Below, in pieces: positions 1-37,985 of a stretch of DNA of 37,985 nucleotides; the stretch's first letter is position 1; each line of letters opens with the position of its first letter. The stretch spans positions 1 through 37,985 of the forward strand of contig MFHO01000019.1 in the NCBI GenBank assembly GCA_001778635.1, read 5' to 3'. The position numbers were made by a program, and so were the translations under genes. Under the pieces are notes generated by a model. The model was not told the origin of the DNA and searched no databases. It saw only the letters and a list, made by a program, of their open reading frames with translations. This DNA is from Candidatus Giovannonibacteria bacterium RIFCSPHIGHO2_02_FULL_45_13 (GTDB taxonomy: Bacteria > Patescibacteriota > Minisyncoccia > UBA11713 > 2-01-FULL-45-33).

Positions 1-1275
1 GGAGATTACACAATTGAAATTATGGACACCCAAAACGCGGGAGTCCGCGACGTAAGCGATAGCGCGTTCACTATTGCCCCGAAAGCTTCAATTACTGTAG
101 TTGCTCCAAACGGAGGCGAGCGGTGGTTTAAGGGTTTCCAAGCAACTGTCCGCTGGAGTTCAGGAAATATTCTAAGCAAATCCGTAAATATAAATCTGCT
201 AAAAGGCGGGGTTTTCGCGCGGCGCCTGGCTTCCGGCGTTCCTCAAAAGTTTTATTCTTGGGAAACGCAATCCTACGTTTCCGGATCCGGGTTTAACTAT
301 GCTCTTGCAATCCCGTCAGATCTCACAGATGGCTCTGATTACACGCTGGAAATTACCGATTCGGCCGATCTTTCAACCAGCGACGTAAGCAATTCTGCTT
401 TTAGCGTGCTCTCCGTGCCAAGCCCGGTAACTTTCAGCGGACGGATTGTCAATAAATTTACTTCAAGCCCGCTTGCAAATACCCAAATGGGCACTCTTGA
501 TTTTCCGGGCGGCGGATGGGTTTCATTCAAAAGCGGCCCCAACGGAGAATTTTCCATCTCCACCACAACTGCGGAGATGAGCTCAACTAGATTCTGGAAA
601 ATGCCAGTTGCGTCGTGGCCTACGTGCTACATGCTTTGGCAACAACTTCTTTACTGGAGAACAGACTCAATTTACCATCACGACCACCTTTTTGACTTGC
701 TTCGCGACACAATCGTTCCGCTTGTAAAATCTGATGTGAATTTCGGCGATGTTCCAATGTGGCCCGGAACCGGCCTTTATACTTACGCTGACAAACCGAA
801 CGTCTCCAGCGCTATGGTAAGCTATCCCGATTCCAGTTACGGCGGCTGGCAAATTCTCGCGTTAGAAGCGGATTTGCAAGTAAAACTTTATGATTTCACT
901 GCCGGTGTTTACTACACCGCGCCGTCCATAAAAATTCCTTTGGCAAACGGCTGCACGCCGAAAACACTTACGTATCTTAATGGGGCGTTTAAGTGGGAGC
1001 CGTACAATATACGATCTTCGTATGGGATTTCCGGCGCCACATTTGCAGTAGGAACACCGATTAATAAAGTTACATTCTCCGCCGCCGGAGGCGTGGCGCC
1101 ATACACATGGGGGCTTTACTACGGTCCATTGCCGCCCGGCCTTACGCTTGATCCTGCGACCGGCGTACTGTCCGGAACTCCAACAACTGCCGGAACATAC
1201 AAATTCCAGATAAAAATTACTGACGCCAATGGCATCAACGGCGGCAGCTGGCCAATAACGGTTACGGTTAAATAA
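1..1275 (+). CDS. Secreted/surface protein with tandem Ig-like repeats and a C-terminal putative Ig (He_PIG-like) domain; 5' truncated by window edge
   Basis: Frame is open from base 1 (GDYTIEIMDTQNAGVRDVSDSAFTI); repeated unit DYTxEIxD...DVSxSAF; C-term PPGLTLDPATGVLSGTPTTAGTYKFQIKITDANG typical of putative Ig domains. Confidence 0.75.
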   Translation, partial: GDYTIEIMDTQNAGVRDVSDSAFTIAPKASITVVAPNGGERWFKGFQATVRWSSGNILSKSVNINLLKGGVFARRLASGVPQKFYSWETQSYVSGSGFNYALAIPSDLTDGSDYTLEITDSADLSTSDVSNSAFSVLSVPSPVTFSGRIVNKFTSSPLANTQMGTLDFPGGGWVSFKSGPNGEFSISTTTAEMSSTRFWKMPVASWPTCYMLWQQLLYWRTDSIYHHDHLFDLLRDTIVPLVKSDVNFGDVPMWPGTGLYTYADKPNVSSAMVSYPDSSYGGWQILALEADLQVKLYDFTAGVYYTAPSIKIPLANGCTPKTLTYLNGAFKWEPYNIRSSYGISGATFAVGTPINKVTFSAAGGVAPYTWGLYYGPLPPGLTLDPATGVLSGTPTTAGTYKFQIKITDANGINGGSWPITVTVK

Positions 1276-1798
1276 AGATTTGCCGTAAAACCAGGTACCA
1301 AAACGAGGTGGCTATGAGGAGGATTTGGGTAAGCATACCCAAAAGCCAATTTTTTGCGGGCACAGTCCAGTGAAAATAGCTGTGAAAACCGTGATATTTT
1401 TGCAAAGACGGATTTTCCAGCCGCAGTTTCGGCGACCAAAGCGGCGAGGTATCAACAATATCAGGGAATGCTCCTCCCAACGCGCCGATTAAAATTAAAC
1501 TTAATTGGTCCGGTGGTGATAAAGCAAAAATAATTGCAAATAATATTATAGATACAAGCCAATCAATAAAAAGCATCGCCCAACCGCGTGCGCCGAAAGC
1601 GCCAAGAGTGTTTTCTTCAAAATTGCTGTCTCCAAGATAAGGCGCGCGCCTTTCCTTAACGCGGAAAGATCCTTGATCAAAATGCGGCATGGCATCCATC
1701 AAATGGTGGCTCAAAAAACCCGCAAAAAATCCGGCGTAAGGATTGCCGGTTGCCACGCCGATTGCCGCTCCAGCCAGCGAATGTGTCGTAAAAAACAT
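1268..1798 (-). CDS. Predicted membrane protein, possibly YdjM-like membrane-bound hydrolase family
   Basis: 176 aa ORF, N-term MFFTTHSLAGAAIGVATGNPYAGFFAGFLSHHLMDAMPH with His/Asp residues and later TM segments. Confidence 0.5.
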   Translation of the reverse strand: MFFTTHSLAGAAIGVATGNPYAGFFAGFLSHHLMDAMPHFDQGSFRVKERRAPYLGDSNFEENTLGAFGARGWAMLFIDWLVSIILFAIIFALSPPDQLSLILIGALGGAFPDIVDTSPLWSPKLRLENPSLQKYHGFHSYFHWTVPAKNWLLGMLTQILLIATSFWYLVLRQIFI

Positions 1799-1822
1799 AT
1801 GCTGGATATATTAGCACAAATT

Positions 1823-2296
1823 TTACTGTATGCCTCCGGTTGAGAAAATTGTGATTGTGCGGGTTTTGGATTGGTCGCGTTGTGAGGAGATTGTGACAGT
1901 GCCGGAAGCGGTGGTTGTGCCGCCCAAAATAGAAAATACAGTATCCACCGCGCCTCCGGAGAGAGTAATTGAACTTATTTTAACAAGCGTCGGCAAAATG
2001 TAGGCTTCATTCGCCGAATCGGATGCGCTGTAAACCGATCCTTTGAACAAAACAGCTTTGGTTGCTTCAAAATGGACGCCGTAAGTCTTTTTATCTTGAG
2101 ATCCAACGGACCTCGACCGCGCGTCTCTTAAAATTCCTATGATTGTTTCTTGGGCTGATTGCAAATCGTTGGATTCCCGAAAAGCCCCGAAGGCGACGAA
2201 GAGAATCGTCGCAATGATCGCGACAATAAAAAAACTTATCAGCATTTCGAGCATTGTAAATCCCCCATTTTCCATTTTCCATTTTACATTTTTCAT
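1823..2296 (-). CDS. Type IV pilin / pseudopilin with prepilin cleavage motif
   Basis: GGFTMLEMLISFFIVAIIATILFVAFGAF: G|FTxxE prepilin motif followed by hydrophobic helix; next to pilC/gspF. Confidence 0.85.
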   Translation of the reverse strand: MKNVKWKMENGGFTMLEMLISFFIVAIIATILFVAFGAFRESNDLQSAQETIIGILRDARSRSVGSQDKKTYGVHFEATKAVLFKGSVYSASDSANEAYILPTLVKISSITLSGGAVDTVFSILGGTTTASGTVTISSQRDQSKTRTITIFSTGGIQ

Positions 2297-2300
2297 TGCT

Positions 2301-3524
2301 TCAAAACGCCCCCACTAAATTATACATTGGAGAAATCATTGAGATCGCGAAAAATCCGACCACGACGCCGATAAGAATCATAAGCGCCGGTTCAATAACC
2401 GTTGAAAGATCTTTCGTGGCCTGCGCCGCTTCACCTTCATAAAAAGACGCAAGGCGCAAAAGCATGTGCGAAAGCTCTCCCGTCTCCTCCCCGATGGCCA
2501 TCATTTCGCCGACCAATGCCGGGTAAAGCTCTCCTGAAGAAAGGAATGCCTTAGAAATGGTCTCGCCGCGCTGGATTTTCGCCCGCGCGTCTTCCAGAAT
2601 ATTTTGATAAAGATGGTTTTGTAAAACTTCTTTTGTTATAGAAATGGCTTCCAATATATCCACGCCGGAAGAAACCAGGGAACTTAAAGTCCGGCAAGTT
2701 CGCGCGGAATTAAATTTTTGATTAATGCCTTTAATAATCGGCAGGTGTGTAAAAAGCCAGTCGACTTGCTTTTTGCCTCTCGGAGACCCAAACCAACGAT
2801 AGAGGGCGTAGCCGGCCGCGGCTGAACCCAAGAGAAAAAATAGGCCGCTTTGCAATAGTGACTTGCTGATTAAAATAATAAATTGAGTAGAAAGAGGCAA
2901 CTCGACTTTTAATTCTTCAAAGGTCGAAATCAAGGTCGGCACAACGTAAATCAGCATCAAAATTCCTATGCCAACCATTGCGATCATTACGATTATGGGA
3001 TAAACCATCGCTCCGCGCACTTTTTTTTTCAAAACATAATCTTTTTTTAATTGCAGGGCTATCAATTTCAGAGACTCTTCCAATTTGCCTGATTTTTCTC
3101 CGGCGCGTACCATCTCCTGGTAAAATTTCGGGAAAATGTCAGGCCGCTCGCCTATTGCTTCGGCAAAAGATTTTCCTTTTTTGATTGATTCGGCCACTTG
3201 CGAAATGGTTGCCTTGAATTTCTCGTTTTGCGTCTGCCTCGCCATCACCTCTAAAGCCTTAGAAAGACTGACACCGGCTCCTATCATAACTGCCGTGTTG
3301 CGCGAAAAATTCAATTTTTCCTCCAAAGAAACCCGCTGAAAAAATTGCGGGATGTAATCGTTCCAGTTTTTTCTCCGCCGGACAACACCGGTCTCCGCCA
3401 CAAAAAGCGGCGTGATTCCGTCCGCTCGCAACATGCGCGCCAAATCATACTGGTCTTTTGCTTCTCTGTTTCCCTCAATATCCGCCCCTCCCTTGTCTCT
3501 GCCCCTATAATGATAAAACGGCAT
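2301..3524 (-). CDS. pilC: Type II secretion/type IV pilus inner-membrane platform protein (GspF/PilC)
   Basis: 407 aa, two GspF domains (FxRxxAxMIGAGVSLSKALEVM; RTCRTLSSLVSSGVDILEAISIT), C-term EPALMILIGVVVGFFAISMISPMYNLVGAF. Confidence 0.9.
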   Translation of the reverse strand: MPFYHYRGRDKGGADIEGNREAKDQYDLARMLRADGITPLFVAETGVVRRRKNWNDYIPQFFQRVSLEEKLNFSRNTAVMIGAGVSLSKALEVMARQTQNEKFKATISQVAESIKKGKSFAEAIGERPDIFPKFYQEMVRAGEKSGKLEESLKLIALQLKKDYVLKKKVRGAMVYPIIVMIAMVGIGILMLIYVVPTLISTFEELKVELPLSTQFIILISKSLLQSGLFFLLGSAAAGYALYRWFGSPRGKKQVDWLFTHLPIIKGINQKFNSARTCRTLSSLVSSGVDILEAISITKEVLQNHLYQNILEDARAKIQRGETISKAFLSSGELYPALVGEMMAIGEETGELSHMLLRLASFYEGEAAQATKDLSTVIEPALMILIGVVVGFFAISMISPMYNLVGAF

Positions 3525-3558
3525 ACATTTATTCTACCAATTTTTAGGATGTTATAAT

Positions 3559-5328
3559 ATGCTTAATACGCCGATGGTAAAGCTTAAAAAAGAAAATTTG
3601 ATAGAGGGATGGAAAATAATTTTGAAATATCTCCGTCCGCACCGCGAGGCGGTTTTTGCGCTGATCGGCTTAAGCGTCGTTTCGGCGGCGCTTAACGCCG
3701 GCGTTCCATACTTGGCTGGGCGCGTAATTGATAGCATTATCAGCCAAAATTCCGCGGTTTTTATTTTTGTCGCCATCTGGTTTTTTGTAAGGATTTCCGG
3801 CAATATCATTGATTGGCGAATTTCGATCCGCAACGACGCGCTTGCTTCCGACCTCGACGGAGAATATATTGCCGTTGGCTACGCAAAACTGCTTAGACTT
3901 CCTCTTTCCTTCCACAAAAATCACAAAATGGGAGATATCTTAAACAGAATTGCGAGGGCGGCCGACCAGCTTTATGATTTGGTGCACCAAATTGTTATCG
4001 GAATGGCTCCGCAGCTTTTAAGCATTGTGTTCGCGCTTTATTTTGTGTTCTCCGCAAACAGCCTGCTTGCGTTAGTTTTAATTTGCAGCGCCATTATCTA
4101 TATTTCAATTTTAATCAAAACCGCGCCGGCGCTGGCCGCAAAATCGAAAGTATCAAATCGGGCGTTTTATCGCGTTTATGGGGACGCGCATGACACGATC
4201 TTAAACGTTGCATCGGTGAAGCAAGCCACCGCGGAGAACGACGCTGCAAAAAAATTATTTCACGGATTCGTGCACAGAGCCTATGGGTTGTGGTTTGAGC
4301 TCACCAAGTTCTGGAGCGTTCTGAATTTTTGGCAAGCATTGCTTGTCGCGGCTGCGCAATTTTTAATTTATTTAATTGCGATTTTTCTAATAAGAGACGG
4401 GAAGCTAACCATTGGAGAACTCGTCATGTTCGGCGGCTACTCCGCGATGTTTTTGGGGCCGTTCGCGTTTATGGGCCGCAACTGGCAGACAATACAAAAC
4501 GGCATTACTGCAATCCAATACGCTGAAAAAATTCTCAACATTCCAGCTGAAGAATATTCGCCCAAGAACACTGTTATCTTAGAAAAGGTTATCGGTGAGG
4601 TGGAGTTTAACAATATCAGTTTTTGGTACAGCAAAAAACAGGGCGAGGTGTTAAAAAATATAAATCTGCGCGCGCTCCCCGGAGAAAAAGTCGCGCTGGT
4701 AGGAGAGTCGGGAGTCGGCAAGAGCACGCTGGTGGATTTGATTTCTCATTATTACAAACCGGCTGCGGGCAAAATTTTAATTGACGGACACAATGTAAAG
4801 AATCTGGATTTAAAATTTTTGCGCTCGCAAATCGCCGTTGTTCCGCAGGAAATCATGCTCTTTAACGATACTATTAAAAATAATATTAAATACGGAAGTT
4901 TCAGCGCGTCCAATGAAAAAATTGCCCACGCTACCGGCCTCGCCCACGCCGATGAATTTATAAATAATTTTCCCAGAAAATATGAGCAAATTGTCGGCGA
5001 GCGCGGGATCAAGCTTTCAATGGGCCAAAAACAGCGTGTAGCTCTGGCGCGCGCTTTCCTGCGCGATCCCAAAATTTTAATTCTGGATGAGCCAACTTCC
5101 GCTTTGGACGCAAAATCTGAAAAATTTATTCAAGAATCCTTGCGCGAGCTTATGCATGGCCGGACAACTTTTATAATCGCGCATCGCTTAAGCACGGTCC
5201 GCGATGTAGATAAAATCTTTGTGCTTCATAAAGGCACAATCGCAGAAGTAGGCACTCACGACGAACTGATTGCCAAAAAAGATGGCGTCTACCGCCGCCT
5301 CTATGAACTGCAGGTTGGATTTAACTGA
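3559..5328 (+). CDS. ABC transporter, fused permease/ATPase (MsbA/LapB-like); start may be ATG 3574
   Basis: Walker A GESGVGKST, signature LSMGQKQRVALARA, Walker B ILILDEPTSALD, H-loop AHRLSTV; N-terminal TM domain. Confidence 0.92.
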   Translation: MLNTPMVKLKKENLIEGWKIILKYLRPHREAVFALIGLSVVSAALNAGVPYLAGRVIDSIISQNSAVFIFVAIWFFVRISGNIIDWRISIRNDALASDLDGEYIAVGYAKLLRLPLSFHKNHKMGDILNRIARAADQLYDLVHQIVIGMAPQLLSIVFALYFVFSANSLLALVLICSAIIYISILIKTAPALAAKSKVSNRAFYRVYGDAHDTILNVASVKQATAENDAAKKLFHGFVHRAYGLWFELTKFWSVLNFWQALLVAAAQFLIYLIAIFLIRDGKLTIGELVMFGGYSAMFLGPFAFMGRNWQTIQNGITAIQYAEKILNIPAEEYSPKNTVILEKVIGEVEFNNISFWYSKKQGEVLKNINLRALPGEKVALVGESGVGKSTLVDLISHYYKPAAGKILIDGHNVKNLDLKFLRSQIAVVPQEIMLFNDTIKNNIKYGSFSASNEKIAHATGLAHADEFINNFPRKYEQIVGERGIKLSMGQKQRVALARAFLRDPKILILDEPTSALDAKSEKFIQESLRELMHGRTTFIIAHRLSTVRDVDKIFVLHKGTIAEVGTHDELIAKKDGVYRRLYELQVGFN

Positions 5329-5412
5329 CCCAAACCAGGTTTGGGTCATAAAGATCATAAGAAAAAACCCCGCTTACTTGCAGGTCTAAATTGCTAAAAG
5401 ACACTTGGCGTC

Positions 5413-5892
5413 CTAAACCAAATCTAGGGGCTTGACCACGACTCTGCGATCCGGGCCTTCGCCGGTGGACTGTGTGGAAATATCGGGATACTCCTGCAAA
5501 ACAGAGTGCACAATTCTGCGATCGTAAGCGTTCATAGGGCGCATCTCAACTTCTTTTTTAAAATATCGCACCCTCTGGGCATGCATTCGCGCCATGTCTT
5601 TTATCTCCTCTATCCTTTTTTTATTGTAATCATTGACGTCAATTAAAAATCGGAATTTGCTCCCGGGGAATTTTTGTTCGTATATGCGTTTGATTAAATA
5701 AGTAAACGAGAAAAGATGTTTGCCTCCATCCCCGATCAAAAGCGGCGCCTCTGTGCCGGGCGTTTTTATAATAAACCAATTATCTTCTCCGCCTTCTTGA
5801 AATTCTAACGAACACAAAAATCCCATTCGAGCCAAAAGGTCTTTTATGGTATTTTCGGCAAACTCAATTTGTTGCTTTGTTTCGCTATCCAT
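5413..5892 (-). CDS. jag: Jag/KhpB-like KH-R3H RNA-binding protein
   Basis: KH region LIGDGGKHLFSFTYLIKRIYEQKF, C-term R3H MNAYDRRIVHSVLQEYPDISTQSTGEGPDRRVVVKP; adjacent to yidC, as in canonical rpmH-rnpA-yidC-jag order. Confidence 0.9.
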   Translation of the reverse strand: MDSETKQQIEFAENTIKDLLARMGFLCSLEFQEGGEDNWFIIKTPGTEAPLLIGDGGKHLFSFTYLIKRIYEQKFPGSKFRFLIDVNDYNKKRIEEIKDMARMHAQRVRYFKKEVEMRPMNAYDRRIVHSVLQEYPDISTQSTGEGPDRRVVVKPLDLV

Positions 5893-6595
5893 TTTGAAGC
5901 GCTCGTCTGCGGACGACCGCTTCGTGCACTATAGCAAAAACATTCATTGCTGTCCAATACAAAGAAACCGCCGCCGGCAGTTTAAACGCTATAAAAAAAA
6001 CCAGAATTGGGAAAAAATAAACCATCTGAAACTGCATCGCCCGTTGCATATCTTTTTTCGCTTCGGCGCCGCCGCCGGAAACGACCGCTAGTTTCGCCTG
6101 CAAGAATTGGGAAGCGGCGGCCAAAACGGCCAGCAGTACGCTGGCCTCGGTTAAAGAAATAAATCCTAAAAACATTGTATTAACCGGCACGGAAATATCC
6201 AAAAACGCATAAACTTCGCCCGCCTTAAACGGAATGCCCTGCCAAAAAACCTGGTACAGCGCGATCAAGAGCGGCAACTGAACAATTAACATAACAAATC
6301 CAGCGAGCGGATTGATGCCGTGAACGCGATAAAGTTCCATGAGCGCTTTGGTTTGTTCTTCTTTGGTCTTTTTCTCCGCGTAGATTTTTTTTACGTCCGG
6401 TTCTATTCTTTTCATTGCGTTTTGAGTTTTTAGCATGTTGTGAGTCATAGGAAACGTCAGCACCCTTATAAACACGGTCAGTAAAATCACCGCCAAACCC
6501 AGATCGTGCCCCGGCAAAATCGAAGTCAAAAAAACCAAAGCCCCCAAAAGCGGGCGGTAAAATATTTCATTAAAAACTAATTTTAGATAGAACAT
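5885..6595 (-). CDS. yidC: Membrane protein insertase YidC/Oxa1 family
   Basis: 236 aa; LAVILLTVFIRVLTFPMTHNMLKTQNAMKRIEPDVKKI and multiple TM segments; syntenic position. Confidence 0.93.
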   Translation of the reverse strand: MFYLKLVFNEIFYRPLLGALVFLTSILPGHDLGLAVILLTVFIRVLTFPMTHNMLKTQNAMKRIEPDVKKIYAEKKTKEEQTKALMELYRVHGINPLAGFVMLIVQLPLLIALYQVFWQGIPFKAGEVYAFLDISVPVNTMFLGFISLTEASVLLAVLAAASQFLQAKLAVVSGGGAEAKKDMQRAMQFQMVYFFPILVFFIAFKLPAAVSLYWTAMNVFAIVHEAVVRRRALQNG

Positions 6596-6908
6596 TTTTT
6601 ATGTCTTCTTTGATTTCGGCGAATGGCGGGACCGCGCGGTCAGCCAATTTCATAAAAAAAACAACGTCCCGTCCCGGCTTGGCGGCGCCGAACACGCTTC
6701 GCGCCGCTTCCGCCATGCGCCTTTTTGCTAAATTCCGCAGATGCGCCGCCCTGGTTTTAGGCCCGGAAACAACAAAAGCAAACCTGTTAAATGCCAAATT
6801 ATTCCGCCTTGCGCGCGCAGTAAGCAGCGCACCTTTAAAATAACCGGATTTCAGCTTAAAAAACCGCTCAAGACCCTTGCGTCCGATTCTAAAAGATTTT
6901 TTAAGCAT
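6570..6908 (-). CDS. rnpA: Ribonuclease P protein component
   Basis: 112 aa; FAFVVSGPKTRAAHLRNLAKRRMAEAARS (R-N-x-x-K-R-R signature); between rpmH and yidC. Confidence 0.9.
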   Translation of the reverse strand: MLKKSFRIGRKGLERFFKLKSGYFKGALLTARARRNNLAFNRFAFVVSGPKTRAAHLRNLAKRRMAEAARSVFGAAKPGRDVVFFMKLADRAVPPFAEIKEDIKNVLSKISF

Positions 6909-6914
6909 ACCACA

Positions 6915-7049
6915 TCAAACAACCAGCCGCTCCCTCCCTTTCTGGCGCCTTCTGGAAAGCACATTGCGGCCCGTTTTGGAGCGCATTCTCTTTAAAAAGC
7001 CATGTGTGCGCGCCCGTTTTCTTTTTTTGGGTTGATAAGTTACAGACAT
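6915..7049 (-). CDS. rpmH: 50S ribosomal protein L34 (absent from the supplied ORF track because it is short)
   Basis: Hand translation on the minus strand: [44 protein letters not shown], 44 aa, classic L34; immediately upstream of rnpA. Confidence 0.97.
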
Positions 7050-7159
7050 CGCCTTTTTATTTTACAACAATTTGGCTTTTAAGCAATATTCACAGGCACT
7101 CCACAATCTATTAACATTTTTTACAATGCAATGTTTATCATTAGGTTTATAGTAAAACT

Positions 7160-8539
7160 ATGACAAATGAAGAATTGTGGAATGTGGCGCTTGGGGAAAT
7201 AGAGCTAGCCGTGTCGCGAGCAAATTTCGTCACATGGTTTAAGGATACAAAAATCATAGATCAATCCAACGGAATAATAACCGTAGGCGTGCCTAACGGA
7301 TTTTCGAAAGAATGGCTGGAGAACAAATTCCACAAATTTATTCTGAAATCTTTAAGATCAAACGCGCCGGAAATACGCGCCGCAAACTATTCAATCGTTG
7401 CCCCCTCTGCAAACAATGTTAAACCAACTAAGCCAAAATTCAAAAAAGAGCCCATTTTTAACGATGCGGAACAATTGGAATTCAGAGAATTCTACATTGA
7501 TCCCAAAACCAACCTTCATCCTAAATATACCTTAGATTCTTTCATAGTAGGGTCTTTCAACGAGCTTGCTCACGCGGCGGCCATAGCCGTTATTAAAAAT
7601 CCCGGGCGAGCTTACAATCCTTTATTTGTCTACGGAGGCGTCGGGCTTGGAAAAACACACCTTTTGCAGGCAATCGGCAACTCAATACTTAAAGAAGGCC
7701 CCAATAAAAAAGTTTATTACCTCACTTCCGAAAAATTTACGAACGAACTTTTGAATTCCCTGCAAAATCAAACTATTCAAAGTTTCAAAGAAAAATTTAG
7801 AGATTATGATTTGCTTATTGTTGATGATGTGCAATTTTTCGCCAATAAAACAAAAACGCAAGAGGAGTTTTTCCACACATTTAATACGCTTTTTGAATCG
7901 GGCAGGCAGCTTGTTTTTTCTTCCGATAGATCTCCCAAATCCATTCCAAGCATAGGCGAAATAAACGACCGCCTGATTTCCCGCATGGAAGCCGGAGTTC
8001 TTGTAGATATTTCGGAGCCTGAATACGAAGCCAGGCTTGCTATATTAAAAGCAAAATCGGCGGAAAAGAAAATAGATTTGCCAGAATCAACGTTAGAATT
8101 GATCGCTTTAATGGTCCAAAAAAGCATAAGGGAACTGGAAGGCGCACTCAATACGGTAAACATTCAATCAAAATATCAAAACGAGGTGCTTACTAAAGAA
8201 GAAGTTAGGGCGATATTAAGCAAAAATTTAAAACCCAGAAATACCATAACTCCAAGCCAAATCATAAAAACCGTGGCTGAATTTTATGATATACCAGAAA
8301 AATCTATTTACGAACACACAAGAAAAACGGAGGTTGTGCGCCCGCGCCAAATAGCAATGTTTCTGCTCAGAGAAGACCTAAAAGGATCATATCCTTATAT
8401 AGGACAAAAATTTGGCGGCATGGATCACACAACCGCGATTCATGCTTACGAAAAAATCCATGAAGAAACAAAAAAGAACACCAGATTAGAAGAAGAAATA
8501 AAGGGTATTAGAGGTAAATATCAAAACCAACAAAGATAA
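7160..8539 (+). CDS. dnaA: Chromosomal replication initiator DnaA
   Basis: 459 aa; Walker A GGVGLGKTHLLQAIG, DLLIVDDVQFF, C-term GQKFGGMDHTTAIHAYEKI DnaA box-binding signature. Confidence 0.98.
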   Translation: MTNEELWNVALGEIELAVSRANFVTWFKDTKIIDQSNGIITVGVPNGFSKEWLENKFHKFILKSLRSNAPEIRAANYSIVAPSANNVKPTKPKFKKEPIFNDAEQLEFREFYIDPKTNLHPKYTLDSFIVGSFNELAHAAAIAVIKNPGRAYNPLFVYGGVGLGKTHLLQAIGNSILKEGPNKKVYYLTSEKFTNELLNSLQNQTIQSFKEKFRDYDLLIVDDVQFFANKTKTQEEFFHTFNTLFESGRQLVFSSDRSPKSIPSIGEINDRLISRMEAGVLVDISEPEYEARLAILKAKSAEKKIDLPESTLELIALMVQKSIRELEGALNTVNIQSKYQNEVLTKEEVRAILSKNLKPRNTITPSQIIKTVAEFYDIPEKSIYEHTRKTEVVRPRQIAMFLLREDLKGSYPYIGQKFGGMDHTTAIHAYEKIHEETKKNTRLEEEIKGIRGKYQNQQR

Positions 8540-8641
8540 ATTGTTATTAAAAAAATACATTATTTGTATCAATAACATATCCACAGTTTAAATTATCAAA
8601 AATAAATCTAATCCACAAATTAACATAGCTAATAATAATAT
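8540..8641. promoter_or_regulatory. Candidate oriC segment (dnaA-dnaN intergenic) with near-consensus DnaA boxes
   Basis: AT-rich spacer with ATATCCACA (8577-8585) and TAATCCACA (8609-8617), each one mismatch from TTATCCACA; GTTATT...AATAAC inverted repeat; AATAATAAT tail. The rpmH-dnaA spacer also has ATATTCACA near 7086. Confidence 0.55.
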
Positions 8642-9745
8642 ATGAAATTACAGTGTACAAATAATAATATTAAAGATGCGGTTGTGACAGCAGAAAGAAA
8701 CACATCAAAAAACCAAACATTACCTGTATTAAATTCTTTATTAATAGATGCAGAAAAAGATAAAATAAAAATCAGGGCAACAAATCTTGAAACAGCAATA
8801 GAAATAATTGTTCCTGGTAAAATTTTTGAGTCCGGAAGCATAGTTGTGCCTGCAAAAATTTTAAGCTCGTTTTTAGCAAACGCTGGCTTTGAACAAATTA
8901 CATTTCAAACCAATAAAAACAATCTTTTGATCAAAACAGATACTGTGGAAACCATAATTCGTGGTTATCCTTTGGAAGATTTTCCTATATTCCCGCATAT
9001 AAGCGCTCAGGAAAAATTTACCGTTCCGGCTCCTGAATTAAAATACGGAATATCTTCGGTTATTATAGCCGCGAGTCATTCGGATATAAAACCTGAACTA
9101 AGCAGTGTGTTTTTCAATGTTTTTAAAAACACAATTAAAATCGCCGCCACAGATTCATTTAGATTAGCAGAAAAAACCATTATTTCTAAAAATATACAAC
9201 AAGAACGATCTCTATCGTTCTTAATACCACAAAAAGGAGCGCAAGAAATTCTCAAACTGCTCGGTGAGGACGAGGATATAGAGCTCGGAATAAATAAAAA
9301 TCAGATAATTTTAAAACACAGAAACTTAATATTTATATCAAGGCTGACTGATGGTAAATTCCCAGATTATGAACAAATTTTACCGAAAAGTTTCAAAACA
9401 ACGGCAATAGTAAAAAAATCCGACATTTCTTCGCATATGAAATTAGCCGGAGTATTTGTTGGCAAGTTAAACGATATTGGTGTTAATTTCGATCCTGCCA
9501 AAAAATCAATTATTATAAACACTTCCAATTCAGACGTAGGAGAACACGTATCTCAAATAAGCTCTATGATTCAAGGCGATAAAATTTCTGCGAAATTCAA
9601 TGAAAGATATTTATCTGAAGGAATTGCGCAAATTAACAGCGAATATATCGAATTTAATTTAAATACTTCGGAGTCGCCTCTGCTCATCAAGGGCAAAGGA
9701 GATAATTCGTATTTGTATCTTTTAATGCCGATGCGGGGAGTTTAA
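8642..9745 (+). CDS. dnaN: DNA polymerase III beta clamp
   Basis: 367 aa, downstream of dnaA; TLPVLNSLLIDAEKDKIKIRATNLETAIEI... C-term SPLLIKGKGDNSYLYLLMPMRGV. Confidence 0.95.
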   Translation: MKLQCTNNNIKDAVVTAERNTSKNQTLPVLNSLLIDAEKDKIKIRATNLETAIEIIVPGKIFESGSIVVPAKILSSFLANAGFEQITFQTNKNNLLIKTDTVETIIRGYPLEDFPIFPHISAQEKFTVPAPELKYGISSVIIAASHSDIKPELSSVFFNVFKNTIKIAATDSFRLAEKTIISKNIQQERSLSFLIPQKGAQEILKLLGEDEDIELGINKNQIILKHRNLIFISRLTDGKFPDYEQILPKSFKTTAIVKKSDISSHMKLAGVFVGKLNDIGVNFDPAKKSIIINTSNSDVGEHVSQISSMIQGDKISAKFNERYLSEGIAQINSEYIEFNLNTSESPLLIKGKGDNSYLYLLMPMRGV

Positions 9746-12201
9746 TTTTCTTTTTTTAGATCAAGATATGCTTCTGCGATGTTCCCAACAGCATCGTAAG
9801 CCTTAAGTTTAATCTTTACATTGCTTTCTTGTAAATTGTTTAAAAGAAAAACTATTTCGAATGGATATTTTTTCGTCCCGCCGACATATTCTTCGTTTGC
9901 AAAGTAATCTATTTGTTGGACACCGAACTTGCTTTCAAAAACAGGCCGCAGCACTATTGTGTCGCCGTTTTGATATATATTTTTCTGCGGAATAAGCTGT
10001 ACTTTTAAAATTTTAGGAAAATTTTCCGGGATATGCACATCATCATAGTTTTTTGGAATCACGCTTTCGTCCTGATCAAAAAGCTTGTTGGCCGAGGCCC
10101 ATGATCTAATCGGATCCTCCCAGTTTTTTAGTTGCGGACTTGATTTGTCTACCCAATACAAAATGGAATGAATTTCGTAGACAACCCTTTTTTCTAACAT
10201 ATCCTGCGGTGTGTATTTGGTTGCCAATTTTCCTGAAATTTTATCTACGATAAACTCTTTGTTCCCTCTCCATTCTCCGCGCAAATACGGCTTGTCGCTA
10301 TTAACGGGCGCTAGCTGATCCGGCGCCGCGAAACCTTCGTTTGGAAAATTTATCAGGGCGTATTCCACAATCTCGTGCCACCAAGGCGCCACAATAAAAC
10401 CCGCCACCTTTTTTTCCATCGGAGCGTTATCGTTATTGCCAGCCCACGCGCCGATCGCTATGTCCGGCGTATATCCTACAACCCATGCGTCTTTGTAGTC
10501 GTTTGTCGTGCCGGTTTTCGCGGCCACTTTTTTGCCCGGGAAATAAAGCGCAGAAAATTCTCCGAACGATGGCGCGCGAGCTTTGTTGTCCGAGAGAATA
10601 TCATTTATTGCGCGCGCTATATTGTTATTTATAACTTCTTGCGGCGCGGTTTCCGGTGTGAAAATGGTTTCTCCGCCGGCGCCTTCGATTTTAAGAATAT
10701 ATCGATAAGGATTTCTCATTCCGTCATTCGCGAACACAGAATAAGCCGAGACAAGCTCTAATAGCGAAACCTCTCCTCCTCCGAGAACCAACGTAAGCCC
10801 GTATCTTTGCGGATCATTAAGCGATGTTATGCCAAAATCTCTGGCTGTTGCCAAAGAATCTTCCAGCCCGGCAAGATAGAGCGTTTTTACTGACGGGACG
10901 TTTAAGGATTGTGCCAACGACTCCCGTAAACTCACAGGTCCTCTAAACTTTTCGTCAAAATTTTGCGGGTGATAGCATTTGTCTTCTTCCAGATCTGGGA
11001 CGGCCGGTTTTCCGTCCATATTACATAATGGGTTGAATTCCGTTGGAAGATCAAAAACCATGGTTTCTGGTGTGTATCCTTTTTTGAAAGCAGTGGCGTA
11101 TACGAAAGGCTTAAACGCAGATCCTGGCTGGCGATGGGCTGTGACTACGTTGAAATTTCCTTCGCGCTCCATGTCAAAATAATCGCGCGAACCAACCATT
11201 GCTAAGATATCTCCGGTTTTTGGGGATATCGCTACTACGCTTTCATTTTTCGCGTTAAAATTTTTCTCGTTTGCCTCGGCGTATTTGTTTATTATTTCTT
11301 CCGCTTGGCGCTGGAGGCCGACATCCAGCGTCGTAATCACTCGAAAGCCGCCGCGCTCTACGACGTCTTCGCCGAATTTTTTATTTAGTTCGTCTTTTAC
11401 TTCAATTACAAAATGCGGAGCAATAATGCCTTGCGTGCGGTAAGGCACGAACTGAATTTTTTGGCCTTTTGCGCTTTCGTATTCTTTTTCTGACAGGAAG
11501 CCAAGCCGCCTCATTTTTTCTAATGTAAAATACGCGCGATCATCGAGCTCCTTTCTGTGTTTGCCGTAAGGAGAATAATAACTCGGCGCGTTAGGCAACG
11601 CTGACAGATAAGCGGCTTCTAAAATAGTTAAATCTTCGGCTTGTTTGCCCAAAAAAGTTTCTGCAGCCGCTTCTATGCCGTACGCCCCGCTGCCGTATGG
11701 TATTTGGTTTAGATAGGCGTTTAATATTTCATCTTTTGAATATGTGCGCTCAAGTTTTAGCGCGATGATAATTTCTTTTATTTTTCTAATGATGGTTTTT
11801 TCCGGAGTAAGCAATGTGTTTTTTACAACCTGCTGGGTTATCGTTGATCCGCCATGCTCGAAATTGCCTCTTAAGAGGTTTGTTATTACCGCTCTTAAAA
11901 AAGACAACGGGCGGAAGCCGTAGTGGCTGTAAAAATTATCGTCTTCAAGCGCAACTGCCGCGTTCTTTATATGCCTCGGTATTTTTTCAAAGGGAATAAG
12001 AGTGCGTTTTTCGTCTCCGTGCACGTCGTAAAGAAGAATTTGCCCCGTTCGGTCATAAATTTTTGTGGATTGCGCGATTTTCCGTTCCTCGAATTTATTT
12101 AAGTCCGGAACGTTGATCGAAACCGCAAAAAAAAGCGAAGCGGCGCCCAGAAGCGCGCCTGCCACCATAAGCTTGATAAAAAACTTTCGCATGCGGCTCA
12201 T
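9742..12201 (-). CDS. Class A penicillin-binding protein (PBP1A family)
   Basis: Transglycosylase motifs EDDNFYSHYGF, GGSTITQQ; transpeptidase SAFKP, SLN, KTGTTNDYKDAW. Confidence 0.95.
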   Translation of the reverse strand: MSRMRKFFIKLMVAGALLGAASLFFAVSINVPDLNKFEERKIAQSTKIYDRTGQILLYDVHGDEKRTLIPFEKIPRHIKNAAVALEDDNFYSHYGFRPLSFLRAVITNLLRGNFEHGGSTITQQVVKNTLLTPEKTIIRKIKEIIIALKLERTYSKDEILNAYLNQIPYGSGAYGIEAAAETFLGKQAEDLTILEAAYLSALPNAPSYYSPYGKHRKELDDRAYFTLEKMRRLGFLSEKEYESAKGQKIQFVPYRTQGIIAPHFVIEVKDELNKKFGEDVVERGGFRVITTLDVGLQRQAEEIINKYAEANEKNFNAKNESVVAISPKTGDILAMVGSRDYFDMEREGNFNVVTAHRQPGSAFKPFVYATAFKKGYTPETMVFDLPTEFNPLCNMDGKPAVPDLEEDKCYHPQNFDEKFRGPVSLRESLAQSLNVPSVKTLYLAGLEDSLATARDFGITSLNDPQRYGLTLVLGGGEVSLLELVSAYSVFANDGMRNPYRYILKIEGAGGETIFTPETAPQEVINNNIARAINDILSDNKARAPSFGEFSALYFPGKKVAAKTGTTNDYKDAWVVGYTPDIAIGAWAGNNDNAPMEKKVAGFIVAPWWHEIVEYALINFPNEGFAAPDQLAPVNSDKPYLRGEWRGNKEFIVDKISGKLATKYTPQDMLEKRVVYEIHSILYWVDKSSPQLKNWEDPIRSWASANKLFDQDESVIPKNYDDVHIPENFPKILKVQLIPQKNIYQNGDTIVLRPVFESKFGVQQIDYFANEEYVGGTKKYPFEIVFLLNNLQESNVKIKLKAYDAVGNIAEAYLDLKKEN

Positions 12202-12245
12202 TATAGTCGTTTTTTTAAATTTATGGTAGAGTAGAAATACTATAT

Positions 12246-13397
12246 ATGGAAATTTTGAAACGCAATGTCGAACAGATTATTACCGAAGAAGAATTTCAAA
12301 AAAAACTTCGCTCCGGAAACCAGTTGCGCATAAAACATGGCGTAGATGCCACCAGCACGCTTCTGCATATCGGCCACGCCGTAAACTACTGGAAAATGCG
12401 CGAGTTTCAGGAGCTTGGGCATAAAGTAGTGTTTCTGATCGGCGATTTCACGACCCAAATAGGCGATCCAACCGGAAGGTCTAAAACGAGGCCGGATATA
12501 CCAAGAAAAGTAATATCCGAAAATGCAAAGCGATTCTTGAATCAGGCGACAAAAATTCTGATAAACAAGCCGAACCTTTTGGAGGTGCGCAGAAATTCCG
12601 AGTGGTACGATAAAATGAGGTTGTCGGATTTCATCGCATTGCTTAGAAAAGTTACGCACGCGCGTCTTATAGAGCGCGACATGTTTCAGGCAAGAATTAA
12701 AAACAACGATGAAATTTACGAACATGAAATTGTTTACCCGGTTTTACAGGCCTACGATTCTGTGGCGATTAAATCGGATATGACAATCATAGGCACAGAT
12801 CAATTGTTTAATGAACTTTTGGGGAGGCGATATCAGGAAATTTTTGGGCAAAAACCGCAGACGATTATAACCACGTCAATCACGCCGGGTCTGGATGGCA
12901 AAGAAAAAATGTCCAAATCGTTGGGGAATTTCGTAGCAATATCGGACTTGCCGAAAGAGAAGTTCGGGAAAATTATGACCATCCCGGATAATTTAATAGA
13001 ATCGTATTTGAAAGTTTATACTCGTCTTTCTTTCCAGGAAATATCTGAAATAGTAAAACAAAAACCAAATGAGGCAAAAAAAAGACTTGCGTATGAAATT
13101 GTGAACATTTATCACAGAGAAAAAAAAGCTAAAAACGCCAAGGAATCCTTCGAAAAAATTTTTTCTAAAAGAGAAGCGCCCGAAGATTTAAAAATTTACC
13201 GCGCAAAATCCGGAGAAAAATGGATAGATTTTTTGGTGAGAGAAAGCCTAGCAAAATCAAAAACGGAAGCAAAAAGATTAATTGCCGGAGGCGGGGTGGA
13301 TTTTGGCGGCGAAAAAGTTGCCAATTCGGGTGAAAAAATTACCAAAAACGGCACGGCAAAAATCGGCAAGTACAAGTTTATCAGAATTGCGGTTTGA
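12246..13397 (+). CDS. tyrS: Tyrosyl-tRNA synthetase
   Basis: HIGHAVNYW and KMSKS motifs, GDFTTQIGDPTGRSKTRP, C-terminal S4 domain. Confidence 0.93.
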   Translation: MEILKRNVEQIITEEEFQKKLRSGNQLRIKHGVDATSTLLHIGHAVNYWKMREFQELGHKVVFLIGDFTTQIGDPTGRSKTRPDIPRKVISENAKRFLNQATKILINKPNLLEVRRNSEWYDKMRLSDFIALLRKVTHARLIERDMFQARIKNNDEIYEHEIVYPVLQAYDSVAIKSDMTIIGTDQLFNELLGRRYQEIFGQKPQTIITTSITPGLDGKEKMSKSLGNFVAISDLPKEKFGKIMTIPDNLIESYLKVYTRLSFQEISEIVKQKPNEAKKRLAYEIVNIYHREKKAKNAKESFEKIFSKREAPEDLKIYRAKSGEKWIDFLVRESLAKSKTEAKRLIAGGGVDFGGEKVANSGEKITKNGTAKIGKYKFIRIAV

Positions 13398-13402
13398 TTT
13401 TA

Positions 13403-13522
13403 TTATTCCAAATCCTCTTCCAGCTCCCAAGAGTCAATCTCTTCGGGGTCTTCTCCGCCCTCTTCGTTGGCACCCGGCTCGACGTCGCCATCGGGCTTTT
13501 TGTCGTCGTCTAAATTGACCAT
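13403..13522 (-). CDS. Small acidic protein (39 aa), putative
   Basis: Hand translation MVNLDDDKKPDGDVEPGANEEGGEDPEEIDSWELEEDLE*; fills the tyrS-ruvC gap; not in ORF track; weak RBS. Confidence 0.35.
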   Translation of the reverse strand: MVNLDDDKKPDGDVEPGANEEGGEDPEEIDSWELEEDLE

Positions 13523-13591
13523 GATTTCCAAGTCTAAAAGAGTTTATTTTTGGTTGCAAATGCGGGTTGTGGATAAGTTAGGGAAAAGCGG

Positions 13592-14053
13592 TCAAAAGAA
13601 GGCGGTTAATGCCAAGGCTAAGGCGTCTGTTTCGTCATCTAAAAGCTTGTTTTTAGGCAAATTAAGCTGAATTTTTATCATATTGGCAACGCTTTCTTTG
13701 CCTGCCCGCCCATATCCACAGACGGCCATTTTGACTGCCAGCGGCGTGAATTCTTTGATTGGGAGTTCGTGCTTTTCTGCGGCGGCCAAAATGATGCCGC
13801 GGACCTCTCCTATGATAAGGGCCGTTTTGACGTTCTTGGCGAAGAATAGTTTTTCTGTAGATAATATGTCCGGCTTTGTTTTTTTGATTAAATCATCTAA
13901 AAACTCAAAAATTTCCCAAAGTCTCTCGCTCTCTCTTTGATTTTTCGAGGTTTGTTTGACTCCGGAGACAATTCTGGCAAACTTGCTGCCGGATTTTTCC
14001 ACCAATCCCCATCCCAACCTCTCAATCCCCGGATCAATGCCTAGGATTTTCAT
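13592..14053 (-). CDS. ruvC: Holliday junction resolvase RuvC
   Basis: MKILGIDPGIERLGWGLVE; STEKLFFAKNVKTALIIGEVRGIIL; DDETDALALALT. Confidence 0.95.
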   Translation of the reverse strand: MKILGIDPGIERLGWGLVEKSGSKFARIVSGVKQTSKNQRESERLWEIFEFLDDLIKKTKPDILSTEKLFFAKNVKTALIIGEVRGIILAAAEKHELPIKEFTPLAVKMAVCGYGRAGKESVANMIKIQLNLPKNKLLDDETDALALALTAFF

Positions 14054-14068
14054 ATATATTAATTAATG

Positions 14069-15634
14069 CTAAATAATTTTTGGCAATAAATCTACGCCGG
14101 TCATGTCGGGCGATTTTTTTATTCCCATGAGAGCCAAAATAGTCGGCGCTATATCAGTCAGCACTCCTTTTGTTTCGGTATAGCGCAAAAAAATTTCTGA
14201 TTCGGAGCGCGGCGTTTCGTTTTTTAAATCTTGTGTAATTATAAAAAATGGCACGGGATTGGCTGTATGTTTTGTGCGCCGTTCGCCTGAAGCTGAATAG
14301 ATTTTTTCTTCCGCGTTGCCGTGATCGGCCGTCACGATTAACGCCCCGCCAGCCTCCAAGGTCTTATTTACCAGCTTCCCGATTGCCAAATCCAAAGCCT
14401 CTATTGCTTTTACTGTAGCGTCAAAATTTCCGGTATGCCCAACCATGTCGCCATTCGCGAAATTCACCAAAACGAAATCATATTTAAAAACATTTTCTAA
14501 AATCGTATCTGTAATTTTGGCGGCTGACATTTCCGGCGTTTCGTCAAAACGCGCCGATTTGGGAGAAGGGATTAAAATTCTTTCTTCCCCCTGATACGAC
14601 GCCTCGCGGCCGCCGTTAAAAAAATATGTCACGTGCGCGTATTTTTCGGTTTCGGCGACGTGAAGCTGTTTTAAGCCAGCGTCCGATATAAGTTTTGCTA
14701 AAGGCTGCGAAACATCAAGCGGAGAGAAAGCAACCGCTGCCGGAAATCTCTTGTCGTACTCCGTCATTGTTACAAAGAACAAGTCGCCGATTTTGTCGCG
14801 GGCAAATCCTGCAAAACTGTCGGATATAAACGCCGAAGTCAGCTCGCGCACAGAGTCTTCTCTGAAGTTATAGAAAACCACCGCATCTCCGGATTCGATT
14901 TTGCTTTCAGCGGAGCGCGCAGGCTCAACATATTCGTCGCTTACTCCTTTTGTGTAAGCAGACTCAACATAATCGGCCGCATTTTTAAAAATTGGACATG
15001 TGCCGGCGGTTAAACATCTATAAATTTTTTCAACACGATCCCAATTTTCATCTCTGTCCATTGCGAAATGTCTGCCGGACAAAGTAGCTATTTTCGCAAA
15101 TGGGTAGCGGATAGTTAGCCTTTCTTCAAGTTGGCGCAAAAACAGCGCAGCTTCTTTGGTCGGCGCGTCTTTGCCGTCTGTAAAAAGATGGAGATAGACG
15201 CGCTCCAGTTTTTGCTGATCGCAAAAATCAAGCAAGGCGTATAAATGATCAATATATGAGTGGACGGAGCCGGAAGAAAAAAGGCCCATAAGATGTATTT
15301 TCCCTTTACTGTTTTTTACAAAATTAGCTGCGTCTAAAAAAGCCTGGTTTCGAAAAAATGAACCGTTATGGATCGAAGTAATAATGCGCGGCAGATGATG
15401 ATAAAGAAGCTTCCCAGCGCCGATTGTCAGGTGCCCGACTTCCGAATTTCCTTCTTCTCCCCAGGGCAGTCCGACGGAAATTCCTGAAGCCTGCAGAGTC
15501 GTGAAAGGATAAAATTTTTCCAACTCCCGAAAAGTCGGCATCTGGGCGTGCTTCCATGTGGACTCCGGATTTGAAATATTCACCCCAAATCCGTCCAGCA
15601 CCGCCAAAATTACAGGTTTATATTTTTTGGCCAT
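14069..15634 (-). CDS. gpmI: 2,3-bisphosphoglycerate-independent phosphoglycerate mutase
   Basis: VILAVLDGFGV, GNSEVGH, DGKDAPTKEA, GRHFAMDRDENWDRV, NFANGDMVGHTG, TADHGNAEEK. Confidence 0.96.
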   Translation of the reverse strand: MAKKYKPVILAVLDGFGVNISNPESTWKHAQMPTFRELEKFYPFTTLQASGISVGLPWGEEGNSEVGHLTIGAGKLLYHHLPRIITSIHNGSFFRNQAFLDAANFVKNSKGKIHLMGLFSSGSVHSYIDHLYALLDFCDQQKLERVYLHLFTDGKDAPTKEAALFLRQLEERLTIRYPFAKIATLSGRHFAMDRDENWDRVEKIYRCLTAGTCPIFKNAADYVESAYTKGVSDEYVEPARSAESKIESGDAVVFYNFREDSVRELTSAFISDSFAGFARDKIGDLFFVTMTEYDKRFPAAVAFSPLDVSQPLAKLISDAGLKQLHVAETEKYAHVTYFFNGGREASYQGEERILIPSPKSARFDETPEMSAAKITDTILENVFKYDFVLVNFANGDMVGHTGNFDATVKAIEALDLAIGKLVNKTLEAGGALIVTADHGNAEEKIYSASGERRTKHTANPVPFFIITQDLKNETPRSESEIFLRYTETKGVLTDIAPTILALMGIKKSPDMTGVDLLPKII

Positions 15635-15715
15635 AGCTTAACTTAATTATAGCACACCCCGCCAGCATCATTGACAAATCTGATAAACCATTTATAATAT
15701 GGCTAGGAGGTGGAA

Positions 15716-16645
15716 ATGTTGGAAAATCTAGATGAAACGCACAGAGTCAAAGTAATTGAGTGCCTCGATAGTCTTGGCCAAAGAGTCAGAACAGCTTTCA
15801 TTAACGGCCACTCAAACAGCGAGCACGCTGCGAATCCTGTTCCTGGTCTCGCCGATCTGTTGAAAAAATGCGCCGGATTGTCGGCTTCTGTAGCCAAAAA
15901 ACGGGCCAAGGATTTGATCGTTGAGCTTGCAGAGCGTGGATGGATAGAGTGTAGAAGAGATGAAAAGGGGCGGATACAAAGTATCAAAATCGTCCGGCTG
16001 GCTGATCAACTCGCCTTCGCGGCTAAGATTATAAATCGAAGCAAGGAGCAAAGGTTTGAGCAAGAGAAAGCTTTACTTGCGGAGACAGAAGGGTGCGAGA
16101 AGGCGAAAGCGGTCGAGCTTTCAAGCGAATCGCCAAAAAGCCGTCCGCCGAAACGCTCTCATAAAATAAGAAAAAAGGGGGCGGCGAGGCGCCTAAGAGA
16201 AGCGTGGGACAGAGGCAACCGCAATCAAACACGATTTGGCGGCTTGCTAAACAGGTTCGTTGGGGCCTTGCGCTTATGCCCGGAAATCGTAGCGGAGGCA
16301 AGTTTGGAAAGTTCCGGGCGGCACAATCCTAAAAAGGGCAAGATAGATATGCGAGATCATCACGGCGAAGATTTCAGCTTGTTTATTCTGGCGAATCCGG
16401 AAGGAAGATATAGGTTAATATATGATGCCAAATCGGCTCTCAAAGACGTCCAAGCGTTCAATCGCAAAATTTATTTTACACGCGAGCAAAGAGATGCATG
16501 CAAGAAAAAGGCCATTCTGGTCAACGACCGCAGAAGTGACGCAGAAATCATAGAAGAGGTCTTACAAGATTTAATTGATTCTGGATTTTCCGAAGTTGCA
16601 CGTTACACGCAGCCAATTTTAGAGCGTTTCGTGTCCCCCGCTTAA
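15716..16645 (+). CDS. Hypothetical protein with N-terminal winged-helix-like region and basic linker
   Basis: AGGAGGT directly upstream; ATG 15716 is a better start than GTG 15710, which overlaps the SD; promoter TTGACA-16-TATAAT just upstream; terminator at the 3' end. Confidence 0.7.
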   Translation: MLENLDETHRVKVIECLDSLGQRVRTAFINGHSNSEHAANPVPGLADLLKKCAGLSASVAKKRAKDLIVELAERGWIECRRDEKGRIQSIKIVRLADQLAFAAKIINRSKEQRFEQEKALLAETEGCEKAKAVELSSESPKSRPPKRSHKIRKKGAARRLREAWDRGNRNQTRFGGLLNRFVGALRLCPEIVAEASLESSGRHNPKKGKIDMRDHHGEDFSLFILANPEGRYRLIYDAKSALKDVQAFNRKIYFTREQRDACKKKAILVNDRRSDAEIIEEVLQDLIDSGFSEVARYTQPILERFVSPA

Positions 16646-16655
16646 AGCCGGGGAC
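16633..16655 (+). terminator. Rho-independent-like hairpin with the stop codon in its loop
   Basis: GTCCCCcGC-ttaaa-GCcGGGGAC followed by TTTCTATTT; TAA stop 16643-16645 in the loop. Confidence 0.7.
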
Positions 16656-16684
16656 TTTCTATTTATGTTGAGGCTCTTGCGTAA

Positions 16685-16713
16685 TTGACTTTTGAAACAT
16701 GATTTGCTAGAAT
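16685..16713 (+). promoter_or_regulatory. Sigma70-type promoter for rny
   Basis: TTGACT-17 nt-TAGAAT with extended -10 (TTTGCTAGAAT). Confidence 0.65.
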
Positions 16714-16774
16714 CTAGTTATAAAAATGTCAAACATGTTATCAATCTTAATAAAGATAGAAGTAAATCAAATTT

Positions 16775-18301
16775 ATGACTATACTTACGCTTGTCAAAGC
16801 GGCTATTGTGCTTGTGGCGGGCACGGCCGCCGGTTACTTTTTGCGTCAGTTAATCGCCCAACAGAGGAAAGACGCCTTAGAGCTTAAAGCCAAGCAAATA
16901 TTACTGGATGCGAAAGAAAACGCCCAAAAGACATTGGACGAGGCCAAGGCGCGCGCTGATAAAATTGTAGAAGCGGCCAAAGCGGAAGAAAAGAACCGCG
17001 AAAAAGAACTTCGGCGCACGGAAGAACGCCTTGCGCATAAAGATGAAATTTTGGAAAAAAAGTCCGCTGAACTGGACAAAGAAACCTCAAATCTTCAGGA
17101 AAAATTTGAGAAAGTGAAGGCAATAAAAGAGCAGTTGGAGAAAATTGAAATTGAAAAAAAAGAAGAGCTGGCTAGAGTAGCCAAGCTGACAGAAGAAGAA
17201 GCGAAAAATAAAATTGTAGAGGAAGTAGAAAAAAAATACGAAAAAGACATCTTGGCCCGAGTTCAAAAGATTGAGCAATTCGGCATAGAAACTTTAGAAA
17301 AAAAAGCGCGTGATATTTTAGCTTCCGTGATCCAGAGAGTCGCATCTTCCACGGCTTCGGAGGTTACAGTAACGTCCGTAGCAATCCCGTCCGACGATCT
17401 TAAGGGAAAAATTATAGGAAAAGAGGGACGGAATATCCGCGCCTTTGAACGCGTCGCCGGAGTGGAACTTATTGTGGATGATACTCCCGGGGTAATTTTA
17501 ATATCAAGTTTTGATCCGGTGAGGCGGCAAATCGCGCGCGTGGCTTTGGAAAATTTAATTTTGGATGGTCGTGTCCAGCCCGCGCGGATTGAAGAGATGG
17601 TTGAAAAGGCCAGAGCGGATGTTGAGAAAATAATCAAAGAAGCTGGAGAAAAATCAGCTTACGAAGCAGGAGTTTTGGATATTGACCCAAGGCTTTTAAT
17701 GCTTTTGGGAAGGCTTAAATTCAGAACCTCTTACGGACAAAATGTTCTCCAGCATTCGATTGAGATGGCGCATATTGCGGGGATGCTGGCCTCTGAACTT
17801 GCGGTGGATGTGGCGATTGCGAAAAAGGGCGCGCTTTTGCACGATATCGGAAAAGCTGTGGACCATGAAATTCAGGGAACGCACGTTGAGATCGGCCGGC
17901 GGATTTTGCAAAAATTCAATGTTGACCAGCGTATTATCCAGGCAATGCAATCGCACCACGAGGAATATCCTTACGAAACTTTAGAATCAATAATCGTACA
18001 AACCGCGGATGCTATCTCCGCGTCACGCCCCGGAGCAAGACGCGATTCTGTTGAGAATTATTTAAAAAGACTGGAAGATTTGGAGGGCATTGCGAATTCG
18101 TTTGCCGGCGTTGAAAAATCCTACGCGATTCAGGCCGGGCGCGAGATAAGAGTGTTTATAACGCCGGAGAAAATTACCGATCTTGAAGCGAAAAAACTTG
18201 CCCGCGATATCGCCGACCGCATAGAGAGCGATCTCAAATACCCCGGGGAGATTAAAGTGAATGTGATCCGGGAACTCCGCGCGATTGAGTATGCCAGGTA
18301 G
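16775..18301 (+). CDS. rny: Ribonuclease Y
   Basis: N-term TM plus coiled coil, KH domain IIGKEGRNIRAFERVAGVELIVDDTPG, HD domain LLHDIGKAVDHEIQGTHVEIG. Confidence 0.97.
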   Translation: MTILTLVKAAIVLVAGTAAGYFLRQLIAQQRKDALELKAKQILLDAKENAQKTLDEAKARADKIVEAAKAEEKNREKELRRTEERLAHKDEILEKKSAELDKETSNLQEKFEKVKAIKEQLEKIEIEKKEELARVAKLTEEEAKNKIVEEVEKKYEKDILARVQKIEQFGIETLEKKARDILASVIQRVASSTASEVTVTSVAIPSDDLKGKIIGKEGRNIRAFERVAGVELIVDDTPGVILISSFDPVRRQIARVALENLILDGRVQPARIEEMVEKARADVEKIIKEAGEKSAYEAGVLDIDPRLLMLLGRLKFRTSYGQNVLQHSIEMAHIAGMLASELAVDVAIAKKGALLHDIGKAVDHEIQGTHVEIGRRILQKFNVDQRIIQAMQSHHEEYPYETLESIIVQTADAISASRPGARRDSVENYLKRLEDLEGIANSFAGVEKSYAIQAGREIRVFITPEKITDLEAKKLARDIADRIESDLKYPGEIKVNVIRELRAIEYAR

Positions 18302-18374
18302 TGAAACTTTGCATTTTGGGTTTGCAGCATAGTAGCGATGCAAAATTCTACTACCTGGTATGCGAGATAAAAAA

Positions 18375-18401
18375 ACCGCGTTCGCCAACTGGCGAAGCGG
18401 T
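18375..18401 (-). terminator. Terminator hairpin for the 18405..18803 gene
   Basis: accgcgttcgccaactggcgaagcggt stem; minus-strand transcript continues into TTTTTTT. Confidence 0.7.
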
Positions 18402-18404
18402 CCT

Positions 18405-18803
18405 TTAGGTTTTTGGTTGCACAAGAGCGGTATATTGGCCAGCTTTGATGTAAAAACATTTTTCGCCGATTTTTGCGGCAAGATCAGTTAGCATCTTTAA
18501 GAGCTTAGGAATTTTTTCTTTTCCGAGAAAAGATACTTCGTATTCCGCTAAATCATCTATCTGGCCTTTCCAATGGCCGCGGATTCCCGAATGCCTTGCG
18601 GTGAAAGCTTCGAAATTTTTTTTAAGAAACTTTTCGAGATATTGCTCAACGGTTGCCTTCCCGACTTTAACCTGTAGCTTGCCTATTGGCACAAGAAACA
18701 CCGCCGGCCTTCCTAAGTCTACAATCTCGTAATCATCTGATTTTTGAAAAACTCGCCATTTGCTTTGTTTCATCTCCACGATCCTCCTATTACAAATTAA
18801 CAT
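18405..18803 (-). CDS. Hypothetical protein, 132 aa (start may be internal, MKQSKWRVF)
   Basis: Own promoter (TTGACT-17-TAATTT, 18794-18822, minus), RBS-like AGGAGG, terminator. Confidence 0.65.
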   Translation of the reverse strand: MLICNRRIVEMKQSKWRVFQKSDDYEIVDLGRPAVFLVPIGKLQVKVGKATVEQYLEKFLKKNFEAFTARHSGIRGHWKGQIDDLAEYEVSFLGKEKIPKLLKMLTDLAAKIGEKCFYIKAGQYTALVQPKT

Positions 18804-18862
18804 ATATTTTATGAGTAGTCAATAGCGACAGGTTGGTGTAAGATTGGTATGATAAGTACATT

Positions 18863-19072
18863 ATGACCACAGCAACAATACAAAAAGAATTAGAGCGCGC
18901 CTCGAGATTAATGGGCGTGGGCAAAAAAAAACTCGTAGATCGAGCACTTTTGCTTTATCTAGATAGCATAAGGCAACAGTTGGGCTTGTTTAGAGAATTT
19001 GAGGCTTGGGACAGGCTTAGTGATGAAGCATTGCTGAAGTTCGAGAGCAATCTGCAACATGAAAAAAGGTGA
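18863..19072 (+). CDS. Putative antitoxin partner of MazF-like toxin
   Basis: 69 aa, overlaps the start of the MazF-like ORF by 14 nt; helical MGVGKKKLVDRALLLYLDSIRQQLGLFREFEAWDRLSDEALLKFE, typical antitoxin layout. Confidence 0.75.
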   Translation: MTTATIQKELERASRLMGVGKKKLVDRALLLYLDSIRQQLGLFREFEAWDRLSDEALLKFESNLQHEKR

Positions 19073-19385
19073 AATCTGGATTGCGCAACTGCCAACTCTA
19101 AGCGGACACGAACAAGAGGGTGTTCGTCCGGTGATAATACTTTCAGATGTAATCGCCTCGCTCACGCTAATCATTCCGTGCACTTCCAACATTCAAGCGC
19201 TGCGGTTTCCGCATACTTTAGAAATTGGTCCGTCTAAAAAGAACGGACTTAAGGCTTTTTCTGTTGCCATGATTTTTCAAATAAGAGCCGTGGACAAAAA
19301 CCGCCTAAAACATAAAGTGGGCGTATTAGAGTCAGCATTCATACGCGAAATCAATAAAATGCTAAAAGAAATGCTTTCGTTGTAA
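19059..19385 (+). CDS. MazF/PemK-family endoribonuclease toxin
   Basis: MKKGEIWIAQLPTLSGHEQEGVRPVIILSD... LTLIIPCTSN... IRAVDKNRL... RPVxIL and S/T-x-N features of MazF/PemK. Confidence 0.85.
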   Translation: MKKGEIWIAQLPTLSGHEQEGVRPVIILSDVIASLTLIIPCTSNIQALRFPHTLEIGPSKKNGLKAFSVAMIFQIRAVDKNRLKHKVGVLESAFIREINKMLKEMLSL

Positions 19386-19523
19386 AATCGAACTTCGCCC
19401 GCGAACTCCCTGCCCGCGATGCTACGCATGGCGTTGCAGGCGGGCGCACGATTGAGTATGTGAGATAAAATGTAAAAGACGCCTATCTAGACGCCTTTAA
19501 ATGTTGAGGGGTGCGAGAAAACA

Positions 19524-19769
19524 TCATTTTATCTTCGATTTGCGTGTGCGCACAAAAGCAGCGCTTTCCACCAAATCAAGTCCCCAAGCAAAGCCCAAAA
19601 GAAGTATGCCTAGGGGGCCCAAGAGCGCGTACACAATGCAAATAAATTCATTTTTTGGGCCATATCTACAATGCCGCGCCTTAACTTGTGGCACGCTTAA
19701 CCTTTTGGCAAACCCGTAAGCTATAATTGCACACAAACACCAAAGAACTATCCAAATAATTGAATGCAT
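19524..19769 (-). CDS. Small membrane protein, 81 aa
   Basis: Two TM helices; AGGAGGATAAATG RBS; promoter TTGACA-17-TAATCT at 19787-19815 (minus). Confidence 0.65.
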   Translation of the reverse strand: MHSIIWIVLWCLCAIIAYGFAKRLSVPQVKARHCRYGPKNEFICIVYALLGPLGILLLGFAWGLDLVESAAFVRTRKSKIK

Positions 19770-19853
19770 TTATCCTCCTTTTCTTAAGATTAGCCGATGC
19801 CGTTACTTTTGTCAATAGCGACAGGGTGAAACAAAAATGGCACAATAAAGCCC

Positions 19854-20654
19854 ATGAAACTGCTTATTTTTGGAGACGTCTTCGGGAAACTTGGAAGAGA
19901 GGGAGTGAAACGGATGTTGCCGGTCTGGCGGGAGAAATTTTCACCGGATGTTGTTATTGCAAATGTTGAAAATATTGCGCACGGGAAAGGAATTGGGATG
20001 AAACAGATTCAGGAGTTGCGCGATGCCGGCGTTGATGTTTTTACCGGAGGCAACCATTCGTTTGAAGGAAAAGACTTTGAAAAGGTTTTGAATGACGAAA
20101 CCTTGCCGATTTTACGGCCGGCGAATATGGGGGAGGGGACTGCGGGGCGCGGCACGCTGATCTATGAAACAAAAAGCGGAGAGAAGCCCCTTGTCATAAA
20201 TCTTATAGGACAAGTGTTTATGAAACAGCAGTACGATAATCCTTTTCGCGCAATTGATAAAATTTTAGAAGAATACGGCGATACAACTCCATATAAAATT
20301 CTTGATTGGCACGCGGAAGCAACTTCGGAAAAAACTGTGATGGGTTGGTATTTGGATGGCAAGGTTTCCGCGGTTTTCGGGACGCATTCGCATGCGCCTA
20401 CGGCCGACGCAAAAATTTTACCAAAAGGCACTGCTTATATTTCTGATGTCGGCATGACAGGCCCTTACAATTCAGTGATCGGGGCAGAAATCGAGCCGGC
20501 CATACAAAGATTCAAAACCGGCGTAAAAAGCCCCATCCAGCCAGCCGAGGCGGGACCAATTGAAGTCAACGCGGTTTTTGTAGAAATTGACCCGGACGGA
20601 CACGCTGTGGATATCCGTCATTTGCGTGAAATTTTGCCAGAAGATAATATATAA
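19854..20654 (+). CDS. ymdB: YmdB-family metallophosphoesterase (TIGR00282-type)
   Basis: MKLLIFGDVFGKLGREGVKRMLP... NVENIAHGKGIG... GNHSFEG... FGTHSHAPTADAKILPKGTAYISDVGMTGPYNSVIG. Confidence 0.93.
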   Translation: MKLLIFGDVFGKLGREGVKRMLPVWREKFSPDVVIANVENIAHGKGIGMKQIQELRDAGVDVFTGGNHSFEGKDFEKVLNDETLPILRPANMGEGTAGRGTLIYETKSGEKPLVINLIGQVFMKQQYDNPFRAIDKILEEYGDTTPYKILDWHAEATSEKTVMGWYLDGKVSAVFGTHSHAPTADAKILPKGTAYISDVGMTGPYNSVIGAEIEPAIQRFKTGVKSPIQPAEAGPIEVNAVFVEIDPDGHAVDIRHLREILPEDNI

Positions 20655-20657
20655 CAT

Positions 20658-20945
20658 ATGAATAAAGCACAATTAGCAGAGAAGGTGTATGAGATGCACA
20701 CCAAAAACGGCGTGGATGTTTCAAAAAAGCACGCCGATGAGGTCGTTGATTTTGTTTTTGACACTATCTCCGGCGCTCTTAAAAACGGAGAGGAGGTTTC
20801 CATCGCCGGTTTTGGAGCGTTTGTCGTAAAACAGCGAAAAGCCCGAACGGCTCGTAATCCTCGCACCGGAGAAGTTATCCAAGTGCCAGCGATGAATGTT
20901 CCTCGTTTCAAAGCCGGGAAGGCTCTGAAAGAGGCGGTAAGATAA
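20658..20945 (+). CDS. hup: HU-family DNA-binding protein
   Basis: MNKAQLAEKVYEM... ISGALKNGEEVSIAGFGAFVVKQRKARTARNPRTGEVIQVPAMNVPRFKAGKALKEAV. Confidence 0.97.
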   Translation: MNKAQLAEKVYEMHTKNGVDVSKKHADEVVDFVFDTISGALKNGEEVSIAGFGAFVVKQRKARTARNPRTGEVIQVPAMNVPRFKAGKALKEAVR

Positions 20946-20959
20946 ATTCTGCGAAATCC

Positions 20960-20995
20960 AAATCAAAACTTCGGCTCTTGCCGAAGTTTTGATTT
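20960..20995 (+). terminator. 16-bp perfect hairpin terminator after hup
   Basis: AAATCAAAACTTCGGC-tctt-GCCGAAGTTTTGATTT. Confidence 0.8.
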
Positions 20996-21030
20996 CAGCT
21001 AGAATCTAAGAAGAAAGCCTTGGCTTTAAA

Positions 21031-21630
21031 GTGCGCCAAAAAATTTGGGCCGGGTGTAAATTTGTCGTGCCATTTACCATAATCCTTTATGCTTTTGGCA
21101 TGCTCTTGGATTTGATGGAAGAATTTTGGTCAAAACTGCTGTTCTCGCATATTAAAATTCTTGAAGCGAATGCGCCGTTGTGGATGATTTCTTTTCTCAG
21201 TATAATTTTAACTTTAGCTTTGCTACTTTTTGTCGGTTGTATTGTAGAAACCGACAAATTCAAACGGATATTCAAATACGTTGCCGGCAAAATACCAATT
21301 CTTAATTTAATTTGGAGCGCCAAAGAAGAAGAGGCTGTGACTCCGGTGCTTTTCCAACATCCGATAGAAGGAGAATGGAAAATCGGATACCTTTTAGGCA
21401 AACAGAAACTCAGCGATGGCCGGGTGTTTCATAGAGTTTATTTTTTTACCGGAATAGGCGATCACGAACTGATAGATGCAAACAGGCCAGATCTTCTTAT
21501 CAAGCTCGCTAATCCTCCGCAAGAAATTATAAAATTGATTGCTTCTCTTATGGTACACGGCCCCGAAGAACTGAAAATCTTAAAAGAAAATCGTCCGGAC
21601 AATCCCCAAAAACCCGCCACGAAACCTTAG
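21031..21630 (+). CDS. DUF502-like membrane protein
   Basis: GTG start; TM segments, IPILNLIWSAKEEEAVTPVLFQHPIEGEWKIGYLLG resembles DUF502. Confidence 0.6.
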   Translation: MRQKIWAGCKFVVPFTIILYAFGMLLDLMEEFWSKLLFSHIKILEANAPLWMISFLSIILTLALLLFVGCIVETDKFKRIFKYVAGKIPILNLIWSAKEEEAVTPVLFQHPIEGEWKIGYLLGKQKLSDGRVFHRVYFFTGIGDHELIDANRPDLLIKLANPPQEIIKLIASLMVHGPEELKILKENRPDNPQKPATKP

Positions 21631-21639
21631 CGGGTTTTT
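21608..21639 (+). terminator. Rho-independent terminator overlapping the stop codon
   Basis: AAAAACCCGC...GCGGGTTTTT; TAG stop at 21628-21630 inside hairpin. Confidence 0.85.
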
Positions 21640-21761
21640 ATTTTTTTAAAAAACTTCGCACTTTTATAGACGACGTTAGAACCTGCTTTGTGTTGCAAAA
21701 ACGGCCGATATTGTTAAAGTGAGAACAGATAAGTTTTTTAACAATATCAGAGGTTTACCGA

Positions 21762-22283
21762 ATGGAACAATATTGGATGCCCAAGAAATTGGATTTTAAA
21801 AATTTAAGATTGTGCCTAGATAACCATTCCGCCGATTTTCTGTATATTAGATTGGTTGGATCAGCGGGCGGTACGGTAAAAGTAAATGAAAAATTAGAAG
21901 GCCGAACGCTTGATTTTAGAAAAGACAAAGCGGGTTTGTGTCTACTTATCGATTCAAACGACGCGTTTCATTTCCCTCTAGATGATTACCAAAAGGGGTT
22001 TTCTCTGGCATATGAAAGAATATTGGATGACGGAAGGGTGCACATACCCGGCGGTATTTCAGATAATCCTTATGACCCGAATCTCCCAGAGCCAAAAAGA
22101 TCGTTTTTGAGACACGTGCTGGATAACCATCTGATGGAGATTTTCTTTAAGGGCAGAGTAAATATCAAATTCCATTCCTGGTGGATTAAACCACATTGGA
22201 AATACTGGACAATTGATAAACCTGGCAACATTCAAGAAATCATATCAAAACAACAAATTGAGTATGAAGAAGAAGATTCTTAA
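21762..22283 (+). CDS. Hypothetical orphan protein, 173 aa
   Basis: Upstream TTGCAA-16-TAAAGT promoter-like sequence and downstream terminator; no recognised family. Confidence 0.65.
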   Translation: MEQYWMPKKLDFKNLRLCLDNHSADFLYIRLVGSAGGTVKVNEKLEGRTLDFRKDKAGLCLLIDSNDAFHFPLDDYQKGFSLAYERILDDGRVHIPGGISDNPYDPNLPEPKRSFLRHVLDNHLMEIFFKGRVNIKFHSWWIKPHWKYWTIDKPGNIQEIISKQQIEYEEEDS

Positions 22284-22307
22284 AAATCAAAGCAACCATC
22301 TTTCGAG

Positions 22308-22331
22308 CTGCTCCTTTGGGAGCAGTTTTTT
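22308..22331 (+). terminator. Rho-independent terminator
   Basis: CTGCTCC-tttg-GGAGCAG-TTTTTT. Confidence 0.9.
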
Positions 22332-22583
22332 ATCAGAGAGCATATTAGTTAGAACCTCAACCAAACCACCAAAAAACCGTTTCTTTTTCAGAAGATTTCA
22401 TTTTAGTGATCAAAAAGTTTCTCATTCCCTATACGGGGCAATGAGACGATGTTAGCCGCCCTCTGGGCGAGCCTCGCCCCCGCCTTGCCAGTCAAAGGCT
22501 GGCGGGCGAGGAGGCGGGAACCTCCGAGATTTCTGAAATCCAAATGGCGATTGATGTGCGAGAGCGTCAAAAGTCCACTATTG

Positions 22584-22654
22584 TGCGGGATGGGGGAATC
22601 GAACCCCCGTCCAGAGTTTGGAAAACTCTTATTCTGCCATTAAACTAATCCCGC
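22584..22654 (-). tRNA. tRNA-Gly (anticodon TCC)
   Basis: Minus strand GCGGGATTAGTTTAATGGCAGAATAAGAGTTTTCCAAACTCTGGACGGGGGTTCGATTCCCCCATCCCGCA: full cloverleaf, loop TTTCCAA. Confidence 0.95.
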
Positions 22655-22668
22655 GCGATTTAGAAATT

Positions 22669-23460
22669 CTAGAATTTTTCGCCGGAAATGTAAATGATAA
22701 TATCAAAAATAAAAAGAAGTATTATTATTACTTCCAGAAAATTTGAGCGGCTGCCCTGAAGAGCGGTAAGCGCGAATTCGGAATTGTCTCTCGCAAACCC
22801 GATTTTGTATTCTACGTTTCGGAATCTGGGACGCAGATCAAAAATATCAGCAAGCTGTGAAAACAAAGTCTCCAGTCGTTCATTTTCCCAAGTGATGTCG
22901 GGCTTGTCCAAAAGCGAAAGCTTGGAGATGACAAACTGGATAATGTTATTATTTTGTCCCACTAACCGCAGAACGCCTTTTGTGGTTTTTAGAAATCTCC
23001 CCCTTTTTTCCAGCCCGGCGTTCATTGCTTCCAAGTTAGACAGAATTTCATCTGTTAAATCTTCAATATATTCAAGCGCCACGGACTGCGCCAAAATTCT
23101 TGCCGCGATTTCCGTCTCCCCTATTCCGACGACCGGCAAGTCAGCCGCATCCTCGCCAACATTAAATTTTCTTTCCATTTCGCGCAAAGCATAAGACTCA
23201 TCGTAGGATTTTTTGACCGGGTTTATCAAAAATTTAGCCAGCGATCGTTTGGTCGCGGTCTGTGTATCTTTGGCGACATTTGCAAAAACAACCGCGCCGA
23301 AAGAAAAAATAAACAGGAACTCGTGCGGTCCGAGCATATATGTCAAAAATTCCCTCCTGCGGCCGATGAGGTTTTTATCCAGCTTATCCGCAGCCTTGGC
23401 TATATTTATCTCTTTAGCCAAATAATGCGCCTCTAAATTGTATTCTTTGTAGTCCTGCAC
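22669..23460 (-). CDS. RMD1/YagE-like DUF155 family protein
   Basis: FLFIFSFGAVVFANV, LAQSVALEYIEDLTDEI, C-terminal TM after LEVIIILLFIFDIIIYI. Confidence 0.8.
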   Translation of the reverse strand: MQDYKEYNLEAHYLAKEINIAKAADKLDKNLIGRRREFLTYMLGPHEFLFIFSFGAVVFANVAKDTQTATKRSLAKFLINPVKKSYDESYALREMERKFNVGEDAADLPVVGIGETEIAARILAQSVALEYIEDLTDEILSNLEAMNAGLEKRGRFLKTTKGVLRLVGQNNNIIQFVISKLSLLDKPDITWENERLETLFSQLADIFDLRPRFRNVEYKIGFARDNSEFALTALQGSRSNFLEVIIILLFIFDIIIYISGEKF

Positions 23461-23489
23461 GCTATCATTTTACCACGGTTTTCATGTTT

Positions 23490-23560
23490 TCGGGCTGCTG
23501 GGAATCGAACCCAGTCTAACTGCTCCCAAAGCAGTCGTACCACCATCATACGCCAGCCCG
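23490..23560 (-). tRNA. tRNA-Pro (anticodon TGG)
   Basis: Minus strand CGGGCTGGCGTATGATGGTGGTACGACTGCTTTGGGAGCAGTTAGACTGGGTTCGATTCCCAGCAGCCCGA; anticodon stem ACTGC/GCAGT, loop TTTGGGA. Confidence 0.93.
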
Positions 23561-23570
23561 CCAATCTTAT

Positions 23571-24317
23571 TTATACTCCTTTAATCGCTCCGAGCCAAGC
23601 CAGTTCAAAAATAGAGCGCTGTGTTTCGGCGATTTTTTCGCTTTCAATAATCACGCCGATTTTTTCGGGAAATGAAAAAATGGCCACTTTATTATTATAA
23701 ATATTTATCTCATTGCTAAAAATAAACCGCTCTTTGGGAATCAAAATCATATGCCGCAGTTCTTCTTTGTCTCTTTTAACATACTCCTGCGCGTCATTCG
23801 TATTCGGTACCAATCCGCGGATATTTATTTTTCTTTTGGCCCTTTCCTTTACATAATCTTTTATAAAATCGCGCGGCATAGCATACCACATATCATCAAT
23901 AGACCCGTAAACCAAAATCGTTCCTTTGCTTTCCAAAGTATTCCAATACATAGCTTTTAACCCCTCCACTCCGTCATAAAATTTTACGCGCGGTTTTCTG
24001 CCGCCGGTTTGTAAAAGCAATTTAAGGTCAGGTAAGGCTCTGGTTAGAGCTTCTTCGCGGGTTTTCAGTAATCCCAAAACTACTTCCGGGTCTTCGGCTA
24101 CAAAATAGCGTTTTTTGTCGCGAATGCTTTGCAAAAAAAGCCCCTTTCTTTCAAGTTCCCGTATAACATCGTAAGCGGTAGGGCGTTTAATGCCGGCCTC
24201 CTTTGCCAATTGTTGCAAACTCGCCTCACCAAGCTCAAGGCCTGCCAAATACAAACCAGCCTCTTTTTCATTAAGGCCTGCCCCCGATAAAAGCGCTAAA
24301 AGCTGTGTGTTTTGCAT
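23571..24317 (-). CDS. TrmB-family transcriptional regulator
   Basis: N-term winged helix LLSGAGLNEKEAGLYLAGLELGEASLQQLAKEAGIKRPTAYDVIRELERKGL; 248 aa TrmB-like layout. Confidence 0.85.
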   Translation of the reverse strand: MQNTQLLALLSGAGLNEKEAGLYLAGLELGEASLQQLAKEAGIKRPTAYDVIRELERKGLFLQSIRDKKRYFVAEDPEVVLGLLKTREEALTRALPDLKLLLQTGGRKPRVKFYDGVEGLKAMYWNTLESKGTILVYGSIDDMWYAMPRDFIKDYVKERAKRKINIRGLVPNTNDAQEYVKRDKEELRHMILIPKERFIFSNEINIYNNKVAIFSFPEKIGVIIESEKIAETQRSIFELAWLGAIKGV

Positions 24318-24409
24318 ATTTTGTCGCTCTTTTCGACAACACTTTTAGTCTAATATGGCTTTAAAAATAAAGCAAATGGGCTAAAATCCTGCGAGCTAAG
24401 TCGCTAGTA

Positions 24410-24438
24410 TTGACATTATAAATGATTTACGCTAAAAT
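24410..24438 (+). promoter_or_regulatory. Strong sigma70-type promoter
   Basis: TTGACA (24410-24415), 17-nt spacer, TAAAAT (24433-24438). Confidence 0.8.
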
Positions 24439-24509
24439 CAATGTAGAAATGTAGAAAAGACAGATCTCTGAAAACCAACCACAAACCAACCAAAAAGGAG
24501 GGCAGGAAA

Positions 24510-25037
24510 ATGGCAAAAAGAATAGTTACGCGCATTGTGTGGCATTTCTGCGAAGGAATCCCGGTACCGGTGCTACCCGCAGAAAAGCGGTGGTTCGCGG
24601 CACGCCCATATCTGCTTCACGGAGTAATTGGAGAGCTCACAAACACAAAAGGGTCGTTTTGGTTCGATATCCGGCGGCGGGATTGGGAATACTTCCAAAA
24701 TAATAGTTTTTGGGTTGATTTCTTCAAAGAAGAGCTGGATAAGAAAATTTTTACCGCCGTATGGTTAGACAACGACAATAGTTTCCGCAACCATTTTTGC
24801 TCTGGCCACCTACGTTTTGATTTTGAGCCAACGAAAACCGGCAATTTCCCGGGCAAAGTTTTTGATGATAAGGATTTTCTCGATACGGCCCTGGATCACT
24901 GCGTGCTGATTTTTAAGCGGCTTGGGGTTGAAATAAAAAAGTTCCCACTCATAGGCAAAGTTATGCAGGAGCATGGCCACGATCAAGCGTTGAATAGATA
25001 CGGAAACGCCCTGAATCGAAACGGTTTGTCGTATTAA
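24510..25037 (+). CDS. Hypothetical orphan protein, 175 aa
   Basis: AAAAAGGAGGGCAGGAAAATG RBS and strong upstream promoter; no recognised family. Confidence 0.7.
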   Translation: MAKRIVTRIVWHFCEGIPVPVLPAEKRWFAARPYLLHGVIGELTNTKGSFWFDIRRRDWEYFQNNSFWVDFFKEELDKKIFTAVWLDNDNSFRNHFCSGHLRFDFEPTKTGNFPGKVFDDKDFLDTALDHCVLIFKRLGVEIKKFPLIGKVMQEHGHDQALNRYGNALNRNGLSY

Positions 25038-25063
25038 CCAATCAAAAAAAGGATGGCAAGAAA

Positions 25064-25351
25064 ATGAAAAAAACCAAGCAGGGTTTATTGAGGGCGCACA
25101 TCTACGAAGGCGCTTCTTACATAGTAACGATATGTGGGAAAGGTTTAGAAGCAGAGCGGCAACTGGGAAGGATTCATTTGGATTTTGAATTGGCTAAAGT
25201 TGAACACGAGTTCTACGTAAAACATGAAGAAGGCCGATCGGTTGATCAAGACGTTTCGGTCCTCACCATAGATTTCGAAAAAATCTGCAGCGCTTTAGAT
25301 CCACGCCATATCGCATTCAGAAAATCTGCAGAACGGTTCATGAAAAGCTGA
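25064..25351 (+). CDS. Hypothetical orphan protein, 95 aa, cotranscribed with the preceding gene
   Basis: Start 27 nt after the previous stop, RBS-like AAAGGATGGCAAG, terminator immediately downstream. Confidence 0.65.
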   Translation: MKKTKQGLLRAHIYEGASYIVTICGKGLEAERQLGRIHLDFELAKVEHEFYVKHEEGRSVDQDVSVLTIDFEKICSALDPRHIAFRKSAERFMKS

Positions 25352-25363
25352 ACCAAAAGGCCC

Positions 25364-25391
25364 AAAAGGCGCGGAATAATCCGCGCCTTTT
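25364..25391 (+). terminator. Rho-independent terminator
   Basis: AAAAGGCGCGGA-ataa-TCCGCGCCTTTTTTC. Confidence 0.92.
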
Positions 25392-25423
25392 TTCTTTTTC
25401 ACAAATTCACATTCTCCAGTAGT

Positions 25424-26350
25424 CTAATTTTTACGCTCTAAGATCTTATAACCTTCCAAAATTGCGTCGCAGAGAAAATCTTCAAGCAAACTTGTGTCGT
25501 TCTGCGTTTGCGCTTTATGTAGGTAAGTAGTATACAATCGGCGTTTTTCCTGAAGTATTACAACAGGCGCAAGGTTCGCCCTGATTGCCATCGCGTGCAT
25601 CAAAAGCCTGCCGATACGGCCGTTTCCGTCGGCAAAAGGGTGAATTTTTTCAAACTCACCGTGCGTGGCAGCAATGCGCTTAATCTCATCCGGAATTTTT
25701 CTGCCTAATTTATCCGCAAAATTCTCCATCAAATTAGGAATTTTTAAATAATTTGCCGTCGGGACATTGGATCCCGTTATCCTTACTCCATGATTGCGGT
25801 AACTTCCTGCATCCGGACGAATCGCATTCATTAAAATTGCGTGCAACTTTAAAATAAGCGCTTCATTTAAAAACTTTTTTTCGGATAAATATTGGAATAA
25901 ATATTCCAGCGCCGCTTGATGGTTTTTGGCTTCCAATTGCTCAATCAAGCTCTTATTTGGCAAAGCCGCGTTTTCGAATAAAATTGCGGCAGTTTCGTTT
26001 TCAGAAAGAGTACTGCCCTCAATGCGGTTGGTATTGTACGTCAAAGACAGATAAAACCGATCGCGAATATCCGGATTGTCAAGGATTTCACTCAGAACAT
26101 TTTTATGGCCTTGGCGTTTTTGAAGCACCATGCCCTTTTTTGCGCCAAGAACCGACTCTGGCACGTGTTTCTCACCGGAATATTCTTTGTATAATTCATC
26201 AATTTTTTCTTGAGCTTTTTTTCTGGGTACCGCCTTGCCATTAATCCAGCGATTAAGAGCGGCGAAAGTAACGCCTAAACGACGGGCCAATTCTTCTTGA
26301 GTAAGCCCGGAAAGCTTTAGCAGTATTTGTAATTTCTCCTTTATGGTCAC
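25424..26350 (-). CDS. Fic-family protein with N-terminal XRE HTH
   Basis: HTH LTQEELARRLGVTFAALNRWINGKAVP; Fic motif HPFADGNGRIGR; inhibitory-type motif TNRIEG. Confidence 0.93.
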   Translation of the reverse strand: MTIKEKLQILLKLSGLTQEELARRLGVTFAALNRWINGKAVPRKKAQEKIDELYKEYSGEKHVPESVLGAKKGMVLQKRQGHKNVLSEILDNPDIRDRFYLSLTYNTNRIEGSTLSENETAAILFENAALPNKSLIEQLEAKNHQAALEYLFQYLSEKKFLNEALILKLHAILMNAIRPDAGSYRNHGVRITGSNVPTANYLKIPNLMENFADKLGRKIPDEIKRIAATHGEFEKIHPFADGNGRIGRLLMHAMAIRANLAPVVILQEKRRLYTTYLHKAQTQNDTSLLEDFLCDAILEGYKILERKN

Positions 26351-26356
26351 AATGCT

Positions 26357-26408
26357 ATATTAGCAAACTATATATAGTTTGTCAAAAATAAGGAAACATA
26401 TATAGTTT
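26357..26408 (-). promoter_or_regulatory. Promoter of XRE-Fic gene with palindromic operators
   Basis: Minus strand TTGACA (26380-26385) / TAATAT (26357-26362), 17-nt spacer occupied by palindrome AAACTATATATAGTTT (26365-26380); second copy AAACATATATAGTTT at 26394-26408. Confidence 0.75.
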
Positions 26409-26418
26409 TTAGCAGAAA

Positions 26419-27030
26419 TCAAATGCGTTTTAGTATGCGTTTTTTGAAATCGGCGTATTGTTTTTTATTTAAACCGAGCTCTTCTGTTTCTGCCGCAGAG
26501 TTTAACAATTCTTTTAGCTCCAGCAATAAGTTCCCAAAACTAAATTTTTCTAAGATATCGCGCAAATTATTAAAATCCACGCCATCAAAATATAACAAGC
26601 TGATTATATCAATTTTGTCTTTTTGTCCTTTTAAATTGCTTTTTCTTTGGCTGTAAGTATATATTTTTAAACAAAGCAAAATTTCTTTGGTGGGCACCTT
26701 AAATCCTTCGATTGAGACCGAATTTTGTAAAATATAATCTAGCGACAATCCAAGTTGGGACCAAAAAGCAACATAAATATCAACGTCGAATCCCTCCATT
26801 TTAATTTCGTATTTTTGAAGCCGTTCGTTTTTTACCACGTCAAAATCTTTTTTTAGACGCCCCAAGGTTTCTGCGCCGACAACAATATCTATGTCTTTGG
26901 ATTTAAGCTGTTTTGTGTACAAAAAAACCGCCCATCCGCCAATCAGAACGAAATCGTATTTTTTTCTTAGTTCTTGCAAAACGCGGAAGCTCTTCTCCGT
27001 TATAAATTCGTGCCAAAATGCATCGGCCAT
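26419..27030 (-). CDS. Nucleotidyltransferase, AbiEii-like putative toxin
   Basis: FVLIGGWAVFLYTKQLKSKDIDIVVG (GG...DxD nucleotidyltransferase signature); immediately downstream of winged-helix partner. Confidence 0.75.
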   Translation of the reverse strand: MADAFWHEFITEKSFRVLQELRKKYDFVLIGGWAVFLYTKQLKSKDIDIVVGAETLGRLKKDFDVVKNERLQKYEIKMEGFDVDIYVAFWSQLGLSLDYILQNSVSIEGFKVPTKEILLCLKIYTYSQRKSNLKGQKDKIDIISLLYFDGVDFNNLRDILEKFSFGNLLLELKELLNSAAETEELGLNKKQYADFKKRILKRI

Positions 27031-27034
27031 ATAT

Positions 27035-27625
27035 TTATTTTATTTCTTCTTCCATAGCCTTTAAAAAATCTTTTGCGTACCATTCCGGCGCGTTCCAAAT
27101 ATCAACAAAAATTTGTTCGTATAGCGGTGCCGGATATTTTAATAGCCATGGATCCTGTTTTATCACAAAAAAATTGTGGCGTGGCAGATTATCTTTGTGT
27201 TCTGAAATTCTTTTAAGTAATTTTTCCAAATCTTTTTCATCGGCATAAACATATAAGTGGTCATATTCTGCCGGAGTACTGCCATAAAAAATTGAAAATC
27301 CACTAAAAGCGCCGAATATTGTTCCAGGAGGCATTATCCCTTCCAACGTTTTTATGTCGCTGTTAAAATGTGCGGAATAAATAATTTCTTTTTTAATATT
27401 GCGTTCTGATGCCCAGAGATAAAGCAGTTTGCGATAATTTTCCAAAGCAAAAAAACGCCCTCCCACTTTTATGATATTGGCGGATCTTAATGGTTTTAGC
27501 GCGTTAAAAATTGTGCTTAGCGAAAAACCGAACTTTAGAGCAAGCTCTTTTTGGGTAAATTTTATTTTTTTGTTTTGTCTGGCTTGGAATAGAATTTCCC
27601 GCCAGATCACCTCCTTTTTAAGCAT
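27035..27625 (-). CDS. Winged-helix AbiEi-like putative antitoxin/regulator
   Basis: N-term wHTH FTQKELALKFGFSLSTIFNALKPLRSANIIKVGGRFFA; C-term LYVYADEKDLEKLL...APLYEQIFVDIWN resembles AbiEi C-terminal region; 4-nt gap to the nucleotidyltransferase. Confidence 0.65.
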   Translation of the reverse strand: MLKKEVIWREILFQARQNKKIKFTQKELALKFGFSLSTIFNALKPLRSANIIKVGGRFFALENYRKLLYLWASERNIKKEIIYSAHFNSDIKTLEGIMPPGTIFGAFSGFSIFYGSTPAEYDHLYVYADEKDLEKLLKRISEHKDNLPRHNFFVIKQDPWLLKYPAPLYEQIFVDIWNAPEWYAKDFLKAMEEEIK

Positions 27626-27688
27626 AGTTTCGATTTTATACCACTAAAAACCACCTCATTTCTATACTAATCGAAACGAGTATTTCGG

Positions 27689-28096
27689 TCAAGTATCTAG
27701 AATCACATTTTCCAGCATCCTAATCCTGGCCTTTTTGCGCCCAAAATCCAAGAAAACGGCAGCGATGTCTATTTGAAAATCTGTTTCGTCAGGCATTTTT
27801 CTGTCCAATAGATATGTGCGGATAGCGCGGCTCAGCCTTTGTTTTTTCCAAAGACGAATATTTGCTTCGGGCAAATATTCGTCTTTGCCCTCCGAAGCTT
27901 TAGCGTAGGAGGGTCTTACTGTTAGCGCCTTCACCTCCACAAAATGCAAAACGCCGTCCAGCTCCGCCACAATATCAATCTCCCCCCATTTTTTCCGATA
28001 ATTTCTCTCAATAATCTTATACCCCTTCCCTTCCAAAAAACTTGCCGTCAATTCTTCCCCAAGATTCCCCGTCTTTTGTTTTTCGGTTTGAGGCAT
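27689..28096 (-). CDS. YraN/UPF0102 family endonuclease-like protein
   Basis: GNLGEELTASFLEGKGYKIIERNYRKKWGEIDIVAELDGVLHFVEVKA; contains in-frame insertion PSYAKASEGK. Confidence 0.92.
   Translation of the reverse strand: MPQTEKQKTGNLGEELTASFLEGKGYKIIERNYRKKWGEIDIVAELDGVLHFVEVKALTVRPSYAKASEGKDEYLPEANIRLWKKQRLSRAIRTYLLDRKMPDETDFQIDIAAVFLDFGRKKARIRMLENVILDT
27849..27887. repeat. 17-bp perfect inverted repeat inside yraN
   Basis: CAAAGACGAATATTTGC-ttcgg-GCAAATATTCGTCTTTG. Confidence 0.95.
27888..27913. repeat. Palindromic element inserted in yraN coding sequence
   Basis: CCCTCCGAAGCTTTAGCGTAGGAGGG; shares 13-nt core CGAAGCTTTAGCG with 29693-29718. Confidence 0.75.
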
Positions 28097-28146
28097 TGGC
28101 TAAAGCGTAACAAAATGCATAATTAAAACCAGATTAAGGAGGGCTT

Positions 28147-28677
28147 GTGGAATTGTTTTCGAAAGATCTTGAGACAGCGTAAGAAATTGTTGAGGAATTA
28201 AATGAAATTGTAGGAATTTACAAAGCCATTCTCGAAAGAGAAACGAGCGAGAAAATTGCCTATTTTGAGCTTCTTTTTGCGCATAATATGGCGCCTTTAA
28301 GCAAAATCGGGCTTTGGATGTCAGCCGAATTTTTCCAAGACACCTTTCTTGATTTTTGGAAAGATCGCGAAATACAGAGTTATGCGACATGGCGGCAAAT
28401 CGCAGCAATGGCCTCCCTGCTCTGGCTTTGGCTAATAGCAAATGAGCATAAGCTGAATTTAATAGAAACGACTTTCTTAAAAGACCAAAAAGCGCGCTTA
28501 TTTTTCCTGATTCCGGATTTGCTTGAGAAACAACAAATCTCTCCTTACGTAAAAAATCCCCATTTTGGCGCAGAAATCCAGTTTGACGAATTGAAATTTG
28601 CCTCAAGATGTTTATTTCAAGCTCTAACAGAAGACCAAGAAGACAAACAAGAAAATCAAAAGGCCCTGCTGCATTAA
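28147..28677 (+). pseudogene. Hypothetical ORF interrupted by an in-frame TAA at codon 12 (28180-28182); the continuous part is ORF 28288..28677 extended upstream
   Basis: AAGGAGGG-ctt-GTG at 28147; MELFSKDLETA*EIVEELNEIVGIYKAILERETSEKIAYFELLFAHNMAPL... stays in one frame to 28677; terminator downstream. Confidence 0.55.
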
Positions 28678-28690
28678 GCCGGGCCTTTTT
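28658..28690. terminator. Terminator hairpin between convergent genes
   Basis: AAAAGGCCC...GGGCCTTTTT; stop TAA of the + gene in the loop; lies in the 3' end of the - gene. Confidence 0.75.
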
Positions 28691-28994
28691 CATCATTCTG
28701 CCAGCAAATTTTGGCTGGCTTGGCGATAATTTGCCAACTTTTCCATTTCTCAAACTGTTCTTGCGTTGCGGTTTTGAGCGTTGGCCCCCCGAATGCAAAA
28801 GCAATGTACTTATATTGGATTTCCATCTCGCCACTATCCTTATTTTTCTTTTCAACGACCTGATAAAAAACATGCCCATTTTTAACCTCACCGCCGCTTC
28901 CTTGCGGCATGCTTGATCCGAATGCGTCTTCGTGAAGCTCAACGGCGGGGTTGATGATAACCTCATTGCCATTTTCCTGTTTCACATACCACAT
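28674..28994 (-). CDS. Hypothetical orphan protein, 106 aa
   Basis: RBS AAGGAGGCACGAAAATG; promoter TTGACT-17-TAATTT at 29038-29066 (minus). Confidence 0.65.
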   Translation of the reverse strand: MWYVKQENGNEVIINPAVELHEDAFGSSMPQGSGGEVKNGHVFYQVVEKKNKDSGEMEIQYKYIAFAFGGPTLKTATQEQFEKWKSWQIIAKPAKICWQNDEKGPA

Positions 28995-29114
28995 TTTCGT
29001 GCCTCCTTATTTTTTAGATTTTGAACTCTTCAACTCAAAATTATCACAACCACGCTCAAAAGTCAAATTTGAGAGCTAAATTTGAAAATTAATGACTTCG
29101 TAAGTCCTTAATTT

Positions 29115-30443
29115 CTATAATTCTTCCAAAATCCTCTCCCTTAATCCATCAAAACCCCTACAAGACATAATTATTATCACGTCATTAGGCTTAACGTCAT
29201 GTTTCACATGAAACAATAGCTTTTCCAAGTCATCAAACGATTTGGCTTGCGTACCGAGCCTATTAAGCTCTTTGGTTATATGTTTCACATGAAACACCTC
29301 ATCGGCTTTAAGGCTATCGGCTTTGTACGGCTTGTATAGATAAACAATATCAGCGCGCCGAAATGCCTCAACATATTGCTTCTCAAAGATTCGACGCTTG
29401 GACGAGGCCGATCCTGGTTCAAACATTAAGAATAGTCGTGAAGCATGAAACTTGGAGCGTAAGGCCATCAATGTTTCACGGACAGCTGTAGGATGATGAG
29501 CGTAATCATCAATCACGGTTATTCCATGTTTCACACCTATAATTTCTGATCGGCGTTGCACGCCTCTAAAGCTGGCAATGGCCTTTTTGATTGTTTCATG
29601 TGAAACACCAATGAATCTGGCCACAGCCGTAGCGGCTAGAATATTGTTGGTAATATAATCAGCACGTTTTGCTCCAAATAGTTTCACGCTTGTCCGCCGA
29701 AGCTTTAGCGAAGGCGGATGAAACTTGCTTACCAGCTCCATCACGTTTTTATCATGCTTATTAGCAACCAAAAGACCATTTTTGGGTATCAAATTTATGA
29801 AACGCGCAAAAGCGTATTTGTAAGCCTCAATATCTTTATAAATATCCACGTGGTCGAGCTCGATATTGTTGATTACTCCGATAAATGGTCGGTAATGCCA
29901 AAATTTAGGGCTTTTATCAAAAAACGCCGTGTCATATTCATCACCCTCTAAAATAATATATTTGCCTTTGCCAAGCTTAAAACTTGAATTGAAATTATTA
30001 GCCACACCACCAACGAAAACGGTCGGATCCAACTTCGCGCATTCTAATATCCAACTCACTAACGCTGTGATAGTTGTTTTACCGTGTGTACCAGTTATTA
30101 CAACAGGTTTTTTTCTGCCAGCTGGCAGATCTATAAATTCGTCCAATAGAATATCGGACATTGACCGATATAGATGTCCGATAGACATTATATATTCGAG
30201 TTCTGGATTGCCGCGGCCGATTGCATTGCCAACAACCACAACGTCTGACCGCCAATGTTTCATGTGAAACTTCGAATACGGCGTAAAAATCTTAATTTTT
30301 AGCCTCTCTAGCATGCTTTTCATCGGTTCATACATTTCTTGGTCAGATCCGGCCACTTCATAGCCTTTTGCTTTTAACAGCCCGGCCAAACTCGCCATCG
30401 CCACCCCGCCTATGCCAATTAGATAAAACCTCTTTTTTCTCAT
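29115..30443 (-). CDS. mpl: Mpl/MurC-type UDP-N-acetylmuramate ligase (start MRKKRFYLIGIGGVA at 30443 preferred over ORF start 30503)
   Basis: GIGGVAMASLAGLLKAKGYEVAGSDQEMYEPM, GTHGKTTITAL, GDEYDTAFFDKSPKF, DDYAHHPTA; terminator-like hairpin lies between 30443 and 30503. Confidence 0.85.
   Translation of the reverse strand: MRKKRFYLIGIGGVAMASLAGLLKAKGYEVAGSDQEMYEPMKSMLERLKIKIFTPYSKFHMKHWRSDVVVVGNAIGRGNPELEYIMSIGHLYRSMSDILLDEFIDLPAGRKKPVVITGTHGKTTITALVSWILECAKLDPTVFVGGVANNFNSSFKLGKGKYIILEGDEYDTAFFDKSPKFWHYRPFIGVINNIELDHVDIYKDIEAYKYAFARFINLIPKNGLLVANKHDKNVMELVSKFHPPSLKLRRTSVKLFGAKRADYITNNILAATAVARFIGVSHETIKKAIASFRGVQRRSEIIGVKHGITVIDDYAHHPTAVRETLMALRSKFHASRLFLMFEPGSASSKRRIFEKQYVEAFRRADIVYLYKPYKADSLKADEVFHVKHITKELNRLGTQAKSFDDLEKLLFHVKHDVKPNDVIIIMSCRGFDGLRERILEEL
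29200..29215. promoter_or_regulatory. parS-like site 1
   Basis: TGTTTCACATGAAACA; one mismatch to TGTTTCACGTGAAACA. Confidence 0.65.
29281..29296. promoter_or_regulatory. parS-like site 2
   Basis: TGTTTCACATGAAACA. Confidence 0.65.
29592..29607. promoter_or_regulatory. parS-like site 3 (opposite orientation)
   Basis: TGTTTCATGTGAAACA, reverse complement of sites 1 and 2. Confidence 0.65.
29693..29718. repeat. Palindromic element inserted in mpl coding sequence
   Basis: TCCGCCGAAGCTTTAGCGAAGGCGGA; encodes HPPSLKLRRTSV insertion on the minus strand. Confidence 0.75.
30256..30271. promoter_or_regulatory. parS-like site 4
   Basis: TGTTTCATGTGAAACT, 15/16 match to site 3. Confidence 0.55.
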
Positions 30444-30461
30444 GTATAAATAATAACAAAA

Positions 30462-30489
30462 AAGCGCTCCGACTACTGTCGAAACGCTT
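30462..30489 (-). terminator. Terminator-like hairpin upstream of mpl start
   Basis: Minus AAGCGtttCGAC-agta-GTCGgagCGCTT followed by TTTT. Confidence 0.7.
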
Positions 30490-30578
30490 ATTTTCTCTAA
30501 CACAATCAGATTTTGGCTTGCCCGCCATCTGATCTATGCTTTCCTTTGGCATCCACGACCTTGGTCGGGACCCTCCGG

Positions 30579-31604
30579 CTAAGCTGTTAGATTTTCATGT
30601 GGTTTGAAATAGTGCGAAGCGCAATTTGCGTTATTTGGTGAAACCTCTGCGAGGCATCTTGTACACTCTAAAAGATCAATCACTGGTTTGCGGTCTGGTC
30701 CGATATGGTTCCTTTTTACTTTGTAGGCTCCATGGATTGTGCCGTTGTCCCTAGACTCAAATGAATATAAAGCCCCCTCAGCACATTTTGCGTATCCTTC
30801 CAACACGGATTTTGTTTCAGCGACACTTTCTCGTAAAATGCTGTTTAGCGCCTGATGTACTGTTTTCAAACGGTCTTGTTCCGTTTTCAAACGATCTTGT
30901 TCCGTGTGGAGTTCGCTTATCGTTTCAACCAGTCTATCATTTTCTTGCTTTTGCTTTCTGATTTCTTCATCTGCGCCCTCTTTTAATCGCAGTTGTTCGT
31001 GGGCCAAGCTGAGCTTTGTATGGACATGCGCAAAGTCTTTTTCTAGGGCCTTCTGCTTGTCTTCGGTTTCCCAAAGTTTTTTGATTACATCGGCGTTTTT
31101 GGTTTCGGCTTCATTAATTCGCTGTTTTACATCCAGACCCCATAAAAACCACCAGCACCAAAGCAAAGCTAGCGCCACGCTGATAATGACTAGGCCACGA
31201 ATATCCGGCAATTTGCTGTCTTGCCCTTCTTGATAAGCTCTATTCGCCGCGATGCGCTCGTAAAACTTTATCGGTTTCACCACTGACTCCACTGAATACA
31301 AAGGAACGCGCAGTTTGCCGCCAGTTAAAATTAAATCTTTGCTTTTCACACTCGGATTCTCTTTGTTCATCGCCCGCAATTCATTCACGGTAGTACCGAA
31401 AATCTTTGCTAATTTCGTTAAATTGTCCCCGCGCCTAATTTTATATTCAAAAGGTCTGATTACCGGCAGTTCGGAAACCGGCTCAATATTCACGGTTTCA
31501 CTTAGTTTTGCGTTCGGGTCCGGTAAAATGACTTGAGCCGCTTTTGAATTCGCCACGAAAATAAGCGCACACGTAAGCATTGCCGCAAAAACCACCTTTT
31601 TCAT
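30579..31604 (-). CDS. LysM-domain, coiled-coil, TM-anchored protein
   Basis: Signal-like N-term; YKIRRGDNLTKLAKIFGTTVNELRAMNKENPSVKSKDLILTGGKLRVP LysM; TM LVIISVALALLWCWWFLWG; repeated DRLKTEQ coiled coil. Confidence 0.85.
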   Translation of the reverse strand: MKKVVFAAMLTCALIFVANSKAAQVILPDPNAKLSETVNIEPVSELPVIRPFEYKIRRGDNLTKLAKIFGTTVNELRAMNKENPSVKSKDLILTGGKLRVPLYSVESVVKPIKFYERIAANRAYQEGQDSKLPDIRGLVIISVALALLWCWWFLWGLDVKQRINEAETKNADVIKKLWETEDKQKALEKDFAHVHTKLSLAHEQLRLKEGADEEIRKQKQENDRLVETISELHTEQDRLKTEQDRLKTVHQALNSILRESVAETKSVLEGYAKCAEGALYSFESRDNGTIHGAYKVKRNHIGPDRKPVIDLLECTRCLAEVSPNNANCASHYFKPHENLTA

Positions 31605-31627
31605 AAAGCCTCCAACTTTTTCAATCT

Positions 31628-31663
31628 AAAAACAACCCTAGCAAAAGGGTTGTTTAAATGCAA
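31628..31663 (-). promoter_or_regulatory. Overlapping terminator (for 31676 gene) and promoter (for LysM gene)
   Basis: AACAACCC/GGGTTGTT stem with T-tract on minus; TTGCAT (31658-31663) -17- TAGGGT (31635-31640). Confidence 0.6.
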
Positions 31664-31675
31664 GTCCACCGCCAA

Positions 31676-32740
31676 TTATTCGATTTTATAACCGACGCGT
31701 TTTAGAAGTTTTGCCAGATCCCCGGCTCCATTAATGGCGCCGTATTTTTTTTCCAGCTCTTCGGACTCCTTCTTTGCGGCAGATGCGTTGGCTTCAAAAT
31801 TTTCGTCTTTGATAAATTGCTTCAGCCGGCTTTTTATCTCTTCGGCTTTGGCGCTCCCATTAATAATCTTGTTGGTTGCCAGACTTTCATTCCAAAGAAT
31901 TTTTTGCCAGAGAGCAAAGCCTCGTTGCGCTTTTTTAAAATTAATAACGGTTTTGGCCATTTCCGACATTTCTTCCGAAGTTAGATTTTGTATTCCTTTG
32001 GTAAGCTTTTCTTTGATTTGATCCTGTGTTTCCCTTAATTCCGCATTCCCGCTGTTCCGGAATTTTCCGTAGTCGCTGCCGGTCCCCACATCTCCGCGCA
32101 GATCGGCGCTGGCAATCGCAAAAGCCCTCAACGAACTATCCGGAGTGAGATATCGTTGAGAGATTTTTAATCCTTTTGTGCCGTCTGGCAGATCAGCCAT
32201 CATAAAATCAGGATAGGTTGCGGCGATATCCATTAAAATTTCCTGCCGGAAACCGCCTGATTCGGTTTGAAAAACCCCAGCTCCGTTATTATGATAAACA
32301 TATTTCTCAAGTTCTTTGAGCAATTCTTCCGCGCTATTTCTTTCGTTGCCGATGGTGTGTCCGCTTTCTCTCGCCGCTTTTCCTAAGTTTTCATCTTCAA
32401 ATCCTTCAAAACCGCGCAGTCTTTTTCTCGGCTGGCCTTTCGGCCTCAAGCTTGCCTGAACAATATCGTGATACAAACTCTCGCTTGCTACAAAATCCAA
32501 ATCGAAATCGCTGACTAAACCTGGGTCAATTTCTTTAACAATTTCTAAAACGCGCCTCGCATTCTTGGCCACGTTCTCCGAATGTTCCCGAACATGATAC
32601 TCCATCGGGTCTTGGCCTTCCGACCCGAAACGCTCGTTGAGAATCTTGCGCGCGCCTTCATTAATTTTTAAATACGCTTCGTTGATGCTCTCAACAACAA
32701 TTTTATTGCCTTCCGACTCTCTGGCTTCAAACTGTTCCAT
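31676..32740 (-). CDS. HD-domain-like protein (putative phosphohydrolase), 354 aa
   Basis: MEYHVREHSENVAKNARRVLEI...SLYHDIVQ resembles HD signature; divergent elsewhere. Confidence 0.5.
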   Translation of the reverse strand: MEQFEARESEGNKIVVESINEAYLKINEGARKILNERFGSEGQDPMEYHVREHSENVAKNARRVLEIVKEIDPGLVSDFDLDFVASESLYHDIVQASLRPKGQPRKRLRGFEGFEDENLGKAARESGHTIGNERNSAEELLKELEKYVYHNNGAGVFQTESGGFRQEILMDIAATYPDFMMADLPDGTKGLKISQRYLTPDSSLRAFAIASADLRGDVGTGSDYGKFRNSGNAELRETQDQIKEKLTKGIQNLTSEEMSEMAKTVINFKKAQRGFALWQKILWNESLATNKIINGSAKAEEIKSRLKQFIKDENFEANASAAKKESEELEKKYGAINGAGDLAKLLKRVGYKIE

Positions 32741-32789
32741 AATAGTTTTCTATCATAAAATTAAGCGTTCTGCAAGACAAAAAATTCCT

Positions 32790-32805
32790 CTCTTAAATTT
32801 AAGAG
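32790..32805. repeat. 16-bp perfect palindrome within a possible dispersed repeat
   Basis: CTCTTAAATTTAAGAG flanked by CC/GGG and GGGGTTAGGGGAGTTA. Confidence 0.7.
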
Positions 32806-32912
32806 GGGTTAGGGGAGTTATTAAAGTAAGCCGCCGTGAAAGTGCTCGCGGGCCGCTTCACTAGAATTTTTTTTTAAAAACCACCGAAAATCTGGATTTT
32901 GTTGGCTTTGGC

Positions 32913-33491
32913 CTACGCCGCCTTTTTACCAATGCTTTTCAAGCACAATTTCATGTATTCATCTTTGATAAACTCAATTTTTCCTTTTTGCGGAAAAGGT
33001 TTCAGCGTCCCTATCGATTTAAGAACGACTTCTTGCCCGCCGCAAAGCGCATCGTGCACAACGCGCACCCAGATGTCCAGCATCAATCCGACAAATCCGT
33101 GAAAATTAGCTTTATCGCAAAATTTTTTTCTGAATTTTTTTAACAGTCTATCCTCTTTCATTTGCGTCGCGAAAAAACCAGCAACGTAACTTTCCAACGG
33201 CTTAATCGTACTCTCGTTCCCAAAAAGATGCTTCATTTTCAGCTCTTTTTTCATTTCTTTCTCGGTAACAAAGTCAACATCTTTCTTTCTCGGGCGCAGC
33301 CGAAATTCTCCCACCCATGCTATTTGCAATTTTTGCCCTTCCAGAATGGAATTTCTGCAATTGATTATCAGGGAGTTGCAGAAATCTTTACCCAATTCTT
33401 CCGCCGATGGCTCAGCAAATCCTTCATCCCAGAGAACGCCTTCCGCCTCCAAATTACGCCTAAAGTCTTCAAGATCGTACATATTTCTCAT
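32913..33491 (-). CDS. Protein with two degenerate HU-like repeats
   Basis: Repeat 1 CRNSILEGQKLQIAWVGEFRLRPRKKDVDFVTEKEMKKELK; repeat 2 VHDALCGGQEVVLKSIGTLKPFPQKGKIEFIKDEYMKLCLK. Confidence 0.5.
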   Translation of the reverse strand: MRNMYDLEDFRRNLEAEGVLWDEGFAEPSAEELGKDFCNSLIINCRNSILEGQKLQIAWVGEFRLRPRKKDVDFVTEKEMKKELKMKHLFGNESTIKPLESYVAGFFATQMKEDRLLKKFRKKFCDKANFHGFVGLMLDIWVRVVHDALCGGQEVVLKSIGTLKPFPQKGKIEFIKDEYMKLCLKSIGKKAA

Positions 33492-33649
33492 TTTTTAACC
33501 AATCTTCTGACTATAAGCTAACAAAAAGCCGCCCTCTAAGTCAAGGCGCGTAATGCTATGGGGCAGGGATTGCTAGCGCTATCCATTACACAAAGCCGAT
33601 GTGCGCAAACGTTGATTAAAATTGCATTTTTAAAAACAAATTATCTAAA

Positions 33650-33674
33650 AACAAAAAGGGCTGCTTATGCAGCC
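33650..33674 (-). terminator. Terminator with stop codon in loop
   Basis: Minus GGCTGC-ataa-GCAGCC-CTTTTTG. Confidence 0.85.
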
Positions 33675-34099
33675 GCTTTAACAAACTGGTGTTCAATGTT
33701 CCACTTGAAATGTGTTTCTGTAGTCGTAATCCTTTCAGTGTTTTCTGGCACCTTGCCTGTGTTTAACCATTCAAAAAAGTTTCCTTTTGCGTCTCTCTCC
33801 ATCTCAACAATGTAATATTCTCTACTATCCACATCCCGCTTAAAGCTCAAGATTTTGCCTTTGGGTCTTACGCCGTAACCAACAATATTTCTATTTTTCA
33901 GCTCAATGACATCGCCTGCTTTAAACTTAAAGTAGCCATTGGTATTATACCAGACAGCCAGTTTCCCAGAACTCAAAGTAAGATTACTGGGTATAAGGTA
34001 AAGAGCGAACCAACCGGCGATTTTCTTCGGTATTTTATTCATATATAATGGCGCGCTTAAAAAAAGCAGCACTGTCAGTACAAAAATCGTCTTTTTCAT
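33665..34099 (-). CDS. Hypothetical signal-peptide/TM protein (start MKKTIFVLTVLLFL at 34099)
   Basis: AGGAGGTTTGACGATG at the internal start; hydrophobic N-term; own terminator. Confidence 0.7.
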   Translation of the reverse strand: MKKTIFVLTVLLFLSAPLYMNKIPKKIAGWFALYLIPSNLTLSSGKLAVWYNTNGYFKFKAGDVIELKNRNIVGYGVRPKGKILSFKRDVDSREYYIVEMERDAKGNFFEWLNTGKVPENTERITTTETHFKWNIEHQFVKAAA

Positions 34100-34130
34100 C
34101 GTCAAACCTCCTAAAAATTTATCTTCCACC

Positions 34131-34166
34131 ATCCTAGCAAAAAACCGCCTTTTAAGTCAAGGCGGT
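34131..34166 (-). promoter_or_regulatory. Hybrid terminator/promoter between acyl-CoA dehydrogenase and the 33665 gene
   Basis: ACCGCCTT-gactta-AAGGCGGT-TTTTT hairpin (34144-34166); TTGACT in hairpin (34155-34160), 18-nt spacer, TAGGAT (34131-34136). Confidence 0.65.
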
Positions 34167-35723
34167 ATGTTTGATGATGCGCTTTTTAGCTTCGTCCCAA
34201 AGATTGCCGTTTCGTACAATGGTGCTATCCAAATCTTTTTTGATTTGCTCGTGAATCAGCGCAGTAAGCAAGGACGGCTCTTTAAACCACATAAATTCTT
34301 TCGGCCAGCTCTCATTAAATTCTCTTAAAATCAATTCTTTCGTGGCCCACAACGGCAAGATGTCTGCGACGCGGAACGGTTCGCGCTGATCTTCCAAGGC
34401 CAGCGCGCTTTTTTCTCCGAGTTCTCGCGCGACTTTTTCTTTTAGATCAGACATTTGTCTTTCGTAAAGCGGTGGGACATAAAAAGAAATTTTTCCGTCC
34501 ACCCAAGCGCGCGCGATGTTGCTTCTCTGAACATTGGACGCACCTTCGTAAATATCTAACGGCAAAGAGTCAAGAACAAAGCGCGCGATTTCCATATCAG
34601 CAAGATAGCCAGAGCCGCCGTAAATTCTTTGCGCTTCCTGCGTCAGCCATCTCGCGTTTTCAGATGAAAACAGCTTTGCAAGTGAAGCGTAATGAGCAAA
34701 TTCCGCGCCTTGGTCTTCCAGCCAAGCGGAATAAAAAAGTAAAATTCTGGAAATGTCGGCAGCAAGGACCATTTTCACGATTGGGTCGCCAATTCCCGAA
34801 TGAACAATGGTTGGCACGCCGAAAGCGATGCGATTTTGCGCGTGCTTTAAAGAAAGTAAGGTGACTGCATCCAAGATTCCAATTCCCTGCGCCGCGATCC
34901 AATTGCGTCCGTGGTTTAGTGTTGCCATAGCGCCCTTGCCAAAACCATTACCAAGTTCGCCCAAAAGGCAGCTTTCCGGCACAAAAAGATTGTTGAACAC
35001 GATTGAACCCATGTGAGCGGCATGAAGCCCTAATTTCTGTTCAGGTTTTCCGATTTTAAGCGCCCCGCTTTTTTTATCTTCACGCCTCACAGGAATCAAA
35101 AAAGCTGAAACGCCGCGATGGTCTTTAATTGTGCGATCGGTTCTTGCAAAAACAATTAAAAATTTCGCGACAGGAGCGTTCGTGATAAAACACTTTTCGC
35201 CGGAGATTGAAAAACCTCCGCTAACCGGCTCGGCATAAGTTTCTATGCGCGCAGCGTCTGACCCGTGATTCGGCTCTGTAAGGCAGAACGATCCCAAAAT
35301 TTTTCCGGCGACAAGTTCTGGCAGCCATTTTCTTTTTTGCTCTTCGCTCCCAAGCCTGAACAGGGGATCGCTAACCAATGAATTGCCGACTCCCAGAATC
35401 AATGCTCCTCCCGACCAGACTTTGCACATTTCTATCATGGCAATAACGCCCGAGAGATTGTCCATTCCTGCGCCGCCGTATTCTTCCGGAATATTTATGC
35501 CGCAAAGCCCCAGCTCTGCCATTTCTCTCACAAGCGGCCACGCGAAAGGCGCGTTGTGCCGCTCGTACTTTTGGATCATTCCCGGCTTATCTTGTTTATC
35601 TTTCGGATCTGCTTTATGCGTGATGTCCGCCGCATTCATTCTCTCGCGCACCATATTCCTTACCATCAAATGCTCTTCGGCTAATTTCATTGTCGATGTC
35701 ATTTCTGGTGAAATACGTAGCAC
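34152..35723 (-). CDS. Acyl-CoA dehydrogenase family protein
   Basis: CLTEPNHGSDAARIETYAEPVSGGFSISGEKCFITNAPVAKFLIVFART; YGGSGYLADMEIARFVLDSLPLDIYEGASNVQRSNIARA. Confidence 0.93.
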   Translation of the reverse strand: MLRISPEMTSTMKLAEEHLMVRNMVRERMNAADITHKADPKDKQDKPGMIQKYERHNAPFAWPLVREMAELGLCGINIPEEYGGAGMDNLSGVIAMIEMCKVWSGGALILGVGNSLVSDPLFRLGSEEQKRKWLPELVAGKILGSFCLTEPNHGSDAARIETYAEPVSGGFSISGEKCFITNAPVAKFLIVFARTDRTIKDHRGVSAFLIPVRREDKKSGALKIGKPEQKLGLHAAHMGSIVFNNLFVPESCLLGELGNGFGKGAMATLNHGRNWIAAQGIGILDAVTLLSLKHAQNRIAFGVPTIVHSGIGDPIVKMVLAADISRILLFYSAWLEDQGAEFAHYASLAKLFSSENARWLTQEAQRIYGGSGYLADMEIARFVLDSLPLDIYEGASNVQRSNIARAWVDGKISFYVPPLYERQMSDLKEKVARELGEKSALALEDQREPFRVADILPLWATKELILREFNESWPKEFMWFKEPSLLTALIHEQIKKDLDSTIVRNGNLWDEAKKRIIKHTALT

Positions 35724-35752
35724 AAATTAAAAATCGCCGCAAGGGCGACTTT

Positions 35753-36886
35753 TTATTTAATTTTACTTAATTTTTCATCCAAAAATTCGCAAAGAGCATC
35801 TATGCCTTCTCCGGTTATTGCCGATACTGGGAAATACGGTTTTTGAAAACGCTCTTTAAGCGCGAGTTCGGCGCGGAAAGCTGGCTCTTTATCAATTTTG
35901 TTGAGCAAAATTGCGTCTGCGAGTTCGTGCGCCCCGCCTTTCATAAGCCGTAAGTCATCGGTTTCATTCGGCAGCGCGACCCACAAGAAAAGATCCGCCA
36001 GATTTTTTATTGCCGAAGACGTTTCTTGCCCAAGCCCGATTGTTTCAAAAAATATCAGTTTTGCTCCCCACAATTTCGCCAAACCAGCCAAATTTTTAAG
36101 AAATGTCACGCGCTTTTTGCTGTAGTTTCCGAACTGCGAAACACTGCGGATAAAAATATTTTCGTTTGAAGTATGATCCTGCACGACGAGCCTATCACCC
36201 AAAAATGCACCCTTCAGTTTCGGCCCGCGCGGATCGCACAAAAAAACAGCGATTTTTATCCCGCGTTTCCCAACGCGTTCCAAAACGGCGTTTAGCAAAC
36301 TGCTTTTGCCGGCGCCAGTTGGGCCGCCGAGTACCACCGTTATCGCGTTGCTTTCCACGGGAGTGCTTAAAATCAGAGAGCCGCGTTCTTGGCTGGTGAT
36401 TGCCGCGGCCAAAATCTCGCGCGGTATGCCATGCCCCACAGCAAACTCATTTTGCTGATTCTTTTCTTTTTCCCGGCATTCTCGCAAAATGTACTTCGCG
36501 ATTTCGTCATGGGTGGTTGCGGAAAGAAACACTTTAAATCCCATAGCGCTTAATTTTTCTCTCACGTCGGGAAATGTTATTTCTCCGCTGCCTCCAGCAA
36601 TAAGAATTTTATTTTCCAATCCGGAAGATTCAAGCAGTTTTTTCAAATGTCCCAAAAGCACAACCGGATCGCCAGTGTGCACGGAAACCCCTATCGCGTC
36701 AGGATCTTCCTCAATGGCGGTTTTTATGATCTGTGTCCACGATTGTTGCAGCCCAGGCCAGATAGAGTCAATATTGCGCTTTCTCAAAAACACTATCAGG
36801 TCGTGAATTGGCCTGTCGTGGCCGTCCAATGGGGGTTTTATCAAAAGTATCTTCGGCGATTTCATCTCAACCTCCTTAATCCCCAT
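35753..36886 (-). CDS. B12-binding domain fused to MeaB/ArgK-type GTPase
   Basis: N-term KILLIKPPLDGHDRPIHDLIVFLRKRNIDSIWPGLQQ (cobalamin-binding domain); VVLGGPTGAGKSSLLNAVL; AVFLCDPRGPKLKGAFLGDRL; ILLNKIDK. Confidence 0.9.
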   Translation of the reverse strand: MGIKEVEMKSPKILLIKPPLDGHDRPIHDLIVFLRKRNIDSIWPGLQQSWTQIIKTAIEEDPDAIGVSVHTGDPVVLLGHLKKLLESSGLENKILIAGGSGEITFPDVREKLSAMGFKVFLSATTHDEIAKYILRECREKEKNQQNEFAVGHGIPREILAAAITSQERGSLILSTPVESNAITVVLGGPTGAGKSSLLNAVLERVGKRGIKIAVFLCDPRGPKLKGAFLGDRLVVQDHTSNENIFIRSVSQFGNYSKKRVTFLKNLAGLAKLWGAKLIFFETIGLGQETSSAIKNLADLFLWVALPNETDDLRLMKGGAHELADAILLNKIDKEPAFRAELALKERFQKPYFPVSAITGEGIDALCEFLDEKLSKIK

Positions 36887-37985
36887 GACCGCGCCAGCGG
36901 CCGAAAACCGGCTCCAGAGTTTTTATCATGCTTTCCTCCACCGTAGCGTAAGATTCCACCGCTTCCATAACCGGCTCCACCAAATTACCGCCTCCGCGCG
37001 CTTCGCCAGCAAGCCGCTTAAGGCATTTTTCAACCCGCGCCTCGTCGCGCTCTTTTTGTACTTTAGCCAAGCGCTCTTTTTGTTTTTGGTGCGTTTCTAA
37101 TGTAGGAACGCGGATCATTTTGCTAAAAATCTCCTTTTCTTCGCGTTCAGCCGACGCTTGATCAAAATATTTATTGACGCCGACGATAACGATTTCCGGA
37201 GGGCTTTTGTTCGTCCGCTCAGCTTCCGCCAAAGAAGTTTTTTTGATTTCAAGTTGCGGATAACCAAGCTCTATTGCGCGCAACATTCCGCCAAGCGCTT
37301 CTATTTTTTTGAAATATTCGCGCACCCCGCGCTCCATTTCGCTTGTATGCCATTCCAAATAATAACTTCCGCCAACCGCGTCCACAACGTCGGCGATGTT
37401 CATTTCTTCTCCGACAATCTGCTGTGTTCTGATGGCCTCTTTGACGGCTTCCGTGCTCGGCAACGCCATTTCCTCATCCCACGAATTCAGATGAATTGAC
37501 TGCGCTCCTCCCAAGAAAGCCGCCAGATAGTGCAACGCGCCGCGTACGACGTTATTGCGCGGCTCTTGCCGCTTGAAGCTCACGCCGGAGTTTTGGACAT
37601 GAAATTTAAGGGCAAGCGATCTTGGACTTTTAGCGCCGTATTTGTTTTTTAGAGTTTCGTACCAAATCTTCCGCGCCACGCGGAATTTGGCAATTTCTTC
37701 CCAAAATCCTTTGCAGTTGAAAAAGCAGGACATGCGCCCGGCAACGTCATCAATATTCATGCCGCGACTCAAGCAATATTCCAACAAAACGAAAGCGTTT
37801 TTAAAAGTGAAAGCAAGTTCCTGCACAGGAGACGCGCCTTGCTCCGCCATGTGGTAACCGGAAGAATTGACGGGGTAGAATCCGAAATCCATGTTTCGTA
37901 TGGCGAATTCCATCATATCTCCTTCAAGCCGCATGCCGTGCTCAAGAGGAAATCTGTATTCTTTCTGACTTATGATTTCCTTGCG
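36876..37985 (-). CDS. Methylmalonyl-CoA-mutase-type large subunit (5' truncated at window end)
   Basis: SSGYHMAEQGASPVQELAF, SCFFNCKGFWEEIAKFRVARKIW, HVQNSGVSFKRQEPRNNVVR, LGGAQSIHLNSWDEEMALPS, DAVGGSYYLE; frame stays open to base 37985. Confidence 0.9.
   Translation of the reverse strand, partial: RKEIISQKEYRFPLEHGMRLEGDMMEFAIRNMDFGFYPVNSSGYHMAEQGASPVQELAFTFKNAFVLLEYCLSRGMNIDDVAGRMSCFFNCKGFWEEIAKFRVARKIWYETLKNKYGAKSPRSLALKFHVQNSGVSFKRQEPRNNVVRGALHYLAAFLGGAQSIHLNSWDEEMALPSTEAVKEAIRTQQIVGEEMNIADVVDAVGGSYYLEWHTSEMERGVREYFKKIEALGGMLRAIELGYPQLEIKKTSLAEAERTNKSPPEIVIVGVNKYFDQASAEREEKEIFSKMIRVPTLETHQKQKERLAKVQKERDEARVEKCLKRLAGEARGGGNLVEPVMEAVESYATVEESMIKTLEPVFGRWRGHGD

Follow-up and report, generated by a model that had tools for sequence, protein, structure and literature searches.

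The locus considered here raises the question of what a cobalamin-dependent acyl-CoA mutase, a MeaB-type G-protein bearing a fused B12-binding domain, and an acyl-CoA dehydrogenase could accomplish in a reduced genome. The window, meaning the whole stretch of 37,985 nucleotides that was analysed, is one entire contig (C19) of genome G000, which measures 0.83 Mb at 96% completeness. Ribosomal protein uL30 (PF00327) was missing in 12/12 genomes searched and found in 13/14 controls; combining a small genome with uL30 loss, the host is of the CPR/Patescibacteria type, in agreement with the reduced, CPR-like genome suspected in the initial annotation. It is proposed, with moderate confidence, that the three genes represent the acyl-CoA end of an island for the degradation of short or branched-chain 2-oxoacids and fatty acids, the mutase being isobutyryl-CoA-mutase-like and loaded with its cofactor in an IcmF-like manner. 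Gene content, domain order, conserved residues, synteny, distribution and predicted fold constitute the observed or computed basis of this proposal, from which the substrate, flux direction, loading mechanism and cobalamin source of the mutase system are inferred.

A concern raised early on was that the contig could be chimeric near 34 kb; a related possibility is that the genes are a contamination from a larger-genome bacterium. The GC content over the three genes is indeed slightly raised (0.46-0.48, versus mostly 0.38-0.46 elsewhere), and the mutase system is rare, occurring in 16/384 genomes of the class and 3/380 of the phylum. However, mutase and fusion are also present in the same-genus genome G001 (80-88% identity, the higher value being that of the mutase) and in G004 (61-63%), both genes thus being carried by the same genus and by another genus of the family, while in the family genus g3 the locus is colinear and flanked by the same genes of LysM-Mpl-YraN type. 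In addition, the mutase gene is broken off by the contig end, and its first 165 aa are encoded at the end of another contig (G000:C11:2-496, minus strand), behind the genes for PrpC-PrpD-PrpB, a 2-oxoacid dehydrogenase and LipB. Taking G001 as reference, about 65 bases between C11 and C19 are unassembled, and the two contigs combined give the G001 gene order. This synteny in sister genomes and the matching mutase fragment rule out a chimeric contig, and an origin of the genes in contamination is hardly credible.

The Pfam assignments confirmed the three genes initially recognized on the minus strand. The C-terminal 369 aa of the mutase large subunit occupy positions 36876-37985 (MM_CoA_mutase, 2.3e-101), in an ORF of its own, as first described, which ends with TAA at the start of the fusion. 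The fusion (35753-36886, minus strand) carries both of its domains in one 377-aa ORF (MeaB, 1.8e-28; B12-binding, 1.1e-08), with a likely start at ATG 36865 that yields 370 aa. Since a Shine-Dalgarno sequence (AAGGAGG) lies five bases upstream of this ATG and overlaps the mutase stop region, mutase and fusion look translationally coupled. The acyl-CoA dehydrogenase, of the short-chain type, follows at 34152-35723 on the same strand (Acyl-CoA_dh_N/M/1; 2e-28, 1.7e-20 and 1.5e-29), with a likely start at ATG 35690. Between the last two genes a terminator-like hairpin (35729-35753, minus strand) was picked up by a consensus scan that returned 13 sites in the region against 7.3 expected, which makes it weak evidence for a terminator. 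In G001 an opposite-strand ORF separates fusion and dehydrogenase, and in G004 a different dehydrogenase is placed in convergent orientation. Together with the hairpin, these layouts mean that a single three-gene operon is not supported: of the operon originally claimed, mutase and fusion look coupled, and the membership of the dehydrogenase is doubtful. No cobalamin riboswitch was found in the window, in C11 or in the G001 locus.

The B12 domain of the fusion (36467-36862, minus strand; alignments A1 and A3) displays the motifs D21-G-H23-D-R-P, S68-V-H70 and G98-G99. Relative to the DxHxxG...SxL...GG pattern, the Asp, His, Ser and GG are kept, the final Gly is replaced by Pro and the Leu of SxL by His; the same Pro is seen in the B12 domain fused to the mutase in G065. 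D21, H23, S68, G98 and G99 are invariant in all fused homologues of both alignments. The G-domain (35756-36352, minus strand; A1, A3 and the PF03308 match) has the P-loop GPTGAGKSS, the switch II ETIGLGQ, NKID and a switch III-like PNETDDLRLMKGG, with the P-loop, the ExxG of switch II and NKxD invariant in alignment A1, as in GTPases of the MeaB/MMAA type. The fused homologues in which these B12- and G-protein motifs are invariant share 26-80% identity with the window protein. The C-terminal dimerisation arm of MeaB is absent, as the ORF ends at the last G-domain helix and the PF03308 match reaches only position 232 of 273. An AlphaFold model of the chain (pTM 0.84) retrieved IcmF at Foldseek ranks 1-14 without exception, with both domains covered and TMq about 0.80, despite a sequence identity of only about 23%. 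The equivalence with the N-terminal half of IcmF, noticed at the outset, is therefore borne out over the whole chain: an N-terminal B12 domain is followed by a G-domain in the IcmF arrangement, the mutase being a separate ORF instead of part of the same polypeptide.

Regarding the mutase itself, the active site is informative. In methylmalonyl-CoA mutase (MCM), Tyr89 and Arg207 contact the second carboxylate of methylmalonyl-CoA; Phe and Gln at these positions are the mark of isobutyryl-CoA mutase and occur also in IcmF. The C11 fragment has Phe at the Y89 position, and the window mutase has Gln at that of R207 and His at that of H244. Over the Y89, HCM D117, R207 and H244 columns the window clade reads F-A-Q-H, whereas 46 mutases of the MCM type read Y-A-R-H; the gene of such a Y-A-R-H mutase in Ilyobacter adjoins those for an epimerase and a carboxylase. 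A carboxyltransferase (PF01039) was not found in G000 or in other family members searched, and was present in 12/14 controls. The F and Q residues and this missing function together suggest that the mutase is more likely isobutyryl-CoA-mutase-like than an MCM, an assignment that is new here; in the literature searched, no paper paired isobutyryl-CoA mutase with Patescibacteria.

An MCM serving propionate metabolism, the annotation given to a related CPR gene in 2017, is disfavoured and appears unlikely. The NCBIfam and Pfam family names are those of MCM, the gene adjoins propionate-cycle genes, and the Parcunitrobacter gene was called MCM by Castelle et al. 2017 (PMC5220378); but, besides the changed carboxylate contacts and the absent carboxyltransferase, PrpC, PrpD and PrpB already give propionyl-CoA a B12-free route, and the tree places all CPR mutases outside the one supported clade formed by the MCM types (100/98). 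The branch leading to the window clade is long, and a placement of this clade inside the MCM clade was disfavoured without being rejected (AU p = 0.08). Somewhat less improbable, though still a minority reading, is a mutase for another acyl-CoA, either the 2-hydroxyisobutyryl-CoA/3-hydroxybutyryl-CoA or the isovaleryl-CoA/pivalyl-CoA pair. Among solved mutases the nearest is 2-hydroxyisobutyryl-CoA mutase (HCM), not isobutyryl-CoA mutase, yet the HCM-specific Ile90 and Asp117 are replaced by Phe and Ala in the window mutase. As for the second pair, IcmF also acts on pivalyl/isovaleryl-CoA (PMC9974510), C5 and C4 substrates not being separable by the sequence and structure comparison used here.

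The preferred isobutyryl-CoA-mutase-like reading has a metabolic setting. Upstream of position 37985, where the initial annotation had advised looking, C11 carries the rest of the mutase and, directly upstream of it, genes for PrpC, PrpD, PrpB, an E1, a stand-alone lipoyl domain, an E2 and LipB, in the same order as in G001; the E1 is pyruvate-dehydrogenase-like by NCBIfam, with a score under all cut-offs. The search for other acyl-CoA enzymes in the genome revealed a beta-oxidation cluster on contig C18 (acyl-CoA synthetase, acyl-CoA dehydrogenase, a 3HCDH-ECH fusion and two thiolases). Castelle et al. 2017 had described a CPR genome that encodes PrpCDB with a mutase close by, as well as beta-oxidation and acyl-CoA dehydrogenases (PMC5220378). 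Thus B12-mutase acyl-CoA chemistry in CPR is rare but already known from a similar gene set; the rarity first claimed stands, whereas its description as not expected was overstated.

The window dehydrogenase has its best PDB matches among short-chain acyl-CoA dehydrogenases, with the three expected domains and an invariant catalytic Glu (E393, in IYEGA), plus a C-terminal extension of about 115 aa common to G001, G007 and G009 among those aligned. Neither G000 nor any of 9 further members of the family examined has an electron-transfer flavoprotein (ETF; PF01012), so that the dehydrogenases are left without their usual electron acceptor; COX1/NorB were likewise not found in G000 and its family. 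A PduO-type adenosyltransferase is encoded in G001, G003, G004, G005, G007 and G008; in G000, at 96% assembly completeness, no adenosyltransferase was detected. The sole candidate for B12 uptake is a weak FecCD-like match. The absence of ETF in the family and of an adenosyltransferase in G000, as well as the Gln at the H244 position in two g3 mutases, could indicate that the genes persist in a degraded or repurposed pathway, with the dehydrogenase acting, for example, reductively without ETF. This is considered quite improbable, given that the ORFs are intact, that the catalytic residues are conserved in the window clade across genera, and that the same-genus G001 does have an adenosyltransferase.

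In the proposed pathway, the AdoCbl-dependent mutase would interconvert branched and straight C4 (or C5) acyl-CoA, a step by which beta-oxidation would be linked to what the adjacent 2-oxoacid dehydrogenase produces, and the propionyl-CoA formed would enter the adjacent methylcitrate cycle (PrpC, PrpD, PrpB). The fusion would unite in one chain the cobalamin-carrying mutase subunit and its G-protein loading chaperone. Its B12 domain is predicted to dock on the mutase barrel, a protein of its own, and AdoCbl loading would be gated, as in IcmF, by the attached G-domain through GTP binding and hydrolysis. With no MeaB dimerisation arm, a GTP-active G-protein dimer is expected only transiently, via complex oligomerisation, as reported for IcmF.

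The fusion was found in 6/384 class genomes, and in none of the best 80 outside loci (0/80), where B12 subunit and MeaB were always separate ORFs. This arrangement appears to be new and, among the genomes examined, confined to a few relatives. In comparable loci of a single family the B12 domain resides on the mutase in one genus ([mutase-B12][MeaB] in g3) and on the chaperone in two ([mutase][B12-MeaB] in g1/g4). A simple boundary shift between these states was set aside, as the mutase groups of g3 and of g1/g4 fall apart in the free tree; a single clade for the family mutases was not rejected (AU p = 0.17), and both replacement and an in-place change of gene boundary would be compatible with the trees. 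One origin of the fusion was not rejected either (AU p = 0.38). In G027 a fusion occurs with no mutase gene in the flanks examined, about 9.5 kb on its upstream side and 2.4 kb on its downstream side. In view of this, and of the different partners that the B12 domain has within the family, the fusion may tentatively be regarded as a self-loading B12 cartridge of CPR, a free-standing chain with cofactor and loading motor serving separate mutase(s).

B12 loading by MeaB/MMAA is a mechanistic and medical question that has been approached with two kinds of system, a dimeric stand-alone chaperone and IcmF, a protein of 120 kDa. A B12-domain/G-protein chain of ~370 aa, with the mutase detached and no arm, would offer a minimal intermediate for testing the need of G-protein oligomerisation. 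The F/Q signature provides a possible reason for CPR "MCM" without propionyl-CoA carboxylase and epimerase, the mutase of the family studied here being probably not an MCM. Short or branched-chain acyl-CoA degradation in a <1 Mb genome is also supported, presumably with B12 obtained from neighbours.

Among known systems, IcmF (PDB 4xc6, 5cjt, 8sta) shares with the window proteins the order of B12 domain and G-domain in one chain, the fold and domain arrangement predicted over the whole fusion, the lack of a MeaB-type arm and an F/Q-type mutase active site, and differs in that the window mutase barrel has its own gene upstream of the fusion and in the low identity given above. The MeaB/MMAA-MCM systems (PDB 2qm7, 8dpb, 8gju) have the same type of G-protein motifs and an adjoining mutase, whereas the window G-domain carries a B12 domain, lacks the C-terminal dimerisation extension and accompanies a mutase without the MCM active-site Tyr and Arg. 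HcmA/HcmB (PDB 4r3u) likewise has a separate large subunit without B12 domain, which is the closest solved sequence and has Gln at the R207 position; its B12 subunit, in contrast, is a stand-alone small protein, and its Ile90/Asp117 are missing from the window mutase. The mutase/B12 subunit/MeaB clusters of Firmicutes, Chloroflexota, Deltaproteobacteria and Archaea contain all three functional components, in most cases ordered alike, but with B12 subunit and MeaB separate in all 80 loci and many with the MCM signature. Finally, Ca. Parcunitrobacter nitroensis (PMC5220378) resembles the present case in having a B12 mutase close to PrpC, PrpD and PrpB, together with beta-oxidation and a pair of acyl-CoA dehydrogenases, with propionyl-CoA carboxylase and epimerase not found there and PF01039 absent here; it differs in possessing ETF and a respiratory chain, where G000 and its family have neither ETF nor COX1/NorB, and in a mutase called MCM, with no B12-GTPase fusion mentioned in the passages considered.

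Three genes lie on the minus strand at the end of the window, which is one entire contig (C19) of a genome (G000) of 833,541 bases in 36 contigs and 96% estimated completeness. Their domains agree with the initial annotation: a mutase large subunit that runs off the contig end (36876-37985), an N-terminal B12-binding domain fused to a MeaB-type G-domain (377-aa ORF, 35753-36886) and a 523-aa acyl-CoA dehydrogenase (34152-35723). The motif AAGGAGG, within the mutase stop region, precedes by five bases an ATG at 36865 that is probably the start codon of the fusion. The genes had been proposed to form an operon, and all three do share a strand, but a terminator-like hairpin is situated between the fusion and dehydrogenase genes, so they are not taken as a single transcript. 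Residues 407-523 of the dehydrogenase form a C-terminal extension of about 115 aa, without a family match in Pfam and common to the dehydrogenases of family members G001, G007 and G009.

The locus is conserved. Identities to the window proteins are 88% (mutase), 80% (fusion) and 78% (dehydrogenase) in G001, of the same genus, and 63% (mutase) and 61% (fusion) in G004, from another genus of the family. Searching G000 with the G001 locus located the 5' portion of the mutase gene, absent from the window, at the end of contig C11, across a gap of about 65 bases as judged against G001. The genes upstream of 37985 were thereby recovered: C11 carries PrpC, PrpD, PrpB, RsmE (named by eye), a fused E1, a stand-alone lipoyl domain (87 aa), an E2 consisting of the catalytic part only, LipB on the opposite strand and the N-terminal part of the mutase, with E2, E1, PrpB and PrpD ordered as in G001. 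In a further genus (g3; G003, G007, G009) the colinear site holds a fused mutase-B12 gene, MeaB and the dehydrogenase, and is flanked, like the window locus, by LysM-, Mpl- and YraN-type genes. An artefact such as the suspected chimerism near 34 kb is ruled out by the G001 and G004 homologues, the C11 fragment in G001 order and the colinear g3 locus.

The E2 of G000 is split into a lipoyl-domain protein and a catalytic-only E2 (C11, 2199-2462 and 1531-2202), with LipB adjoining; stand-alone lipoyl-domain (85-87 aa)/split-E2 loci also occur at L020 13697-13954 and L021 13262-13525, whereas the G004 E2 (L015 7887-9044) is of the ordinary fused type. Elsewhere, the window contains a replication-origin type neighbourhood (5885-9745; YidC-type and RnpA genes on the minus strand, DnaA and DnaN on the plus strand), a PemK/MazF-type toxin gene (19059-19385) and an HTH-Fic protein that matches the PADLOC candidate PDC-S04 and adjoins nucleotidyltransferase-like and HTH proteins (25424-27625); the latter two loci are possibly toxin-antitoxin type units.

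The likeness of the fusion to the N-terminal half of IcmF was supported by its AlphaFold model (pLDDT 79.6, pTM 0.84), in which the arrangement of B12 domain and G-domain matches IcmF over the entire chain (structural matches ranked 1-14, all IcmF, TM 0.77-0.81), against a TM of about 0.45 for MeaB alone; as IcmF was known to AlphaFold from training, this is support and not proof. All six fused homologues share, without variation, the P-loop and ExxG motifs as well as the Asp, His, Ser and GG that contact B12; the five homologues of alignment A1 also have a complete NKxD. Unlike MeaB, the fusion has no C-terminal dimerisation arm. IcmF reaches its active G-protein dimer through oligomerisation (JBC 2023, PMC10481361), and by analogy the fusion would do the same.

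The nearest solved structure to the mutase is 2-hydroxyisobutyryl-CoA mutase (HCM), followed by methylmalonyl-CoA mutase (MCM). Four alignment positions were compared, those of Propionibacterium MCM Tyr89, HCM Asp117, Arg207 and His244: 46 MCM-type proteins read Y-A-R-H and the solved HCM I-D-Q-H, while CPR mutases read F-A-Q-H (for G000, the C11 fragment supplies F and A, and the window Q and H), except for G065 (F-P-Q-H) and two g3 genes (F-A-Q-Q). In the latter (L021 9657-11687, L022 3662-5659), Gln replaces the active-site His244 (GYQPRE vs GYHxxE), and their function may be altered. The phylogeny proposed as a check resolved the MCM types as one clade (100/98) with every CPR mutase outside; forcing the window mutase group inside was weakly disfavoured (AU p 0.08). 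According to published work on IcmA/IcmF, the F/Q combination marks isobutyryl-CoA mutases. Because of this signature, the position outside the MCM clade and the failure to find a carboxyltransferase in the family genomes searched, the best reading of the predicted function is isobutyryl-CoA mutase-like, the alternative being action on a C5 acyl-CoA.

An isobutyryl-CoA mutase-like enzyme would link branched and straight acyl chains, the simplest model being degradation of amino acids via 2-oxoacids to short acyl-CoAs, with PrpCDB disposing of propionyl-CoA. The G004 mutase neighbours an amino-acid dehydrogenase, an aromatic-amino-acid-lyase-type enzyme, thiolase, acyl-CoA synthetase, E1 and E2. 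As to other acyl-CoA enzymes and corrinoid functions, G000 has a beta-oxidation-type set, as does G001 on its mutase contig (names partly by eye), but adenosyltransferase, present in 6/10 family genomes including G001, was not found in the 96% complete G000 assembly. The G000 beta-oxidation cluster (contig C18; L172) also includes an ACP-like phosphopantetheine protein (13961-14263) adjoining an AMP-ligase and a dehydrogenase. Acyl-CoA dehydrogenases are present in the family, but none of its ten genomes has ETF (PF01012), their usual electron acceptor, and none has COX1/NorB.

Across the class, 16/384 genomes gave any match and six, spanning four families, carry the single-ORF fusion (G000, G001, G004, G024, G027, G243); in a phylum sample, 3/380 genomes matched, G000 counted. 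A single origin of the fusion was neither demonstrated nor rejected (AU p 0.38). Of the matches listed from named genomes (among them Firmicutes, Chloroflexota, Deltaproteobacteria, Spirochaetes and Archaea), none of the best 80 loci has both domains in one ORF, and in plasmid relatives annotated beneath the match they are separate features. The G027 fusion (L017 9511-10656) lies beside a citrate-synthase-like ORF, with no mutase gene within the 13 kb read. A literature search covering few subscription papers returned no report of a free-standing B12-domain/G-protein fusion, nor of an isobutyryl-CoA-mutase signature in CPR.

The three-gene feature is real, conserved and rare. That such acyl-CoA chemistry would be unexpected in CPR holds as regards rarity but not novelty, since Castelle et al. 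2017 (PMC5220378) had already described PrpCDB, with a mutase close by that was named MCM, and beta-oxidation in a CPR genome, and remarked that carboxylase and epimerase were missing. G024, which carries the fusion together with ETF and a COX1/NorB-family gene, resembles that organism. The three-gene feature represents a new form of the B12 acyl-CoA mutase/chaperone system inside a CPR metabolism already partly known.
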